DNA from: Oscillatoriaceae cyanobacterium M7585_C2015_266
GTDB taxonomy: Bacteria; Cyanobacteriota; Cyanobacteriia; Cyanobacteriales; Oscillatoriaceae
DNA: 64,000 bases
Direction of reading: 5' to 3'
Assembly: GCA_015295835.1 (NCBI GenBank)
Contig: DVEG01000004.1
Location: 186,001-250,000 of the forward strand
The notes below the pieces were generated by a model. The model was not told the DNA's origin. It did no database searches and saw only the letters and a program-made list of their open reading frames with translations. The position numbers were made by a program, and so were the translations under genes. Each line of letters begins with the position of its first letter. Position 1 is the stretch's first letter. Positions 1 to 64,000 of this stretch are shown here, piece by piece.

Positions 1-20
1 GCGGGCAATGCCCGCTTTTG
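1..20 (+). terminator. Rho-independent terminator of an upstream gene
   Basis: A perfect 6-bp stem (GCGGGC at 1-6, GCCCGC at 10-15) with an AAT loop is followed by TTTTG and more T-rich sequence. It probably ends a plus-strand transcript that starts before the window. Confidence 0.7.
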
Positions 21-192
21 ATTTTATTTTAAATTTAGTTTAAATTATTGATAATTAATCATTTATTTTTCCAAAGAGAAGGGAAGGATTAACTATTTTT
101 AATAATTTGTAATAAAATGTAAAAGAAAGAACTGGAGAAGGCGATCGCACTGGGAAGAGGCGATCGCAATGAGAAAAGAGGTTGTAGAGGCA

Positions 193-489
193 ATGGCTAA
201 TATAAAATTTGCGAAAGAAAATAGAGAAGCGATCGCTGCCGATGGGGCCAACTTGAGGTTGAAAGCCTTAGAGAATGGCATCGATATATATACAACCTGG
301 GGAAAGATGATGAATTGCGGGGGCTATGGTCAATGTGGCCTTTGTGTGGTAGAAATAGTCGAAGGGATGGAAAATCTTTCACCCCGTAATCAAGTAGAAG
401 AGCGGAAGCTAAAGAAGAAACCGCCAAGTTACCGTTTAGCCTGTCAAACTATCGTCAATGGCTCAGTGACGGTGAAAACTAAGCCGTGA
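193..489 (+). CDS. 2Fe-2S ferredoxin-like protein
   Basis: Predicted 98-residue soluble plant-type [2Fe-2S] ferredoxin, an electron carrier. Four cysteines fit cluster ligands: C42, C48 and C51 in a [10 protein letters not shown] segment, and C84 near the C-terminus (LACQT). The ATG at 193 is preferred over the in-frame ATG at 169 because GTAGAGG lies just upstream of it and the family starts close to the MANIKF segment. The redox partner is not evident. psbM follows 47 bp downstream on the same strand. Three HIP1 octamers sit in or just before the gene (141-148, 160-167, 229-236). Confidence 0.85.
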
Positions 490-536
490 TATTCTAAAAT
501 TGCCAAATTTTAATTTCGTTAGAGAGGCTACAATCA

Positions 537-650
537 ATGCAAGTTAATGATTTAGGATTTGTGGCTAGTATCCTGTTCGTACTTGTTCCCAGCGTTTTTC
601 TGGTAATCTTGTATATTCAGACAGCAAGCCGGGAAGGAAAAAAGTCCTAA
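537..650 (+). CDS. psbM: Photosystem II reaction center protein M
   Basis: Encodes a 37-residue single-span thylakoid membrane protein beginning [19 protein letters not shown] and ending in a short basic tail (SREGKKS). Length and sequence match PsbM, a low-molecular-mass subunit at the PSII dimer interface. One hydrophobic helix covers about residues 7-28. An AGAGAGG-like purine stretch precedes the ATG. A strong bidirectional hairpin follows the stop codon. The gene was found by direct translation because it is very short. Confidence 0.95.
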
Positions 651-682
651 AAGTTTGCTGTTGAGAGTTTATTCTTATGTAT

Positions 683-719
683 ACAAAAACCCGGTTTCTT
701 AAAAAACCGGGGTTTTTGT
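683..719. terminator. Bidirectional terminator between psbM and the stress-protein gene
   Basis: A long near-perfect inverted repeat: ACAAAAACCCGGTTT (from 683) pairs with AAACCGGGGTTTTTGT (to 719). It lies between the convergent psbM and universal-stress-protein genes and gives a U-run on either strand. Its core CCGGTTTCTTAAAAAACC recurs elsewhere in the window. Confidence 0.85.
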
Positions 720-736
720 GTTTTTTGTTAGTTAGG

Positions 737-1567
737 TTACTCGACGCTGCGAGCTAACAAAACTGGACAATTAGCGTGGACACGAACATAATCAGACAGG
801 GAGCTGCCGAGTAGCCTATCCAAATCTACTAGACTCTTAGCGATCGAAGGACGGCGATCGGGCGAGCCAAGCAGTAATAGATCTGCATTCAACTCATCTG
901 CAATTCGACAAATTTCTTCACCGGGTTTGCCCTTACCGGTGATACAGCGATAAGAAACACCTTGTTTTTTCGCTTCTGCCGCTGCTGCTGCCAGAATTGG
1001 ATCGGCTTCAGGTTTGGCCTCAGGATCAGCGGGGTTGATGTGGGTAAGAATCAATTGTCCTTCTTTATTATCTCGTAGCAGGAATAAAGCTAGTTTTAAA
1101 GCATACTGGGAGGCTGGTGCGGAACTGATCGCTACCATAATGCGATTCAGCCGCTTAACATAGATATCGTCCTTTACGAGGAGCATGGGGCGAGAAGTCA
1201 ACTGGAAGACATACTGACTAACAGAATTTTCCAAGATGGCTTGCAGACGTCCCAAACCTCGCGAACCCATAATAATCAAGTCGGCATTGATTTCGTCAGC
1301 TACTTCGCAGACGGTAGTTTTGGGGTCACCTTGTGCTAGTCTGGCTGTAACTTTATTCGGGTCTAAGTTTAAAAACTTAATAGCTTCAGCGAGGATTTTA
1401 CCGCCTTCTTGCAATTTTTCCGACATAGCATCGGAGCTGACTTGATTGGGGACAACGTGTAGAACTGTCACATGTGCGCCTTGGATAGAGGGAATTTTCA
1501 TTAATTCTTTGAGCATTTGTTCGCATAGTCCCCGACCCGCTACAGCTACCAAAATTTTTTCTATCAT
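737..1567 (-). CDS. Universal stress protein, two UspA domains
   Basis: 276 residues from the ATG at 1567; a TTG 15 bp upstream in frame is a weaker start. Two tandem UspA domains of about 135 residues are visible. The first carries the ATP-binding type signature MGSRGLG, followed by SVSQYVFQLTSRPMLLV. The second has LLGSPDRR and a matching SLSDYVRVHANCPVLLA segment. Family members are soluble nucleotide-binding proteins linked to stress and dormancy responses. The exact stimulus cannot be read from sequence. Transcribed alone, convergent with psbM. Confidence 0.88.
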   Translation of the reverse strand: MIEKILVAVAGRGLCEQMLKELMKIPSIQGAHVTVLHVVPNQVSSDAMSEKLQEGGKILAEAIKFLNLDPNKVTARLAQGDPKTTVCEVADEINADLIIMGSRGLGRLQAILENSVSQYVFQLTSRPMLLVKDDIYVKRLNRIMVAISSAPASQYALKLALFLLRDNKEGQLILTHINPADPEAKPEADPILAAAAAEAKKQGVSYRCITGKGKPGEEICRIADELNADLLLLGSPDRRPSIAKSLVDLDRLLGSSLSDYVRVHANCPVLLARSVE

Positions 1568-1749
1568 CTGTTTATCTCGCAATAATTAAAATAAACAATT
1601 GATGAGGCTTGCGATCGCTCGTCCTAGTTCGCGGTGGCACATAATTGCCCACTAGCAAAAAACCAACTCAGGACAAACTGCGCCCTCAAAATCAGCATAA
1701 GCCTCAGAGATGTCAGAAAATTTTAAAAAATGTATCTTTACTAACACTC

Positions 1750-2226
1750 ATGTCCAATTCGCAGCCTGCAATCTCTCTAACAATCTCAGGAGTATCAGCT
1801 TCCGGGTGGTTTGAATATCCTGTGCGGGTACAACCGCATCATACTGACTATGCTGGTATAGTTTGGCACGGTTCTTACATCGCTTGGATGGAAGAGGCGC
1901 GAGTGGAATACTTGCGTTCCCTTGGTCTTGAATATGCTGATTTGGTGGCCCTTGGTTGCGACTTGCCGGTAGTGGAGCTATCGATACGTTACCATCGCCC
2001 TCTGAAAATGGGCATGACAGCGCTGGTAAAGACGTGTTTAGCACCTTTACAGGGTGTCCGCTTAGAGTGGGATTATAAAATTGAGTCGCCTGATCGCCAA
2101 TATTTATACTTAACCAGTAAGGTAACTTTAGTACCTTTCGATCGCTCTACTGGTAGAATTATGCGTCGTCTACCGCCACAGCTTAAAGATATTACTAAGC
2201 TCTGGAGTGATAATTTTATCACTTAG
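1750..2226 (+). CDS. Hotdog-fold acyl-CoA thioesterase (4HBT/YbgC type)
   Basis: 158 residues from the ATG at 1750; the reading frame extends upstream to 1645 but the added residues are low-complexity and unlike the family. The signature YPVRVQPHHTDYAGIVWHGSYIAWMEEAR contains the catalytic Asp of 4-hydroxybenzoyl-CoA-type hotdog thioesterases. In cyanobacteria the closest recalled relative is the 1,4-dihydroxy-2-naphthoyl-CoA hydrolase of phylloquinone synthesis, so that role is plausible but not proven here. No other menaquinone/phylloquinone gene is adjacent. Confidence 0.82.
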   Translation: MSNSQPAISLTISGVSASGWFEYPVRVQPHHTDYAGIVWHGSYIAWMEEARVEYLRSLGLEYADLVALGCDLPVVELSIRYHRPLKMGMTALVKTCLAPLQGVRLEWDYKIESPDRQYLYLTSKVTLVPFDRSTGRIMRRLPPQLKDITKLWSDNFIT

Positions 2227-2376
2227 TGATATTTTGGCATAAAAACAGAGTATTTAAACGAATTTTTTAATTCTTATCTAAATACATCCCTTTATACGCC
2301 ATATATTTAAATAGTTAATTTTTGTAATATCCGTTAAAACACTTTTATAAAAATAGGTAAGCAGCGATCACATCAA

Positions 2377-3873
2377 TTATTTATTTTTTAACTCTCGAAG
2401 TTTTTCGCTGGCGCGTTGAAAGCCAATTTTATTTCCTTGCTTTTCATATAATTGTACAGCTTTTTGTAAATCAGCGAGGGCTTCTTGTTTTTGATTGCGG
2501 GCGAAGTGGGCAATTCCCCGATTATAATAAGCAATTGCCAAATCAGGATTTAATTGAATAGCGCGGGTATAATCTTCGAGTGCGCCTTCTAAATATCCAA
2601 GTGTAGAGCGAGCAAGCCCTCGATTATTAAAAGCATTTGCTGAATTGGGATTAAGGCGAATAGCTTGATTAAAGTCAGCGAGTGCGCCTTGATAATCTCC
2701 CAATTGAGCACGGATAATTCCCCGATTATAATAGGCATTTTCTGAATTAGGATTACTCTGAATAGCACGATTGTAATCTGCCATGCTGCCGAGTTTATCC
2801 CCTAAAGCAGAAAGAGAAAAACCACGATTGATATAGGCATCTGTATAGTTAGGATTTAATTCTATAGCGCGGGTAAAAAAGGCGATTGCTTCTTGATAAT
2901 CTCCTTGCTGTTGTTTTTCCACTCCTTGACGGTAAAATTCCTCAGCGGTGTTTGGGCTTGTTTCTGGAATTAATATATTTTCGCTTGACGAATTGTCGGG
3001 GGGTATTTCTTTTTGAGGGTTAGCTAAATTGGGATTCAACTGCAGCGCACGGGTGTAATCTTCCCTGGCTTTTTGTGATTCTCCCAAAGTCATATAGGCA
3101 TTGCCCCGATTCAGGTATGCGGGTGCTAAATTAGGATTTAGCGCGATTGCTTTTGTATAATCCGCAATTGCTTCTAGCTGAGAATTTTGCAAGCGGTGGA
3201 TATTACCTCGATTGTAATAAGCTTCTGCTATGTTTGGATTTATTTCTATTGCTTTGGTATAATCGGCGATGGCTCCTGAAAAATCTGCTAAATTAGAGCG
3301 AATGGCACCTCTGTTGATGTATGCACTTACGAGATTGGGATTAATTTCAATGGCTTTGGTATAGTCGGAAATTGCACCTTCGATGTCTTGTAAATTGCGA
3401 CGGGCATTTCCCCGGTTGAGGTAAGCATCTGCCAAATATGGATTTAGCATTATTGCAGCATTGTAATCTGCGATCGCAGCATTAAAATCTTTCAGAAAAT
3501 AATAGACATTGCCACGATTCAAATAGCCCAGTGTCAAATTAGGATTTAAACGTAGAGCTTGATTGCAATCTGATAATGCGCCTTGAAAATCTTTCAACTC
3601 TAAACGAGCTTGCCCCCGATTAAGATAGGCTGCGGCTAAATTAGGATTTAACCGTAAAGCTTGAGTATAACTTTCAATTGCAGCTTTGAAATTGCTGCGA
3701 TTAGTATATTCTAATCCCTGTTTAAAGAAATCCTCGGCTGTTATTTGAGAAAGACTAGCAGGATATAGCTGAGCTTGCACTGATAGTGGTAAAGAGATGA
3801 GAGGGATAATTGCGAGATGCATGGTTTTACCTCTGGAAAAGCAGACAATAAAATTATAGATAGAGCGATTCAT
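2377..3873 (-). CDS. TPR-repeat protein, 12 repeats
   Basis: 498 residues. About twelve 34-residue tetratricopeptide units of the AYxNRGxxxxxLGDxxGAIxDYxxAIxLNPN type are readable. Seven lie in the N-terminal half and five in the C-terminal half, separated by a Ser/Pro/Glu-rich linker near residue 285-310. A hydrophobic stretch near the N-terminus ending SVQAQ suggests export; the internal Met at residue 17 would give a cleaner signal peptide. The ATG overlaps the stop of the upstream TPR gene by 4 nt (ATGA), so the two are co-translated. TPR arrays bind partner proteins; no partner can be inferred. Confidence 0.85.
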   Translation of the reverse strand: MNRSIYNFIVCFSRGKTMHLAIIPLISLPLSVQAQLYPASLSQITAEDFFKQGLEYTNRSNFKAAIESYTQALRLNPNLAAAYLNRGQARLELKDFQGALSDCNQALRLNPNLTLGYLNRGNVYYFLKDFNAAIADYNAAIMLNPYLADAYLNRGNARRNLQDIEGAISDYTKAIEINPNLVSAYINRGAIRSNLADFSGAIADYTKAIEINPNIAEAYYNRGNIHRLQNSQLEAIADYTKAIALNPNLAPAYLNRGNAYMTLGESQKAREDYTRALQLNPNLANPQKEIPPDNSSSENILIPETSPNTAEEFYRQGVEKQQQGDYQEAIAFFTRAIELNPNYTDAYINRGFSLSALGDKLGSMADYNRAIQSNPNSENAYYNRGIIRAQLGDYQGALADFNQAIRLNPNSANAFNNRGLARSTLGYLEGALEDYTRAIQLNPDLAIAYYNRGIAHFARNQKQEALADLQKAVQLYEKQGNKIGFQRASEKLRELKNK

Positions 3874-4574
3874 TCCTGCTGAAGCTTTTTAATTAATTGC
3901 TGTATTTGCTGGGATAAAGCCATATTACCTTGAGTGGTAAACAAATCGGAAGCTTTCTGAAAATCTGCTATCGCTCCTGGCTTATCTCCTAGGGCAATAC
4001 GAGTATTGCCACGATTGAGGTAGACGATAGGATTTTCGGGGATTAGCTCTATAGCACGATTATAATCGGCGATGGCAGCTTGATAATTTTTCTGTTTGGC
4101 ATAGGCATAACCCCGCTCGTTATAGGCATCTCCAAAGTTAGGATCTAAATTTATTGCTTGTGTAAAATCTTCAATTGCTTCTGGGTATTTTCCCAATTCA
4201 ATTAGGGCAAAGCCTCGCTCATAATAAGCTTTGACAAAACCGGGATTTATTTTAATAACGTGCGTAAAGTCTTCTATTGCTCCTGTAAAATCTTGTAATT
4301 CAATGCGAGCAAAACCACGGTTGAAATAGGCGGCTATATAATTTGGTTTTAATGCGATCGCTTGGTTGAAATATTCAATAGCACCAAGAAAATCTCTGCT
4401 TTTAATTTTCTCCATTCCCCGCCTATTAAAATCTTCAGCACTGGTTTGAGCAATAAAGGTATATAGAGGTTGTGAAATAGCAGGTGCAATTCCGTTAAGA
4501 GTGGTAAAGATTACTAAAAATACGACAGATATAAAATTTGAAGTCATTGCTCTGGCGGGGTGATCAATTTTCAT
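3870..4574 (-). CDS. TPR-repeat protein, 5 repeats
   Basis: 234 residues with an N-terminal hydrophobic segment (about residues 12-34, FISVVFLVIFTTLNGIAPAIS) likely to be a signal peptide or anchor, then five TPR units. It is clearly paralogous to the downstream 12-repeat protein and overlaps its start by 4 nt, so the pair form a two-gene operon. The last repeat degrades in the same way in both proteins (DLFTTQGN versus QLYEKQGN), which supports duplication. A scaffold role is the only safe inference. Confidence 0.83.
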   Translation of the reverse strand: MKIDHPARAMTSNFISVVFLVIFTTLNGIAPAISQPLYTFIAQTSAEDFNRRGMEKIKSRDFLGAIEYFNQAIALKPNYIAAYFNRGFARIELQDFTGAIEDFTHVIKINPGFVKAYYERGFALIELGKYPEAIEDFTQAINLDPNFGDAYNERGYAYAKQKNYQAAIADYNRAIELIPENPIVYLNRGNTRIALGDKPGAIADFQKASDLFTTQGNMALSQQIQQLIKKLQQE

Positions 4575-4617
4575 AATAGTGAGAGTTAATTTTTTATTTT
4601 ATTTGTTTATTGGAGCA

Positions 4618-4655
4618 CCGGTTTCTGGGAGACAGAAAATTAACCGAGAAACCGG
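4618..4655 (-). terminator. Inverted repeat downstream of dxr
   Basis: CCGGTTTCT (4618-4626) pairs with AGAAACCGG (4647-4655), leaving a 20-nt loop. It lies 15 bp past the dxr stop, so it probably forms the 3' end hairpin of that transcript. There is no clean U-run. The arms match the repeat core seen at 691 and 52078. Confidence 0.5.
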
Positions 4656-4669
4656 ATTTCCAGAGTTAG

Positions 4670-5866
4670 TTAGCGAATTGTGACAAAGCGAACGCTCCGT
4701 GTCAAGGTTTTGCTAGCGGCTAAAACTTCTTGACGCGCCCAGCTATCAGCAGCTAAAATATCATCCAAAGAAGGATTTTGACGGTTATCGACTACGTGGC
4801 GATCGCAAGTTTTTTCTATCAATCGTGGGATATCTAAAAACTCTATTTTTTCATCCAAAAATAGCGCCACTGCCTGTTCATTTGCCGCATTCAAAACAGC
4901 AGGCATAGAGCCGCCAGCGCGCCCTGCTGCATAAGCTAATTTCATACAAGGATATTTGTGATGATCTGGTTCGCGGAAAGTCAAATTACCGGCTTTTACT
5001 AAATCTAAACGTTCCCAATCAGTATAAATTCTTTCTGGCCAAGACAAAGCATAGAGTAAAGGCAAACGCATATCAGGCCAGCCCAATTGTGCTAAAACCG
5101 AAGTATCTTGTAATTCAATTAGAGAATGAATAATACTTTGAGGATGAATGACAATTTCGATATCGTCGTAATCCAATCCGAATAAAAAGTGAGCTTCAAT
5201 CACTTCTAATCCCTTATTCATCAAAGTAGCAGAATCGACAGTAATTTTGCGTCCCATTGACCAATTGGGATGTTTGAGTGCGTCTGCAACTTTCACCTCC
5301 GACAACTTTTCCACTGGCCAATCTCGGAAGGCGCCGCCAGAAGCCGTAAGTATAATACGTCGTAATCCGCCGGCGGGCACACCTTGGAGACACTGAAAAA
5401 TAGCTGAATGCTCTGAATCAGCAGGCAATAATTTCACCCCGTGTTTTTCCACGAGGGGGTTGACAATCGAGCCGCCAGCAATTAAAGTTTCCTTGTTGGC
5501 GAGAGCGATATCTTTGCCGGCTTCAATAGCAGCGATCGTGGGTAATAAACCTGCACAACCAACGATGCCAGTAACGACGACTTCTGCATCGCCGTAGCGA
5601 GCTACTTCGATAATCCCGGCTTCTCCGGCGAGAAGTATCGGCTGGGGAGCGAGATCAGCGAGCGCGGCTTGCAAATCTGGCAACTTCTCTGGATTAGAAA
5701 TTGCCACAATTTCTGGGCGGAATTGCCGCACTTGTTGCGCCAACAAGGCTACATTATTTCCTGCTGCCAATCCCACCAGCCGAAATTGTTCGGGGTATTG
5801 CGCCACAATATCTAGTGTTTGTGTTCCGATAGAACCTGTAGAACCGAGTAAAGTAATCGCTTTCAC
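4670..5866 (-). CDS. dxr: 1-deoxy-D-xylulose 5-phosphate reductoisomerase
   Basis: 398 residues, the normal length of Dxr (IspC). It converts DXP to 2-C-methyl-D-erythritol 4-phosphate with NADPH and a divalent metal, the committed step of the MEP isoprenoid pathway that feeds carotenoids, phytol and quinones. The N-terminus has the dinucleotide-binding signature [16 protein letters not shown]. The metal-binding region [14 protein letters not shown] and the substrate loop with [18 protein letters not shown] are intact. Transcribed alone; the divergent DUF2079 gene starts about 107 bp away. Confidence 0.96.
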
Positions 5867-5973
5867 AATTGTTTAAGATTTAAGGGCAATTCCACTATAA
5901 ACAACTTGGCGAGCGTTGATACCTAGGTAAATACTACAAAAATGCCCCTGGTAGAATCCCTGCACCAGCAAAA

Positions 5974-7404
5974 ATGAGTAAAAATATTCACAACTATATC
6001 TTGACAAATTTTAAACTTAATGCTGTCACCGTTATTATTAGCACTGCTGCCTTAATATTTTTCGCGTGCAGTAGCTTGCGACATGCCTTATTTCAATCAG
6101 GAGCATTCGATCTAGGTATTTTTGACCAAGCCATTTACTTAATTTCTATAGGGGAAGTGCCAATTTCCTCTTTCACTGGCTTTCATATTCTCGGTGATCA
6201 TGCAGCGTGGATTCTCTATCCGCTGGCATTGCTATATAAAATTTCTGCTAATGTTCACTGGTTATTTGCAGTGCAAGCGTTGTCACTGGCACTTGGTGCT
6301 TTGCCCACATGGCATTTAGCGCGTGTTGCAGGTTTATCAGAATCAACAGCGACAACAGTAGCAGTGATTTATCTGCTTTACCCGCTAGTATTCAATTTAA
6401 ATTTATTTGATTTTCACCCAGAAGTTATTGCCCTACCTTGTTTGTTAGGAGCGATTTTAGCGGCACAACTAAATAAAATCGGCTGGTTTTGTGTAGCGAT
6501 CGCTCTTATTCTAAGCTGCAAAGCAGTATTAGCATTAACTGTTGCGGCAATGGGAATCTGGCTATTTTTTTTCGAGAAAAAACGCGCCTGTGGAATAATA
6601 GCCTTGTTTACAGGTGTAGCTTGGTTTTTAATTGCCACTCAAATAATTATACCCTTTTTTGGTGGCGAAGTTGCTGCTATCAGCCGTCATTTTCCCCGTT
6701 ATAGCTATTTAGGAAATTCTTTCCCAGAAATGGCTAAAAATATTTTACTCCACCCCTGGCTAGTTTCGAGAAAAATTTTTTCTTTTGCCACTCTCGAATA
6801 TCTCTTATTACTAACAGCTCCGTTGATTTTGCTACTTTCCCCCAGAGCAGCTTTAATCGGTGCAATTCCAACTTTAGTTTTAAATATTCTTTCGGAAAAT
6901 TCTACTCAGCGCAATTTAGTGCAACAATATTCTCTGCCAATTTTGCCTTTTTTGCTTGTTACTGCGATCGCTAACCTTTCTCAATCTTCACACTTTCTAT
7001 TTCTGGTTTCAAAAAAAATAAATTTAAATTATTTTATATTTTTTTGGTCTTTAATTGCTTTTTTAATTTTAGGAAAATATGGATACTTTGCTTCAAATTA
7101 TTTAAAATCGTTAGATAATTGGCAAGCAACACGGGAAGCGATCGCACAAATAACAACCAAAGGAGGTGTGCTAACTACCCACGAAATAGCTCCTCACCTA
7201 TCAACGCGATCGCTAATAAAATTTACCATTGCTAATTCACCGATAAACTTAGCAGAATTCAAGTATATTTTATTAAACCTTCGCCATCCGGGCTGGTTAA
7301 GTACACAAGAATTTGCCGCCGATTTAGTCAAGCAACTAAAAAATACTTCTCTTTTTGAACTCGCCTATCAGCGGGATGACGTTTATTTGTTCATTAGAAA
7401 ATAA
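5974..7404 (+). CDS. DUF2079 family integral membrane protein
   Basis: 476 residues with about ten hydrophobic segments spread over the whole chain. The N-terminal signature ALFQSGAFDLGIFDQAIYLISIGEVPISSFTGFHILGDHAAWILYPLALLYKI is shown only in part here, but its FDLGIFDQ and GDHAAW pieces are typical of DUF2079, a family of cyanobacterial and actinobacterial membrane proteins that resemble GT-C glycosyltransferases in topology. A glycosyltransferase role is an inference, not an established function. It is convergent with the acyltransferase-like gene, 10 bp away. Confidence 0.8.
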   Translation: MSKNIHNYILTNFKLNAVTVIISTAALIFFACSSLRHALFQSGAFDLGIFDQAIYLISIGEVPISSFTGFHILGDHAAWILYPLALLYKISANVHWLFAVQALSLALGALPTWHLARVAGLSESTATTVAVIYLLYPLVFNLNLFDFHPEVIALPCLLGAILAAQLNKIGWFCVAIALILSCKAVLALTVAAMGIWLFFFEKKRACGIIALFTGVAWFLIATQIIIPFFGGEVAAISRHFPRYSYLGNSFPEMAKNILLHPWLVSRKIFSFATLEYLLLLTAPLILLLSPRAALIGAIPTLVLNILSENSTQRNLVQQYSLPILPFLLVTAIANLSQSSHFLFLVSKKINLNYFIFFWSLIAFLILGKYGYFASNYLKSLDNWQATREAIAQITTKGGVLTTHEIAPHLSTRSLIKFTIANSPINLAEFKYILLNLRHPGWLSTQEFAADLVKQLKNTSLFELAYQRDDVYLFIRK

Positions 7405-7414
7405 ACTACCTGAA

Positions 7415-8800
7415 TTAACGAATCATACTTTCGAGAGAAGTTTGTAAATCTTTAGTCAAAGTAGCAATGGCAGAGCGACGACTACTTTTATAGGCATCCC
7501 AGCGATCGCTAACCGAAATTGGCTCACCAACAATCATTTGAACTCGTTGCTTACCCAATTTTGGACGCTGAAAAGGATTACCTCCTTTAATACGTGTTAT
7601 CACATCTGAAAGCAAGAGAGTTGTTTCAGCAAACCGCTCAACAGTTTGCTTTTCTTGAACATAGCGACCCGTTACTGCTACAAAACTTTCCACCAAACGC
7701 ATATGCCACATACGCAAACTTGCTTCTTCTGCAATTCGATCTGCCAGCCCGCGCTCTAGGGGAGAAAGAGCCTCAATATCCTTAATATCTTCTCGATAAA
7801 TTCGTTCCCAGCCTGCTTGCTCCAGACGTCTACAACGATCAATCAAAGAGCCTTTTGGCTGCAAATCAAAATACTGTTCAGCTACGCGCAGAGCCACATC
7901 TAAAAGCGCTGAAAGTCGTGTTGCTATATCTATATTATCAGTATGCGGCAACTTTTGGTGATAGAATTGAATATAAAAATTTTCCATTATTGTCAGTAAG
8001 TGATTGCCCAATCGAATTAGGCGACGATAGAGTATATGAAAGCGTTGGCGATTAGATTCTTCAGAGATATTTTTAAACTCAGGGGTATTTGTATCTAAAG
8101 GCGGCAGCCCGCTATCAACTTCTAACTGAGTCAAGAGATTTTCGACAGCATCCCAAGGTTCCTCGATATAATAATATTGAATACCAATTGGCACGATAAA
8201 AACCTGTTCAGAGCGAGCTTCTTTGAGTAAATCTTCAACACACCAAAAAGCCAATTGAGAAATACCAGGTTCTAGGGGGCTGACAATTTCATTATGCCCA
8301 TTAGTTGCGCCTTCGGGGGCGGCGGCTAAGGGAAAACGCCCATTAACAAATAATTCGCGAGCCGAGCGTAAACCTTGACGATCAAAACCGCCACGTAAAA
8401 TAGGAGTACCGCCGAGTTGAGAATAGAGCCAACCAATCCACTTACCTGCCCAAAGAGGAATACCGCGATCGTAAATAAAATGAAAGTGGGTTGGAGATTG
8501 GAGAGAGACGCCTTGCTGTTTTGCCACACGAGGCAACTGACGCCAAACTAAATCTCCCAGACAGTATGGATCATCAGTATTGGGATGACGGAATGCCATT
8601 AAGAAGCGAATTTTGTGTTCTTGAAATTGACGATATAGTTCCACCAAAAGAGAGACGTTTTCTGCTTGAATGTTAGTAATATTTGTGCGAAATTTTAGCC
8701 ATAAAGGCAACCCTTGCTGACAAAATTTCCAGATTAGAGGGTTAAAAGCTGGGGGAATAAATTTTAAGGGAGGTTGAGCTTGAGTAATGATATTAGTCAT
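7415..8800 (-). CDS. PlsC-like 1-acylglycerol-phosphate acyltransferase domain protein
   Basis: 461 residues from the ATG at 8800; a TTG three codons upstream is possible. An HX4D-type motif (RHPNTDD) and a downstream PEGATNGHNEI segment resemble the first and third boxes of glycerolipid acyltransferases, which move an acyl chain to (lyso)glycerophosphate. The protein is longer than classic PlsC (about 240 residues), with a C-terminal helical half of unknown role ending in a KGGNPFQRPKLG region. Substrate preference cannot be told. A membrane-associated lipid role is inferred. Confidence 0.75.
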   Translation of the reverse strand: MTNIITQAQPPLKFIPPAFNPLIWKFCQQGLPLWLKFRTNITNIQAENVSLLVELYRQFQEHKIRFLMAFRHPNTDDPYCLGDLVWRQLPRVAKQQGVSLQSPTHFHFIYDRGIPLWAGKWIGWLYSQLGGTPILRGGFDRQGLRSARELFVNGRFPLAAAPEGATNGHNEIVSPLEPGISQLAFWCVEDLLKEARSEQVFIVPIGIQYYYIEEPWDAVENLLTQLEVDSGLPPLDTNTPEFKNISEESNRQRFHILYRRLIRLGNHLLTIMENFYIQFYHQKLPHTDNIDIATRLSALLDVALRVAEQYFDLQPKGSLIDRCRRLEQAGWERIYREDIKDIEALSPLERGLADRIAEEASLRMWHMRLVESFVAVTGRYVQEKQTVERFAETTLLLSDVITRIKGGNPFQRPKLGKQRVQMIVGEPISVSDRWDAYKSSRRSAIATLTKDLQTSLESMIR

Positions 8801-9183
8801 TGTTGCCAAAGTATAAAATAGAATACAGGTCTTATACAGGCGAGCGCAGAAAACTATTTTCGACTATATTCAATCATATAAAATTTTAATCCCTCCAAGG
8901 CTACACTTGCTCCTATTCTTTAAACTCAATCAGCCAATTTTGCATCATAGAAAGAATTTGCTCGCGCCTAGTTTCAAAACTAGCGGCTATCCAGATAAAA
9001 ACGCTGCCCACTAGACGACAATCCATTTTACAGCAGCATCAATCCAGCAAAATTTGTAAAGTCTGAGCGGTTAAGAGCAGGTACTGAAGCGTTACCCAGC
9101 GACTACAAGCCCAAAAAATTAGTTATAAAAAAGCAAAAGCCCCACCTGAGGGGGGCTGATAAGCGAAGTTCGCCGCGAGAGAT
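8801..9183. other. Intergenic region between the acyltransferase-like and RNase genes
   Basis: 383 bp with no convincing gene. The only clear element is the terminator of the RNase operon near 9127-9157. The rest is unremarkable AT-rich sequence that should hold the promoter of the acyltransferase-like gene at its left end. Confidence 0.5.
9127..9157 (-). terminator. Rho-independent terminator of the rpmG-rpsR-RNase operon
   Basis: Read on the minus strand, AGCCCC (9157-9152) pairs with GGGGCT (9143-9138) and is followed by TTTGCTTTTTT. It lies about 27 bp after the RNase stop codon. Confidence 0.85.
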
Positions 9184-11202
9184 TCATGTAGTTACTGGTT
9201 GAGCAGTTTGGTGGATTACTTCTTGAAATTGAATTATATCTTGACGAGGATCGGCATGGGTGACGCGGAGGCTCAATCTTTCTCCCACCTTCACAAAACG
9301 TGGGAAACGCCAAGCCATTTCTAAGCCCAAATCTTCCAGTAAAATTAGACCCAAATTGTCTTCTTCTCGCAGCCAACGCAACATCAGCGCTTCCCAGACG
9401 CGTTCGGGGTGGCGGCGTAAGTATTCCAAAGCCCAGTAGCGATTAGTTTGACGTTCTACTAAAGAGGCTTCTTTTATAGCAGTGCCTATGCTGAGCATTA
9501 CTTCTTGCAGCTCTTGAGTAGAAAAAGGCGGTTTTTCGCCTCGCAGTTGGGCTTTGATTTGGAAGTGAGCGATTAAGTCGGTATAGCGACGAATAGGAGA
9601 AGTCACCTGGGCGTAACAATTTAAACCCAAACTGGCGTGACGGGCAGGAGTGGTGCTGATTTCACTCTTGGGCATACAGCGACGGATGGCACAGTCACGC
9701 ACGGGACCCGCTGGCAGTAGCATTAATTCTTCTTCTGGAGGAAGTTCGGGCTGGGGCTGATTGCGGAAGGGCAGGGGAAGGTTGTTTTCTTGAGCGTAGC
9801 GAGCCGCAACTTCTCCAGCTAGAATCATCATTTCTGCTACCATTTGCCGCGCTCGCGAATCTTCCATCACTTTGATCGAGATTTCGTCTCCATTAACTTT
9901 GATCGTCGCTTCCGGCATCGAGATACTAATTGCTCCTTGAGCAAGGCGGAATTCTTGGCGACGACGAGCCCAGGATGCGATCGCCTCTATTTCTGGTTCA
10001 GCAACCACCCCCAGTTCCATCATCTCATCTACATCCTCATAAGTTAGGCGGTAAGTCGGTTTAATGTAACTGGGGTGGATACTGTATTCTTGCACTGCAC
10101 CGCTTTCGTCCAGAATCACTGCAAAGCTGAGCGCGCAACATTTTTCACCTTGACGCAAACTCATTGGGCCAGTTGCCAATTCCGTCGGAAACATCGGCAC
10201 TATCCCGGTGGGTAAGTAAAGCGTCGTAGTACGGCGTCTCGCTTCCATATCTAACTCATCCCCAGGGGTGAGCCAGCGGCTGGGATCAGCAATATGAATC
10301 CACAATCTCTGCCGCCCGTCTTCTAGATATTCCAGACTTAGACCATCATCAATCTCTTGGGTGCTTTCATCGTCAATAGTGTACACCTTAAGATGAGTCA
10401 AGTCCAGACGGTTTGAGTCTGGATCGGGAGGAGGACAAGTTAGACAATTTTGCGCCACTTCCAGTACCTTTGCAGAAAAATGAGTCGGTATCTGACTACG
10501 CAGGAGAAATAGATTCTCGTGAACAGACCACCTTCCTAAATCTACCAAAAGCTGGAAGGCTCCTTGTGCTGTTTCCGGGCGTCCAAGAGCTGCTAAGGTT
10601 TCGATCGCCTGTGCCCGCTGCGTCGCTTCCTCTCCGAAAGTGGCAAATTTTTCTAAGGCTTCGAGGCGAACTTTGTCACTATTTTGCCATTCTACTTCTT
10701 CCCCAGACAGTCGCGCTCGCAATCGCCCTATAAATTCTTGCCATTCTTTCTGGCGTTGTTTTTCTATATTCTCTTTGTGTTTTAGTTCTGCCACCATTGT
10801 CGGAGAACGTGGCTCATAGCGATCGCCTTTTTGTTTAAAATACAATTTATCTTCCGACAGCAACAAATAAGCCGCATAACACTTAGCTGGCGTCTTTTCT
10901 GAAAACAAAAGCTCTGCCATTTCTTTCGGCTCTATTGATTGTCCTTCTTCTGCCAGAAACTCCCACGCCACCTCTAAACTTGACGCATCCAAATATGGTT
11001 CTATTTCTTTGCGAAACTGGGGAATTTCTAAATATGTATATGTCTTTCCTGTTACTTCATAACTGATTTGCTTGGGCGGAATGCTGTGATATTGGCCATT
11101 CTCATCTATCGCGATCCAGTTCTTCTTTCCATCTGGTCGCTCTGCCACTGCTAGTCTTCGCTCTCCGTGCAGTTTAAATTCTATCAGCGTTCCTTTTTCC
11201 AT
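9184..11202 (-). CDS. RNase II/R family 3'-5' exoribonuclease (RNB domain)
   Basis: 672 residues. It degrades RNA processively from the 3' end in the cytoplasm. The RNB catalytic signature VYTIDDESTQEIDDGLS, near residue 275-290, supplies the conserved aspartates, followed by LWIHIADPSRWL. The conserved SPIRRYTDL segment is near residue 545. The N-terminal 250 residues are cyanobacterial-type and not a standard cold-shock domain. A short S1-like end (VGERLSLRVTHADPRQD) closes the protein. It follows rpmG and rpsR on the same strand, a common cyanobacterial arrangement, and a strong terminator lies behind it. Confidence 0.9.
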   Translation of the reverse strand: MEKGTLIEFKLHGERRLAVAERPDGKKNWIAIDENGQYHSIPPKQISYEVTGKTYTYLEIPQFRKEIEPYLDASSLEVAWEFLAEEGQSIEPKEMAELLFSEKTPAKCYAAYLLLSEDKLYFKQKGDRYEPRSPTMVAELKHKENIEKQRQKEWQEFIGRLRARLSGEEVEWQNSDKVRLEALEKFATFGEEATQRAQAIETLAALGRPETAQGAFQLLVDLGRWSVHENLFLLRSQIPTHFSAKVLEVAQNCLTCPPPDPDSNRLDLTHLKVYTIDDESTQEIDDGLSLEYLEDGRQRLWIHIADPSRWLTPGDELDMEARRRTTTLYLPTGIVPMFPTELATGPMSLRQGEKCCALSFAVILDESGAVQEYSIHPSYIKPTYRLTYEDVDEMMELGVVAEPEIEAIASWARRRQEFRLAQGAISISMPEATIKVNGDEISIKVMEDSRARQMVAEMMILAGEVAARYAQENNLPLPFRNQPQPELPPEEELMLLPAGPVRDCAIRRCMPKSEISTTPARHASLGLNCYAQVTSPIRRYTDLIAHFQIKAQLRGEKPPFSTQELQEVMLSIGTAIKEASLVERQTNRYWALEYLRRHPERVWEALMLRWLREEDNLGLILLEDLGLEMAWRFPRFVKVGERLSLRVTHADPRQDIIQFQEVIHQTAQPVTT

Positions 11203-11382
11203 ATCCCCACTATTTTAGATTTTTGATTCTTTTTGATTCTAGATTTTAAAGTATATTTCTTAGCTCTCAGCTTGAGAGGGTTTGGCTGCTAAGCCAAACC
11301 ACAACCCCTTTACGCCTTTTAAATCCCCCAGCGATCGCTTTCTTACTTATAGCAATCCCAAAACCGGGCATCCAAAATCAAT

Positions 11383-11598
11383 TCATCCCTCTAGATTTAT
11401 AAATGGCAATAAAGCCATATACCTAGCCCGTTTTATTGCTTTAGTCATATCTCGCTGTTGTTTAGCAGTCAGCCCTGTAATTCTACGTGGCAGAATTTTA
11501 CCGCGCTCCGTTATAAACTTGCGCAGCAACTCTACATCTTTGTAGTCTATTGGCTCATCTGGTTTAATCGGCGAAACCCGGCGACGTAAGTAATTCAT
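11383..11598 (-). CDS. rpsR: 30S ribosomal protein S18
   Basis: 71 residues from the ATG at 11598 ([10 protein letters not shown]). The core [33 protein letters not shown] is diagnostic of bS18, which binds the platform of the small subunit with bS6. It lies between rpmG and the RNase gene on the same strand, consistent with the conserved rpmG-rpsR-RNase cluster. A TTG two codons upstream gives a longer frame but is less likely. Confidence 0.96.
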
Positions 11599-11712
11599 AA
11601 TCAATTTGTCTTTTCTCTGTTTTCTGCTTAAAGTTTCTCAATCAGTCAAATTTTCCCGCTCTGCCACTTTTTAATAGCAGCAGTTGTCAATTTGCGGGCA
11701 TAGCTAGAGGTA

Positions 11713-11901
11713 CTATTTAATCTCCTTGTGCACTGTGTGCTTATTGCAGTATGGGCAAAACTTTTTCAGTTCTAACCTAGCTGTAGTATTGCGTCGGTTT
11801 TTAGTTGTGGTGTACCGGGATACACCAGGGCTTCGCTTTGCCACATTAGTGCGACACTCAGTGCATTCTAGGGTAACGATAACACGGACACCCTTAGCCA
11901 T
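11713..11901 (-). CDS. rpmG: 50S ribosomal protein L33
   Basis: 62 residues starting [19 protein letters not shown]. Two CxxC pairs (CTEC and CPYC) form the zinc-ribbon type of bL33. The C-terminus [17 protein letters not shown] is typical. It is the first ribosomal gene of the rpmG-rpsR-RNase cluster. The RDD gene upstream is on the same strand, 46 bp away. Confidence 0.96.
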
Positions 11902-11947
11902 AATTTTACAAACTCAAATTTGGTATAGAATATGAGACAAACATTTA

Positions 11948-12463
11948 TTATTTCATAAAACGCCGCAATTGAGCAACCCATTTCTTTATTTTTAGATCTA
12001 GAGAATAACCCCGGCGGCTGTTAACTATGAATGTACCCGCGACACGATCATGAAAAGCTTGTTGTCGCACAGGGTCAAAGTATGCTATACCACAATCTGC
12101 TGCCAAGGGCAGCAGCAGCATCAAATATTGAGCATTGAAAGGATCGATTTTGGCAATACCGTTTAAGGCCAAAATTAGTCCCACTCCTATCAGGATTTCC
12201 CGTTTGGCCAAAGTAGTGGCCTCTGGAACCCTGCCACTGCGTTCTTCCACAACTTTCATGTCAAATGCCCACCGCCCTAGACTCTGCCCTTGGGTTTTCA
12301 AAACTACAAGCACCCGCAATCCCAGCCAAATTAGCAAATCGATGAAAAAATTTTCTCCAAAAAGAGAACTAATCAGCCATAATGGGAGCATGTCAACCAA
12401 CAAGGCACAGCCCCTTCGCCAGATTTGAACTTTGGGAAAAGGGGGAGGGTTTTCTATCCACAT
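11948..12463 (-). CDS. RDD family membrane protein
   Basis: 171 residues. The N-terminal WRRGCALLVDMLPLWLISSLF segment fits the first helix of the RDD family (Arg and Asp positions), followed by SLGRWAFDMKVV and a third helix near DPFNAQYLMLLLPLAADCGIAYF. The DRVAGTFIVNSR motif near the end is also typical. RDD proteins are small polytopic membrane proteins with no settled general function. It may be transcribed ahead of rpmG. Confidence 0.8.
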   Translation of the reverse strand: MWIENPPPFPKVQIWRRGCALLVDMLPLWLISSLFGENFFIDLLIWLGLRVLVVLKTQGQSLGRWAFDMKVVEERSGRVPEATTLAKREILIGVGLILALNGIAKIDPFNAQYLMLLLPLAADCGIAYFDPVRQQAFHDRVAGTFIVNSRRGYSLDLKIKKWVAQLRRFMK

Positions 12464-12653
12464 GAGAGTCGGTACATCGCTAGAACCTACTTATATATAT
12501 TGGCACTGGCAAGTTAAATTAGGAAAATAGGAGAAGAAGAGAGTGAAGAGCTAAATGCTATAATTTCAGCTGCACTTACCTTTTATGGAAAAAACAAACA
12601 AAAACATTTAATTTATCCAAAAAAACATAAAAATTTGCTCATAGAAAGGTTCC

Positions 12654-15600
12654 ATGTCTATTATTTCCTCTGCCCCCTTTTCCCCCGAAGAAATAGCCGC
12701 TGAAGGTTTGACCACAGCAGAATATGAAGAAATAGTTAAGCGGTTGGGGCGTCATCCGAATAAAGCCGAATTGGGGATGTTCGGCGTCATGTGGAGCGAA
12801 CACTGCTGTTATAAAAATTCCCGCCCCCTACTCAAACAATTTCCAACCACAGGCGAGCGCATCCTCGTAGGTCCTGGAGAAAATGCCGGTGTAGTAGACT
12901 TAGGACATGGATTAAGATTAGCTTTCAAAATCGAATCTCACAACCACCCCTCAGCGATCGAACCATTCCAAGGAGCCGCAACCGGCGTCGGCGGCATCCT
13001 CCGCGACATCTTCACAATGGGCGCTCGTCCGATCGCTATTTTAAACTCCCTTCGCTTCGGCTCCCTCGACGAAGCCCGCACTCGTCGTATATTCACCGGC
13101 GTCGTCGATGGCATTGCCCACTACGGCAACTGCTTAATTCCTAGTGAAACACTAATCTGGCGTAACGAAAAAAATATATACTTTGATACAATCGGCAACT
13201 TTGTTGAATCTCACCTGCCCCCCGGTGAGACAACCGCTCAATTACCAGCTTCTACCTCAATCCAAACCCTTTCTTTTGCTCTCGACAGCCAAAAAAGCTG
13301 CTGGCAACCAGTGCGCCGTATCTTCAAGCGACGCGCTACAACCCTAATCACCATCCATACTACCTTGGGGCGAACCCTCACTATTACATCAGATCATCCC
13401 ACCTTAATATTAGAAAACGGAAAATGGCGCATCCGCCAAGGGCGCGCACTACAAATCGGCGATATAATTCCCATCCTAACTAATATCCCCTCCCTAGAAT
13501 CCCAGCAATCTAATAACATACCAGCTCTTGACTTACTTACCGCTTTCCCCCAAACCCATCACAGCGATATTTATGTAAAACTTCCATCAGAATCGCAGCC
13601 CACAGAAGCTATACTCATCACCTCAGAAGACACCTACACAAATAAAAACCTCTTACCCCTCAGCGATTTTCTCCGCTTGCAACCACTCCTCAACATCGCC
13701 CGCTGTGATATTTATCTCTGCCATAAAAACGACAAAACTAACTATCTCAAAGCAAATATCAATCCCGATGAAATCTTTGCCCGCTTGCTTGGCTATTATC
13801 TATCAAAAGGAGCCATTTTTGAAGAAAATAACACTTACAAAATTATTTTTACCTTCCCTCCGCAAGACAGCGAATACGTCAATGATGTTGTAGAAGGGCT
13901 GAAGAATATCGGATTACAACCCAGCCTCGAAAAACATGATTCCAGCATTACTATTTATACCAATTCATGGCTACTAGGCTATCTTTTAAAAGAAATATGG
14001 AAATGTAGCATATCTCCCAGCGAAAAAGCTTTTCCTGATTTTGTATTCCAATGGCATCGCTCTTTACAACGAGAAGCACTAAAAGGTTTATTGCTACAAA
14101 CCGAGTATGCCAAAATAACCTTTACCACAACCAGCAACAAACTTTTCGAGCAAACTGTTATACTTCTTCAAAATCAGGGAGCCATCCCACTCATCAGCAA
14201 AAAACATCAACAGCAGCATACCATTTGGCAGTTAGAAATTTGTAACGTTTACGAGCTGACAGCTATAACAAATGTTTTTGAAGAAAAAACCAATACCGAA
14301 TATTTACCAGAACAAATAATATCAAATGAATTAGCATTTGTCAAAATTAAAAGCATAGAAACAAAAAACGTTAACGAATGTGACGTTTATGATATAGAAG
14401 TAGACAATACTCACCTTTTTGCCACAACTTCTGGCATCATCACTCACAATTGTGTCGGCGTACCCACTGTAGGCGGAGAAGTATATTTCGAGCCCGCTTA
14501 TTCCGGCAATCCCCTCGTAAACGTTATGGCGTTGGGATTAATGGAAACTCCCGAAATTATTAAATCAGCAGCATCCGGAATAGGCAATCCCGTACTTTAT
14601 GTCGGTTCCACAACAGGGCGAGATGGTATGGGCGGCGCCAGTTTTGCTAGTGCCGAATTAACAGATAAATCTGTAGATGAGCGCCCCGCAGTACAAGTAG
14701 GAGATCCTTTCCTAGAAAAATCTTTAATTGAAGCTTGTTTAGAAGCTTTCAAAACTGGTGCAGTTGTCGCCGCCCAAGATATGGGAGCTGCTGGCATTAC
14801 TTGTTCAACTTCGGAAATGGCAGCTAAAGGTGGCGTCGGCATAGAATTGGATTTAGATAAAATTCCCACTAGAGAAAGTGGCATGGTGCCATATGAATAC
14901 CTCCTCTCTGAATCTCAAGAGCGAATGTTATTTGTCGCTCAAAAAGGGCGTGAACAAGAATTAATTAATATTTTCCACCGTTGGGGATTGCACGCAGTAG
15001 TTGCAGGCACTGTTATTGCTGATCCGGTTGTACGTATTCTCTTTAAGGGCGAAATAGCGGCAGAAATTCCTGCAAATGCCTTAGCAGAAAATACGCCTAT
15101 TTATTATCGCGAAATATTGAAAGAGCCGCCAGAATATGCTGTAAAAGCTTGGGAATGGAAGGTAGAGCAGTTGCCGAATTGTGATGTCAATGGAATTGAA
15201 ATTAAAGGTAGTCACAAAACTTGGAATGAAATTTTGTTGACGCTGTTGGATACTCCGTCGCTTGCTTCTAAAGAGTGGGTGTTTCGGCAATATGATCATC
15301 AAGTGCAAAATAATACGGTGGTTTTACCTGGTAGTGCAGATGCGGCAGTAATAAGATTACGTCCAGTAGAATTTACAGTTAATAATGAATTTAAAAGTGG
15401 GGTGGCGGCAACGGTTGATTGTAATTCTCGTTATGTTTATTTGGATCCTTATGAGGGAGCTAAGGCAGTGGTTGCAGAAGCGGCGCGCAATCTTAGTTGT
15501 GTGGGGGCAGAACCTCTAGCGGTGACGGATAATCTTAATTTTGGTAATCCTGAGAAAGCGATTGGTTATTGGCAGTTGGCGTCAGCTTGTCGTGGCATTG

Positions 15601-16316
15601 CTGAAGCTTGTAGGGAATTTAATACGCCAGTGACGGGCGGGAATGTGTCGCTGTACAATGAAACTCTGGATTCTACAGGGCAGCCGACGCCTATTTATCC
15701 TACTCCTGTGGTAGGAATGGTTGGGTTAATTGCTGATTTGAATTATATCTGTCGGCAAGGTTGGCAGAATCCGGGGGATGAGATTTATTTGTTGGGATTG
15801 CAAGTACCTGATGCTGTTAGGTTGACGCTGGGGGGTTCTGAGTATTTGGCGAGGATTCACGATATTGTTGCAGGTAAGCCGCCAATGGTGGATTTTGAGT
15901 TGGAAAGACGGGTGCAGATGGCTTGTCGTCAAGGAATTCGTAAGGGTTGGGTGCGCTCGGCTCATGATTGTGCTGAAGGGGGTTTAGCAATCGCATTAGC
16001 AGAATCTTGTATTAGCAGCAACCTCGGTGCTGAGATTCAACTACCGGAAAAACAAGGAAGTCGCCCGGATGAACTGCTGTTTGCAGAGGGAGGCGCCCGG
16101 ATTGTGGTTTCTGTCTCGCCGGCAATGGTGGCAGCTTGGGAAGCATATCTGCGTCAGCAGTTGGGAACAGAAAATTGGAGCAAAATCGGTAAAGTTGGAG
16201 TTTTTGATAGCTTTTTGCGGGTTTTTACGGTTACTCGTCAGCCTTTGATTGAGGTAAAGATTGCTGATATGAGATATTGTTGGCAAACTGCGATCGAACG
16301 CCGTTTATCTGTATGA
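12654..16316 (+). CDS. purL: Phosphoribosylformylglycinamidine synthase subunit PurL, intein-containing precursor
   Basis: 1220-residue precursor. Removing an internal 440-residue intein leaves 780 residues, the normal size of the small-type PurL that works with PurS and PurQ. The enzyme makes formylglycinamidine ribonucleotide from FGAR, ATP and glutamine-derived ammonia in de novo purine synthesis. The N-extein shows [17 protein letters not shown] and [21 protein letters not shown]. The C-extein carries [13 protein letters not shown] and [12 protein letters not shown]. The insertion lies inside the conserved [16 protein letters not shown] block (residue 160 of the precursor), where a non-spliced product would be inactive. 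purF follows on the same strand. purS and purQ are not in the window. Confidence 0.96.
13131..14450 (+). mobile_element. Intein within purL, with degenerate LAGLIDADG homing endonuclease
   Basis: In-frame 440-residue insertion, precursor residues 160-599. Block A is [10 protein letters not shown] with the nucleophilic Cys160. Block B is [10 protein letters not shown] with T245 and H248 in TxxH. Blocks F/G are [20 protein letters not shown] and GIITHN, with the penultimate His and terminal Asn599, followed by the native Cys600. All splicing residues are present, so self-excision is expected. The middle contains two LAGLIDADG-like motifs 98 residues apart: LLGYYLSKG (378-386) and LKGLLLQTE (476-484). 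The acidic catalytic position is Lys385 and Thr483 respectively, so the endonuclease looks inactive. Confidence 0.93.
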
Positions 16317-16456
16317 TTAAACTTTCTCATAGGTGATTTCCAGACAAACAGGCGAAAACTTTGCTATCAAGTGTTTGTATTGCGCTACCGTTATGGTGGG
16401 ATGTTAAGAATATATCCCGCCAATTCCCCCGAATCGATTTTAAGCAGAGCAGAAGC

Positions 16457-17977
16457 ATGATTCCCAACCATCCCTCTTCTTCTGAGGTGTCTGAGGCTGA
16501 ATCCAACCAGCAACAAGTATTCGATGATATTGATGATATTTCGTCTCGCATTGACAAGCCTGAAGAAGCTTGTGGTGTTTTTGGCATATACGCCCCTGGG
16601 GAAGATGTGGCCAAGTTGACTTATTTTGGTCTTTATGCCCTACAACATCGGGGTCAAGAATCCGCAGGGATTGCTACCTTTGACGGCGAGCGTGTCCACT
16701 TGCATAAAGAAATGGGACTTGTATCGCAGGTTTTCAGCGAAGCAATTTTGAATAAATTGTCTGGATACCTGGCTATCGGGCACACCCGCTACTCGACAAC
16801 CGGTTCAAGCCGTGTCGTTAACGCTCAACCAGCAGTGGTGGAAACGCGTTTGGGTTTTCTGGCGCTAGCACATAATGGCAATCTTGTTAACACAAGGGAA
16901 TTGCGGGAAGAGTTGCTGGCAAATAATTGTAATTTAGTGACTACGACAGATTCGGAGATGATCGCTCATGCGATCGCTACAGAAGTAAACTCAGGTAAAG
17001 ATTGGTTAAAAGCTGCGAGCGCAGCTTTTAACCGCTGTAGCGGAGCCTACAGTCTAGTGCTCGCTACCCCTGAAGGCTTAATGGGCACCCGCGATCCCAA
17101 CGGCATTCGCCCCCTCGTCATCGGTACTCTGGGAAGCAACCCGACGCGCTACGTTCTCGCCTCAGAAACCTGCGGACTAGATATCATCGGAGCTGAGTAT
17201 CTCAGAGATATAGAACCTGGGGAATTAGTGTGGATAAACGAACAAGGGCTCTCCTCTTTCCACTGGAGCGAAAAACCAGAACGCAAGCTCTGTATATTTG
17301 AAATGATTTACTTTGCCCGCCCCGATAGTATCATGCACAACGAAAGTTTATACACCTATCGGCTGCGTCTAGGGCAGCAACTAGCGGCAGAATCTCCCGT
17401 TGTTGAAGCCGATATAGTTATTGGTGTGCCCGATTCCGGTATTCCTGCTGCGATCGGTTTTTCCCAAAGCACTGGTATTCCCTATGCCGAAGGATTAATT
17501 AAAAACCGCTATGTCGGGCGTACTTTTATTCAGCCAACCCAAACCATGCGCGAATCCGGTATCCGCATGAAACTCAATCCCCTTAAAGACGTACTTGAGG
17601 GTAAGCGCGTGATTATTGTTGATGACTCGATCGTCAGGGGAACTACCAGCCGCAAACTCGTCAAGGCTTTACGAGATGCCGGCGCCGTTGAAGTTCACAT
17701 GCGGATTTCCTCTCCACCAGTCACGCATCCGTGTTTCTACGGTATCGATACTGATAGTCAAGATCAACTGATTGCTGCTACTAAGTCGATTGACGAGATT
17801 GCCGAGCAAATCGGTGTTGACTCTCTCGTCTATCTTAGTTGGGATGGAATGCTTAAGGCGACTAAAGAAAATCCGAATAGTTTTTGTTCTGCTTGTTTCA
17901 CGGGTAAATATCCGATCCCAGTACCAGAACCACTGAAGCGCTCTAAACTGATGTTCGAGAAAGTAGTTAAGGTTTAA
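16457..17977 (+). CDS. purF: Amidophosphoribosyltransferase
   Basis: 506 residues from the ATG at 16457; the frame is open to 16361 but upstream codons look non-coding. PurF transfers glutamine ammonia to PRPP, giving phosphoribosylamine, the first step of de novo purine synthesis. After a propeptide of about 38 residues comes the mature N-terminal Cys39 (EEACGVFGIY), the class II glutamine amidotransferase nucleophile. The PRPP-binding signature VIIVDDSIVRGTTS and the Fe-S-type cysteines near the C-terminus (FCSACF) are present. It sits 140 bp behind purL on the same strand, so the pair are probably co-regulated. Confidence 0.96.
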   Translation: MIPNHPSSSEVSEAESNQQQVFDDIDDISSRIDKPEEACGVFGIYAPGEDVAKLTYFGLYALQHRGQESAGIATFDGERVHLHKEMGLVSQVFSEAILNKLSGYLAIGHTRYSTTGSSRVVNAQPAVVETRLGFLALAHNGNLVNTRELREELLANNCNLVTTTDSEMIAHAIATEVNSGKDWLKAASAAFNRCSGAYSLVLATPEGLMGTRDPNGIRPLVIGTLGSNPTRYVLASETCGLDIIGAEYLRDIEPGELVWINEQGLSSFHWSEKPERKLCIFEMIYFARPDSIMHNESLYTYRLRLGQQLAAESPVVEADIVIGVPDSGIPAAIGFSQSTGIPYAEGLIKNRYVGRTFIQPTQTMRESGIRMKLNPLKDVLEGKRVIIVDDSIVRGTTSRKLVKALRDAGAVEVHMRISSPPVTHPCFYGIDTDSQDQLIAATKSIDEIAEQIGVDSLVYLSWDGMLKATKENPNSFCSACFTGKYPIPVPEPLKRSKLMFEKVVKV

Positions 17978-17990
17978 AGGGCGTTTTTCG

Positions 17991-18051
17991 TTCGTAGTGA
18001 GTGTTTAGGCACTCCTTGGGAAATAAGGAGGACTTTAGTCCTCACTACGAA
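17991..18051. terminator. Inverted repeat between convergent purF and chorismate lyase genes
   Basis: TTCGTAGTGAG (17991-18001) and CTCACTACGAA (18041-18051) are perfect 11-bp arms. The inner part holds further complementary pieces (GGAGGACTTTAGTCCTC). It lies between two convergent genes and probably stops both, although there is no long U-run. The GAGGACTTTAGTCCTC core resembles a repeat recalled from other filamentous cyanobacteria. Confidence 0.6.
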
Positions 18052-18055
18052 AGGA

Positions 18056-18670
18056 TCATTCTTGCTTTTGCGTAGGTCCAAGGTACTTCGTTAAGTATGG
18101 AGAAAATACCTCGTAAATAACTGTCAGGGGCTTTTTATTATGCCAAAATAAGTAATGACGGCCCCAAAATGGCCCTTTAAAGCCAAAACCTGCTTCTAAC
18201 GCAGCTGAGTAACCATAGTGAAGCCCTTGGACGTCTCTATATAATTCCGTCCGCAGGGAGGCTAGGTTGGCCCAGATAGGTAGAGATTTATTTTGCAAGT
18301 ATTCGTCAACGTGGCTGGCTTCCCACCAAGAGGTGGCATAAGCTAACCGCTGCCCGGAAGCCTTGCGTAGCCATACTTGACGACGCAGACGCGGTTCCGG
18401 AATGAGTTGAATGGGAGCTGGCGCATTGTCGGTATCCATGCCAATTAAGGACATATCGATTACGTCAACTTCTATTGGTTCGCCCGTTAGTAGTTGTAGG
18501 TGACGGGTGGGAGAACCGTCGCCTAGCAGGAGAATCTGCCACGCCGGCGCAAGCTGAGTGTGCGGTAATCCCCGCTGTACGTCTTTTTCGTCGCCCTCCC
18601 ACAGGGGTGTGAGGGCGTGCCAAGTATTGGGTTTTGTAAGGCTGTCGAGTCGGTTAAAAGTAGCAGTCAA
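18056..18670 (-). CDS. Chorismate pyruvate-lyase-like protein (UbiC/DUF98 type)
   Basis: 204 residues. The segment LRTELYRDVQGLHYGYS, with its ExYR pattern, and RRQVWLRKASGQRLAYATSWW resemble cyanobacterial chorismate lyases of the DUF98/UbiC fold. These release pyruvate from chorismate to give 4-hydroxybenzoate, the head group precursor of plastoquinone. The start is a TTG at 18670; no ATG occurs early in the frame, so the precise N-terminus is uncertain. The gene is convergent with purF. Function is assigned from family resemblance only. Confidence 0.75.
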   Translation of the reverse strand: MTATFNRLDSLTKPNTWHALTPLWEGDEKDVQRGLPHTQLAPAWQILLLGDGSPTRHLQLLTGEPIEVDVIDMSLIGMDTDNAPAPIQLIPEPRLRRQVWLRKASGQRLAYATSWWEASHVDEYLQNKSLPIWANLASLRTELYRDVQGLHYGYSAALEAGFGFKGPFWGRHYLFWHNKKPLTVIYEVFSPYLTKYLGPTQKQE

Positions 18671-18783
18671 TTTTTTTTATAAAACTTAACATCTCTTAAA
18701 TGATAGCGTCGCTTTGGCAATTCTAGGCAAGGCAGTCGACGAATGGGGCGAATGGGGGTAAGCAATGCCCGTTTTTATAAAGC

Positions 18784-18865
18784 GATCGCACTTGCACTAA
18801 AACCTTTAAAGCACAAGCTTACAAGATCGCACTTGTACTAAAATCTTTAAAGCAGAAGTTTATAA
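18784..18865. repeat. Two-copy 41-bp tandem repeat
   Basis: Copies at 18784-18824 and 18825-18865 both begin GATCGCACTTG and share the block CTAAAA-C/T-CTTTAAAGCA, with about 85 percent identity by eye. The repeat lies in the spacer between the chorismate lyase-like gene and the next small gene. Purpose unknown. Confidence 0.75.
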
Positions 18866-18917
18866 AAGTTTTTCGTTAAAAATGTTTAACTTTTTTATAA
18901 GAGCTTTGAGGAGAAAT

Positions 18918-19133
18918 TTACATCACTGTGGAGATTTCTTCGGCGATTTGAACTCGTCCTTTTAAAATTGCCCGCAGCAAGCGATCAATAGACAAACGAT
19001 CTTCTTCTGTAATTTCTTCATCCAGGATAGCAGCCATCAAACCATAGCGATCAGCTTTAGTAATACGTTGGGTTTCAGCAACAGAAGCAATTATCTCAGA
19101 AATAGCACCAGGGAGGAGATTAACTGCAAACAT
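18918..19133 (-). CDS. Small conserved cyanobacterial protein of unknown function
   Basis: 71 residues starting MFAVNLLPGAISEIIASVAE. The composition is that of a compact acidic helical protein, with DEEITEEDRLSIDRLLRAILKGR in the middle. No membrane segment or cofactor motif is seen. Similar short proteins are recalled in other cyanobacterial genomes, but no function is known to me. No obvious ribosome binding site precedes the ATG. Confidence 0.7.
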   Translation of the reverse strand: MFAVNLLPGAISEIIASVAETQRITKADRYGLMAAILDEEITEEDRLSIDRLLRAILKGRVQIAEEISTVM

Positions 19134-19335
19134 AAGACTTTTCTGAACTCTACATATTTATAATCACCCTTTCCCCAGAGGCGGGCAGTGATTTTTGCGC
19201 CGCAATAACTGTGATTATTTCGCAAGGCAGATGCGATCGCTACTACTCTTCACCTGCGCTCTCACACTGCTACCCCTTGTGATCCTAATCACCTTCACCA
19301 TCCCCCCAATCTCTCAATTCTAGCTCTTAATTATA

Positions 19336-19415
19336 TGCGGATGGCGAGACTCGAACTCGCAAGGTTGCCCACACGCCCCTCAAACGTGCGCGTATACCAA
19401 TTCCGCCACATCCGC
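19336..19415 (-). tRNA. tRNA-Leu (anticodon GAG)
   Basis: The minus strand folds as a tRNA. The acceptor arms are GCGGATG and CATCCGC with discriminator A. The D arm is GGCGGAATTGGTATACGC. The anticodon stem is CACGT/GCGTG with loop TTGAGGG, so the anticodon is GAG, which reads CUU/CUC leucine codons. A class II variable arm and a GAGTTCGAGTCTC T arm follow. The 3' CCA is not encoded. Confidence 0.95.
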
Positions 19416-19609
19416 TCGGAACTTTTATAATACACCATACAAATCTGACTTGTAAAGAGGTTTCTTAAAAAATTTTATTTTTTCCAGGCAGAAGCTGGAA
19501 CAAGCGCGCTACTTTTGAAGCCTAGATATTTTTAAAGTCTTACCCTGCATGATAGAATCTAGAATCTGGATCGCAATCTACTGATTCCGATAGACCCCAA
19601 AGCTCGCCA

Positions 19610-20956
19610 ATGCGTTTCTCAAAAATTCTAATTGCCAACCGAGGAGAAATAGCTCTACGCATCCTCCGCACCTGTGAAGAGATGGGGATTGCCACAGTAG
19701 CAGTACATTCTACAATTGATAGACACGCTCTCCACGTGCAACTAGCGGATGAAGCGGTTTGCATTGGCGAACCCCCTAGTAGCAAAAGTTATCTGAATAT
19801 TCCTAATATTATCGCTGCAGCCCTGACTCGCAACGCCACGGCGATTCATCCTGGTTATGGCTTTTTAGCTGAAAATGCCCGGTTTGCCGAAATCTGTGCC
19901 GATCATCAAATTGTTTTTATTGGCCCAAGTCCAGAGGCCATCCGGGCGATGGGGGACAAGTCCACCGCTAGAGAAACGATGAAGCAGATTAAGGTACCAA
20001 CTGTGCCGGGGAGTGACGGGTTAATTGCAGACGAAGCAGAAGCATTAGCGATCGCTAAAGAAATTGGTTATCCAATAATGATCAAAGCCACTGCCGGCGG
20101 TGGTGGGCGGGGGATGCGTCTTGTGCGCGACGAAAGCGAACTGCCCAAACTTTTTCAAGCTGCCCAGGGAGAAGCAGAAGCAGCCTTTGGCAACCCTGGT
20201 GTTTATATCGAAAAATTCATCGAACGCCCCCGACACATAGAATTTCAAATCCTTGCCGACAATTACGGCAATGTTATTCACCTTGGTGAAAGAGAATGCT
20301 CAATCCAGCGTCGTCATCAGAAACTACTTGAAGAAGCCCCAAGCCCTGCTTTAACTCCAGAACTCCGGCAAAAAATGGGTGAAACAGCCGTAAGAGTAGC
20401 CAAAGCTATCAACTACACAGGTGCGGGCACTGTTGAATTTCTTCTCTCACAGGAGGGGCATTTTTACTTTATGGAAATGAACACCCGCATTCAAGTAGAA
20501 CATCCAGTCACAGAGATGATTGTTGGTTTAGATTTGATTGCCGAGCAGATTCGTATTGCTCAAGGGGAAAGACTCAGGCTCAGGCAAGAAGATGTAGAGC
20601 TGCGCGGGCATGCGATCGAATGTCGCATCAATGCTGAAGATCCCGAGCGCAACTTCCGCCCCAGCCCTGGGCGGATCAGCGGCTATCTACCTCCGGGCGG
20701 CATTGGCGTGCGTATGGATTCTCACGTCTACACCGATTACGAGATTCCTCCCTATTATGATTCCTTGATTGGCAAATTAATAGTATGGGCACCCGATCGC
20801 CCTAGTGCCATCCAACGCATGAAACGGGCGCTGCGGGAATGCGCCATAACTGGCTTGCCTACTACCCTAAGTTTCCATCAAAAAATTCTCGAACATCCCG
20901 CTTTTGTAGCAGGAGACGTTTACACTAATTTTGTCGAGCAAATGATGAATAGTTGA
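19610..20956 (+). CDS. accC: Acetyl-CoA carboxylase biotin carboxylase subunit
   Basis: 448 residues, the usual AccC length. It carboxylates biotin on AccB using ATP and bicarbonate, the first half-reaction of acetyl-CoA carboxylase in fatty acid synthesis. The N-terminal [27 protein letters not shown] is the BC N-domain. The ATP-grasp glycine loop [14 protein letters not shown] is near residue 160, and [17 protein letters not shown] holds catalytic residues of the family. It is monocistronic as seen here, convergent with ycf19 9 bp away. accB is not nearby. Confidence 0.97.
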
Positions 20957-20965
20957 TGATTCGTA

Positions 20966-21256
20966 TTATCGCATTGCCATCATAGTCAGAAGCCCTTGCT
21001 GCCCGATGAGGATTTCCCGCAACAAGCTGAAAATTCCAACCCAAATAACAGGGGTGATGTCCACGCCACCAAGAGGGGGCACGAGTTTGCGAAGAGGGCG
21101 GAGAAAAGGTTCAGTGGGCCACGCAATCAGGTTAAAAGGCAGTTGATTGAGATTGATTTGGGGGTACCAAGTCAGGACGATGCGAAAAATAAACAAAAGT
21201 GTCATAATACCCAAGACAGGGCCTAAAATCCAGGTAGAGATAGCTACAGCAGTCAT
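20966..21256 (-). CDS. YggT family membrane protein (Ycf19)
   Basis: 96 residues from the ATG at 21256; a TTG two codons earlier is possible. There are two hydrophobic helices: about residues 5-25 (AISTWILGPVLGIMTLLFIF) and near the C-terminus. Between them lies the signature LTWYPQINLNQLPFNLIAWPTEPFLRPLRKLVPPLGGVDITP, whose WPTEPFLRPLRK and PPLGGVDITP parts define YggT/Ycf19 proteins. The family is linked to thylakoid and cell division organisation in photosynthetic organisms; the precise role is unsettled. It is divergent from psbX. Confidence 0.88.
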   Translation of the reverse strand: MTAVAISTWILGPVLGIMTLLFIFRIVLTWYPQINLNQLPFNLIAWPTEPFLRPLRKLVPPLGGVDITPVIWVGIFSLLREILIGQQGLLTMMAMR

Positions 21257-21376
21257 GGCCAATAATATTAATTTTTGTAACTAGATTTTTCATGTATTGT
21301 AACGTGAGGCAGTATATTTTCAGGAGCGGAAAACTTAATTAAAATTAAAATTGCAGTAAATAAGGGGCCAAAAACT

Positions 21377-21499
21377 ATGACACCTTCACTTGCTAACTTT
21401 CTATGGAGTCTAGTATGGGGTACTGTGATTGTAATAATCCCCACGGCAGCGGCGCTCATCTTTCTAAGCCAAAAAGATAAAATTCAGCGATCTTCCTAA
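21377..21499 (+). CDS. psbX: Photosystem II protein X
   Basis: A 40-residue single-span protein starting MTPSLANFLWSLVWGTVIVI and ending LIFLSQKDKIQRSS. It fits PsbX, a small PSII subunit near the QB/quinone channel side. One transmembrane helix spans about residues 10-31. AGGGG precedes the ATG by 9 bp. A strong terminator 37 bp after the stop shows that it is a single-gene transcript. Too short for standard ORF cut-offs; found by translation. Confidence 0.93.
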   Translation: MTPSLANFLWSLVWGTVIVIIPTAAALIFLSQKDKIQRSS

Positions 21500-21532
21500 A
21501 GCTTACAAGGCTGGGGAAAACCTCAATAGAAA

Positions 21533-21569
21533 TTAGGGGCAATTGAGATAGGGAATTGCCCCAATTTTT
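21533..21569 (+). terminator. Rho-independent terminator of psbX
   Basis: GGGGCAATT (21536-21544) pairs perfectly with AATTGCCCC (21554-21562) over a 9-nt loop, followed by AATTTTTC. Confidence 0.92.
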
Positions 21570-21738
21570 CTGATAGGGTGCAAGAGAAAGCTAAAATTAA
21601 AACAAATATGACAAAAAAGTCAGTCAGAAGAAAGTAGCTAAAGGGGCGAGCTCATAGTTTAGTTCCGGAAAAGATTACTTTCAAGTGGAGATTTTCAGCG
21701 GGACTCGCTAAGATAGGACTGACACAGGAGAAAAAAAA

Positions 21739-22530
21739 ATGGTAAACGTCGGATTTGGCTGGAGCAGTCTGCTAGGGATCGTGCTGGCGGTAGCAGGAAC
21801 AGCACTGTACTTTTTACGCTCAGTGCAGCCCCGTCTTGCGCGAGATCACGATATTTTCTTCGCCGCAGTTGGGTTAATCTGCGGGGGGATTTTATTTTTC
21901 CAAGGATGGCGGCTAGACCCGATTTTACAGTTTGGTCAGTTTCTACTTGCGGGTTCAGCAATTTTCTTTGCAATAGAGAGTATCCGCTTGCGCGGTATTA
22001 CAACGGTACAAGCGAAGCGCAGTGTTCCAGATATTGTAGATGAAGAAAGACCAATCAGCCGAGTCTATCGAGTAGAGGCAGAATTAGACGAAATAGAACC
22101 TGCTGAAGAACTACCAGAGAGAAGGAGGATTCGCGGCACGAGAGATACGCGCTTATCAAGAACCCAAGCTTATGAAGATGATGTGCCACGCCGCCCCTCT
22201 ACGCGTAGTCGTAGCACCGATAGGTACGGGACGATAGAAGAAACGCCCCGCAAACGCCGCAGCCGTTCAGTAGAACGTCCTGACTCTAGCATAGTAGAAG
22301 AATGGGAGGCGTCGGTAGATGAAGAGGATACCTCCTACAGTAGCACTTCCACACGCACGGTGACTCGCAAAAATGGCGATGATTCTAAACCAAGAAGGAG
22401 CCGCTCAACTGAAGAAGTAGCAAGACGGCGGAATCAAGATGAAGAGGTGACGTCTTCTGAATATGTGGATTACCAACCCGTAGATACACCTGATGAAGAG
22501 ACAGATAATTCTGGAAATTTTGACTATTAA
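21739..22530 (+). CDS. ycf66: Ycf66 family protein
   Basis: 263 residues. The N-terminal 95 residues hold three hydrophobic helices with the Ycf66 pattern (GFGWSSLLGIVLAVAGTALYFLRSVQP, of which the FLRSVQPRLARDHDIFFAA part is typical). The rest is a highly charged, probably disordered tail rich in Arg, Glu, Asp and Ser. Ycf66 is conserved in cyanobacteria and some plastids; its function is not established. ACACAGGAG precedes the ATG. The TolB-like lipoprotein gene follows 38 bp later on the same strand. Confidence 0.85.
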   Translation: MVNVGFGWSSLLGIVLAVAGTALYFLRSVQPRLARDHDIFFAAVGLICGGILFFQGWRLDPILQFGQFLLAGSAIFFAIESIRLRGITTVQAKRSVPDIVDEERPISRVYRVEAELDEIEPAEELPERRRIRGTRDTRLSRTQAYEDDVPRRPSTRSRSTDRYGTIEETPRKRRSRSVERPDSSIVEEWEASVDEEDTSYSSTSTRTVTRKNGDDSKPRRSRSTEEVARRRNQDEEVTSSEYVDYQPVDTPDEETDNSGNFDY

Positions 22531-22568
22531 GAAAAAATGAAGGAGAGCGCAAATAGGCGATCGCTTTC

Positions 22569-23144
22569 ATGTTAAAGCCCCTAATGGTGAACGGATTGCC
22601 GCTGAGAAAGTCACTCCCCCACTGGTTGATTCTGACACTGGGCTTGAGCATGGTGGGAGCCGTGGCAGGCTGTAGCCCGAATCAGCCATTGGGGCCGCAG
22701 TCCATCAATAGCCGCTATGCAGACGAAAAACCAGCAATTAGCGGCAACGGTCGCTATTTGGCGTTTGTCTCGAATCGAGAAGGTAGCCGTAATATCTTAC
22801 TCTATGATTTGGAAAGACAGCAGTTTGTCGATTTGCCGTATTTGAACCGCCGAGACGCGCTCGCCGAAACTCCCAGCATCAGTAACACCGCCCGTTATAT
22901 AGTCTACATTGCAAGCGATTTCGGCAGACCAGAAGTAGAACTCTATGATCGCGTCACCAAAACTACCCAAGTCCTTACCAGAGGATATCGCGGCTGGGTA
23001 CGCAATCCCAGCATCAGTCCCGACGGTCGCTATGTCGCTTTTGAAAGTGGAAGGCGTGGACAGTGGGACATCGAAGTCATCGACCGGGGACCGACAATTG
23101 AATTGGACAAAAGGGATGGCCCCTCTCCCAGTTCTCAGGAGTGA
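22569..23144 (+). CDS. TolB-like beta-propeller lipoprotein (first of pair)
   Basis: 191 residues. The N-terminal hydrophobic segment ends in AVAGCSPN, a lipobox, so it is predicted to be an exported lipoprotein. Three PD40/TolB-type strands follow: ISGNGRYLAFVSNREGSRNI, ISNTARYIVYIASDFG and ISPDGRYVAFESGRRGQW. That is only half of a six-bladed TolB propeller. The next gene encodes a paralogue with three matching motifs and the two are 14-56 bp apart, depending on the start. No Tol-Pal partner genes lie nearby. Function unknown. Confidence 0.8.
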   Translation: MLKPLMVNGLPLRKSLPHWLILTLGLSMVGAVAGCSPNQPLGPQSINSRYADEKPAISGNGRYLAFVSNREGSRNILLYDLERQQFVDLPYLNRRDALAETPSISNTARYIVYIASDFGRPEVELYDRVTKTTQVLTRGYRGWVRNPSISPDGRYVAFESGRRGQWDIEVIDRGPTIELDKRDGPSPSSQE

Positions 23145-23200
23145 GTTTTAGATTTTGAGTGAATTATCCTCCTCTTGTCTTGTGTCTTGATTTTCTACCT

Positions 23201-23725
23201 GTGAAAAGGTTAATCTTTCTGCCTGCGATCGCTATTTTCAGCTTATTAAGTAGCTGTACCGGCTACCCTCGCCTGCTTAGCTTTCCCTTCGATCCAGCAG
23301 GGCGCGGCTTAAACAGTCCAGCAGGTGAGATTACCCCTCAAATTTCAGGTCGCTATATCGTCTTTGTCTCTGATCGAAAAGGGCGTCAAGATATTTATCT
23401 TTATGATGGTGTCGCTCGCCGTCTAATTGACTTACCGGGATTAAATTCCCTTGATATGATTGCCTCTCATCCCGCCGTCTCCGAAGATGGACGTTTCATC
23501 GTCTTTGCCGGCAGCCGTCAGGGGCGAATCGATATATACCTTTACAACCGTGAACTCCGCCTCGTCCGTAATCTTACGGAAAATCTGCAAGCAGAAGTTC
23601 GCAATCCCACTATCAGCGCCGATGGCAGCCGCATCGCTTTTGAAGCCGGGGCACAAGGGCAGTGGAATATTAAAGTTATCGATAGTTCGGGGCAGCCTTT
23701 AAATGTACCCGATATTCCGCGCTGA
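23201..23725 (+). CDS. TolB-like beta-propeller lipoprotein (second of pair)
   Basis: 174 residues from a GTG at 23201, which yields an ideal signal peptide VKRLIFLPAIAIFSLLSSC with lipid-modified Cys; a GTG at 23159 in the same frame would add 14 residues. Three PD40-type repeats (ISGRYIVFVSDRKGRQDIYL, VSEDGRFIVFAGSRQGRIDI, ISADGSRIAFEAGAQGQW) parallel those of the preceding gene one to one. Tandem duplication is evident. The two proteins may associate to complete a propeller, but this is inference. Confidence 0.78.
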   Translation: MKRLIFLPAIAIFSLLSSCTGYPRLLSFPFDPAGRGLNSPAGEITPQISGRYIVFVSDRKGRQDIYLYDGVARRLIDLPGLNSLDMIASHPAVSEDGRFIVFAGSRQGRIDIYLYNRELRLVRNLTENLQAEVRNPTISADGSRIAFEAGAQGQWNIKVIDSSGQPLNVPDIPR

Positions 23726-23752
23726 GAGCAACATTATAATTACTCCTATTTT

Positions 23753-25393
23753 CTATAATAAAATAGGTGGTAATCCTACATCTTTTGGATTGACAAACTT
23801 ACCTTTAAAACTTACCGCTTTTTCTTGAATCGTTCTGGCTTCTGCCACAGCCCGTCGCAGTTCCGCAATTTCTATATTATTTTCAATCCCCCCCAGAAGA
23901 TAAACAATTAATTTTGCCGCTAAATCCCGTCGAGCCACGATTACCCGTTTTTTATTGGGATCGTACAAAATTCCATACCACAGAGATTGAGGATATTCTA
24001 TACCACTGAATCCCCCATCTATATCGTATTTGCGAAGTTTCTTAAAAATAGCTTCCAATGAAAACTTCTTCTTAAAAACAAGAATTCCCAAAGCTTGAGC
24101 AAAAGCAATTTGTCCAACGGGTCGGAAAAGTAAATTACCTTCGCCTCCGCCCTTTTCAAAATTGAAACGCCGCAATTGGAAAGTTTCCTCTCCGTATTCA
24201 AGTCTCTCATAGCTGGGCAGGGTAGACAAATAATCGAAAAACTGCTTTAATGCTTCATATCCTTCTTCTAATTCATCATCCTCGGGGCGCAGAGGAATTA
24301 AACCTTTTTGTCGAGAAGATTTCCAGTGAGGGAATTTATATTCTAAGTAGCGCTCAGATATTTCTTTGAGAGCCTGAAGCGTAGTCAAAACCGTTGATTT
24401 AGCAGCTACTGTCGCGCTATCCCAATTGACGCGAGGATTACGTCCGTTTTTATCTTTGAATAGGGGGTGAGTAACAGCAATTTTTCTGGCAATAATAGAA
24501 AATCCGTTATCTTCATCCAGTTTTGCTAACTGACCTATTGTCAAGGGAACAGCCATTAAGTTAACGTGAACGAAGATGGAGCGGATTCGTCGCCGCGCTT
24601 CTCCGTGAGTTTCTCCAGCCACCACGGCTGATATAAATTCTATGCCTATTTTTTCCTGTGCTAAATTTTGCAGGTATGTAAGCTCAACGTGGTACTCCCG
24701 TCGCAGATCTTCAACTGTTATTATCGCTCCTGAAGGTTTTTTATCTTTTTTATAACGCTGAAGTTTGCCAGTTTTTATCAACTCCATCAAACCCAGCACG
24801 CCCATGAGGCGGTGTTGCCCGTCTAAAGCAAAAATCTTTACATCATCTGAAAGCTCTAATAAACCTATATTACCGTCTTTATCCAGTGCTAGAAAATTAG
24901 CTGCAGATTTAATGGCTCGTCCCCATTTATCCCATTCTGAAGCTTTGGGATCGTCTACCCAGGGTTTACTGACAACTACCAGTATTGGCGGAAATTTGTG
25001 TGTTTTCCGCACCGCTAAATATTGTGCTAAATGTGCTTGACGTGACCAATCCAAGGGTCGCTGCTGAATTTCTTCTATGCTCTGAGCGTCGATTTGAATA
25101 TTTTTAGTTTCTAGGTTAAATTTTTGACTGAAAAGTGGTAATTCCGAGGCAAAACTAACGCGGTTTGCAAGCCACTCTAGTGTGACTGAGCCAATGTACG
25201 CTTCGCTGCCACCCATATTTGTTTTTTGAACAAATATATAATTATTTTTCGTCAGATATTTGTCCAAAAATAACGCCAATGCTTCCTTTTCCTGCATGTC
25301 TTTGTTCTGACGCTGGCTGTCAATTTTAGCCAATAGGTGGCTCTGGCGGCGGTTCATGAGCTGTTTTATGAAAATTTTGCTGGTTTTTTCCAC
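23753..25393 (-). CDS. dndB: DndB-like DGQHR-domain protein, DNA phosphorothioation regulator
   Basis: 546 residues from a GTG at 25393; an ATG 12 codons in is an alternative. The family hallmark DGQHR is at residues 191-195 (FALDGQHRLMGVL). DndB proteins repress the dnd operon and influence the pattern of phosphorothioate modification. Position supports the call: it is divergent from dndC, sharing a 196-bp spacer. It is longer than classic DndB, with extra sequence at the C-terminus (about residues 400-546). A more distant DGQHR protein cannot be excluded from sequence alone, but the neighbourhood makes DndB by far the best reading. Confidence 0.88.
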   Translation of the reverse strand: MEKTSKIFIKQLMNRRQSHLLAKIDSQRQNKDMQEKEALALFLDKYLTKNNYIFVQKTNMGGSEAYIGSVTLEWLANRVSFASELPLFSQKFNLETKNIQIDAQSIEEIQQRPLDWSRQAHLAQYLAVRKTHKFPPILVVVSKPWVDDPKASEWDKWGRAIKSAANFLALDKDGNIGLLELSDDVKIFALDGQHRLMGVLGLMELIKTGKLQRYKKDKKPSGAIITVEDLRREYHVELTYLQNLAQEKIGIEFISAVVAGETHGEARRRIRSIFVHVNLMAVPLTIGQLAKLDEDNGFSIIARKIAVTHPLFKDKNGRNPRVNWDSATVAAKSTVLTTLQALKEISERYLEYKFPHWKSSRQKGLIPLRPEDDELEEGYEALKQFFDYLSTLPSYERLEYGEETFQLRRFNFEKGGGEGNLLFRPVGQIAFAQALGILVFKKKFSLEAIFKKLRKYDIDGGFSGIEYPQSLWYGILYDPNKKRVIVARRDLAAKLIVYLLGGIENNIEIAELRRAVAEARTIQEKAVSFKGKFVNPKDVGLPPILL

Positions 25394-25589
25394 CCTACTA
25401 TTCTATAAAATCTCTGTCAACTAGATTTTTAAAAACTTAAATATGTGCAATACTAAGATAGTAACGTTGCCTGCCTCGTCAAGGAGGTAATATCATAAAA
25501 CAATCAAGTTGTCAAGTGCTTACTTGCTTTAGCGAGTATTAGCAAATACAAAAATTAAAATAACCTTGATAGGGGATAGGGGTGAGAAA
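25394..25589. promoter_or_regulatory. Divergent dndB/dndC promoter region with candidate operator
   Basis: This spacer must hold both promoters. A compact repeat cluster lies at 25504-25526: direct repeats TCAAGT at 25504-25509 and 25512-25517, then an inverted ACTTG at 25522-25526 that makes CAAGT-GCTT-ACTTG. It is a candidate DndB binding site, by position only. GGGGTGAG lies just before the dndC ATG. Confidence 0.45.
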
Positions 25590-27155
25590 ATGAACGAATT
25601 TCAACAAATGTCTCTTTTCCCGGCACGTACAGTTGCCGAGCTAGTAGAAGATATAAAAATGTTAACAAAAGAAATCCAAGAGTTATACTGTCAAGATGAT
25701 ATTCCATTTGTGATTGGCTGGAGTGGGGGAAAAGATAGCTCTGCTGTTTTGCAGCTTGTTTGGAATGCTATTTCAGAGCTGCCGGTGGAAAAACGAACTA
25801 AAAAAATTCACGTTATTACTACAGACACGCTGGTAGAGAATCCTATTGTTTCTGCTTGGGTGCGCAATTCTTTAGAAAAAATGAAAGTAGCGGCGCGGGA
25901 ACAACAAATGCCAATAGAACCGCATTTACTAAAGCCAGATATTAAAGAAACTTTCTGGGTGTGTTTAATTGGCAAAGGCTACCCTGCCCCGCGCAATCAG
26001 TTTCGCTGGTGTACACCACGACTGAAAATTAATCCTTCAAACCATTTTATCCGGGAGGTGGTTCGCGCCAATGGCGAAACGATTTTGATTTTGGGAAATC
26101 GCAAGGCGGAAAGTACGAAACGGGCTGCTACAATGGAGAAGCATCAAAAAAATCGCCTGCGCGATCGCCTAAGTCCAAATGCTAGTTTGCCTAACTCTCT
26201 AGTCTATACCCCGATAGAAGATTGGCGAAATGATGAAGTTTGGATTTACTTAAATCAATGGCCTAATCCCTGGGGAAGTAGTAATAAAGATTTGTTTGTC
26301 ATGTATCGAGGTGCAACTGCAGACAATGAATGCCCTCTAGTAGTGGACACTTCAACTCCGAGCTGCGGCGATTCTCGATTTGGTTGTTGGGTTTGCACTA
26401 TGGTAAATAAAGACAAATCGATGGAGGCGATGATTCAAAATGATGAAGAAAAAGAATGGATGCTGCCTCTGCTTGAGATCCGCAATGAGTTGGATGTAGA
26501 AGACGATCGCGATAGAAGAGATTTCCGCCGCATTTGGGGGGATGTTCAACTTTTTGAGCGCAATATAAATGGCAAAAGTTCAGTTGAGCCTATTCCTGGC
26601 CCCTATACGAAAAAATGGCGGGAGATTTGGCTGGAAAAAGTCCTCACGGCTCAAAAAAAAATTCGTGAAAATGGGCCAGAAAGCATGCGGAATATTACTC
26701 TGATTACTAGAGAGGAGCTGAGTGAAATTCGTCGCATTTGGCTGGAAGAAAAACACGAATTTGACGACAGTTTGCCGAAAATTTATAAAAAAGTAACTGG
26801 CGAAGAGTTTCAAGATCCCCGCCTCGGCGCTGGCAAAAGTCTACTGGGCACCGATGAATGGGCGGTGTTGGAAGAAATTTGTGGCGATGACGCTATGCAT
26901 TTAGAATTGATGGCAAATCTGTTAGATACAGAACGGCAGTTTTATATGAAAGCTCGTCGGGCAGGGATTTATGAAAATCTGGAGAAATGTTTTGAAATAA
27001 GTTCGCGATCGCGCGAAGAAGCAATCCGCAACGCCCACTACAAACGCGACTTGAAAGCTGCAGCAGTTGAAGGCGACATTGACAAAGTCAAGCAGCTCAC
27101 TTGGGCTAGTTTGAAATTCCCTACACTAGATTCAGGCGAGGGTAATGAAGCCTAG
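25590..27155 (+). CDS. dndC: DNA phosphorothioation protein DndC (PAPS reductase-like)
   Basis: 521 residues from the ATG at 25590, preceded by GGGGTGAG; an in-frame TTG at 25566 is less likely. DndC is an ATP-pyrophosphatase/PAPS reductase-like enzyme that activates DNA for sulfur insertion. The PP-loop SGGKDS is at residues 45-50. Cysteines at 248, 259, 266 and 269 (CPLVV, CGDSRFGCWVC) fit the [4Fe-4S] ligands of the family. FRWCTPRLK and the GNRKAEST segment are also typical. It is first in dndC-dndD-dndE, with 31- and 20-bp gaps. No dndA lies here, so sulfur would come from a general cysteine desulfurase. Confidence 0.95.
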   Translation: MNEFQQMSLFPARTVAELVEDIKMLTKEIQELYCQDDIPFVIGWSGGKDSSAVLQLVWNAISELPVEKRTKKIHVITTDTLVENPIVSAWVRNSLEKMKVAAREQQMPIEPHLLKPDIKETFWVCLIGKGYPAPRNQFRWCTPRLKINPSNHFIREVVRANGETILILGNRKAESTKRAATMEKHQKNRLRDRLSPNASLPNSLVYTPIEDWRNDEVWIYLNQWPNPWGSSNKDLFVMYRGATADNECPLVVDTSTPSCGDSRFGCWVCTMVNKDKSMEAMIQNDEEKEWMLPLLEIRNELDVEDDRDRRDFRRIWGDVQLFERNINGKSSVEPIPGPYTKKWREIWLEKVLTAQKKIRENGPESMRNITLITREELSEIRRIWLEEKHEFDDSLPKIYKKVTGEEFQDPRLGAGKSLLGTDEWAVLEEICGDDAMHLELMANLLDTERQFYMKARRAGIYENLEKCFEISSRSREEAIRNAHYKRDLKAAAVEGDIDKVKQLTWASLKFPTLDSGEGNEA

Positions 27156-27186
27156 AAAGCTGAATTTCTAAATATTCCTCCAATTT

Positions 27187-29160
27187 ATGAAATTTCTTGA
27201 ACTCGTATTGCAAAATTTTGGCCCCTACGCCGGGCGTCAAATTATTAACCTACGTACAGAATATGACAGCCAAAATCGCCCAATTATCTTGGTAGGCGGC
27301 ATGAATGGCGGTGGTAAAACTACCTTAATGGATGCAATTCGTCTTGCCTTGTATGGGCAGCGCGCCCAATGCTCAACAAGGGGCAATTTGGGCTATGGTG
27401 AATTTCTTTCACAATGCGTGAATCGCTACACTCCTCCTCTGGAAGAAACGCGCATCGAATTGCTATTTCAGCACATACAAGATAGTCAAATGGTAGAATA
27501 CCGATTAGTGCGGCGGTGGACGAAAAACCCTAAAGATGGAAAAGATATTTTAAAAGTATTGGAAGGAGAATTTTGGCTGTCTGAACTGGATAAAATTTGG
27601 GATGAATATATCGAGGATTTATTACCATTGGGAATTTCTAATTTGTTTTTGTTTGATGGAGAACAAGTGAAAGAACTCGCAGAAGTTGATACGCCTCCTC
27701 CCTTTGTAATCGAGGCGATTCAATCGCTTCTGGGATTGGAACTAGCTGAACGTTTGGCAATTGATTTGGATATTCTCGTCAGCCGCAAGCGAAAACAAAT
27801 AGCTGATACAAAAGAAATTTTAAGTTTAGAGGAAATTGAACAGAAGCTCAACCATAAAAAAGATGCATACGAAGCAGCTAAACAAGAATTAGATTGCTTG
27901 GAAAGAAAATTAAATGAAGCTTATAACAGACAGCAAATAGCGGCGAGCAAGTTTATTTATGAAGGGGGTAAAATTGCGGCGGAACGCAGTCAGCTAGATA
28001 AAAAATTGCAAAACTTAAAAGCAGAGGCGGAAATTACTCGGCAAACGTTGGTAGAAATTTCTGCTGATGTTTTGCCTTTGGCGTTGATTTTTCCACTTTT
28101 AAAAGAAGCGCGCTCGCGTGGGGAAGAGGAAACTCGTATTTTACAAGCAAAAATAGTAAAAGAGGTTTTACAAGAGCGTGATCGCCGATTTTTGGATTGG
28201 CTTGCTAAACTCAATTTGCCTGCCAAAAAAATCCAGCAGATTAAAAATTTTTTAGAGCAGGATAATCAGCATCTAGAGGAGGGAGATAAAGATTTATGTT
28301 TAAATGCCGATGCCGAAGCCTTAAATCAGTTAGCAATTCTGCTAACTCACCAATTGCCTAATCAGATAAAATTAGCTCGCGAAAAATTAGAGAAGCTGCA
28401 AAATATAGAGGAAGAAATTGTTGCCACCGAGCGACAATTAGCTGTCGCCGCACCGCCGGAAGTTTACCGACAATTAGAGGAGGCAGTGGAGCAGGCGCAA
28501 AATGAAGTCGCTTTGTGTAAAAGTGCTTACGAAATGGGGAAACGTCGCTGTGAAGAGTTAGAGCGTGAAATAAACAAAATTAAAAAGGAATTAGAAAAGT
28601 ACAGTAACCAAAATATTGCTCGCCAGAATGCGGAACACATAATCAAAGCGGCGGCTAAAGTGAAAGAAACGCTTTCAATTTTTCGGCAAAAACTGACGGA
28701 GAGAAAGCTGAATAAATTAGAAAATGAAGTAGCGGAGTGTTTTCGCTATTTGCTGCACAAGTCAGATTTAGTGCATAGGGTGGTTATCGATGCTAAAAGT
28801 TTCAGTATTTCTCTATACGATTTTGAAGGGAAACCAGTGCCTAAACACAGACTTTCGGCGGGGGAAAAACAATTGTTAGCGATCGCATTTTTGTGGGGAT
28901 TAGCCAGGGTTTCAGGGCGCAACTTGCCGGTGGCAATCGATACACCTCTAGGGCGCTTGGATTCTTCCCACCGTCAGAATATCATTGAGCGCTATTTTCC
29001 CTCGGCATCCCATCAGGTAATTTTGCTCTCTACAGATACCGAAATCGGAAAAATTGAAGTAGACAAATTGCGAAAATTAGATGCGATCGCCCGCGAATAT
29101 CTGTTAGAATACAATGCAAACAAACGTCAAACCACTGTCAAACCTGGGTATTTTTGGTAA
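27187..29160 (+). CDS. dndD: DNA phosphorothioation protein DndD (SMC-like ATPase)
   Basis: 657 residues. The Walker A loop GGMNGGGKTT is at residues 37-46, and the C-terminus carries the ABC/SMC signature LSAGEKQLLAIAFLWGLA followed by the Walker B region VAIDTPLGRLDSSHR. Between them lies a long charged region (about 200-530) with coiled-coil character. DndD couples ATP hydrolysis to structural change of DNA during phosphorothioation, acting with DndC and DndE. It follows dndC with a 31-bp gap and precedes dndE by 20 bp. Typical length. Confidence 0.95.
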   Translation: MKFLELVLQNFGPYAGRQIINLRTEYDSQNRPIILVGGMNGGGKTTLMDAIRLALYGQRAQCSTRGNLGYGEFLSQCVNRYTPPLEETRIELLFQHIQDSQMVEYRLVRRWTKNPKDGKDILKVLEGEFWLSELDKIWDEYIEDLLPLGISNLFLFDGEQVKELAEVDTPPPFVIEAIQSLLGLELAERLAIDLDILVSRKRKQIADTKEILSLEEIEQKLNHKKDAYEAAKQELDCLERKLNEAYNRQQIAASKFIYEGGKIAAERSQLDKKLQNLKAEAEITRQTLVEISADVLPLALIFPLLKEARSRGEEETRILQAKIVKEVLQERDRRFLDWLAKLNLPAKKIQQIKNFLEQDNQHLEEGDKDLCLNADAEALNQLAILLTHQLPNQIKLAREKLEKLQNIEEEIVATERQLAVAAPPEVYRQLEEAVEQAQNEVALCKSAYEMGKRRCEELEREINKIKKELEKYSNQNIARQNAEHIIKAAAKVKETLSIFRQKLTERKLNKLENEVAECFRYLLHKSDLVHRVVIDAKSFSISLYDFEGKPVPKHRLSAGEKQLLAIAFLWGLARVSGRNLPVAIDTPLGRLDSSHRQNIIERYFPSASHQVILLSTDTEIGKIEVDKLRKLDAIAREYLLEYNANKRQTTVKPGYFW

Positions 29161-29180
29161 AATAAAACAAAACTGTAATT

Positions 29181-29579
29181 ATGGAACCCCCACTAGAGCG
29201 GATAAAACTCTCTCAAACAGCCAAAGAACAACTCACTAAATTAAAGCGTATCACCAAAATCGAACAATGGAACATACTATGCCGCTGGGCACTTTGTCGC
29301 TCTTTAGCCGAACCAAATTCCCCCTCACCCGTGCCCATACCTGCTGACAGTAACGTAGAGATGAATTGGCGCACCTTTGGGGGCGAAATATCCGATATTC
29401 TAATAATTGCTTTAAAACAGCGCTCTCTAAACGACGGATTGGCAACTGATCAAGAGACGCTAGCCACACAATTTCGTTTACATTTGCATCGCGGCATTGC
29501 CTATTTAGCAGGAGATACGAATATTAAGAAGATTGAAGATTTGATAGCGCTCGCCCTCTCCTCTCAAACCACTAAATAG
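29181..29579 (+). CDS. dndE: DNA phosphorothioation protein DndE
   Basis: 132 residues beginning MEPPLERIKLSQTAKEQLTKLKR. The segments WNILCRWALCRSLAEP and NWRTFGGEISDI match DndE, a small tetrameric protein that binds nicked DNA and completes the Dnd modification complex. It is last in the operon. A 16-bp palindrome (ACCACT-AAAT-AGTGGT, 29568-29583) overlaps the stop codon. No dndFGH restriction genes follow: the next gene is an unrelated DUF1499 protein. Confidence 0.93.
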   Translation: MEPPLERIKLSQTAKEQLTKLKRITKIEQWNILCRWALCRSLAEPNSPSPVPIPADSNVEMNWRTFGGEISDILIIALKQRSLNDGLATDQETLATQFRLHLHRGIAYLAGDTNIKKIEDLIALALSSQTTK

Positions 29580-29652
29580 TGGTAAAACCAAAAACTATAG
29601 CAGATAGCAGTTTTCACAGCGGTGATTCATTGCCAATAAAAGGATACTTTCA

Positions 29653-30171
29653 ATGTCAAAGTTATCATTAAAAATTCTTACCTTGTTCGTTTCCTTCCTA
29701 TTTGCTGCCGCCTATTATTTCTGGCAATCCAGCCCAGCACTAGCCAATTCTTACCCTATTGAGATTGCAAGCCTATTCTCATTTTCGGGAAAGCAACCAA
29801 CAAATCTGGGAGTGAAAGAAGGAAAACTTGCCGAGTGCCCGCCATCGCCCAACTGCGTTTCCAGTCAAAGTACAGATGCAATACACAAAATCGCACCTTT
29901 GACATATAATTCCCAGCCTGAAGAAGCTTTTTCTAAACTGAAAGAAGTTATCCAAAGTCAGGAAAACGCTAAAATTGTTTCAGAAACAAAGAATTACCTT
30001 TACGCTCAGTTTACAAGCAAGATTATGGGATTTGTAGATGACGTAGAGTTTTATCTAGATAAAGACGCAGGCGTGATTCAAGTTCGTTCAGCTTCGCGTC
30101 TGGGAGAGTCTGACTTGGGAGTGAACCGGAAACGAATTGAGAAAATCAGAAGTCAACTGTCTATGTACTAG
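29653..30171 (+). CDS. DUF1499 family exported protein
   Basis: 172 residues. An N-terminal hydrophobic segment (about 5-25) ends near SPALANS, suggesting a signal peptide. The mature part has the DUF1499 pattern: GKLAECPPSPNCVSSQS near residue 55, YLYAQFTSKIMGFVDDVEFYLD and IQVRSASRLGESDLGVNRKRIE. DUF1499 proteins occur in plants and bacteria, but their function is unknown to me. Transcribed separately from dndE (73-bp gap) and convergent with the UbiH-like gene. Confidence 0.85.
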   Translation: MSKLSLKILTLFVSFLFAAAYYFWQSSPALANSYPIEIASLFSFSGKQPTNLGVKEGKLAECPPSPNCVSSQSTDAIHKIAPLTYNSQPEEAFSKLKEVIQSQENAKIVSETKNYLYAQFTSKIMGFVDDVEFYLDKDAGVIQVRSASRLGESDLGVNRKRIEKIRSQLSMY

Positions 30172-30180
30172 CATTTATAA

Positions 30181-30217
30181 AATACTCGTTACAAAGCTTA
30201 GCCTAGTAACGAGTATT
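30181..30217. terminator. Bidirectional hairpin between DUF1499 and UbiH-like genes
   Basis: Perfect 12-bp arms AATACTCGTTAC (30181-30192) and GTAACGAGTATT (30206-30217), with a 13-nt loop, lie between two convergent genes. There is no long U-run, so termination efficiency is uncertain. Confidence 0.75.
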
Positions 30218-30223
30218 CTCTGT

Positions 30224-31483
30224 TTAGCGTTGATCTATCTGAGGAGCGCGCCCCAAAAGTCCTGTCATCAAACGCAAAGCAAAAACCTTAAACGGCTGAA
30301 TATTGCGTAGCATCCACAAACCGAGGCGGCGCAAGACAACGAGGGGAAACCAGTTATTAGAAAATATGCGAACGAGGAAATCGGTAAATCCTAGAATAGT
30401 CAAGTTTTCTAATTGCCGCCAGCGTTGATATTCTAAGAGTACGGAGAGAGAACCGATATCTTTTCCGGAAGCATTTGCATTTTGTAAAACTTGAGCGAGG
30501 GCAGCAGCATCGCGAATTCCCAGATTTAAACCTTGACCTCCGACGGGATGACAGCAGTGAGCAGCGTCGCCAATCAAAGCAAGTCGAGGGAGAACATAGC
30601 GATCGCTTTGCATTAACTGTACTTGGAATAGCGATCGCTTTCCTACCAATTCCAGACGCCCCATTTGATTACCATAGCGGCGCGACAATTCTGCGAGAAA
30701 TTCTTCGTCATCTAATTCCATTAGCGCCTTTGCTTCCTGATGAGGAGCCGTCCAGACGATATTGCAAAAATTTCCCGGTAGTGGTAGTATTGCCAAAGGT
30801 CCGCTTGGCCAAAAGCGTTCATAAGCAATACTATCGTGAGATTTTTCCGGTTTAATGCAAGTTGTGATACAAGATTGCCAATATTTCCACCCGTGAGTCT
30901 TAATGCCTGCGGCTTGGCGAATAGGCGAGCCTGCTCCATCGGCGGCAACGAGCAATTTCGAGCGAATTAACCGCATTTCTCCCTCAAATTTCACCCTTAT
31001 TTCCACACAATCTTCTCTATAATTGACATTCACCACTTCAGCAGGGCACACCCATGTAACATGCGGACATTCATTTAAAAATTCTTGTAAAGCTGAAATC
31101 AACACTCGATGTTCCCCCACATATCCGAGGGCGTCTCTATTTAAATCCTGGGGTTTAAATTGCACCACGCCTGGGTAGTCGGCATCCGAGAGATGTATTT
31201 TAGTGAATGTCTGAATTTTAGGTAAAATTTTATCCCAAATCCCCAGTTCTTGAAAAATTTGTCCGGAGAGAATAGAAATAGCATAAACCTGCTGTCGGGC
31301 TGCTGCTGTTGATTGAGATTGTGCCTCAATCAACATCACTTTCATCCCCGAATTTTTCAGAGCAGCAGCGAGGGTAGCACCGACAATTCCCGCACCTACT
31401 ATAGCAACATCACAGTCAAAACTGGGGTTAGGTGAAGGTATTTCGGTAGACTCAGACGAGCGAGTAAGCAGCTCCAGTGGCAT
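30224..31483 (-). CDS. UbiH/Coq6-like FAD-dependent hydroxylase
   Basis: 419 residues. The N-terminal FAD dinucleotide loop is DVAIVGAGIVGATLAAAL. A GDAAHCCHPVGGQGLNLGIRDAAAL segment near residue 300 is the conserved FAD-binding motif of aromatic-ring hydroxylases in the UbiH/Coq6 group. In cyanobacteria relatives are usually annotated as 2-octaprenyl-6-methoxyphenol hydroxylase-like, although these organisms make plastoquinone instead of ubiquinone, so the true substrate is open. It stands alone on its strand, 165 bp ahead of msrA in gene order. Confidence 0.85.
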   Translation of the reverse strand: MPLELLTRSSESTEIPSPNPSFDCDVAIVGAGIVGATLAAALKNSGMKVMLIEAQSQSTAAARQQVYAISILSGQIFQELGIWDKILPKIQTFTKIHLSDADYPGVVQFKPQDLNRDALGYVGEHRVLISALQEFLNECPHVTWVCPAEVVNVNYREDCVEIRVKFEGEMRLIRSKLLVAADGAGSPIRQAAGIKTHGWKYWQSCITTCIKPEKSHDSIAYERFWPSGPLAILPLPGNFCNIVWTAPHQEAKALMELDDEEFLAELSRRYGNQMGRLELVGKRSLFQVQLMQSDRYVLPRLALIGDAAHCCHPVGGQGLNLGIRDAAALAQVLQNANASGKDIGSLSVLLEYQRWRQLENLTILGFTDFLVRIFSNNWFPLVVLRRLGLWMLRNIQPFKVFALRLMTGLLGRAPQIDQR

Positions 31484-31648
31484 TTTTATGATATTTTGTC
31501 AAAATGATAGGAATATATACTTTTTTATTTTGTCATTACTTGTCAGAAATATCAAGAAGGGAATCAGAATGCCAGGAGTATTCCTGGCTGGCAAATGAAA
31601 TCTAAAGGCAGAGCCTCTAGACTATATAGAAGATTGCGATTTTTTGAT

Positions 31649-32302
31649 TTAAACTTGAGCAGTTGTCGGGTAACAAACTTTTGTTCCACCCAAACCGCAA
31701 TAGCCGTTTGGATTTTTAGCGAGGTATTGCTGGTGGTAAGGTTCAGCATAATAGAATTCCGGCGCGTCGAGAATTTCCGTTGTGATTTTCCCGTATTTCG
31801 CCGCAGTCAGAGCTTGCTGATAGATATCTCGTGAAGCTTCAGCCTGTTTTCTTTGGGCATCAGAAAAGACGTAAATTCCTGAGCGGTATTGAGTACCTAT
31901 ATCGTTGCCCTGACGCATTCCTTGGGTGGGATCGTGATTTTCCCAGAATACTTTTAGCAGGGTTTCGTAACTAATAATTTTCGGATCGAAAACGACGAGA
32001 ACGACTTCATTGTGCCCTGTCATGCCTGTACAGACTTCTTCATAAGTGGGGTTGGGAGTGTAGCCGCCGGCGTAGCCAACAGCCGTAGTAAATACTCCTT
32101 CTAGCTGCCAGAATTTGCGCTCGGCTCCCCAGAAACAACCCATACCAAACATTGCCTTTTCCATGCCTTCGGGGAAGGGGGGCTTGAGGGGGTTACCGTT
32201 AACAAAGTGCTTTGGGGGTACTGGCATTTGCTGTGAGCGCCCTGGCAGTGCCTCTGCCGGCGTTGGCATTGTAATTTTTTTGCTAAATCCGAATATTCCC
32301 AT
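31649..32302 (-). CDS. msrA: Peptide methionine sulfoxide reductase MsrA
   Basis: 217 residues. The catalytic motif GCFWG, with Cys56 as nucleophile, is in [15 protein letters not shown]. Also present are [27 protein letters not shown] and the QYRSGIY segment. The enzyme reduces methionine-S-sulfoxide in proteins. An N-terminal extension of about 48 residues precedes the domain, common in cyanobacterial MsrA. Resolving cysteines lie near the C-terminus ([17 protein letters not shown]). It is a single-gene unit. Confidence 0.96.
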
Positions 32303-32455
32303 TTCTACTGACTCTGATTTTTGAGTTTCGTTACATTTGTTAATATAGTAGCACTTTTCCCCAAAGTTGTCAGATTTAGCGATCGCAAAAGGCAGTCAAT
32401 TAGAGTTTTGATATCACACAGCCCCACCCGCATAGGGTGCAGGCTTTGGAAAAAC

Positions 32456-33226
32456 TTACGCCATGCTCAACGACATCAACTCGTCTGCCATTTCAAAATT
32501 AGCTGTAACATTTTGCACGTCTTCCAAATCTTCCAGGGCATCCATTAATTTAAGGAGCGAGCGCGCCTGTTCTGGATCGGAAATCTGTACAGTATTTTTA
32601 GGAATCCAACGCACTTCCGAATTTATCACCGAATAGCCTTTTTCTTTCAACACTTGGGATAATTTTTCCAGATTTTCTGGTTCTGCAAAAACCTCAGCCC
32701 CTTCTGATTCATCTTCATCCAATTGTGTCAATTCATAGGATTCTGCGCCTGCTTCTAAAGACGCCTCCAATAAATGTTCTTCGTCAATTGGTCCTCGTAC
32801 CGTACAAACAGCTTTTTGATTAAACATCCAACTGACACAGCCGGTTTCGCCTAAGTTCCCGCCGCGCTTATTGAATGCTGCTCGCAAATCTGCTGCTGTG
32901 CGGTTACGGTTATCTGTCAGGGCTTCAACAATGATAGCTACACCCCCTGGGCCATAACCTTCATAGCGAATTGCTTCTAGATTGCCTTCTGCTCCCAACT
33001 TGCCGGCACCTTTAGCGATCGCTCGTTCAATATTTTCATTTGGAATTCCTGCCGCCCTTGCCTTTTCGATCGCCGTCCGCAATTGAAAGTTTCCTGCTGG
33101 ATCTGGAATCCTTGAGCGCGCTGCTACAATAATTTGACGAGAAATTTTTGTAAACACCTTGCCCTTAATCGCATCGACTTTTGCTTTCTGACGTTTAATA
33201 TTTGCCCACTTACTGTGTCCTGCCAT
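32456..33226 (-). CDS. YebC/PmpR family regulatory protein (TACO1 type)
   Basis: 256 residues from the ATG at 33226 (MAGHSKWANIKRQKAKVDAIKGK, of which MAGHSKWANIK is the family start); the frame extends eight codons upstream. The body includes NRTAADLRAAFNKRGGNLGETGCVSWMF and NVTANFEMADELM. YebC proteins are DNA/ribosome-associated regulators, some of which act as translation factors for proline-rich stretches. Full length and well conserved. Confidence 0.94.
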   Translation of the reverse strand: MAGHSKWANIKRQKAKVDAIKGKVFTKISRQIIVAARSRIPDPAGNFQLRTAIEKARAAGIPNENIERAIAKGAGKLGAEGNLEAIRYEGYGPGGVAIIVEALTDNRNRTAADLRAAFNKRGGNLGETGCVSWMFNQKAVCTVRGPIDEEHLLEASLEAGAESYELTQLDEDESEGAEVFAEPENLEKLSQVLKEKGYSVINSEVRWIPKNTVQISDPEQARSLLKLMDALEDLEDVQNVTANFEMADELMSLSMA

Positions 33227-33373
33227 AGCCGTCGATTGAGAAAACGCCAATCTTACAGTTTATAGAATAAATTTATAGAATAAAAATTAGCTGAACATAA
33301 AGCTTTAGTAATTAGTAATTAATAATTGGCAAGATTATCTTTGCCCGTTACCCATTAATCATTTCTGATTTTT

Positions 33374-34423
33374 TTATAGCCGAGAAGCGCAGATTGCTGC
33401 ACCGAGAAGCCCGACATTTTGATTCAGAACAACATAGACAGGCACACGTTCCAGCAAATGGCTTACTCGCCCTTTGTGTAGAAAAGCACGCATAAAGCTG
33501 CCGGATGTGATTGCCGACAGGTTTTTTGCTGCAATGCCGCCGGCAATATACAATCCCCCATAGGGCAAGAGTTTGAGAGCGAGATTACCTGCTTCTGCGC
33601 CGTAGGCTTCTACAAACATTTGCATTACTTTCTCGCAAAGGGAATCGCGTTTTTCTGCTGCAGCAGAAGCGATCGCTGCTGCTGCATCTATCGACTTTTC
33701 GTTGCCCCCTGCTTCTCGTTCCCATTGCCTTACTATCTTAGCGATTTCCGGCGATTCTTTTTCCTGCTGATAATCGCGTAGAAACTGATAAAGCGCCACA
33801 ATTCCTTGCCCCGAAACCACCCGTTCCACAGAAACCCTGGAAATCTGATACTTATTTTGCAAATATTGTAAAAGCTGAAATTCCGACAAGTTGCGAGGGG
33901 CAAAATCTGCATGCCCGCCTTCAGAGGCAAATATTTCATAACTTCCCCCTTGAGGAATTAAAAATCCTTCTCCTAAACCCGTGCCAGCACCGATAATAGC
34001 AATTGGCGCATGAGGATTAGGTTCTTGTGCTTGCAGTGTGTACAATTCCGACTGTTTCAAGCCCAAAATTCCATAACCAACTGCTGCGAAATCATTAATT
34101 AAGGCAACATTTTTTATATGCAGCGATTCTTGTAGCCTTTGGGCACCGAGGGTCCATCCCAAGTTTGTCAATACTGAAGTATTATTGACAACTGGACCGG
34201 CGATCGCAAAACAAGCCTTTTCCGGCGTTTTCATTTCTGCCAATTCTTGAGAAGATTCCCGCAGAAACTGTTTCACCAAAGGCACCAAATCCGGATATTC
34301 CTGAGAGGCATACACTTTTTCGCAAACAGGTTTAAAGTCGCCGCCTGCTGAAAATTCAACCAATTGAAGGCGCGTGTTCGTCCCCCCGATATCTCCAGCT
34401 AATATCAATGTCATAGTTTTCAT
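33374..34423 (-). CDS. glk: Glucokinase
   Basis: 349 residues. It phosphorylates glucose to glucose 6-phosphate with ATP, feeding glycolysis and the oxidative pentose phosphate pathway during dark or mixotrophic growth. The phosphate-binding signature LILAGDIGGTNTRLQLVEF starts at residue 5, and VALINDFAAVGYGILGL and the IGAGTGLGEGFL loop are present. The start may be M1 or M4. It lies 8 bp downstream of the phosphatase gene on the same strand, so the two are probably co-transcribed. Confidence 0.95.
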   Translation of the reverse strand: MKTMTLILAGDIGGTNTRLQLVEFSAGGDFKPVCEKVYASQEYPDLVPLVKQFLRESSQELAEMKTPEKACFAIAGPVVNNTSVLTNLGWTLGAQRLQESLHIKNVALINDFAAVGYGILGLKQSELYTLQAQEPNPHAPIAIIGAGTGLGEGFLIPQGGSYEIFASEGGHADFAPRNLSEFQLLQYLQNKYQISRVSVERVVSGQGIVALYQFLRDYQQEKESPEIAKIVRQWEREAGGNEKSIDAAAAIASAAAEKRDSLCEKVMQMFVEAYGAEAGNLALKLLPYGGLYIAGGIAAKNLSAITSGSFMRAFLHKGRVSHLLERVPVYVVLNQNVGLLGAAICASRL

Positions 34424-34431
34424 GTAATTAT

Positions 34432-35076
34432 TTAATTAAATCGAATAACTGTTTCAGTTGCACTCAAATGCGAGGTATCACCTTTTAATTCCATCACCCA
34501 TTCTTGGGCGTATCGTACGAATTTAAACAAACAACATAGAGACACTTGCAAATCGGGTGGGGTGGTGAAGCCCCCAAGCTCCATTACACTGCCCAGCACC
34601 GAAGCTCCGTGAGCAACTAACAAGATATCTTCTGGAAACTCAGCCACGAGTTGTCTGACAGTAGCCCCCGTTCGTTTGAAGCATTCTTCTTCAGTTTCGG
34701 GATAGCGAGGCAATACACGAGAGGAATAGCTGAGATCGATTTGGGGATAGAGTGCTTTTAGTGCTTCGGGTGAGAGCCTTTGCGGCATTGCCGGGAACCA
34801 TTCAGGATTAAGCCACTCACTTAAACCCGATTCAAGTTTGATTGGTTTTGCGAGCGCCTTAGCCACGACATAAGCCGTTTGTACCGTGCGCAGGAAAGGC
34901 GAAGCAAAAATATGAGCAATGCCAGTGCCTGCCAGACGTTTCGCCAGTTGCTGAGCTTGCAGAAAGCCGTCATCCGATAGAGGCGGATCGTAGGGGCGTT
35001 CTGCTGTTTTGAACCATTCCGGGTTAACAAAGTCAAGTCGGTTAGCGTGTCTTGCAATCCAGACAGTTTGAGGCAT
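34432..35076 (-). CDS. Histidine phosphatase superfamily protein
   Basis: 214 residues. The N-terminal RHANR (residues 9-13, IARHANRLDFVNPEW) is a variant of the RHG catalytic motif with the nucleophilic His retained. PLSDDGFLQAQQLAKRL, ASPFLRTVQTAYVVAKAL and ILLVAHGASV supply the rest of the active site. The family contains phosphoglycerate mutases and diverse phosphatases; the Gly-to-Asn change argues against a classical mutase. It is transcribed just ahead of glk, which suggests a metabolic role, but the substrate is unknown. Confidence 0.85.
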   Translation of the reverse strand: MPQTVWIARHANRLDFVNPEWFKTAERPYDPPLSDDGFLQAQQLAKRLAGTGIAHIFASPFLRTVQTAYVVAKALAKPIKLESGLSEWLNPEWFPAMPQRLSPEALKALYPQIDLSYSSRVLPRYPETEEECFKRTGATVRQLVAEFPEDILLVAHGASVLGSVMELGGFTTPPDLQVSLCCLFKFVRYAQEWVMELKGDTSHLSATETVIRFN

Positions 35077-35242
35077 GAATAGGCTCAGTTTAGATCATTT
35101 CGATTTTACATCTTGGCAATCAAAAATTCAACTTACTAAAATTTTGACAAAACTGAAATCAAAAAACATCTTATAAAAACCAGTAGTTGCAAGTAAAGTG
35201 ATGGCTATATTGCTTATTTAAATCCCGAAATGCCAAACAAAA

Positions 35243-35263
35243 GGGCATAGCAAATCCATGCCC
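35243..35263 (-). terminator. Rho-independent terminator of larE
   Basis: On the minus strand GGGCAT (35263-35258) pairs with ATGCCC (35248-35243) and is followed by TTTTGTTTGG. It lies about 20 bp after the larE stop codon. Confidence 0.8.
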
Positions 35264-35282
35264 CTATGTCCTTTTGTAAAAT

Positions 35283-36110
35283 TCAAGATTTTGCGTTCAA
35301 TAATTCCGGAGTCAACACCTGATTTAGCTTACCGCTGCGATAGCCTTCTAAGTCTAGGGTGACGTATATAAAGCCGTATTCTTGAAAAGTTTGCACTAAT
35401 TTTGGCAAGTCAGTTGTAAAAATAAATTCCTTAATTTGTTCTGGTGGCAATTCAATTCGTGCTGTGTTGCCTTCAGAGCGAACGCGCAGGTTTTTTAACC
35501 CTAAATTGCGCAAATATCTTTCAGCTCGACCGACTCTTTGCAGTTTGGCAATGGTAATTTCTTCCCCGTAAGGAAAACGAGAACTGAGACATGGTTGTGC
35601 GGGCTTGTCCCACCAGGGTAAGCCGAGTTGTTTAGCTAATTGTCGAACTTCGGCTTTGCTGATTGCGGCTTCGGCTAAAGGCGATCGCACGCCTCGTTCT
35701 TTTGCCGCCTGAATTCCGGGTCTGTAGTCGTGCAAGTCGTCAGCATTGACGCCATCAACAATATAGGGATATCCCCGCTCTAAAGCGAGGGGTTTGAGGG
35801 TATCATGCAATTCACTTTTGCAAAAATAACAGCGATTGACGGGGTTAGCGGTGTAATTGGGATTTGCCATTTCGTGGGTTTCGACTAATTCGTGGGCAAT
35901 CCCTATTTCAGCCGCTTGTATACGGGCTTCTTCTAAATCTTCTGGAAGCAGTGAAGGAGAAACGGCGGTGACGGCTAAGGCGCGCTCGCCTAGTACGTCG
36001 TGAGCTATTTTAGCAACTAAGGTGCTGTCAATTCCGCCGGAATAGGCGATTAATGCCCGTTCCATCTCGGCAAAAATGGCTTGTACTTTTTCTAGTTTTT
36101 GGCTCAGCAT
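35283..36110 (-). CDS. larE: ATP-dependent sacrificial sulfur transferase LarE
   Basis: 275 residues. The PP-loop SGGIDS is at residues 24-29 and the family segment NRCYFCKSELHDTL is near 92-105. Cys174 in QPCLSSRFPYGEEIT aligns with the sacrificial cysteine of Lactobacillus LarE, which donates its sulfur when making the nickel-pincer nucleotide of lactate racemase. No larA, larB or larC lies in the window, so the sulfur acceptor here is unknown. Transcribed after fraE on the same strand with a 56-bp gap, but ended by its own terminator. Confidence 0.9.
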   Translation of the reverse strand: MLSQKLEKVQAIFAEMERALIAYSGGIDSTLVAKIAHDVLGERALAVTAVSPSLLPEDLEEARIQAAEIGIAHELVETHEMANPNYTANPVNRCYFCKSELHDTLKPLALERGYPYIVDGVNADDLHDYRPGIQAAKERGVRSPLAEAAISKAEVRQLAKQLGLPWWDKPAQPCLSSRFPYGEEITIAKLQRVGRAERYLRNLGLKNLRVRSEGNTARIELPPEQIKEFIFTTDLPKLVQTFQEYGFIYVTLDLEGYRSGKLNQVLTPELLNAKS

Positions 36111-36166
36111 GGTTTTTTCTTTTTATTTTTCCATTAACTATTTTCTCCTGGGCAGCTTTACTAAGT

Positions 36167-36940
36167 TTAGAATTGCCGTCTCCAGAATATCAGGTTGGCG
36201 ATCGCTAGTAGCAAGACAATGTAGGTTATGGCATATACTGCGTTGAATAGCAGCTCTGTCGCCGGGGGTATAATTCCATAAACTGCTATATTTTTTAAGT
36301 CGAGTTTGGCTAAGTCCGGTAAAACTAAATACATACCTTGGGTTATATTTTTTACTGTGATATTTTTGCTTATTTCACCAAGCTGTAGTAGATCTCTGCT
36401 CAAGTGTCCCATTATGTAAACTGCAAAGGTTAGTAATGTTGCTAGCAGTGAACTGGTAAAAACGCCAAATAAAATCGCAAAAGCTGCGATTAAGGAAAGT
36501 TCTAAAAATATGTAGATGATGGCAACTAAAAGGCTTGCCAAGGGGTAATTTATCTGTAATGCTGTTAGAATTCCGAAATAAACTGCTGTCAGGCAGGCGA
36601 TTAAAATGGCAAGCGCAGCGGAAATACCTAGATGTTTGCCTACGATTACTTCTCCTCGACTGACAGGTTTGGCAAGTAAAAATAGTATGGTTCGTTTTTC
36701 TATTTCTTTGTTTATCAGCCCGGTGCTGGCAAATATGGTGACTAGCAAGCTTAAAATAGCGAGCGCGGCTATTCCTAAATCGACAGTTATTTTATCTTGG
36801 GTTTCTAGTGCTACTCTTGTTAGTAGTGCTCTTGCCCCACATAGGGCGAGGATAAAAAAACTAATTAAGTAAAGCACGCGCTCGCGCATAACTTCCCAGA
36901 AAACATTGCTGGCAATCGTTATTATTCTGTTCAGATTCAT
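36167..36940 (-). CDS. fraE: ABC-2 type permease, filament integrity protein FraE-like
   Basis: 257 residues with six hydrophobic segments, starting MNLNRIITIASNVFWEVMRERVLYL. The segment GLINKEIEKRTILFLLAKPVSRGEVIVGKHLG is typical of NosY-like ABC-2 permeases. In Anabaena, fraC, fraD and fraE form an operon in that order, and FraE is this kind of permease, needed for filament integrity and heterocyst function. The same order and neighbour types occur here. GAGGAGG precedes the ATG. The cognate ATPase is not adjacent. Confidence 0.82.
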   Translation of the reverse strand: MNLNRIITIASNVFWEVMRERVLYLISFFILALCGARALLTRVALETQDKITVDLGIAALAILSLLVTIFASTGLINKEIEKRTILFLLAKPVSRGEVIVGKHLGISAALAILIACLTAVYFGILTALQINYPLASLLVAIIYIFLELSLIAAFAILFGVFTSSLLATLLTFAVYIMGHLSRDLLQLGEISKNITVKNITQGMYLVLPDLAKLDLKNIAVYGIIPPATELLFNAVYAITYIVLLLAIANLIFWRRQF

Positions 36941-36958
36941 CTTTCCTTAACCTCCTCA

Positions 36959-38056
36959 TTAGCCTTCTCTGATTGCAGAATTTGATTCTTCATTTCCCTC
37001 TTTCAGATTATCGATTGTTTTTTGACATCGTATTCTTCCCACTACTTTTGGTGTTTGGGAAGATTGCCTGGGGTTATAACTTGCTCTTAAAGTTTGCTCT
37101 ATTTGACAAGTTTTTGTCAGTTCATAGCCCTGCGAGCGCGACGCTGGCCCTTGCCATTTTACCCTTAATACTAATTGGTAATAGTCGTTCACTCTTTCTT
37201 CTACTTTAGCATCAATATACCACAGATAATCTTCTTTTTTCTTTTCCAGTTCGAGAATTATTTTATTTTTGACTGCTTTTGGTGTTCCGTCTAGCTTCAG
37301 TATCCACTGGCTTACTTCTGACCATCTCCCCTGTAACTGTTTCTTGCTTTCTGCCAGCCATTTTTCTACTTCTTGCCAAGGTTTGTTGTTAACTTTACTT
37401 TGTATCAATTTTTCGAGGACACTTATTATTTTATAGCCTCTTGCTGGCTGTCGCTCGTCGTTTTTTGGCAATTCTATCTTGACTAAAAAAGCACTTCTAT
37501 CAAATTTATCTGCTAGCAGGCTGGGATATTCTTGCAACCATTCTTGAACGACAAAATGAAATTGTACCCAGCAACTTAATAGTAAACTTATCAAAATTAA
37601 AACCACGATTTCTTGAATTGTTGTCAGGTGCAGTTTTTTGGTATTGATTCTCGAATAATTTATTTTGTAAACCGTGGAGATCCCGGCAGAAATTAATGGC
37701 CATATAACAAATGGTAAAGCTGGATATTTATCATTTACGTCTCTAAATACCCAGATAAATATATAAATGCAAGTTAAAAACCCTGTAAACCAAGCCCCTA
37801 TGGGAAAACCGTTAAACAACCACTTTCGCTCTATCGTCCACCAGTGAAATCCCAGAATTAAAAATATCCATCCTAGATTTGATATTAAATTGTAAACGTC
37901 ACTACTTTGTTGTTCCTTAAAAGCTGCTAACCCTATATCCAATAAAGCTATGCCCCAAGAAAAAGCGCTCAGTAGAATCATAGTCTGCCAGGAAAAAAAA
38001 CGGGGCGGTTGCAGGTCCTTTTTGATTATTTTCAACCAATTTAGTGTTTTTTTCAC
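36959..38056 (-). CDS. fraD: Filament integrity protein FraD-like septal membrane protein
   Basis: 365 residues from a GTG at 38056. Five hydrophobic segments occupy residues 20-175 (including SWQTMILLSAFSWGIALLDI, ILGFHWWTI and VVLILISLLLSCWVQFHFVV), then a charged, probably periplasmic, domain with coiled-coil character (residues 190-330). Size, topology and position between FraC- and FraE-like genes match Anabaena FraD, a component of the septal junctions that connect neighbouring cells. Identification rests on architecture and operon order more than on a catalytic motif. The C-terminus is polar and ends SAIREG. Confidence 0.8.
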   Translation of the reverse strand: MKKTLNWLKIIKKDLQPPRFFSWQTMILLSAFSWGIALLDIGLAAFKEQQSSDVYNLISNLGWIFLILGFHWWTIERKWLFNGFPIGAWFTGFLTCIYIFIWVFRDVNDKYPALPFVIWPLISAGISTVYKINYSRINTKKLHLTTIQEIVVLILISLLLSCWVQFHFVVQEWLQEYPSLLADKFDRSAFLVKIELPKNDERQPARGYKIISVLEKLIQSKVNNKPWQEVEKWLAESKKQLQGRWSEVSQWILKLDGTPKAVKNKIILELEKKKEDYLWYIDAKVEERVNDYYQLVLRVKWQGPASRSQGYELTKTCQIEQTLRASYNPRQSSQTPKVVGRIRCQKTIDNLKEGNEESNSAIREG

Positions 38057-38120
38057 GGGAGTACTTGATTTCTCAATAACAAAATAAATAAAATAACAGA
38101 GTTACTTGCCGCATGAGCAT

Positions 38121-38651
38121 TTAAGATAGCCTGAAGAAGGCGGCGATGACTGGGAAAATAACTGCCTGTTTTTTTTTAGATTTTATAAGTTTTTTATGGG
38201 ATAATGAGGGGCTTCCAAAAAGAATAATTTTTATTAATGCTATTTCTAAAGGTTCTTTTAAATAGTCTATTTGTTGATTGACAAAAAAAATCTGCAATAT
38301 CTGAAAAGTTCTAAATTTTAAAAACAGACTGCTAAAGAATATAAAAGTGGCTATTATAACAAGCGCTACAGCCGTATTTAATGAGTATTCTGGTGAACTA
38401 AACAATTTTTCAAAAAAAATATAACTGAGAATTTTTAATTTTATATTTTCCGACAAAAAAGGCAATATAAAAAAGAAAAATAACCAGCCCATAATTGTTG
38501 ATGTTAAGTTTATAAAAACAGAGTAAAATAGGGCTTTTCTACGTCCAAATTTTAGCAATTTAAAAAAAACATAAGCCTCTATAGCGATCGCTATGAGGAG
38601 AAAGAAAAATTGAAACCAGATAAGCGGAAATGGAAAAACAGTTGGTAACAT
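38121..38651 (-). CDS. fraC: Filament integrity protein FraC-like
   Basis: 176 residues from the ATG at 38651 (MLPTVFPFPLIWFQFFFLLI). The open frame continues to a GTG at 38690, but that part lies in a short tandem repeat and is unlikely to be coding. Three or four hydrophobic segments fill residues 8-120. Length and start resemble Anabaena FraC (179 residues), a septum-localised membrane protein that acts with FraD. It is first in fraC-fraD-fraE with gaps of 64 and 18 bp. Together these genes indicate a multicellular, filament-forming host. Confidence 0.82.
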   Translation of the reverse strand: MLPTVFPFPLIWFQFFFLLIAIAIEAYVFFKLLKFGRRKALFYSVFINLTSTIMGWLFFFFILPFLSENIKLKILSYIFFEKLFSSPEYSLNTAVALVIIATFIFFSSLFLKFRTFQILQIFFVNQQIDYLKEPLEIALIKIILFGSPSLSHKKLIKSKKKQAVIFPVIAAFFRLS

Positions 38652-38678
38652 TAAATCTATAAAATAGATAATTAGAAC

Positions 38679-38726
38679 CACAGAGGGCACAGAGGGGCAC
38701 AGAGGGCACAGAGGAGCACAGAGGAG
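38679..38726. repeat. Five-unit short tandem repeat upstream of fraC
   Basis: Five contiguous 9-10 bp units: CACAGAGGG, CACAGAGGGG, CACAGAGGG, CACAGAGGAG, CACAGAGGAG. The array ends 28 bp before the fraC ATG, so it lies in the fraC leader or promoter region. Similar CACAGAGG repeats are recalled from other cyanobacterial genomes. Confidence 0.92.
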
Positions 38727-38908
38727 TAGAGAAGGGTTATACTCCCACTGAAGGGAGAAGGTCTAATATCAGTATAAGTCGGGCCGAGATTTCTGAAAAC
38801 TGAAAAGAGAATGGACCATCGTTGCACCTACATATAACTGCATCCTCCGAAATAAAAGAAGATAATACCTCCACTAAGATTAAACTACAGTAAAAATAGT
38901 AAGAAGGT

Positions 38909-40042
38909 ATGACTAGAACTGGCATAGGCATTCGCACAGCTCAGGAGCGTCAGGAACGCATTGTTGGCCAGATTCATGTCTACGACGGAGTAGGCAAGGG
39001 AAAGTCGCAAGCAGCTCTCGGCGTGGTTTTACGCTCAATTGGGCTTGGAATCGATACCTCTCGGCAAACGCGAATCCTGCTGCTGCGGTTCCTCAAAGGA
39101 CCTGAGCGAGATTACGACGAAGATGCGGCAATAGAAGCGCTACAGCGGGGTTTTCCCCACTTGATCGATCAGGTGCGCACAGGGCGGGCAGAATTTTTTG
39201 GCCCTGATGAGATATCCCGCTTCGATCGCCTAGAGGCGCAGCGGGGGTGGGACGTGGCTAAAGGCGCGATCGCCTCAGGTCTTTATTCGGTGGTGGTTTT
39301 AGACGAACTTAATCCCGTACTCGATTTGGGCTTACTGCCAGTCGATGAAGTCGTCCGTACGCTCCGAAATAAACCACAACACCTAGAAATTATTGCTACT
39401 GGAAGAGGAGCACCGCAAGCACTGCTGGAAATTGCCGACTTGCACTCGGAAATGAAACCCCACTTTCACAAAAGCGCCCTCGATAGAGGGATTGAGGGAA
39501 TTGAAATCTATACCGGCGCGGGTAAGGGTAAGTCCACAAGTGCTCTAGGCAAGGCGCTACAGGCTATCGGGAAAGGGATCAGCCAAGATAAATCCCACCG
39601 CGTATTGATTATGCAATGGCTGAAAGGGGGTAGCGGCTATACTGAAGATGCCGCGCTCGCCGCCTTAAGACAAATTTATCCGCACTTAGTCGATCATCAA
39701 CGCTGCGGGCGAGACGCGATCGTTTGGCGCGGGCAGCAGCAGGAGATAGATTATGTAGAGGCAGAGCGAGGTTGGGAAATTGCTAGAGCAGCGCTCGCCT
39801 CTGGACTTTACAAAACTATCATCCTCGACGAATTAAACCCCACTGTTGACTTGGAATTACTGCCCGTTGAGCCTATTGTCGAAGCCCTGCTGCGCAAACC
39901 TAAAGATACTGAAATTATTATTACTGGTCGCTGTCAGAACATACCAGCCTATTTCGACTTAGCTAGTACGCACTCAGAAGTTTACTGTCACCGTCACTAT
40001 TGCGAACACGGTGTCGATCTGCGGCGTGGTGTCGATTTTTAA
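38909..40042 (+). CDS. Tandem-domain P-loop protein related to corrinoid adenosyltransferase (CobA/CobO)
   Basis: 377 residues made of two homologous domains. Domain 1 (about 20-190) starts HVYDGVGKGKSQAALGVVLR and domain 2 (about 200-377) starts EIYTGAGKGKSTSALGKALQ. Each has a Walker A loop, a LDELNP box (VVVLDELNP and IILDELNP) and a TGR box followed by a HSE motif. CobA/CobO enzymes attach the adenosyl group to cobalamin. The usual GFTW segment is not evident in either domain, so activity as an adenosyltransferase is uncertain. The ATG follows AAGAAGG. Not in an operon with cobalamin genes. Confidence 0.82.
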   Translation: MTRTGIGIRTAQERQERIVGQIHVYDGVGKGKSQAALGVVLRSIGLGIDTSRQTRILLLRFLKGPERDYDEDAAIEALQRGFPHLIDQVRTGRAEFFGPDEISRFDRLEAQRGWDVAKGAIASGLYSVVVLDELNPVLDLGLLPVDEVVRTLRNKPQHLEIIATGRGAPQALLEIADLHSEMKPHFHKSALDRGIEGIEIYTGAGKGKSTSALGKALQAIGKGISQDKSHRVLIMQWLKGGSGYTEDAALAALRQIYPHLVDHQRCGRDAIVWRGQQQEIDYVEAERGWEIARAALASGLYKTIILDELNPTVDLELLPVEPIVEALLRKPKDTEIIITGRCQNIPAYFDLASTHSEVYCHRHYCEHGVDLRRGVDF

Positions 40043-40440
40043 AAACCTTTTGTCTAGTAAATCCCGTGAATTATTTTAGCATCATGGACAAAGGGCTGGC
40101 GTTTTTTCGCCTGCCCAGTACTTAAGTAAATGTAGTGTATATTAGTTTAAATTTTTGACAACAGACTACTGACAGAAAAATTTAAAGAAAAGATAGAAAA
40201 TATATTCCCATGAGCTTGCTCGCATAAGCTTGAAAGCTTTGATTGAAGAGTTCAAGTAAGCAAGTATCTCTGCCATCATTGCCCTGCTTTGGATAACGGC
40301 AATGGCAACCTCCACTAGAGACGGGTTCTAATTGAATCGGGGGAAAGCAGAATTACCAGATTTGCTGGTGCTGCTGTTTTTGTTCCAGAGAATCCCCGAA
40401 TTCGATTCGATACCCTTTCTCTGATTTGCACGTGACAAGT
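40043..40440. other. Intergenic region after the corrinoid adenosyltransferase-like gene
   Basis: 398 bp without a supported gene. A stem-loop at 40093-40116 (GGGCTGGCG and CGCCTGCCC, TTTTTT loop, one T-T mismatch) is the only clear element and could mark the 3' end of the preceding transcript. Confidence 0.5.
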
Positions 40441-40731
40441 TTAGCAGGTATATCCGAGGGATGAGAGCAAACTGTGACAGTCAGGCTCTTGAATACGCCC
40501 TGCTTCGTAGAGATCTAACAGTGCCGATGCTAAGACATAAGTGGCGGTTTCCCTATCTATGCGTTCTTTGGCACTGGCAAGCGCTGCTGAGGGAGTTGGA
40601 TAGACTACACCGTCACTGCAAACTTTATCTTGTTCTGGTACGAGACAGCGCAACCCCCAGCCTCCTTCTACAGGTACTGCCAGAATTAGCCAGTTTTGAT
40701 AATATAATCTCCAAATTTTCATGGTTTTCAT
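40441..40731 (-). CDS. Small conserved protein of unknown function
   Basis: 96 residues starting MKTMKIWRLYYQNWLILAVPVEGGWGLRC. GGGAG lies 7-8 bp before the ATG at 40731. The sequence has a short beta-rich N-terminal half (WLILAVPVEGGW) and a helical C-terminal half (TPSAALASAKERIDRETATYVLASALLDLYEAG). No signal peptide or known motif is seen. The overlapping plus-strand frame has no start signal and is treated as a shadow. Function unknown. Confidence 0.68.
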   Translation of the reverse strand: MKTMKIWRLYYQNWLILAVPVEGGWGLRCLVPEQDKVCSDGVVYPTPSAALASAKERIDRETATYVLASALLDLYEAGRIQEPDCHSLLSSLGYTC

Positions 40732-41224
40732 TTTTTTACTCCCGCCTCAAATTTTGCTGAAGCGGTAAACTGCCTCAGTATTTTCAATATCCCTCTGTTT
40801 TTTTGAAAATGTTGCGATCGAAGTATTGGCCACTTTGTGAGAATTCTCACTCTTTTCAGTGATGCCAGAATGGCAGTAGGTGCGATCGCAGACTGAAAAT
40901 TTTGTGATTTCGATCGCAAGCAAACAAGCCGCTCTCAAGTGTTATGTACAATTAACATGAGAATGGCGGGCGCCGAAAACTGACAAAACCCTGCGGGTAA
41001 ATTCTGGCTAATTTCTCCCCTGTCACCCTTAACTTTTACATTTTACAATTTTACAATATCTATTCAACCAAAAAGCAACGCCTACAGGCTGTTAGAATCT
41101 TTCGCCGATGTAAATTTATCTATTCGCCACTTTGATTTTTGATTCCTGATTTTTGATTTTTGATTTTTTGATTCCCTCTAAAACTTAAAATCTAAAAATC
41201 TACGAGCTAAAACCTAGAATCAAT
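40732..41224. other. Intergenic region upstream of rfbB
   Basis: 493 bp without a supported gene. It contains a 14-bp palindrome GTGAGAATTCTCAC followed by TCTTT (40837-40855), a HIP1 octamer near 40882, and a low-complexity stretch of TTTGATTTTTGATT-type repeats at about 41131-41175. The rfbB promoter should lie in the last 150 bp but no clear boxes were recognised. Confidence 0.5.
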
Positions 41225-42316
41225 ATGAGCCATAGAGAGTACGGTAAAAATCGCAAGCCGCGTCGATTGTTGGTAACAGGAGGTGCCGGGTTTATCGGAG
41301 CGAATTTCGTCCATTACTGGAGCGCTCGCTATGCCAGCGATCGGCTGGTTATACTTGATGCTCTCACTTATGCGGGCAATCGCAACAATCTGCGAGAGTT
41401 GGAAGGGCGAGAAAACTTTCGCTTCGTACAGGGAAATATCTGCGATCGCCACCTCGTAGACATACTGTTAAAAGAAGAAGCGATCGACACCATAGCTCAT
41501 TTTGCAGCAGAATCTCACGTTGATCGCTCCATATTAGGACCAGCCGCTTTTATCGAAACCAACGTAATAGGCACCTTTACCCTCCTAGAAGCCTTCCGGC
41601 AACACTGGCAATCTCAGCAAAACCCAGAAGAATATCGATTCCTACACGTTTCCACAGATGAAGTCTACGGCAGCCTGGGACCAGACGAGCCAGCCTTTAC
41701 CGAAACCAGCCCCTACGCCCCCAACAGCCCCTATTCTGCCTCCAAAGCTGGTAGCGATCACCTAGCCCGCGCCTACTTCCACACCTACGGTGTTCCCACC
41801 CTGATCACCAATTGCTCAAACAATTATGGTCCCTATCATTTTCCGGAAAAGCTAATTCCCCTGATGTGCATTAACATGCTACTGGGCAAACCCTTACCAG
41901 TTTATGGGGATGGTCAAAATATCCGCGATTGGCTCTACGTCACCGATCATTGCCGCGCCCTCGATGCCGTAATTCATGGCGGCAAACCTGGAGAAACCTA
42001 TAACATAGGCGGCAACAATCAGGTGAAAAATATTGACTTAGTACGCACTTTATGCAAAATAATGGACGAAATGGCCCCCAATTTGCCCGTGCGTCCCTGT
42101 GAGCAGTTGATAGTGTTTGTAAAAGATAGACCTGGACACGATCGCCGTTATGCGATCGACGCTACTAAAATTAAAACCGAATTGGGTTGGATGCCTTCCG
42201 TCACACTAGAAGAAGGGTTACGGCGCACGGTAGAGTGGTATCTCAAACATGAAGATTGGTGGAAACCACTGCTGTCAGAAGAATATCAGGCTTACTACCG
42301 CAAAGTGTACGCTTAA
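41225..42316 (+). CDS. rfbB: dTDP-glucose 4,6-dehydratase
   Basis: 363 residues. It converts dTDP-glucose to dTDP-4-keto-6-deoxyglucose for rhamnose and other deoxysugars of surface polysaccharides. The N-terminal NAD loop is [16 protein letters not shown]. The catalytic YSASK motif is in [17 protein letters not shown], and STDEVYG is the family Thr-Asp-Glu active-site triad. The RhaA/B/D partners are not adjacent. No ribosome binding site stands out. Full length. Confidence 0.96.
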
Positions 42317-42981
42317 AGTCGAAATGTTGTGCAGACTGCCAGCAGTAGAGCTCCATTCCTCCGCAAGAACCGGTAAACTGTGTCAAACGCTGTAGATTTT
42401 CTCGCCCCAACCTGTCGCCTTCGCTGGCAGTCGCTATGGAAATTTACTCTGATTAAAATTTGCGCTCGCGCCTCAAGCCTCAAAATCTAGCCCCTAACCT
42501 CCGACTGCGACAAGCGAATTTTTCTGAAATATCCCTGAAAATTGAATCTAAAAAGCCTGTTCCCCTCCGGCAAATTACTGATCTAACTCATCTCTGTTAG
42601 GGCGTAAGAAAAAAAATTACACTGCCTCTAGCAAGCAACCATTTCCTGCAACCTCTTGTTAACACATCTTTGCTAATATAGAGAAAAATCACCATTTAGT
42701 GTGAGATAAATCACTGCTAAGAAAAAAGCAATCTTTCTAAAATACCACAGTAGAGTTATCTACCAGGGCTATGTAGCCTGTAAAACTCTTTATAGAGAAA
42801 ATCAAATTTGCACCGCGGCAACAGCAGCCATACTTCTTCAAAACTTTGCAAATCAGCCTAATTTTGTAAAGATTCGATAAAGAGTATTTTCAACAGTAAA
42901 AATAGAAAAATTTTAGGTCTATATTAATAATAGAGCCACGAAGCAAGGAAAAAATCTAAGTCATCTCTAGGAGTGTCTGCT
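42317..42981. other. Intergenic region upstream of the PEP-CTERM gene
   Basis: 665 bp without a supported gene. The last 90 bp contain a promoter-like element (AAAAATAGAAAAATTTTA at 42898, then TATATT) that recurs upstream of the WD40 gene at 53644, and the ribosome binding site CTAGGAG at about 42967. Nothing else was recognised. Confidence 0.5.
42898..42950 (+). promoter_or_regulatory. Promoter-like element shared with the WD40 gene upstream region
   Basis: AAAAATAGAAAAATTTTA at 42898-42915 is followed by TATATT and, further on, GAGCCA and a purine-rich GAA...GGAAAA tail. The same order of blocks occurs at 53644-53690. The distance to the PEP-CTERM ATG (42982) is compatible with a promoter and leader. 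TATATT would serve as a -10 box. Confidence 0.45.
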
Positions 42982-43818
42982 ATGAACACCAAACTAATTT
43001 CTACCCTAAGCGCCGGCGCCGCCGCAGCGACTGTCTTAGTAAGTATGACAGCTCCCGCCCAAGCCGCAGCAATCAAATTCGGCACCGACGGGATTATGTT
43101 TGACCGGAAGACAACGGTCAAATTCACCTTCCTAGGCACCAATGGCGCCAATCTGTCATCTTTAGGAATCTTCCAAGTATCCGGATTCAAAAATTCAGCG
43201 GGACAATACGATGCCCGCTCGACAATCTCCCTCGTTAAAACCCTGTTTGAGAAAGTCAAGCCAGCCGATGCAATGACTGTTACCGCTCCCGGCAAATTCT
43301 CAACTTACAACGCTGGTTACAGTACCAACTGGCGAGGGACTTATGAAGGTGGTACGATCACCGGCCCCCGAACGGTATATTTCACGTTTGCAGCAAATAC
43401 CATGTATACTCTGGGGCTGTTTAACATCACTAGAATCAAGAAAGACAGCGCCGGCAACGCGGTTTTGGATCAGACGGTGGCCAACACCTACTCGACATCT
43501 AGCTTGAACGGTAGAGGCCCTTCCCAGTCCGACCAGCGAGCCGTTTTTGGATACGGCGGAGTACAAGGTGAAATACTGGCCGCTGGTGAAGGCCAAAGAC
43601 TGACGACGGCGGGCAACTTCATCTCTGCTAATCCGTTCCTCAAAGGTGGGATTACAATCGGCTTAGAAGATGAAAGAGGAAATGGTAACAGCCGCGACTA
43701 CAACGACTTCGTGATCAATGCTGAAGCCGTCCCCGAACCGTTGACAATGGGCGGTTTGGCTTTGGGCGGTGCTTGGTTGGCTTACAATCGCCGCCGTCGC
43801 AATACTAAAAATGCCTAA
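42982..43818 (+). CDS. PEP-CTERM sorted exoprotein
   Basis: 278 residues from the ATG at 42982, preceded by CTAGGAG; an in-frame GTG lies three codons upstream. An N-terminal signal peptide (about 1-31, ending APAQAAA) is followed by a secreted domain of unknown function. The C-terminus is a textbook PEP-CTERM sorting signal: VPEPLTMGGLALGGAW, a hydrophobic helix and the basic cluster RRRR. Such proteins are processed by exosortases, and a cyanoexosortase gene lies 617 bp downstream. The mature domain holds a conserved-looking GLEDERGNGNSRDYNDFV segment near the end. Confidence 0.92.
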   Translation: MNTKLISTLSAGAAAATVLVSMTAPAQAAAIKFGTDGIMFDRKTTVKFTFLGTNGANLSSLGIFQVSGFKNSAGQYDARSTISLVKTLFEKVKPADAMTVTAPGKFSTYNAGYSTNWRGTYEGGTITGPRTVYFTFAANTMYTLGLFNITRIKKDSAGNAVLDQTVANTYSTSSLNGRGPSQSDQRAVFGYGGVQGEILAAGEGQRLTTAGNFISANPFLKGGITIGLEDERGNGNSRDYNDFVINAEAVPEPLTMGGLALGGAWLAYNRRRRNTKNA

Positions 43819-44435
43819 TCCTCTATCGGAAAACGCGGCTAACATTAGGCAAAAAGATATCGACGGCAATATTTTGTCACGTTAGCTTAGCTTTGATTTC
43901 CCACCGTCTTCAACTGATACCACAAAGCTTAGTTGGGAGAGCGGTGGGAACTGATTAAAGTTTTTGCCTCATAGAGGTTTTTTGAGAATGCCGTCTTCAC
44001 AAAAAGCAGACGACAACCGGGATGGCTGGCTTTTCCTTCTCTAGGTTATTGCGTGGGCGCGCGCGCTCGCTTTTTAAAAGGGAAGTCGCCTCTCAGACAC
44101 AGGATGTAAAAATCTCAAGTAAGTATAATAAGGATCTTCCCTTTTCAATTCAGTTCGCTGGCCTACATTATTTTACTTCCACCCAGAATTTGCCAACCCG
44201 CCCCGTTCATAGGGGACGGGTATTTTCTATATAAACAAAAAGCCCCCTTCTGGCAGGCAGCTAGCAGCAGAAGCTCTGTAGTTTGCAAGGGCAAGCTATA
44301 ATAAATAGCGTTCATCTCATAAACCTCATTTTTAGGAAACAGCCACAGCATTTTTTAGGCATCAGACAAGCAAAGACTAAAAAAACTAAATTTTTTTGGT
44401 AGTTTACTCTCTGAAAAACAGGGAACAAAGTTTAA
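43819..44435. other. Structured intergenic region between PEP-CTERM gene and exosortase
   Basis: 617 bp with several stem-loops. A two-helix structure spans 43898-43950 (TTCCCACCG/CGGTGGGAA outer, CAACT/AGTTG inner). CCTC-ATA-GAGG followed by TTTTTT is at 43967-43983. CGTCT/AGACG lies near 43992-44008. A GC-rich hairpin at 44196-44221 precedes ATTTTCTAT. A 70-codon frame at 44022 has no coding support. A small RNA or leader is possible but unproven. Confidence 0.5.
44196..44230 (+). terminator. Terminator-like hairpin upstream of the exosortase
   Basis: ACCCGCCCC (44196-44204) pairs with GGGGACGGGT (44212-44221), one base bulged, with a 7-nt loop, followed by ATTTTCTAT. It could end a transcript that begins between the PEP-CTERM and exosortase genes. 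Confidence 0.6.
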
Positions 44436-45281
44436 ATGAACTGGCAGCTACTGATAAAAGAACCTAAATTTTGGCTCTTAGGTATAGCAGCGGGCTTAAT
44501 CGCTATTCAGTTAACCCTGGCTGGAAAATATAACCACATAGAGTTATTCGGAACAAGTGCTTTGGCTTGGGGATCGGTGTCATTTCTGATCTGGGATAGA
44601 CGAGATAAACTCGAACTGGAAAGCGATATATTAGCAAGCTTGTTTGGAGCTTTGATAATTATCATCGCCCTCATCAGAACAGCACCCCTCTCTAATTATG
44701 ATGCTTTTCTGCGCATATATCCTCTATTCACAGCAATAGGTTTAGGAATACTCGCATCTGGAATGAAGGGGCTCAGGCAATATTGGAAAGAATTTGTCAT
44801 CCTGATTTTCCCTGCGCTTTCTCCAGCTCCAGCATTTTTAGTAGAACTGATTAATATATCCCCAATTACAGCAAAATTTACCCACACGCTGCTTTGGTAT
44901 CTGGGGTTTCAAGTCAGTCGACAAGGGATATTTTTAATTATGCCCTCTGGCGGGAAAGTAGAAGTAGGGACTGGCTGTTCTGGATTGACAATTATAATGC
45001 AATTGCTGATGCTATCGATTGTGTTTTTATTTATGTTCAACACCAACTGGAAGCAGAAAATAATTGTACCGATAGTGGCAATAACTGTGGCATTTATAGT
45101 GAATGTAGTGAGAGTGTCTCTACTGGCATATCTTGTATCATATTCAACTAAAGAATCATTTGACTACTGGCACTTTGGAGAGGGGTCTTTCATTTTTTCA
45201 ATGATTGGGGCAGTCATTTTCGGGCTATTCTGTCAGTTAGCTATACTGCGAGAAACACCAGAAAAACAAGACGCTAATTAG
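44436..45281 (+). CDS. Cyanoexosortase
   Basis: 281 residues with about eight hydrophobic segments. Membrane transpeptidase/protease that processes PEP-CTERM proteins at the cell surface. The catalytic triad is readable: Cys181 in VEVGTGCSGL, Arg226 in VNVVRVSLL and His246 in YWHFGEG. The class (A, B or C) cannot be fixed by eye; its length and neighbours suggest the less common cyanoexosortase C type. An HpsJ-like gene lies downstream and a PEP-CTERM substrate upstream. Confidence 0.9.
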   Translation: MNWQLLIKEPKFWLLGIAAGLIAIQLTLAGKYNHIELFGTSALAWGSVSFLIWDRRDKLELESDILASLFGALIIIIALIRTAPLSNYDAFLRIYPLFTAIGLGILASGMKGLRQYWKEFVILIFPALSPAPAFLVELINISPITAKFTHTLLWYLGFQVSRQGIFLIMPSGGKVEVGTGCSGLTIIMQLLMLSIVFLFMFNTNWKQKIIVPIVAITVAFIVNVVRVSLLAYLVSYSTKESFDYWHFGEGSFIFSMIGAVIFGLFCQLAILRETPEKQDAN

Positions 45282-45705
45282 TGCAGAAAATTTGCGATCG
45301 CGATCGCAAATTGCCTCACTCCACAGGTGCGCCGCCAAACACCCTGCGCTTCATACCAGCACCCCAATAAACCCCCATTTCCAGGCTTTTGTATTCAAAG
45401 ATAGATATTTTTAGGCTAAAGTATAACCTCCACTCCCCTTACAAGAGTGCCAAGACTGGTAAACTAGAATTACATCAACACTAAGAGCAGAGGCTTCTAT
45501 GGCTTTTGCTATACTCTAGGGTTGGTTGAAAAACAGCCCTAGAAGCTGATTCGCTCATCTATTCCTAAAAAACAACGGCATCCTCACGGTATGCCGCATC
45601 ACATCAACTGCGCGGTTTTCCTGAAAAAGGCGGCGACAGCCCACCTGAACGCCACCTCAAAAAGAAAGCCAGCTAGATTAATCCCACATCTATCGTGCTT
45701 ATATT
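45282..45705. other. Intergenic region between exosortase and HpsJ-like gene
   Basis: 424 bp without a supported gene. It starts with a 24-bp perfect palindrome made of overlapping HIP1 sites (45289-45312), then holds a TCTAGGG/CCCTAGA hairpin (45515-45543) and CGGCAT/ATGCCG (45576-45596). Confidence 0.55.
45289..45312. repeat. 24-bp palindrome with overlapping HIP1 octamers
   Basis: Half-site AATTTGCGATCG at 45289-45300 is followed by its exact reverse complement. The centre contains two GCGATCGC octamers sharing two bases. It begins 7 bp after the exosortase stop codon. Confidence 0.9.
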
Positions 45706-46440
45706 ATGGCTAAATCAGAAGGATTTGATTTGAGTCAAACAGTAGAAGAGTTATTGCGGTTTGGCTCCGAACAATTACGCTCTATCTCTCGCATTCGTCT
45801 CATCGGCTATGGCTTATTAGTGCTGGCTTTGTTTGATATCATCGACATCTTTATCCCTCCCAATTTTGGCAACCCAGTCTGGGAATTTCAGAGTATTGGA
45901 CTTTTAGTTGAGCGGGTGCCCGTTCCTTTGCTTGGGCTAGTGCTGATCTTTTTTGGGGAAAACTACGAGCGAAAAAATTGGGAAGGAATAATTTTAAAAA
46001 TATTAACGTGGCTTTCCCTGCTGATTGCTGTCTTATTTCTGTTATTAGTTCCCGCCGGAATTGCCAGAACTATCCAGCTCGACAGACAAAACAATCAGCA
46101 AATCGCTATACAAGAAAGGCAACAGTTAAACCAATTAAAACAAGTTGAAGAGCAATTGCAAAAGGGAACGAATGAAGACATAGCAACGGTGGCAGCGGAA
46201 CTCAACCGCTTGGGCGTGCCAGTTGACCCCAAAAAGCCAGAGGAACTCAAAACCCAACTACTTGATAGAATCGCTACCGCGAAGGAGCAGTTGCCTGCAC
46301 AGGCTAAATCAACTAGATTCAATCAGCGTCTCGTGCTGTTTAAAAATTCTGCTAAATGGAATCTCGGTGCTTTGATTGCTAGCCTTTTATTTCTGCGTAT
46401 GTGGCAAACAACCCGATGGGCGCGACGCGGCAGCGGCTAG
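45706..46440 (+). CDS. HpsJ-like membrane protein
   Basis: 244 residues with hydrophobic segments near 32-50, 72-85 and 98-120, then a coiled-coil rich in Gln and Glu (about 125-190) and a final hydrophobic segment before the basic end RWARRGSG. The IDIFIPPNFGNPVWEFQSIGLLVERVPVPLLGLVLIFFGE region is the family core, of which LVERVPVPLLGLVL is the most telling part. HpsJ is part of the hormogonium polysaccharide system of filamentous cyanobacteria, and HpsJ-like proteins are recalled beside cyanoexosortases. Its exact activity is unknown. Confidence 0.82.
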   Translation: MAKSEGFDLSQTVEELLRFGSEQLRSISRIRLIGYGLLVLALFDIIDIFIPPNFGNPVWEFQSIGLLVERVPVPLLGLVLIFFGENYERKNWEGIILKILTWLSLLIAVLFLLLVPAGIARTIQLDRQNNQQIAIQERQQLNQLKQVEEQLQKGTNEDIATVAAELNRLGVPVDPKKPEELKTQLLDRIATAKEQLPAQAKSTRFNQRLVLFKNSAKWNLGALIASLLFLRMWQTTRWARRGSG

Positions 46441-46697
46441 GGAAATTTTTTGTAAGTCAGAGCACGCTTCTTTTTGCTTTAGTTTTTGTTTTTGGCTATT
46501 ATTCCCCTGTTACCCTTTATGGGGCAGGGGATTTATATCAGTTGCCATTTTCCAAGTTAGAATTTATCCTTGCAGGCGATCCCGCCTCCCCATCTTTTGG
46601 CAGACGGACTTATCCCCCTTCACATAGCATACTATAAAAAATCGCTAATTTAAACTAAAATTTATTAAAATTTTTATAAAATTTTAGCAAACTTTGT

Positions 46698-46735
46698 CCC
46701 GCAGGAAGCAAAAGACCATGCGGGGGCATTTTTAT
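46698..46735 (+). terminator. Possible terminator hairpin
   Basis: CCCGCA (46698-46703) pairs with TGCGGG (46719-46724) across a 15-nt loop, followed by GGCATTTTTATGG. It is 257 bp after the HpsJ-like stop, so the transcript it ends is uncertain. Confidence 0.45.
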
Positions 46736-46999
46736 GGTTTTATGCTTGATTTCTGCAAAGATTATAGAGACGTATTAGAATACCCCCCAGTTACAGGCAA
46801 AAAGTAATGAATATGATCAGAGAACCTTAAATCCTGGGATTCAGCAGGCTGGCGTCCATTAATTTAAGGACCAAAAAACATGAAAAACAGACTAGACAGC
46901 AAAGCCAATATGAGTTTAAATGAGTGCGTCTTCCTGCTACGTGAGATTCTCACTCTTTAAAAGTCTCAGAGTACAACCATCCGGGTACAAACCTCCATA

Positions 47000-47018
47000 G
47001 ATTGAATTAAATTCAATC
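47000..47018. promoter_or_regulatory. 19-bp palindrome, candidate operator of the permease gene
   Basis: GATTGAATT-A-AATTCAATC is a perfect odd-centred palindrome ending 25 bp before the permease ATG. Position and symmetry suit a dimeric regulator binding site. Confidence 0.5.
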
Positions 47019-47043
47019 CCCAATCCTTGAGGTATTCAGTTGA

Positions 47044-48411
47044 ATGCAAACTAACCCCCTAAAGCGCGTGAATTCAGATCAAAAACAAGAAAAACCTGTC
47101 ATCAGCCTATTTACAGCTACCTGCATTGTGGTAGCCAGTATGATTGGCACCGGCGTTTTCACAAGCCTGGGCTACCAAGTCACGGATATAAAATCCGGCT
47201 TTGCCCTACTTGCTTTATGGATAGTAGGCGGTATCTTCGCCCTTTGTGGTGCCCTTTCCTACGGGGAGCTGGGAGCAGTAATGCCCCGCTCCGGCGGCGA
47301 ATATCATTATCTCTCCAAAATTTATCATCCAGCCCTAGGTTTCCTGTCAGGGTGGTTATCTGTCACTGTCGGATTTGCAGCACCGATTGCCGCAGCAGCA
47401 ATGGCATTTGAAAATTATCTCTCTCCCATTTTACCGTTTTTTCCACCGCCAACCCTAGCTTTAGCCGTCGTTATCGCAATCTCCCTGATTCATATAAAGA
47501 ATCTAAAAATAGGCAGTTCTTTTCAAAATATTTTTACCCTAGGGAAAGGAGTTTTAATTTTTGCACTGATAGCCTGCGGCTTTTTTATAGCGGAGCCTCA
47601 AACAATTTCTTTCCTTCCATCTGGCAAAGACTTAAACCTAATTTTAAGCGCCCCTTTTGCTATTTCTCTAGTATTTGTTACCTATTCCTACTCAGGATGG
47701 AATGCTTCCATCTACATTGCCAATGAGGTGAAAGATCCGGAAAAAAATGTCCCGCTCTCCTTATTGGCGGGAACAATGATCGTAATGATTATCTACTTAC
47801 TGCTCAACTTTATTTTTCTGTATACAACTCCTATTTCAGAATTAGAAGGCAAACAAGAGATAGGATATATCGCCGCTACCTATATTTTCGGTCCTTCTGG
47901 CGGTAAACTGATGAGCATTTTGATATCTTTTGGGCTGATTTCTTCTATCAGCTCTATGGTTTGGGCAGGACCAAGAGTGACTCAAGTCATTGGCGAGGAT
48001 ATCCCATTTTTTAAATTACTGGCTGTTAAAAATTCCAGTGGAATTCCTTACTACGCCGTACTCCTACAGTTGGCGATTTCCGTTTGCCTGGTGATCACTT
48101 CTACTTTTGATGCAGTCGTGACATATCTGGGATTTACCCTGACTTTATCGTCTTTTCTAACAGTTCTGGGAGTTTTTATCCATAGAATTAAGTATCCAGA
48201 AATTCCCAGACCCTATAAAACTTGGGGGTATCCAGTAACCCCACTTATATTTTTGGCGATTAGTGTTTGGATCTTGATTTTTACTTTCATTGGTAAGCCT
48301 GTAGAATCCATAGCTGGATTGGGAACGATTTTTATCGGTATCATAGTTTACTTTTTTGCTTCCCGGAAACAACTTGCTTATTCTTCTTCTGAAATTTCTC
48401 GAAAAAATTAA
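47044..48411 (+). CDS. APC family amino acid permease
   Basis: 455 residues with about twelve hydrophobic segments. The first helix contains the substrate-binding glycine motif MIGTGVFTSLG, and PRSGGEYHYLSKIYHPALGFLSGW follows, both typical of amino acid/polyamine/organocation transporters of the LAT-like group. Inner membrane. Substrate cannot be assigned. A lipoprotein gene begins 13 bp after the stop, so the two are probably co-transcribed. The palindrome at 47000-47018 may control the gene. Confidence 0.88.
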   Translation: MQTNPLKRVNSDQKQEKPVISLFTATCIVVASMIGTGVFTSLGYQVTDIKSGFALLALWIVGGIFALCGALSYGELGAVMPRSGGEYHYLSKIYHPALGFLSGWLSVTVGFAAPIAAAAMAFENYLSPILPFFPPPTLALAVVIAISLIHIKNLKIGSSFQNIFTLGKGVLIFALIACGFFIAEPQTISFLPSGKDLNLILSAPFAISLVFVTYSYSGWNASIYIANEVKDPEKNVPLSLLAGTMIVMIIYLLLNFIFLYTTPISELEGKQEIGYIAATYIFGPSGGKLMSILISFGLISSISSMVWAGPRVTQVIGEDIPFFKLLAVKNSSGIPYYAVLLQLAISVCLVITSTFDAVVTYLGFTLTLSSFLTVLGVFIHRIKYPEIPRPYKTWGYPVTPLIFLAISVWILIFTFIGKPVESIAGLGTIFIGIIVYFFASRKQLAYSSSEISRKN

Positions 48412-48424
48412 ATCTATTAAATCT

Positions 48425-49735
48425 ATGCAAATGAATGCTATGATTGCCTACAAATTACGTATTTTTTTGATTGCTGTTATTCCCCTTTTATTTTCTATCC
48501 AGTCTTGTAATAATAACCCCCAAGTTAAAACAGATAATGGGGGGAGCAAGTCAACAGCCACCTCTCAAGCCACAGAGGTGAAGATTGAAAAAAAGGAAGA
48601 GGTGGCGAAGTCTCCTACGCCGATACCTCAGCCGGAAAATGAGCAAAAATCTGTTTCTTCGCCGCCGGTTTCGCTCAAAGATTTTGATCGCGATCGCTCT
48701 AATAAGTTTACCGATTCTGCTAAATTTCTGGCAGGCATCAAGGTAGATGAGAAAAGCCCGCTCGCTGCCTATCAAAAAAGTAAAGCCTGGAATGATCATT
48801 CCTACTATTTTGAAAGTGCCTGGAAAAAATTAGAACAACAACAGCTTTCAAAAATAAGAAAATGGACGAATACAGAACTCAAATCGATCAATCAAACCGC
48901 TAGAACGATATTTTATCCATTTAGTGGTCCAGATTTTTTATATGCACATTTGTTTTTCCCCAAAGGAACTGAATATGTAATGGTAGGTTTAGAACCGATT
49001 GGAAATATCCTTGACATTACAAAAATACCAGCTGCTCATCAAATAGATGGTAAGTTGCAGGAAATTAACAAATCTATGAATGATATCCTGCAATTGAGTT
49101 TCTTCCGCACCAAAGCGATGAAGGTAGATTTGGCAGAAAAAGGAGTCTTGCCGATTTTGTTTGTCTTTCTCGCACGAACTAATCACAGGATCTTGGATGT
49201 TCAGTATTTTAAACTTAACAAAGACGCGTCGATTCAGTTGTTGAAAAACAACAAAAATAACAGTAAAGGTGAAGTTTTGGGTTTAAAAATAGACTTTGTT
49301 TCTGAAGGTGAAACTCTGGTGCGAAACTTATATTATTTTCCCCTAGATTTATCGAATGATGGTTTGCAGAAAACTCCGGAGTTCAAGCAATTCATAAAAA
49401 ATTTAAACAAGCCGGTTACCTACTTAAAAGCGGCATCTTACCTGATGCACAATGATGAATTTTCTGAGATTCGCAATCTTATTCTTTCCCAAAGCACCAA
49501 CTTATTGCAAGATGATTCAGGAATGCCAATCAAGTATTTTGATAGAGCCAAATGGAATCTGAAGTTTTATGGCAGCTATACTCAGCCTATAGATTTGTTT
49601 AAAGTGCGGTATCAGCCTGATTTACGGAAAATATATCAAAGCGATCCCACGATAAAACCACTAAATTTTGGTATCGGATATCAATTTGAAGTCAATACCT
49701 CAAATTTGATGTTAGCTAGTCGTAAAGAGCAATAG
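48425..49735 (+). CDS. Putative lipoprotein of unknown function
   Basis: 436 residues from the ATG at 48425; the frame extends upstream into the permease gene to 48356, which is unlikely to be used. The N-terminal MIAYKLRIFLIAVIPLLFSIQSCNN is a signal peptide with a lipobox-like Cys. A Ser/Thr/Pro/Lys-rich linker (about residues 30-85) leads to a globular domain with YFESAWKKLEQQQLSKIRKW and ARTIFYPFSGPDFLYAHLFFP. I do not recognise the domain. It may act with the adjacent permease, but this is a guess from spacing. Confidence 0.75.
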   Translation: MQMNAMIAYKLRIFLIAVIPLLFSIQSCNNNPQVKTDNGGSKSTATSQATEVKIEKKEEVAKSPTPIPQPENEQKSVSSPPVSLKDFDRDRSNKFTDSAKFLAGIKVDEKSPLAAYQKSKAWNDHSYYFESAWKKLEQQQLSKIRKWTNTELKSINQTARTIFYPFSGPDFLYAHLFFPKGTEYVMVGLEPIGNILDITKIPAAHQIDGKLQEINKSMNDILQLSFFRTKAMKVDLAEKGVLPILFVFLARTNHRILDVQYFKLNKDASIQLLKNNKNNSKGEVLGLKIDFVSEGETLVRNLYYFPLDLSNDGLQKTPEFKQFIKNLNKPVTYLKAASYLMHNDEFSEIRNLILSQSTNLLQDDSGMPIKYFDRAKWNLKFYGSYTQPIDLFKVRYQPDLRKIYQSDPTIKPLNFGIGYQFEVNTSNLMLASRKEQ

Positions 49736-49764
49736 CCAAAGGGTACAATAGCTTCGATGTTGTC

Positions 49765-49799
49765 ACCCGTTTTCTAGAAGAGAACGGGTTTTTATTTTA
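49765..49799 (+). terminator. Rho-independent terminator after the lipoprotein gene
   Basis: ACCCGTT (49765-49771) pairs with AACGGGT (49783-49789), followed by TTTTATTTTAT. It lies 29 bp after the stop codon and just before the end of the convergent CCB gene. Confidence 0.9.
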
Positions 49800-50495
49800 T
49801 ATTGCTTCCGAGGGTTGGGATTGGGTTTCATGCGACTGAAAGTCATGTAAGGATGAAAAATTACTGAGAGTATCGGCGAGTTTGTCAGCAATTCCTTCAA
49901 TCCAGTTTTCGTCTTGCTTGGTATAGCTGCGGGGAGCATTGGCGGCTAAAATCAAAGCCCCCCGATTGCCAATTGGCTGAATAATAACGCCTTGGGTATT
50001 TTCTGGTAAGTAGTCGAATTCAATGCGCCCTGGATAAAGTTTTAAATCAACTAAATAAATAGGTTTTTGTTTTTCAAGAACTCGCTGTAAGATAGGTCCC
50101 GGTTTGACTTGAGGATTTGGCCCTAAAATGCCCCGCCGCAACAAAACGCGCTCGCCATACCAAACTACGAGAGAGCGGGTTACCGTATTCGTGAGCAGTA
50201 AATGTGAAGCCCAGGCGAGTTCCTTCTGTACTATTTCTGGCAAGTTGGGTGCAAGTTCAAATCCTTCCGAGCCAATCAAAACCACGGCATCGGGCGAGCG
50301 TGGCTGTATTTGCTCCCAGAGCAACCCTGTCAAGATTAACAGAGCGCTCAAAATCACTCCCAGCGCGTCTGAGCGCGCCTGAGAATCTGTGAGCTCAGGC
50401 GTGACAAAGCGGTTGATTAGCAGCAATATGCCGCCGAGACTGCCAACTGCGAGCGGTAATCGGCGTAAAACTTTGTTTTGCTCGGGTTTAGCCAT
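49797..50495 (-). CDS. Cofactor assembly of complex C protein, CCB2/CCB4 family
   Basis: 232 residues. Two hydrophobic helices near the N-terminus (about 13-31 and 43-60) anchor a soluble domain containing SPDAVVLIGSEGFELAPNLP, LLRRGILGP and IEGIADKLADTL. This matches the CCB2/CCB4 family, which helps attach the covalent heme ci to cytochrome b6 in the b6f complex of thylakoids. It is transcribed on its own strand after rpaB, with a 156-bp gap. Confidence 0.85.
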   Translation of the reverse strand: MAKPEQNKVLRRLPLAVGSLGGILLLINRFVTPELTDSQARSDALGVILSALLILTGLLWEQIQPRSPDAVVLIGSEGFELAPNLPEIVQKELAWASHLLLTNTVTRSLVVWYGERVLLRRGILGPNPQVKPGPILQRVLEKQKPIYLVDLKLYPGRIEFDYLPENTQGVIIQPIGNRGALILAANAPRSYTKQDENWIEGIADKLADTLSNFSSLHDFQSHETQSQPSEAI

Positions 50496-50651
50496 GCGTA
50501 AAACAGCTCAATTGATAGAAAATACGCGCCACCCAGAAAAAAGCGCTTTCCAGCCCATTGCGGTGCAATTGCTAGAAAAAATGCACCGCACCCGCACTAA
50601 ATTATTGCGACTTTTTCCTAAAAAGAGTTTTACTTCCCAAATGTCTGAGAA

Positions 50652-51380
50652 TTACTCTTCTTTAGGCTCAATAATTCGCTGAAATAGATAGCCGGTGCCC
50701 CGCGCCGTCAGAATTAGCTCTGGATTGCTCGGATCATCTTCTAACTTTGCTCTCAGGCGGGATATGTGGACATCCACCACCCGTGTATCCACATGTCGTT
50801 CTGGCGTATATCCCCATACTTCCTGTAAAATTTCCGACCGAGAAAAAGGCTCTCCTGATCGACTAACCAACAACTCTAATAAACTAAACTCCATGCCGGT
50901 GAGTCGAATCCGTTCTTCTCCTTTGTAAACCTGCCGCTTATTCGTATCAATTCGCAACTGCCCGACTTGAATCACCCCAGAGCTGGGAATCCCAGAGGTA
51001 CTGGTTTTTTCCACTCGGCGCAACACTGAACGAATGCGGGCTTCCAGTTCTTTTGGGGAGAAAGGCTTGACTACATAATCGTCAGCTCCTAACTCCAAGC
51101 CCGTAATCCTATCAGCCACATCTCCGAGAGCCGTAAGCATGATGATCGGCACATCAGATTCCTTGCGCAGTTCCTGACATACGCCATAGCCGTCTAGCTT
51201 GGGCATCATCACGTCCAGAACCACTAGATCGGGAGCGGTGCTGCGAAAAGTTTCTAAGGCTTCCTCACCATCTGCTGCGGTTACGACATCATAACCAATC
51301 ATAGAAAGGCGTGTTTCCAGAATTCGGCGGATACTGGCTTCATCATCGACTACCAGTATTTTTTCCTTATGGGTTTCCAA
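50652..51380 (-). CDS. rpaB: OmpR-family response regulator RpaB (Ycf27)
   Basis: 242 residues. The receiver domain shows the acidic pair DD at 12-13, the phospho-acceptor Asp56 (VVLDVMMPKLDG) and Lys105 (VVKPFSP). A winged-helix DNA-binding domain starts near residue 135, with RVVDVHISRLRAKLEDDP and ARGTGYLF. This near-invariant cyanobacterial sequence is RpaB, which controls photosystem and high-light genes through HLR1 sites. The start is a TTG at 51380, matching the MExxKEKILVVDDE start of homologues and preceded by TAGGAG. The adjacent upstream spacer is 565 bp. Confidence 0.95.
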   Translation of the reverse strand: METHKEKILVVDDEASIRRILETRLSMIGYDVVTAADGEEALETFRSTAPDLVVLDVMMPKLDGYGVCQELRKESDVPIIMLTALGDVADRITGLELGADDYVVKPFSPKELEARIRSVLRRVEKTSTSGIPSSGVIQVGQLRIDTNKRQVYKGEERIRLTGMEFSLLELLVSRSGEPFSRSEILQEVWGYTPERHVDTRVVDVHISRLRAKLEDDPSNPELILTARGTGYLFQRIIEPKEE

Positions 51381-51945
51381 GATACCAACGCTCCTAGAAA
51401 AAACTTGCTTAACTCTTTATGAGTAAATGGGGTTTTTGCTGGGGAACCCCTAACCCACTCTTATTCTTGGGCTGATATTGACCTCAAAAAGTGGTCTTGA
51501 CAACACCTGCGACTCACCCGCTGCTGGGTAACTCGAAGGCATTATTCCCATGAACTATGCGCTCATCGATAGGTTTTGTTATCTAGAGCACGGACTTGGT
51601 TATCGAGAAGGTGCTTTTTAGCTTAACCTCTCTGAGTTTAATGGGTTTTAATCAAGGTAAGGTATATGTCTTTTAGTATGATTTGTAAAAGTTAATTTAT
51701 ACTACTCTATCATTAGAATTGTCTTAGTTTAGTAAGGTGCGAGGGCTTTAATTAAGCCTTTTTTAAGATTTGCCTCAGCTATTGCAGTTTAGCAAGTGTT
51801 TGTGAAAACAAATATAACTGACTCAAGTAGAGTAGATAATGAGGAAGGGCCCTAACTTTGGCGTTAGGGCGAGGAGATATCCTCATTGTTACGCCTGGGT
51901 ACAGCCGGATAGAAATATCAGGGTTGATCAAATCTATCTAAAGAA
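51381..51945. other. Divergent intergenic region between rpaB and radA
   Basis: 565 bp without a supported gene. The right end holds GCCCTAAC-TTTGGC-GTTAGGGC (51849-51870), a perfect 8-bp hairpin, followed by GAGGAG and then ATATCCTC, which may refold as a second small stem. GATAAT at 51834-51839 just upstream could be a -10 box, which would place the hairpin at the very 5' end of the radA transcript. An rpaB promoter was not recognised. Confidence 0.5.
51849..51870 (+). promoter_or_regulatory. Perfect hairpin in the radA upstream region
   Basis: The 8-bp arms GCCCTAAC and GTTAGGGC flank a TTTGGC loop. It lies 75 bp before the radA ATG and has no U-run, so it is more likely a leader structure than a terminator. 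Confidence 0.55.
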
Positions 51946-53529
51946 ATGCCTAAACCTCGAATCCATTATATTTGTAACGAATGTGGGGCAGAGTTCCCCC
52001 AATATTACGGAAGATGTCCAAATTGCCAAACCTGGAATTCTCTAATAGAGCAGCAGCTTTCACCTGCCCAAAGAAATCCGGTTTCTTTAAAAAATCGGTT
52101 TTCTATTGACGGGCGAGCGCTCCTCGGCGAAACTACAACAGGTCAGCCCAGATCTTCACTGAAATTATCCCAAATTGCCGATATCGCCGTCAATCGTCTC
52201 TCTTCGGGCTTTGGGGAAATGGATCGAGTCCTCGGTGGCGGCATCGTCCCCGGCTCTCTAATACTTATCGGCGGAGAGCCAGGAATTGGTAAATCGACCC
52301 TACTGCTGCAAGTGGCAAATCAATTGTCCTATAACTCTAGGGTCCTCTATGTTAGTGGAGAAGAGTCGGGACAGCAAGTGAAATTGCGTGCCCAACGCCT
52401 GCAGGTGGCTGCTGCCATGACGACGGATAAGGGTGAAAAAGTGGCCAACCAGAAAATTTCTCCTGCAGAATCGAATTTTTTCTTGCTGGCAGAAACAAAC
52501 CTCGAAGAAATTCTCCGGGAACTAGAATCGCTTAAACCCAATTTGGCAGTAATCGATAGTATTCAAACGATTTTTTTTCCTAGCTTGAGTTCGGCTCCTG
52601 GCTCTGTGGCGCAAGTACGAGAATGTACTTCGGCTCTAATGCAGGTGGCAAAACGGGAAAATATTACTTTATTTATTGTCGGGCATGTCACGAAAGATGG
52701 AATGATCGCAGGACCAAGAGTTTTAGAACACTTGGTTGATACGGTACTATTTTTTGAAGGCGATCGCTTTGCCTCTCACCGCTTACTGCGCTCTATGAAA
52801 AACCGTTTCGGTGCCACCCACGAAATCGGCGTGTTTGAAATGATCGCTAACGGCTTACGTGAAGTTGAAAACCCCTCCGAACTCTTCTTGGGCAGTCGCG
52901 AAGAAATGGTTTCCGGCAGTGCTATAATTGTAGCTTGTGAAGGCACTCGCCCCCTGGTCGTGGAATTACAAGCACTGGTAAGCCCTAGTAGCTACGGCTC
53001 TCCCCGGCGAGCAACTACAGGAGTCGAGTCGAACCGGCTACTACAAATTCTCGCCGTCTTAGAAAAACGATTGGGTGTGCCTCTTTCCAAACTTGATACC
53101 TATGTCGCCTCCGTCGGGGGATTAACGGTTTCTGAACCGGCTGCTGACTTGGGCATTGCTATTGCCGTCGTCGCCTCCTTCCGCGATCGCATTGTCGATC
53201 CCCATACTGTAATTATCGGCGAAGTGGGCTTGGGCGGTCAAGTTCGTGCCGTTTCTCAATTAGAATTACGTTTGCGGGAAGCTGCCAAACTAGGCTTTAA
53301 AAGAGCTATCATCCCTAAGGGACAAATTCCTCCTGACTTGGGTATGACAATTATTCCAGTCGGAAAGGTCCTTGATGCTATTATCGAAGCAATTCCCTCA
53401 CAGCCTACTTCCTACTCAGAGTTTGATATCAGTGATTTTGACTATGAGCCAGAGGAGGAAGAGCTGCTATTACAGCCCCATGAGCCGTTTTCCCAAACTG
53501 AATTGGCAAAGGATAAAGATTTGTTTTGA
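51946..53529 (+). CDS. radA: DNA repair protein RadA
   Basis: 527 residues. An N-terminal zinc finger has C10, C13, C24 and C27 (CNECGAEF and CPNC). The ATPase follows, with Walker A GGEPGIGKSTLL (109-120) and the KNRFG motif in MKNRFGATHEIGVFEM. The C-terminal Lon-like domain includes GLTVSEPAADLGIAIAVV. RadA drives branch migration in homologous recombination. The stretch between zinc finger and ATPase (residues 44-56, NPVSLKNRFSIDG) is encoded by a CCGGTTTCT-type palindrome that also occurs in intergenic DNA. Divergent from rpaB. Confidence 0.96.
   Translation: MPKPRIHYICNECGAEFPQYYGRCPNCQTWNSLIEQQLSPAQRNPVSLKNRFSIDGRALLGETTTGQPRSSLKLSQIADIAVNRLSSGFGEMDRVLGGGIVPGSLILIGGEPGIGKSTLLLQVANQLSYNSRVLYVSGEESGQQVKLRAQRLQVAAAMTTDKGEKVANQKISPAESNFFLLAETNLEEILRELESLKPNLAVIDSIQTIFFPSLSSAPGSVAQVRECTSALMQVAKRENITLFIVGHVTKDGMIAGPRVLEHLVDTVLFFEGDRFASHRLLRSMKNRFGATHEIGVFEMIANGLREVENPSELFLGSREEMVSGSAIIVACEGTRPLVVELQALVSPSSYGSPRRATTGVESNRLLQILAVLEKRLGVPLSKLDTYVASVGGLTVSEPAADLGIAIAVVASFRDRIVDPHTVIIGEVGLGGQVRAVSQLELRLREAAKLGFKRAIIPKGQIPPDLGMTIIPVGKVLDAIIEAIPSQPTSYSEFDISDFDYEPEEEELLLQPHEPFSQTELAKDKDLF
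52078..52098. repeat. Palindromic repeat copy inside radA
   Basis: CCGGTTTCTTTAAA followed by AAATCGG closely matches the intergenic core at 691-710 (CCGGTTTCTTAAAAAACC). It is in frame with radA and codes for part of a variable linker. Confidence 0.65.
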
Positions 53530-53900
53530 AAACATTACTTCAATTTTTTAAAATTACTTAAATTTTTTTATTGCTTACTCCTTCCTTTTTATTATTGCTT
53601 TTAAAGGAACAAAAAAAGCGCGATAACATATGTAAAATTGTGAAAAAATAGAAAAATTTTAAATATATTGTGGAGCCAGAAAGAAAAGAAAAGATTAAAA
53701 AATCGAGTTAATATAAGTCAACTTAACAGTGAATTTCTAAAATTTGTTGGTAGAGAGAAAATTTTTCCAGAAAAGTGGGCAAAAGTCCACTACCCCCGTT
53801 GGCTCACCAGAGTTAGGATGAGTTGAGAAGACAGCGCTTTCGGTAAGAAAGCAGGATTCACCAGGAGCAGGAAAGAAAAAGACTAACAGGAGCGGGCGTA
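53530..53900. other. Intergenic region between radA and WD40 gene
   Basis: 371 bp of AT-rich sequence without a supported gene. It contains the AAAAATAGAAAAATTTTA/TATATT element (53644-53669) shared with the PEP-CTERM gene upstream region. Confidence 0.5.
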
Positions 53901-55787
53901 GTGCTGAGAGTTTTAAGCACATTATTGTGGGGCGCGGTAATATTCGGCGCCCAAAATGCAGTCGGTGCGATTCTAGGAAATAGCTCCCTGGCGCAGATGT
54001 GTTTGTTGTTTACGAGACTACGCGAGCGCGCCAACAGTCCGGAAAACAGCGAATTACAAAAAGCACTACTAGAAGCCCTGCTAAAAGGAATTAAACTCAC
54101 AACCTACGCTCCTCTCAAAATATTACCCCCAGAAGAGCAAGAACAAGTTCAAAACTGGCTAACTACCACAAGCGAATCTATTACCCGCGCCAAAAACAAC
54201 ATCAGCACCATCCAAGAGCCAGAAGAAACTTGGAACAGTCCGATACAGCTTTTGAGGGCCAATCCAGAAGCGCTCGCCCGTCTTACCCAGAGACAGCGTA
54301 GCATCGAACTTCGAGAACTAAAAAAAAATATCGAGAATTCCCTAGAACTGTGGACCTTGCCGACAGCATTTCGCTACAACGTCGAACAAGATTGGCTGCC
54401 TTGTACAAATTTATACTTAGCCGAAGCAATCAAAATAAACTCTCGCGTAGAAGAATTTTTTGTCGTCGAGCTACAGCGTCACGCCTTCGAGACATTGCGG
54501 GCAGCACAGACGGCAGTACAACACTTACGTTGGCTATTCAATAATCCTCAGAACTTTTTGAGCTTAGTACAAGTAATTGATTTTGACATCGAAGGGCTCC
54601 GGGCTGCCGTGCGAGTATTAGCACAGCAAAATCGGTCAGAAATAGCGAGCGCAACCCAGCCAAACTCTAATAGTGCTGAAATTCCGATAATTGTCAGCGA
54701 TCCCCAACTCGACAAAGTAATAGAATTATTAGAATACCCGCAGGGAGAAAACCCAAGGGCACCGCTGCTAAAAAAAGAAAGCAAGCATTCTAGAGAATCG
54801 CCGCAATCAAGGGAAACTACCCCTACTGCCCCAAACAGCGAAAGCAGTGTTATTCCAAACTGGCGGTGCGTTCACACTCTAAGTAGTCACAGCGATTCCG
54901 TAGTTTCCGTAGCCTTCAGTCCGCGAGCGCAGATTTTAGCCAGCGGCAGTTGGGACAAAACCATAAAAATTTGGCAACTAACCACAAACGCAGAAGAAAC
55001 AGACACCGGCTTGCCTCTCCTACGTACCCTCAGCGATCATTCAGCCTCAGTTTACTCCGTCACCTTCAGCCCCCTAGGAAATATTCTCGCTAGCGGTAGT
55101 TGGGACAAAACCGTCAAAATTTGGCAGTTAGACACCAATCAAGCCCCAATTACCCTAATAGGCCATTCAGTGCCCGTTTACTGCGTCGCCTTCAGCCCCA
55201 CAGCCCCAATTTTAGCAAGCGCTAGCGGTGATGAAACGATAAAACTTTGGCATCTAACCACAGGTAGATTACTAGGCACTCTTATTGGTCATTCTAGTTT
55301 TGTTTATTCTGTTGCCTTTAGCCCAGATGGAAAATTGCTTGCGTCTGGCAGTGCGGATAAGACTGTTAAAATCTGGCATCTAGGAAGTGGGCAACTGCTG
55401 CGCACTCTGCTTGGCGATTCTCCGGTTACCAGTGTTGCTTTTAGTTCTGATGGTCAAATACTAGTCAGTGGCAGCGCTGATGAAACAATTAAATTGTGGC
55501 AGTTGCAAACTTACGAATCGGGAAGTGATACTCGCCCAGCTCCAACGCGCACTCTGACTGGGCACTCTGGTGAGGTGTTGTCAGTTGCCGTTAATCCTCG
55601 CTTGCCAATTATCGCTAGCGGCAGTTACGACAAGACGATTAAGCTATGGCAGCTAGAAACAGGAAACCTGCTTCGCACTCTTACTGGACATTATGATTCA
55701 GTTTTATCTGTAGCTTTTAGCCCTGATGGCCAGACTTTGGCTAGCGGTTCCCACGATAAGACAGTAAAAATTTGGCGACATATATAA
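53901..55787 (+). CDS. WD40 repeat protein with helical N-terminal domain
   Basis: 628 residues from a GTG at 53901. An ATG at 53997 would shorten it by 32 residues, but the longer form gives a hydrophobic N-terminal segment (LSTLLWGAVIFGAQNAVGAIL). Residues 33-270 are helical and charged and resemble no domain I know. A short linker leads to seven WD40 repeats (about 315-628), each ending DKTVKIW or DETIKLW, enough for one seven-bladed propeller. The propeller probably binds other proteins. The partner is unknown. lpxD follows 101 bp later. Confidence 0.88.
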   Translation: MLRVLSTLLWGAVIFGAQNAVGAILGNSSLAQMCLLFTRLRERANSPENSELQKALLEALLKGIKLTTYAPLKILPPEEQEQVQNWLTTTSESITRAKNNISTIQEPEETWNSPIQLLRANPEALARLTQRQRSIELRELKKNIENSLELWTLPTAFRYNVEQDWLPCTNLYLAEAIKINSRVEEFFVVELQRHAFETLRAAQTAVQHLRWLFNNPQNFLSLVQVIDFDIEGLRAAVRVLAQQNRSEIASATQPNSNSAEIPIIVSDPQLDKVIELLEYPQGENPRAPLLKKESKHSRESPQSRETTPTAPNSESSVIPNWRCVHTLSSHSDSVVSVAFSPRAQILASGSWDKTIKIWQLTTNAEETDTGLPLLRTLSDHSASVYSVTFSPLGNILASGSWDKTVKIWQLDTNQAPITLIGHSVPVYCVAFSPTAPILASASGDETIKLWHLTTGRLLGTLIGHSSFVYSVAFSPDGKLLASGSADKTVKIWHLGSGQLLRTLLGDSPVTSVAFSSDGQILVSGSADETIKLWQLQTYESGSDTRPAPTRTLTGHSGEVLSVAVNPRLPIIASGSYDKTIKLWQLETGNLLRTLTGHYDSVLSVAFSPDGQTLASGSHDKTVKIWRHI

Positions 55788-55888
55788 AAACATCTGTTGT
55801 CAGTCGAAGTGGTAGCGATTCTAATATCTAGACTAATCAATCACAGTTTTAACGTTATTAATCACCCGCCGAATCGTGAGGTTTTGCG

Positions 55889-56935
55889 ATGAAATTTAGC
55901 GAACTGGTAGAAAAACTAGGGGATGCAGCTGAGTACAACAGCTATAGTACAGGCAACGAACCGGAAATAAAAGGTATCGCACCTATAGATTCTGCCTCTA
56001 GAGGAACTCTCAGTTATATAGAAGGTGGGAAATTTGCTAGTTATGTAGAAAAAACCGAAGCCAGTGCTTTAATTTTGCCCCTCGATCAAGAGCTACAGTC
56101 TAAGGCAAGCGCACGAGGAATTGCCTGGATTGCCGCTAAGGAACCAAGATTGCTATTTGCAAAAGCGATCGCCCTATTTTATCAGCCCTTTCGACCTACT
56201 CCGGAAATTCACCCCACTGCCATCATTCACCCTTCTGCCGAAATTGGCACCGATGTCTATATTGGCCCTCACGTCTTTATCCAAGCTGGTGTTAAAATTG
56301 GAGCTGGCGCCTGCATTCATGCTAACGTTGTAATTTACCCAGATGTAACCATCGGCGAGCGCACCATCCTACACGCCAACTGCACCATTCACGAACGCAC
56401 TCGTATTGGCGCCGACTGCGTTATTCACAGCGGCGCGGTTATCGGTGCCGAAGGTTTTGGCTTCGTGCCCACCCCTTACGGCTGGTTTAAAATGGAACAA
56501 TCTGGTTGTACTGTATTAGAAGATGGCGTCGAAGTAGGCTGTAATAGTACGATTGATCGCCCCGCCGTGGGAGAAACCCGCATCGGGCGTAATACCAAAC
56601 TCGATAACCTGGTACATATTGGCCACGGCTGTAAAATTGGCAGCAACTGCGCTCTAGCAGCTCAGGTGGGACTAGCCGGCGGGGTGAAAATAGGCAATAA
56701 TGTTCTGCTTGCTGGTCAGGTGGGTATTGCTAATCAGGCGAAGATTGGAGATGGGGCGATCGCAACTGCAAAAGCAGGAATTCATAGCGATGTAACTCCT
56801 GGAGCGATCGTCACTGGTATTCCGGCAATTGATCATAAACTTTTCTTAAAAGCGTCTGCAATCTATAACCGTCTGCCGGAAATTTACCAAACTTTAAAAC
56901 AATTACAACGTCGCTTTAAAAAAAGCGAGGATTAG
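55889..56935 (+). CDS. lpxD: UDP-3-O-acylglucosamine N-acyltransferase
   Basis: 348 residues, typical LpxD length. It adds the second acyl chain in lipid A synthesis at the inner membrane. The N-terminal uridine-binding domain (about 1-100) precedes a left-handed beta-helix built of hexapeptide repeats such as [20 protein letters not shown] and [20 protein letters not shown]. The GAEGFGF and [10 protein letters not shown] segments carry conserved His and Phe positions. lpxA, lpxB and lpxC are not in the window. A helical C-terminus ([17 protein letters not shown]) is present. Confidence 0.95.
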
Positions 56936-56979
56936 GGTATTAAAGAATTGAAAAAGTGAGGTTTTTCTAAGTTTTATAT

Positions 56980-57813
56980 ATGACAATTTTTGCTCTGCTC
57001 CAAGCCAATGCTCTTATTCAAATTATGGCGTTTTTTTGCGTTTGGGCAATTTTGTGGTTGCCGTTCGCAATTATTACGGCGCTCGCACTGAATTGGAACC
57101 CGAAAAAACCTTTATCTTCTAATCAAAAACTTTCTTTGCTCGCTTCACTCTATTTAATTGCTCCACTGCTTATCTGGGGATGTGCCAAACTACAAAATTT
57201 ATCTTTCTCAGATTATGGCTTAACTTTTAATTTATCAATTTTATATTCTCTATTTATCGGTTTAATTATAGGAATTTTGGGTTTGATTATTTTATTTGGC
57301 GTACAATTAGCTCTAGCTTTTATTAAATGGCAGACAGATGCAAATGAAAAATTGCCATCTTTACCATCCCTTGCTATAACTACACTTTTAATAGGATTAT
57401 GGGTAAGTTTTAGTGAAGAATTAATTTTTCGCGGGTTTTTATTAACTCAACTGCAAAAAGATTATTCATTTTGGATGTCGGCAATAATTTCTAGTATAAT
57501 ATTTGCAATTTTACACTTAATCTGGGAAGTCAGGGAAACTGTACCGCAGTTACTTGGGCTTTGGATAATGGGCATGGTTTTAGTATTGGCAAGAATAAGC
57601 GATCGCGGCAACTTAGGAATACCAATTGGATTACACGCTGCTTGGATTTGGGGAATTGCTACACTCGATACTGCCCAACTAATAACCTATACCGGAAAAG
57701 CACCAGAATGGGTAACAGGCTTAAACAAAAAACCCCTAGCAGGAGTAATCGGGATTCTGTTATTATTAAGCACAGCAGCTATTTTAATAAAAAACAATCC
57801 CCATTACCCCTAA
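56980..57813 (+). CDS. CPBP family intramembrane glutamic endopeptidase
   Basis: 277 residues with about eight hydrophobic segments. The active-site motif EExxxR is E146-E147-R151 (SFSEELIFRGF), followed by a His in FAILHLIW and another in GLHAAWIWG. These define the CAAX/CPBP (Rce1-like) membrane proteases. Bacterial substrates are mostly unknown. Its stop codon overlaps that of the convergent cbiET gene by 4 bp, so no terminator separates them. Confidence 0.85.
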   Translation: MTIFALLQANALIQIMAFFCVWAILWLPFAIITALALNWNPKKPLSSNQKLSLLASLYLIAPLLIWGCAKLQNLSFSDYGLTFNLSILYSLFIGLIIGILGLIILFGVQLALAFIKWQTDANEKLPSLPSLAITTLLIGLWVSFSEELIFRGFLLTQLQKDYSFWMSAIISSIIFAILHLIWEVRETVPQLLGLWIMGMVLVLARISDRGNLGIPIGLHAAWIWGIATLDTAQLITYTGKAPEWVTGLNKKPLAGVIGILLLLSTAAILIKNNPHYP

Positions 57814-59117
57814 TCCCGGCTTATTTGTTTACTTTCACGAGAAATAGTAAGAATAGTAACAGGATTAAGAGGAGAAAAACGAGTCATATTGGCAATAGGA
57901 ACAGAACGAGATAGCTGTACTTGCAACAGGCGATAATTCCAGCCAAATTCGCGATGTGATCGTTCATTAATCCAAATAGTAGCATCATTAATTGTTTCAA
58001 GAGTAGTCATTGCTATAACCAAAACACCTCCGGGAGAAAGTACAGTGGCGCAGACGCCCAAAATTTGCCGCAACTGACCCCCGCTACCGCCAATAAAAAT
58101 TCGCTGGGGGGCAGGCAAACGGTAGAGGATTTCGGGAGCACTGCCGTAGATAGAAACAACATTAGTAACTTGAAAACGGCGGCAATTTTGTTCTATGAGA
58201 GAGATACCAATGGCAGTTTTTTCAATAGCGTAGATTTGAGAGGTAGGGAAAATGCGGGCAATTTCAATAGAAACAGAACCTGTGCCAGCACCAACATCCC
58301 AGATAATTTGCCCTGGTTGGAGGGCAAGTTCTCCTAAAATGAGAAGGCGGATTTCCCGCTTTGTCATTAAGCCTGGGCGATCGCTAAAACTAAGAAAAGT
58401 TTTATCTGGCAATCCTAGCATTGGTAGATTTTGCAAGTCAAGAGGAGTGTCGGGTAGCTCCTTTTGCCGCACTAAAACTACTAGATTCAGAGGTGAAAAT
58501 ATTTGCGCTTGGATTAATGGGAAATCGGAAGGTTGCAGATTCAGCCAAGAATTAATTCTTTCATCAGAGCCGCCTAGATTTTCACAGGTATAAAAATCAT
58601 AACGGTGGGGTAAGTCTAAAGAGAGGAGGAGGCGAGCGATTTGTACAGGTGAATTATTTTCATCCGTCATCACAGCAATTTTTTCTACTCCCTGCCGCAA
58701 GGCGTTGAGCAACTCATCCATAGAGCGCCCATGAGCACTGATGACACGTGCATCATTCCAGGGAATTTTCAGGCGATTGAAAGCTAATTGTACAGAACTA
58801 AGGTGGGGGTGAAATGTAATTTTTTCTGGGGGCAGTTTGGAAAGCAAAAATCGCCCCAAACCGAAAAAGAGGGGATCTCCGGAAGCTAATACGACAATCA
58901 GATTGTCAGGTTTGTTGATGGCAAGTTGTCTGCGAATGGCTTCGCTCGCTACTGCCAAATCTTCTAAAATTAGACGCTGGGCTGGGTGATTCGGAAAATA
59001 GCTAAGGTGGCGTTCACTCCCTACTAACAATGTTGCTTTTTCTATTATCTGTTGTACCGATGGGCTTAATCCCTGTGCCCCATCCAAGCCAATTCCCACA
59101 ACGTGTATTGGTGTCAT
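57810..59117 (-). CDS. cobL: Precorrin-6Y C5,15-methyltransferase (decarboxylating), CbiE-CbiT fusion
   Basis: 435 residues. The N-terminal half (1 to about 205) is a CbiE-type tetrapyrrole methylase starting IHVVGIGLDGAQGLSP. The C-terminal half (about 235-435) is CbiT, with the SAM-binding loop IWDVGAGTGSVSIEIAR. The fusion methylates C-5 and C-15 and removes the C-12 acetate side chain during corrin synthesis. cbiC lies 131 bp upstream on the same strand and is used in a neighbouring step. Overlaps the convergent CPBP gene by 4 bp. Confidence 0.94.
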   Translation of the reverse strand: MTPIHVVGIGLDGAQGLSPSVQQIIEKATLLVGSERHLSYFPNHPAQRLILEDLAVASEAIRRQLAINKPDNLIVVLASGDPLFFGLGRFLLSKLPPEKITFHPHLSSVQLAFNRLKIPWNDARVISAHGRSMDELLNALRQGVEKIAVMTDENNSPVQIARLLLSLDLPHRYDFYTCENLGGSDERINSWLNLQPSDFPLIQAQIFSPLNLVVLVRQKELPDTPLDLQNLPMLGLPDKTFLSFSDRPGLMTKREIRLLILGELALQPGQIIWDVGAGTGSVSIEIARIFPTSQIYAIEKTAIGISLIEQNCRRFQVTNVVSIYGSAPEILYRLPAPQRIFIGGSGGQLRQILGVCATVLSPGGVLVIAMTTLETINDATIWINERSHREFGWNYRLLQVQLSRSVPIANMTRFSPLNPVTILTISRESKQISRD

Positions 59118-59248
59118 AATAATTGTTTCTTTTCGTTCCTGATTTTTTAGTTTCTCTAAAACTTGATTAATAAGACAGGAACGTCAAAAAAACTAACAAT
59201 TTCTAACTGTGTTTTTATCTTTTTGTTCATAAAATTATAAATTACTAT

Positions 59249-59860
59249 TTACTTTTTCTCACTTGCCAAAACTACTAAAGCATTTAAAATAGCGGCTGCA
59301 ACAGGCGAACCGCCTTTGCGCCCTTCAACGCGAATTTGGGGCACTGATGTCTGAGCAAGGGCGGCTTTTGATTCAATCACGGAAACAAATCCGACGGGGG
59401 CACCGATGATTAATGTTGGCAGTGTTGCTGTTGAATTGTTTAGGTGAGAACATAGGGCAAGTAGGGCAGTGGGGGCATTGCCAATTACGAAAATGGCATT
59501 AGGAAATTTGAGTGCGCACTTTAGCATCCCGGTTGCTGAGCGTGTTTTACCAGGGAGTGGGGAGGAAGCGCATTCTACAGCGGCGAGCAGGGGATTGTTG
59601 AAAGTTTTTCGCAACAAATTGGCCACACCTTGTTTAACCATGCCTACATCGGTGACGACTGGCACCCCCTGTTGCAAGCCTGCGATCGCTGTTTCTATTG
59701 CTCCTGGGCTGAATCGAATCAAATCTTTGAATTCAAAATCGGCAGTGCTGTGAATCACCCGTCGCACGATCGCATATTCTGCCGGGCTGAAATTGTGGTT
59801 ACCGATTTCGCGATCGATAACTGCGAAACTTTCTTGCATTATTGGATGTACAGGCAACAT
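59249..59860 (-). CDS. cobH: Precorrin-8X methylmutase
   Basis: 203 residues. It moves the C-11 methyl group to C-12 to give hydrogenobyrinate (or its cobalt form, as CbiC). The N-terminal ESFAVIDREIGNHNFSPAEYAIVRRVIHSTADFEF contains the catalytic His in RRVIHSTADFEF. APVGFVSVIESKAAL and GRKGGSPVAAAILNAL are conserved. It is cotranscribed or closely paired with the CbiET fusion. Naming by the anaerobic or aerobic scheme is a convention here. Confidence 0.93.
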   Translation of the reverse strand: MLPVHPIMQESFAVIDREIGNHNFSPAEYAIVRRVIHSTADFEFKDLIRFSPGAIETAIAGLQQGVPVVTDVGMVKQGVANLLRKTFNNPLLAAVECASSPLPGKTRSATGMLKCALKFPNAIFVIGNAPTALLALCSHLNNSTATLPTLIIGAPVGFVSVIESKAALAQTSVPQIRVEGRKGGSPVAAAILNALVVLASEKK

Positions 59861-59892
59861 AGCAATTGGTAATCTTTAACTTTAATTGCTAC

Positions 59893-59963
59893 TTAGGAAA
59901 AAGGTAATTAGGAAAAAGGTAATTGCAGACAGATTGTTTCTGATTACCTATTACCTATTACCT
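59893..59963. repeat. Tandem and inverted short repeats between cobH and the 2H phosphoesterase gene
   Basis: A perfect 15-bp tandem duplication (TTAGGAAAAAGGTAA at 59893 and 59908) is followed by three direct copies of ATTACCT (59943, 59950, 59957), which are complementary to AGGTAAT in the first block. The whole can fold into a hairpin at the 3' end of the upstream minus-strand gene. Confidence 0.8.
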
Positions 59964-59971
59964 ATTCCCCT

Positions 59972-60754
59972 TTAAAATTCTAAAATGGGCCAATCCGGTT
60001 GACGGTAATAGCGAGTCATATCATCGAATTTTCGCAATTCGGCGTGGTGTACCCATATTTCTTGGGGTTCGGCTTCTAGCCAGCGATCGTTAAATTTGCA
60101 TAGAATACTACTAAGGCGATCGCGATCTAAATCAGGTTTTATCTCACCAAAATAACCCAGCGTAATGTGAGCACTAAAGTGATACTGCTGTTCAATTCCC
60201 AGAGCAATCAAACCGGGATTTTGATAGATTAAGCGCCGAAATTGCACAAGCTGCTCATAACTATACTCATTCCTTGGTACCAAACAGACGCCGATAGCGC
60301 GAGGCATTAGCATCAGCCCCAAAAGTTGCCAGTGAATAGGCTGGGGAGCTGGGGGTGATTGGTATTGTCTGAAACTCTCAGCAATTTGTGCGCGTAGCTT
60401 TTCGTCAAAATCTGGCTTCTCGCTAGCATGGCGATAAGCTCCATCCCAAATTAAATCCGCCAAAGTAAAATGAAAGCTTTCTGGCGGCACCGGCACCAAT
60501 AAACCCTCATCGAGCTGTTGCAACAGCTCTGCTTGGCATTGTTGCAAATTATTGTAAAAAGTATGATTAGCAGGATCATCTTCCCAAGGAGGTGTAATTG
60601 CACTGTAGCCCGGAAAAGGAGCCGCTTGCCAGCTACCGTCTGGTTGCAGTTTAAATTTAGTAGAGGGTAAAATGTGCTGCACGCCAGATTGGTAGCTTTC
60701 TGGCAGCGTCATGCGCGCTACACGATTTAAGTATGTTTGATAAGTGTCGTCCAA
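59972..60754 (-). CDS. DUF1868 / 2H phosphoesterase-like protein
   Basis: 260 residues from a TTG at 60754; the family start TYQTYLNRVARMTLPESY lies right behind it and no upstream ATG is in frame. Two HxT motifs, SFHFTLADLIW (about residue 95) and FSAHITLGYFGE (about 195), fit the catalytic histidines of 2H phosphoesterases, the fold shared with 2'-5' RNA ligases and cyclic phosphodiesterases. The substrate is unknown. It is divergent from holA with only 33 bp between the starts. Confidence 0.8.
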   Translation of the reverse strand: MDDTYQTYLNRVARMTLPESYQSGVQHILPSTKFKLQPDGSWQAAPFPGYSAITPPWEDDPANHTFYNNLQQCQAELLQQLDEGLLVPVPPESFHFTLADLIWDGAYRHASEKPDFDEKLRAQIAESFRQYQSPPAPQPIHWQLLGLMLMPRAIGVCLVPRNEYSYEQLVQFRRLIYQNPGLIALGIEQQYHFSAHITLGYFGEIKPDLDRDRLSSILCKFNDRWLEAEPQEIWVHHAELRKFDDMTRYYRQPDWPILEF

Positions 60755-60787
60755 TTCTCGCTCGCCTCATGACTAATGGTGCTCTGT

Positions 60788-61768
60788 ATGCCAATTTACC
60801 TCTACTGGGGAGATGATGACTTCGCGATTAATAAAGCTGTTGCCGCTTTGCGCCAGCGCATCCTTGCTCCCGACTGGGCTAATTTTAACTACGACAAACT
60901 TTCCTCAGAGCAATCTGATGCCGTTATCCAAGCTTTAAACTTAGCTATGACTCCCCCATTTGGGGCAGGTGGGCGCCTCGTCTGGCTTGCCGATACTACA
61001 GTTTGTCAGCAGTGTTCCCCGGAGCTATTGGCTGAATTAGAGCGAACTCTGCCAGTAATTCCACAGGAGTGCGTATTACTGCTCACCTGCCGCAACAAAC
61101 CAGATGGGCGACTGAAATCGACTAAGTTGTTACAATACCATGCTGAAATTAGAGAATTTTCCCTGATTCCACCTTGGAAGACAGATTTACTGTTGACAAA
61201 AGTACAAGAGTCGGCAGCAGAGGTGGGGGTGAAACTTTCCCCGGCAGCGTTGGAACTTTTGGCAGAATCGGTTGGTAATGATACCCGGCAGTTATTTGCA
61301 GAATTGGAAAAGTTACAGTTATTTGCAGGAAATCGTGAGCAGGCACTGACTGAAGCAGAGGTAGAGGCGCTGATAAGCTGTAGCAGCCAAAGCAGTTTGC
61401 AGCTTGCAGCAGCTATTCGCAAAGGCGATGTTACAACAGCCCTGGGGTTGGTTGCTGATTTGCTGGCACGCAATCAACCTGCTCTGCGAATTGTGGCTAC
61501 GTTGACTGGGCAGTTTCGCACTTGGTTATGGGTGAAGCTAATGATGGAAGAGGGGCAGCGTGATGAAATTGCGCTCGCTAAAGCCGCAGATATCCCTAAT
61601 CCCAAACGAATTTACTTTCTCCGCCAAGAAGTCAGCACTCTTCCCCTGTCGAAGTTGCTAGCAATCATGCCCTTACTGCTGGAGTTGGAAGTAAGCCTCA
61701 AACAAGGCGCTGACGAGCTGACAACCTTACAAACCCAGATAGTCAAAATGTGTCAAATTTTGTTATAA
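60788..61768 (+). CDS. holA: DNA polymerase III delta subunit
   Basis: 326 residues from the ATG at 60788 (MPIYLYWGDDDFAINKAV); an in-frame ATG at 60776 would add four residues. HolA is the delta subunit of the clamp loader, which opens the beta clamp on DNA. The AAA-like core shows PFGAGGRLVWL and the family ELEKLQLFAG segment, and the C-terminal domain contains RNQPALRIVATLTGQFRTWL. The divergent neighbour encodes a 2H phosphoesterase-like protein. Confidence 0.93.
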   Translation: MPIYLYWGDDDFAINKAVAALRQRILAPDWANFNYDKLSSEQSDAVIQALNLAMTPPFGAGGRLVWLADTTVCQQCSPELLAELERTLPVIPQECVLLLTCRNKPDGRLKSTKLLQYHAEIREFSLIPPWKTDLLLTKVQESAAEVGVKLSPAALELLAESVGNDTRQLFAELEKLQLFAGNREQALTEAEVEALISCSSQSSLQLAAAIRKGDVTTALGLVADLLARNQPALRIVATLTGQFRTWLWVKLMMEEGQRDEIALAKAADIPNPKRIYFLRQEVSTLPLSKLLAIMPLLLELEVSLKQGADELTTLQTQIVKMCQILL

Positions 61769-61903
61769 AGTTTGTATAAAACATCTAATAATTCCCCCGT
61801 GGAAACCCTGTTAAATAACAGAGAACTTGGAACTTGTTTCCGTAAAATTACTTCTCAACTATTAAGCAGTTTAGTGTTACTGTTTTTACAGAACGACATT
61901 TTT

Positions 61904-62407
61904 ATGAAAATTTTACGTCAATTAGCTCCAATTCACCCTGAGCAACTATTCTCAAAATCCCTTATAGTTGCTACAATCTCAACTATCGGTTGCATATCGG
62001 GGCTGGCTCCTGCCTTTTCGGGAAGTTTCCCAATGCAAAAATCTATTCCTATTCCAATTATTCCAGCAGTTACAGCTCAGACTGTAAGCCCTCCAGATAT
62101 CAGCAACTACGCCCGGGCTGTCTTAGCTTTAGAACCCATTCGCAAAGATGCTTTAGCTAGAATTGAAAAAATCTTGGGAAAAGTTCCCTCAATTGTTTGC
62201 AGTGAACCTAAAACTTTGAACGCCCTTTCAGGAGAAGCAAGGGAAATTGCAATCAATTTTTGCAATAAATCTAAGGAAATTGTTGAAAGTAACGGCTTGA
62301 CAACTAATACATTTAACCAAATTACAATCAAGTTGCAAACAGATCCTACCTTGCAGCAGCAAATTCAACAAGAAATGCTCCGCATCCAGCAAAGTTATAG
62401 AAATTAA
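61904..62407 (+). CDS. DUF4168 family exported protein
   Basis: 167 residues from the ATG at 61904 (MKILRQLAPIHPEQ); a TTG at 61772 in the same frame gives a longer but less likely product. A hydrophobic segment (about 18-36) suggests export. The mature region ISNYARAVLALEPIRKDALARIEKILGK and the CNKSKEIVE segment fit DUF4168, a family of small cyanobacterial and bacterial exported helical proteins of unknown function. It is transcribed in the same direction as holA. Confidence 0.8.
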   Translation: MKILRQLAPIHPEQLFSKSLIVATISTIGCISGLAPAFSGSFPMQKSIPIPIIPAVTAQTVSPPDISNYARAVLALEPIRKDALARIEKILGKVPSIVCSEPKTLNALSGEAREIAINFCNKSKEIVESNGLTTNTFNQITIKLQTDPTLQQQIQQEMLRIQQSYRN

Positions 62408-62570
62408 CAAGTTCAATTTCGATTAATCCCTGGATTAGTTGTATAATCAGAAGGCAATTGTCAATTGACAACCGAAAAAATATCGCCACAGGGGAAATAT
62501 AGACTGCTGACAATCCATGCCTCAGCATACAATAAATTATACACTCCCTTTCAGGGATTCAATAGCAACC

Positions 62571-63617
62571 ATGCAAGTTCGTTTCAATATAGTTCGACAA
62601 AATCCCAACTCTAGCCCGCGTATCCAGACATACACCCTGGAAGTAAACCCAGGCAATACTATTCTAGATTGTCTCAATCGCATCAAGTGGGAGCAAGACG
62701 GAACCCTAGCGTATCGTAAAAATTGTCGCAATACTATCTGCGGCAGTTGTGCGATGCGGATTAATGGGCGCACAGCTCTTGCCTGTAAAGAAAATATTGG
62801 TAGAGAAATCGAAAGACTAAATAAAATTGCGGCACAGGCAAATAATAGTAAAGCTCCACAGCAAATAGACAGTATCCCAGAAATGACAATTGCACCGATG
62901 GGCAATATGCCGGTGATTCGGGATTTAGTAGTAGATATGAGTAGTTTCTGGGCTAATCTAGAAGCTGTCGAGCCCTATGTTAGTAGCGAAGCGCGGCAAA
63001 TCCCAGAGAGAGAGTTTTTACAAACTCCTGAAGAGCGAGAGCAGCTGAATCAGACAGGTAATTGCATTTTGTGCGGGGCATGTTATTCTGAATGTAACGC
63101 TCGTGAGGTAAATCCCGATTTTGTAGGACCTCACGCCCTTGCTAAAGCATATCGCATGGTAGCAGATTCCCGCGACACTAAGACAGAAAGTCGCCTAGAA
63201 AAATATAATCAAGGCACTTTTGGCGTCTGGGGCTGTACGCGGTGTTTTAACTGCAATGCGGTTTGCCCAATGGAGGTAGCACCACTGGATCAAATTACTA
63301 AAATTAAAAGCGAAATTCTCGCTCGTAAGGATGAAAGCAGCAGTCAGCCAATTCGTCACCGCAAGTTGTTGTTGGAATTTGTGAAAGATGGCGGCTGGAT
63401 AGAAGAGCGTAAGTTTGCTACTCAGTTGTTTACCTACTCTTTTGCCGGATATAAAGAATTGGCGAAACTTCTACCCCTGGGATTTAGGATGCTAATTCGC
63501 GGGAAATTGCCTAAGAAATTTGTGCCTTCTAAGGGAACAAAAGAAGTGCGCTCGCTAATTGAATCCATTCAAAAACTAAACAAACAGTCTTTTTCTAAAA
63601 AACCTGACAAAAACTAA
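62571..63617 (+). CDS. sdhB: Succinate dehydrogenase/fumarate reductase iron-sulfur subunit
   Basis: 348 residues from the ATG at 62571; an in-frame ATG at 62517 would add 18 residues. It passes electrons from succinate oxidation to the quinone pool in the thylakoid membrane. The [2Fe-2S] domain has CRNTICGSCAMRINGRTALAC. The C-terminal half has two cysteine clusters, CILCGACYSECN and CTRCFNCNAVCP, for the [4Fe-4S] and [3Fe-4S] centres. sdhA is not adjacent. hli begins 5 bp after the stop, so the two are almost certainly co-transcribed. Confidence 0.94.
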   Translation: MQVRFNIVRQNPNSSPRIQTYTLEVNPGNTILDCLNRIKWEQDGTLAYRKNCRNTICGSCAMRINGRTALACKENIGREIERLNKIAAQANNSKAPQQIDSIPEMTIAPMGNMPVIRDLVVDMSSFWANLEAVEPYVSSEARQIPEREFLQTPEEREQLNQTGNCILCGACYSECNAREVNPDFVGPHALAKAYRMVADSRDTKTESRLEKYNQGTFGVWGCTRCFNCNAVCPMEVAPLDQITKIKSEILARKDESSSQPIRHRKLLLEFVKDGGWIEERKFATQLFTYSFAGYKELAKLLPLGFRMLIRGKLPKKFVPSKGTKEVRSLIESIQKLNKQSFSKKPDKN

Positions 63618-63622
63618 CTGCC

Positions 63623-63811
63623 ATGACTGAAAAACCATCTCTACCTCCAACCCCTCCTGCTACCGACAACAAATCACCAGAGCCAGCCTTTGGTTGGACT
63701 GCTTACGCAGAGCTTATCAACGGAAGATTTGCTATGCTCGGTTTTGTTGCCCTTTTGCTGCTTGAATTTTTCACCCATCAAGATTTGTTTACATGGCTTG
63801 GTTTACGGTAG
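63623..63811 (+). CDS. High light-inducible protein (Hlip)
   Basis: 62 residues. The single transmembrane helix carries the chlorophyll-binding motif ELINGRFAMLGFVALLLLE, with E, N and R in the LHC order ExxNGRxAMLGF. A proline-rich N-terminus (SLPPTPPATDNKSPEPAFGW) precedes it. Hlips bind chlorophyll and carotenoid and protect or help assemble photosystem II. It starts 5 bp after sdhB. The LGLR end is typical of short Hlips. Confidence 0.92.
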   Translation: MTEKPSLPPTPPATDNKSPEPAFGWTAYAELINGRFAMLGFVALLLLEFFTHQDLFTWLGLR

Positions 63812-63876
63812 AAAAATAAAGTGCGCAAGGTAATCGCTCTCAGATTCTTTCTTTTCATCTGGGGCGACTAGGAAAG

Positions 63877-63885
63877 TGTTATAAT
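63877..63885 (+). promoter_or_regulatory. Extended -10 promoter
   Basis: TGTTATAAT is an extended -10 box with a consensus TATAAT. No good -35 is seen. It would drive a transcript starting near 63892 that carries the stem-loop at 63925-63965 and runs past the window end. Confidence 0.6.
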
Positions 63886-63924
63886 GACTCTGTTAGTCTC
63901 TGGACTACGGTATTAGTCTTAGCG

Positions 63925-63965
63925 ACAACCGCTGGCAGGTGTTTTTATTAACCTGGAGCGGTTGT
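63925..63965 (+). promoter_or_regulatory. Strong stem-loop in a leader or small RNA
   Basis: ACAACCGCT (63925) pairs with AGCGGTTGT (ending 63965), and an inner CAGGT/ACCTG helix follows across a small asymmetric bulge, with a GTTTTTATTA-type loop. There is no following U-run in the visible 35 nt, so a structured leader or start of a small RNA is more likely than a terminator. Confidence 0.65.
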
Positions 63966-64000
63966 TAATAAATTGGAAGCATTGTATCAAACTTTCCTAG

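What the first reader, a model, noticed from the sequence alone, without database searches (positions are those of the whole stretch)
23753..29579. Compact DNA phosphorothioation locus: dndB divergent from dndCDE, no dndA or dndFGH
All four genes are recognisable from motifs and spacing. The restriction partners dndFGH are absent from both flanks, and the cysteine desulfurase dndA is not encoded, so sulfur would come from a general desulfurase. This suggests a modification-only system with an epigenetic or redox role. A filamentous cyanobacterium with phosphorothioated DNA is a useful case. No mobile element borders the locus.
Basis: partly seen in the sequence, partly recalled or inferred. 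Interest (0 to 1): 0.65.

Follow-up and report, generated by a model that had tools for sequence, protein, structure and literature searches.

The report
Half of a split DNA-sulfur defence system
The genes that put sulfur into this cyanobacterium's DNA are real, but they are probably not a stand-alone modification kit: a matching candidate anti-virus half sits about 111 kb away on the same contig, and in related species the two halves usually lie side by side.

Summary
Two points fail. (1) The divergent "dndB" (23753-25393) is a DGQHR-domain paralogue: 17.8 bits against the 328-bit DndB cut-off, 176.9 bits for DGQHR. True dndB lies in the locus of six relatives; a PF14072 search of this genome rings only on the DGQHR gene. 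(2) It is not modification-only. DndF and DndH families were not found (controls silent), but a complete pbeA-pbeB-pbeC-pbeD-type module lies at C7:94010-98355, ending 111 kb before the dnd genes. In same-family genomes the halves form one locus. Of 291 genomes of the order, 226 have dndC; 219 of these have pbeA, 222 have pbeD. Best reading: the modification half of a split DndCDE-PbeABCD phosphorothioation (PT) defence system, with PbeA reduced to its helicase half and a probable AGTTTTTAAAAACT operator. No function was assayed. The kind is known; the surprise is that "solitary" PT loci of Cyanobacteriales, cited for an antioxidant origin, mostly have a candidate restriction partner.

The parts
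23753..25393 (-). DGQHR-domain protein (546 aa), DndB paralogue; probable regulator or accessory protein of the dnd genes
   Evidence: TIGR03187 176.9 bits (cut-off 58.85), PF14072 53.8 (29.1), TIGR03233 DndB only 17.8 (328); homologue in 165 of 291 genomes of the order and within 10 kb of dndC in 104 of the 104 genomes that had both printed matches on one contig
25424..25437 (.). candidate operator, GATTTTTAAAAACT, 2 mismatches from the palindrome AGTTTTTAAAAACT found upstream of DGQHR genes
   Evidence: at most 1 mismatch in 23 of 58 distinct upstream regions vs 2 of 1160 shuffled; at most 2 mismatches upstream of DGQHR in 13 of 15 (0.13 expected), upstream of pbeA in 0 of 14. The window copy is one of 4 near-matches to the 12-base core in 64 kb (0.64 expected), so by itself it is weak
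25566..27155 (+). dndC, PP-loop sulfurtransferase (true start possibly the in-frame ATG at 25590)
   Evidence: TIGR03183 720.3 bits; SGGKDS motif, and Cys149, 256, 267, 274, 277 conserved in 20 of 20 sequences
27187..29160 (+). dndD, ABC/SMC-like ATPase of the DndD clade (no CxC motif)
   Evidence: TIGR03185 681.9 bits over cut-off; no CxC motif, unlike the second ABC ATPase of this genome
29181..29579 (+). dndE, DNA-binding partner of DndD
   Evidence: TIGR03184 133.4, PF08870 153.1 bits, both over cut-off
29653..30171 (+). DUF1499 gene, synteny marker: it also follows the joined pbe-dnd locus in two same-family genomes
   Evidence: PF07386 154.8 bits; G104:C4:627417 and G087:C8:427957, about 4.2 kb from the dndC start; no match in the other 5 genomes of the family

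Best explanation
The locus is the modification half of a DndCDE-PbeABCD-type phosphorothioation defence system that has been split in this lineage. DndC, DndD and DndE, with sulfur from a general cysteine desulfurase, put phosphorothioates into the host DNA. The divergently transcribed DGQHR protein, and/or a factor acting at the AGTTTTTAAAAACT-like site between it and dndC, tunes expression. The partner module sits 111 kb upstream (C7:94010-98355): PbeA (SF2 helicase), PbeB (57 aa), PbeC (CxC-type ABC ATPase) and PbeD (dnd_assoc_4, by position the DndE-like subunit). It acts in trans and stops DNA that lacks the mark. Shown here: gene identities, presence of both halves, contiguity of the halves in relatives, co-occurrence. 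Inferred: that the joined state is ancestral, the PT chemistry, restriction of unmodified DNA, and a probably non-cutting mode, because PbeA lacks the N-terminal part of other PbeA proteins.
For: TIGR04095 at C7:94052-95389, 664.9 bits vs cut-off 600. Next to it PbeC (PADLOC PbeC 1102 bits; CIC motif at residue 339; TIGR03185 173.4, below the 245.85 cut-off) and PbeD (TIGR04062 190.7 vs 74.25). A small ORF lies between pbeA and pbeC in 13 of 13 loci examined, overlapping the pbeC start in 12; gene order and sizes fit the published PbeABCD (PbeB 66 aa, PbeD 152 aa in PMC6459918, passages seen). Joined order pbeA-pbeC-pbeD-DGQHR-dndC-dndD in 11 of 19 hand-chosen relatives' loci, 5 of them from the same family; by coordinates the sixth same-family genome that has the genes (G047) is joined too. 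radC flanks the pbe half in this genome and in those 5; DUF1499 flanks the dnd half here and in 2 of the 5. dndC genomes with pbeA: 219 of 226; without dndC: 24 of 65 (Fisher p 9e-26, not corrected for phylogeny). With pbeD: 222 of 226. pbeD within 10 kb of dndC in 60 of the 70 genomes with both printed matches on one contig.
Against: No function was measured. pbeA occurs without dndC in 24 of 291 genomes and pbeD without dndC in 15, so the pbe half need not depend on PT. The candidate operator is absent upstream of pbeA (0 of 14), so the halves do not seem to share this regulation; the window's own copy has 2 mismatches and three other near-matches exist in the window. PbeA here aligns only to positions 243-681 of 682 of the best PADLOC PbeA profile and no HxK(x4)D motif was seen in 14 of 14 homologues, so it may not restrict as other PbeA proteins do. 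PbeB and PbeD are named by position and size; PbeD gave no PADLOC or Pfam hit. PADLOC also ranks PbeC above DndD for the window's dndD (942.5 vs 784.4 bits). The two halves may have drifted apart in function after the split.
Confidence: 0.77

Rival explanations
1. One reading: a solitary, modification-only PT system with an epigenetic or redox (antioxidant) role; the distant pbe module is unrelated or pairs with another modification.
For: DndF and DndH families not found (controls silent). The halves are 111 kb apart here. The pbe-type genes occur without dndC in 24 (pbeA) and 15 (pbeD) of 291 genomes. PMC8569181 and PMC12707154 (passages seen) favour an antioxidant origin in Cyanobacteria. 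No shared candidate operator upstream of pbeA.
Against: The two halves form one locus in most genomes where linkage could be scored (pbeD-dndC within 10 kb in 60 of 70), are joined in the 6 same-family genomes found to have them, and 218 of 226 dndC genomes have both pbeA and pbeD.
Confidence: 0.13
2. A degenerate, non-functional remnant: this small genome (3.98 Mb against 6.4-8.6 Mb for the six same-family genomes at 95-99% completeness) has lost dndB and the linked HNH nuclease, and the system no longer works.
For: HNH homologue not found in this genome (no positive control); true dndB not found; split locus; operator copy with 2 mismatches.
Against: The core genes are open full-length frames over their family cut-offs and/or with intact motifs: DndC Cys residues, PbeA Walker A / DEAH / motif VI, PbeC CxC. 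Loci without dndB-type and HNH genes in the 20 kb fetched also occur in relatives, for example L081 and L084.
Confidence: 0.07
3. The separation of the two halves is an assembly error, and the real chromosome carries one joined locus. (Not exclusive of the best explanation.)
For: Draft genome in 35 contigs; same-family relatives are joined.
Against: Both halves lie inside one 312-kb contig in the same order and orientation. pbeA-dndC separations over 50 kb on one contig also occur in 14 other genomes; pbeD-dndC separations over 50 kb in 5 others. If true it would strengthen, not weaken, the best explanation.
Confidence: 0.07

Closest known systems
DndCDEA-PbeABCD of haloarchaea (PMC6459918)
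   Same: DndC/D/E plus a pbeA-pbeB-pbeC-pbeD cassette of the same order and similar small-gene sizes; no dndFGH found
   Different: Halves 111 kb apart; no dndA over cut-off; PbeA 463 aa aligns only to the C-terminal two thirds of the best PADLOC PbeA profile; DGQHR gene divergent from dndC; cyanobacterial
Tandem DndD- and CxC-ABC-ATPase-centred systems (PMC10853773)
   Same: DndD-clade ATPase with DndE next to a CxC-clade ATPase with its DndE cognate, SF2 helicase and small protein; reported in that paper for 936 bacterial taxa
   Different: That paper describes PbeA as an HKD nuclease fused to an SF2 helicase; the 14 PbeA homologues examined here (463-537 aa) show no HxK(x4)D motif; here the pair is split
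TIGR04095 dnd_restrict_1 and TIGR04062 dnd_assoc_4 (named in PMC3226654)
   Same: Both families are met over cut-off; that paper already called TIGR04095 apparently a second PT-dependent restriction enzyme
   Different: In these results they are the PbeA and PbeD positions of one module and present in 243 and 237 of 291 genomes of the order; TIGR04095 also occurs in 24 of 65 genomes without dndC
Solitary dndBCDE of Cyanobacteria (PMC8569181)
   Same: Cyanobacterial, no dndFGH found
   Different: Not solitary: pbeA and pbeD families present in 218 of 226 dndC genomes of the order
DndBCDE-DndFGH (Salmonella, E. coli)
   Same: DndCDE core; DndB-family protein; palindromic operator known for Salmonella DndB (TACGN10CGTA, PMC4507180)
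   Different: DndF and DndH families not found; different palindrome; true DndB not found

Membership tests
DndCDE phosphorothioation machinery | DndC, DndD and DndE homologues over curated cut-offs, co-directional | tested here: met
DndCDE phosphorothioation machinery | DndC PP-loop and conserved cysteines intact | tested here: met
   SGGKDS; Cys149, 256, 267, 274, 277 in 20 of 20 sequences; the Fe-S role of such a cysteine (C280) is from PMC11662687 (passage), its match to these positions is recall
DndCDE phosphorothioation machinery | phosphorothioate in genomic DNA | not testable with these tools
   needs LC-MS or iodine cleavage
DndB (TIGR03233) | score over the 328-bit equivalog cut-off | tested here: not met
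   17.8 bits; it is a DGQHR-domain paralogue
DndA (TIGR03235) | score over the 480-bit equivalog cut-off anywhere in the genome | tested here: not met
   best 431.9 bits
DndFGH restriction module | DndF, DndG, DndH in the genome | tested here: inconclusive
   DndF none, controls silent; DndH family over cut-off in 0 of 291 genomes, controls silent; DndG not searched
PbeABCD | SF2 helicase PbeA | tested here: met
   PADLOC PbeA 534.9 bits, but only positions 243-681 of 682; TIGR04095 665.2 bits
PbeABCD | PbeA N-terminal nuclease (HKD) domain, as described in PMC10853773 (PMC6459918 reports no PD-(D/E)XK nuclease motif) | tested here: not met
   0 of 14 homologues show HxK(x4)D; lengths 463-537 aa against PADLOC PbeA profiles of 626-722
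PbeABCD | small PbeB between pbeA and pbeC | tested here: met
   conserved ORF, 57 aa here, in 13 of 13 loci; assigned by position and size, not by homology to archaeal PbeB
PbeABCD | PbeC, CxC-clade ABC ATPase | tested here: met
   1102 bits; CxC at 339
PbeABCD | PbeD / DndE cognate | tested here: inconclusive
   TIGR04062 190.7 bits over cut-off; no PADLOC or Pfam hit at E 0.01; called PbeD by position and size
PbeABCD | PT-dependent virus resistance | not testable with these tools
   needs phage or plasmid assay

The most novel reading that the evidence does not exclude
The 'solitary' PT-modification loci of Cyanobacteriales are, with few exceptions, halves of DndCDE-PbeABCD defence systems with a PbeA reduced to its helicase half, a near-core component of the order. 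The published argument that dnd arose as an antioxidant because cyanobacteria lack PT restriction genes would then rest on having looked for dndFGH. In this genome the two halves work in trans from sites 111 kb apart, under a DGQHR-linked AGTTTTTAAAAACT operator that controls the modification half alone.
Probability: 0.5. Interest if true: 0.72.

Novelty: new variant of a known kind. Interest (0 to 1): 0.52.

Why it matters
A paper (PMC8569181) and a review (PMC12707154) connect the lack of dndFGH, or the frequency of solo PT modifiers, in cyanobacteria with an antioxidant origin of DNA phosphorothioation. If most of these genomes carry a PbeABCD-type partner, that support weakens, and the question becomes testable in a culturable cyanobacterium: delete pbe or dnd and challenge with phage or unmodified plasmid. 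It also bears on the dispute over whether Pbe systems cut DNA, because the cyanobacterial PbeA proteins examined show no HKD nuclease motif.

Tried and rejected
Modification-only reading: rejected after TIGR04095 was found in the genome and its neighbours proved to be a pbe-type module. PADLOC labels the window's DndD as PbeC first (942.5 bits vs 784.4 for DndD); I rejected that label because NCBIfam DndD is met over its cut-off, the protein has no CxC motif, and a second, CxC-bearing ATPase exists. I first took TIGR04095 as a lone PT restriction enzyme; the context showed that it holds the PbeA position.

Cluster F6, which I first called dndB throughout, is mixed: of its 12 proteins, 6 pass the DndB cut-off (L073, L074, L075:7075, L078, L079:11350, L091), one is short at 273.7 bits (L090:7764), four are a further DGQHR paralogue of 391-393 aa at 54-57 bits, and one (L090:8840) was not scanned. 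Junction repeats: no shared word of 20, 16, 13 or 12 bases in direct orientation between the two junction regions, and one inverted match at 13 and two at 12; the mechanism of the split stays open. Structure of the DGQHR protein: mean pLDDT 62.2, pTM 0.45, too poor to compare, so no fold search was run. PT-binding HNH relative: none in this genome, but without a positive control in that call. dnd-associated methyltransferase TIGR04096 is present on another contig (C18:348600-351104); its link to the system is unknown.

Limits of the counts: linkage distances use only the rows printed (150, 149 and 150 rows for the first three; the fourth was not counted), so lower-scoring matches are left out. 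They and the presence lists were transcribed by hand; the presence lists agree with the printed totals (165, 243, 226, 237). Most of the 20 stretches were chosen because the genes lay near each other, so joined order there (11 of 19 relatives) is not a frequency. The palindrome was first seen by eye in 7 upstream regions that are also among the 58 counted; without these 7 it is 18 of 51 with at most 1 mismatch. The 58 are non-identical but related.
Full report
What was checked. The window is G000:C7:186001-250000 of a 3.98-Mb, 35-contig draft genome, 98.5% complete. Gaps of 31 and 20 bases between them fit one operon. DndC keeps SGGKDS and Cys149, 256, 267, 274 and 277, conserved in 20 of 20 homologues.

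The divergent gene. It scores 176.9 bits for the DGQHR domain (cut-off 58.85), but 17.8 against 328 for the DndB equivalog. True DndB (403-466 bits) is encoded in the locus of six of the 19 relatives fetched, three of them of the same family (L073, L074, L075); four related proteins of 391-393 aa are a further paralogue at 54-57 bits. In this genome the PF14072 family, which scores one true DndB at 449.6 bits, rings only on the DGQHR gene, so true dndB appears to be missing. The DGQHR gene lies within 10 kb of dndC in all 104 genomes that had both printed matches on one contig (110 had both rows). It is therefore a genuine part of the locus, only misnamed.

A partner is present. TIGR04095 (dnd_restrict_1) is found at C7:94052-95389, 664.9 bits against a cut-off of 600. 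The 20 kb around it (L072 = C7:84001-104000) reads: radC (C7:93075-93806, -), SF2 helicase of 463 aa (94010-95401, +), a 57-aa ORF (95592-95765), an ABC ATPase of 690 aa with a CIC motif (95762-97834), and TIGR04062 dnd_assoc_4 of 153 aa (97894-98355). PADLOC names the helicase PbeA (534.9 bits) and the ATPase PbeC (1102 bits). The small ORF is conserved in 13 of 13 loci between pbeA and pbeC and overlaps the pbeC start in 12. This is the order and size pattern of pbeABCD, where PbeB has 66 and PbeD 152 aa (PMC6459918, passages). The names PbeB and PbeD rest on position and size: the TIGR04062 protein gave no PADLOC or Pfam hit.

The two halves are one locus in relatives. Of 19 relatives' loci fetched (most chosen by hand because the genes were near each other), 11 have pbeA-pbeC-pbeD-DGQHR-dndC-dndD in this order inside 20 kb; 5 of them come from the same family (L073-L077), and the coordinates of a sixth same-family genome, G047, agree. 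The eighth genome of the family, G136, is 66% complete and gave no match to any of the four. radC stands before pbeA in those five and here. DUF1499 follows the dnd genes here and in G087 and G104; it has no match in the other five genomes of the family. Here order and orientation are kept, but about 111 kb lies between pbeD and the DGQHR gene. The 23.7 kb of this interval inside the window hold housekeeping genes such as purL, purF and accC (purL checked, the other names from reading the translations). No direct repeat marks the junctions. That the joined state is ancestral is an inference from this.

How general it is. In the same 291 genomes of the order, dndC is in 226, TIGR04095 in 243 at E 1e-100 (239 over cut-off), TIGR04062 in 237 (236 over cut-off), and the DGQHR protein in 165. 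dndC and pbeA: both 219, dndC only 7, pbeA only 24, neither 41. dndC and pbeD: both 222, dndC only 4, pbeD only 15, neither 50; 218 have all three, and 3 dndC genomes have neither pbe family. Kinship is not corrected for. All 165 genomes with the DGQHR protein have TIGR04095; 9 of them lack a dndC match. From printed rows, pbeD lies within 10 kb of dndC in 60 of 70 and more than 50 kb away in 6, this genome included; pbeA lies within 20 kb of dndC in 34 of 52 and more than 50 kb away in 15. In 8 of those 15, pbeD stayed beside dndC and pbeA alone is distant; in one (G199) all three lie apart; in this genome pbeA and pbeD stay together, away from dnd; for the other 5, pbeD was not printed or, in G179, lies on another contig.

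A candidate operator. Between the DGQHR gene and dndC lies GATTTTTAAAAACT (25424-25437). Upstream of DGQHR genes the palindrome AGTTTTTAAAAACT recurs with at most 1 mismatch in 23 of 58 distinct regions, against 2 of 1160 shuffles (18 of 51 without the seven regions in which I first saw it). By gene family, at most 2 mismatches upstream: DGQHR 13 of 15, the mixed dndB cluster 4 of 12 (three true dndB and the short L090 one), HNH 2 of 6, pbeA 0 of 14, pbeD 0 of 16; dndC is 6 of 20, all of them genomes where dndC shares its upstream region with the DGQHR gene. The window copy alone is weak: four near-matches to the 12-base core occur in 64 kb, 0.64 expected. In Salmonella, DndB binds TACGN10CGTA palindromes to control its own gene and dndCDE (PMC4507180, passages), so the arrangement is analogous while the sequence differs. 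Which protein binds here is unknown.

Mechanism. Best supported: DndCDE marks self DNA, with sulfur from one of the desulfurases found; PbeABCD, acting in trans, blocks DNA without the mark. In haloarchaea PbeABCD stops viral replication without cutting (PMC6459918, passages). PMC10853773 (passages) argues that PbeA carries an HKD nuclease. The 14 cyanobacterial PbeA proteins examined show no HxK(x4)D motif and are 463-537 aa long, against PADLOC profiles of 626-722, which favours a non-cutting mode or a nuclease from another gene. Relatives carry Uma2 and HNH genes in the locus; the HNH was not found in this genome (no positive control), and Uma2 was not searched there.

What is known. dnd in cyanobacteria without dndFGH, and the antioxidant-origin idea, are in print (PMC8569181, passages; taken up in PMC12707154, passages). 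A type III-like enzyme near dndBCDE in Microcoleus was noted in PMC8546630 (passages). Tandem DndD and CxC systems are described in PMC10853773. Searches for TIGR04095 (one paper, PMC3226654) and for PbeABCD with cyanobacteria (two reviews; I read passages of one) found no statement that the cyanobacterial partner is PbeABCD-like or that it is near-universal in the order; supplementary tables and the second review were not read.

Verdict. Ordinary genes of a known kind, a mis-assigned dndB, and a "modification-only" conclusion that does not stand. The comparative result is the useful part.

Noticed in passing
window 12654-16316: PurL of 1220 aa: the match to PurL is in two stretches with a long insert (ending near residue 598) that weakly resembles intein-containing proteins and ends in THNC, so probably an intein.
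   Followed up: partly
L130:7505-10177 (G000:C18): dnd-associated methyltransferase family TIGR04096 as an 890-aa protein that matches the family in three stretches, as if duplicated, among unrelated genes on another contig.
   Followed up: partly
291 genomes of the order: TIGR04095, named a PT restriction enzyme, occurs in 24 of 65 genomes without dndC; the curated name may claim too much.
   Followed up: partly
L075:5852-7027, L076:10311-11492, L077:9766-10947, L079:12462-13643: A further DGQHR paralogue of 391-393 aa in the dnd locus, far below the DndB cut-off (54-57 of 328 bits); role unknown.
   Followed up: partly
window 22569-23725: Two tandem short TolB-like beta-propeller genes on the breakpoint side of the DGQHR gene.
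   Followed up: no
window 35283-36110: LarE-type sacrificial sulfur transferase 5.7 kb from the dnd genes; no sign that it belongs to them.
   Followed up: no
L073:12755-13816, L073:8478-9140: A relative carries an HNH protein resembling PT-DNA-binding restriction enzymes (114.5 bits, below the 180-bit cut-off) and a Uma2 nuclease inside the joined locus.
   Followed up: partly
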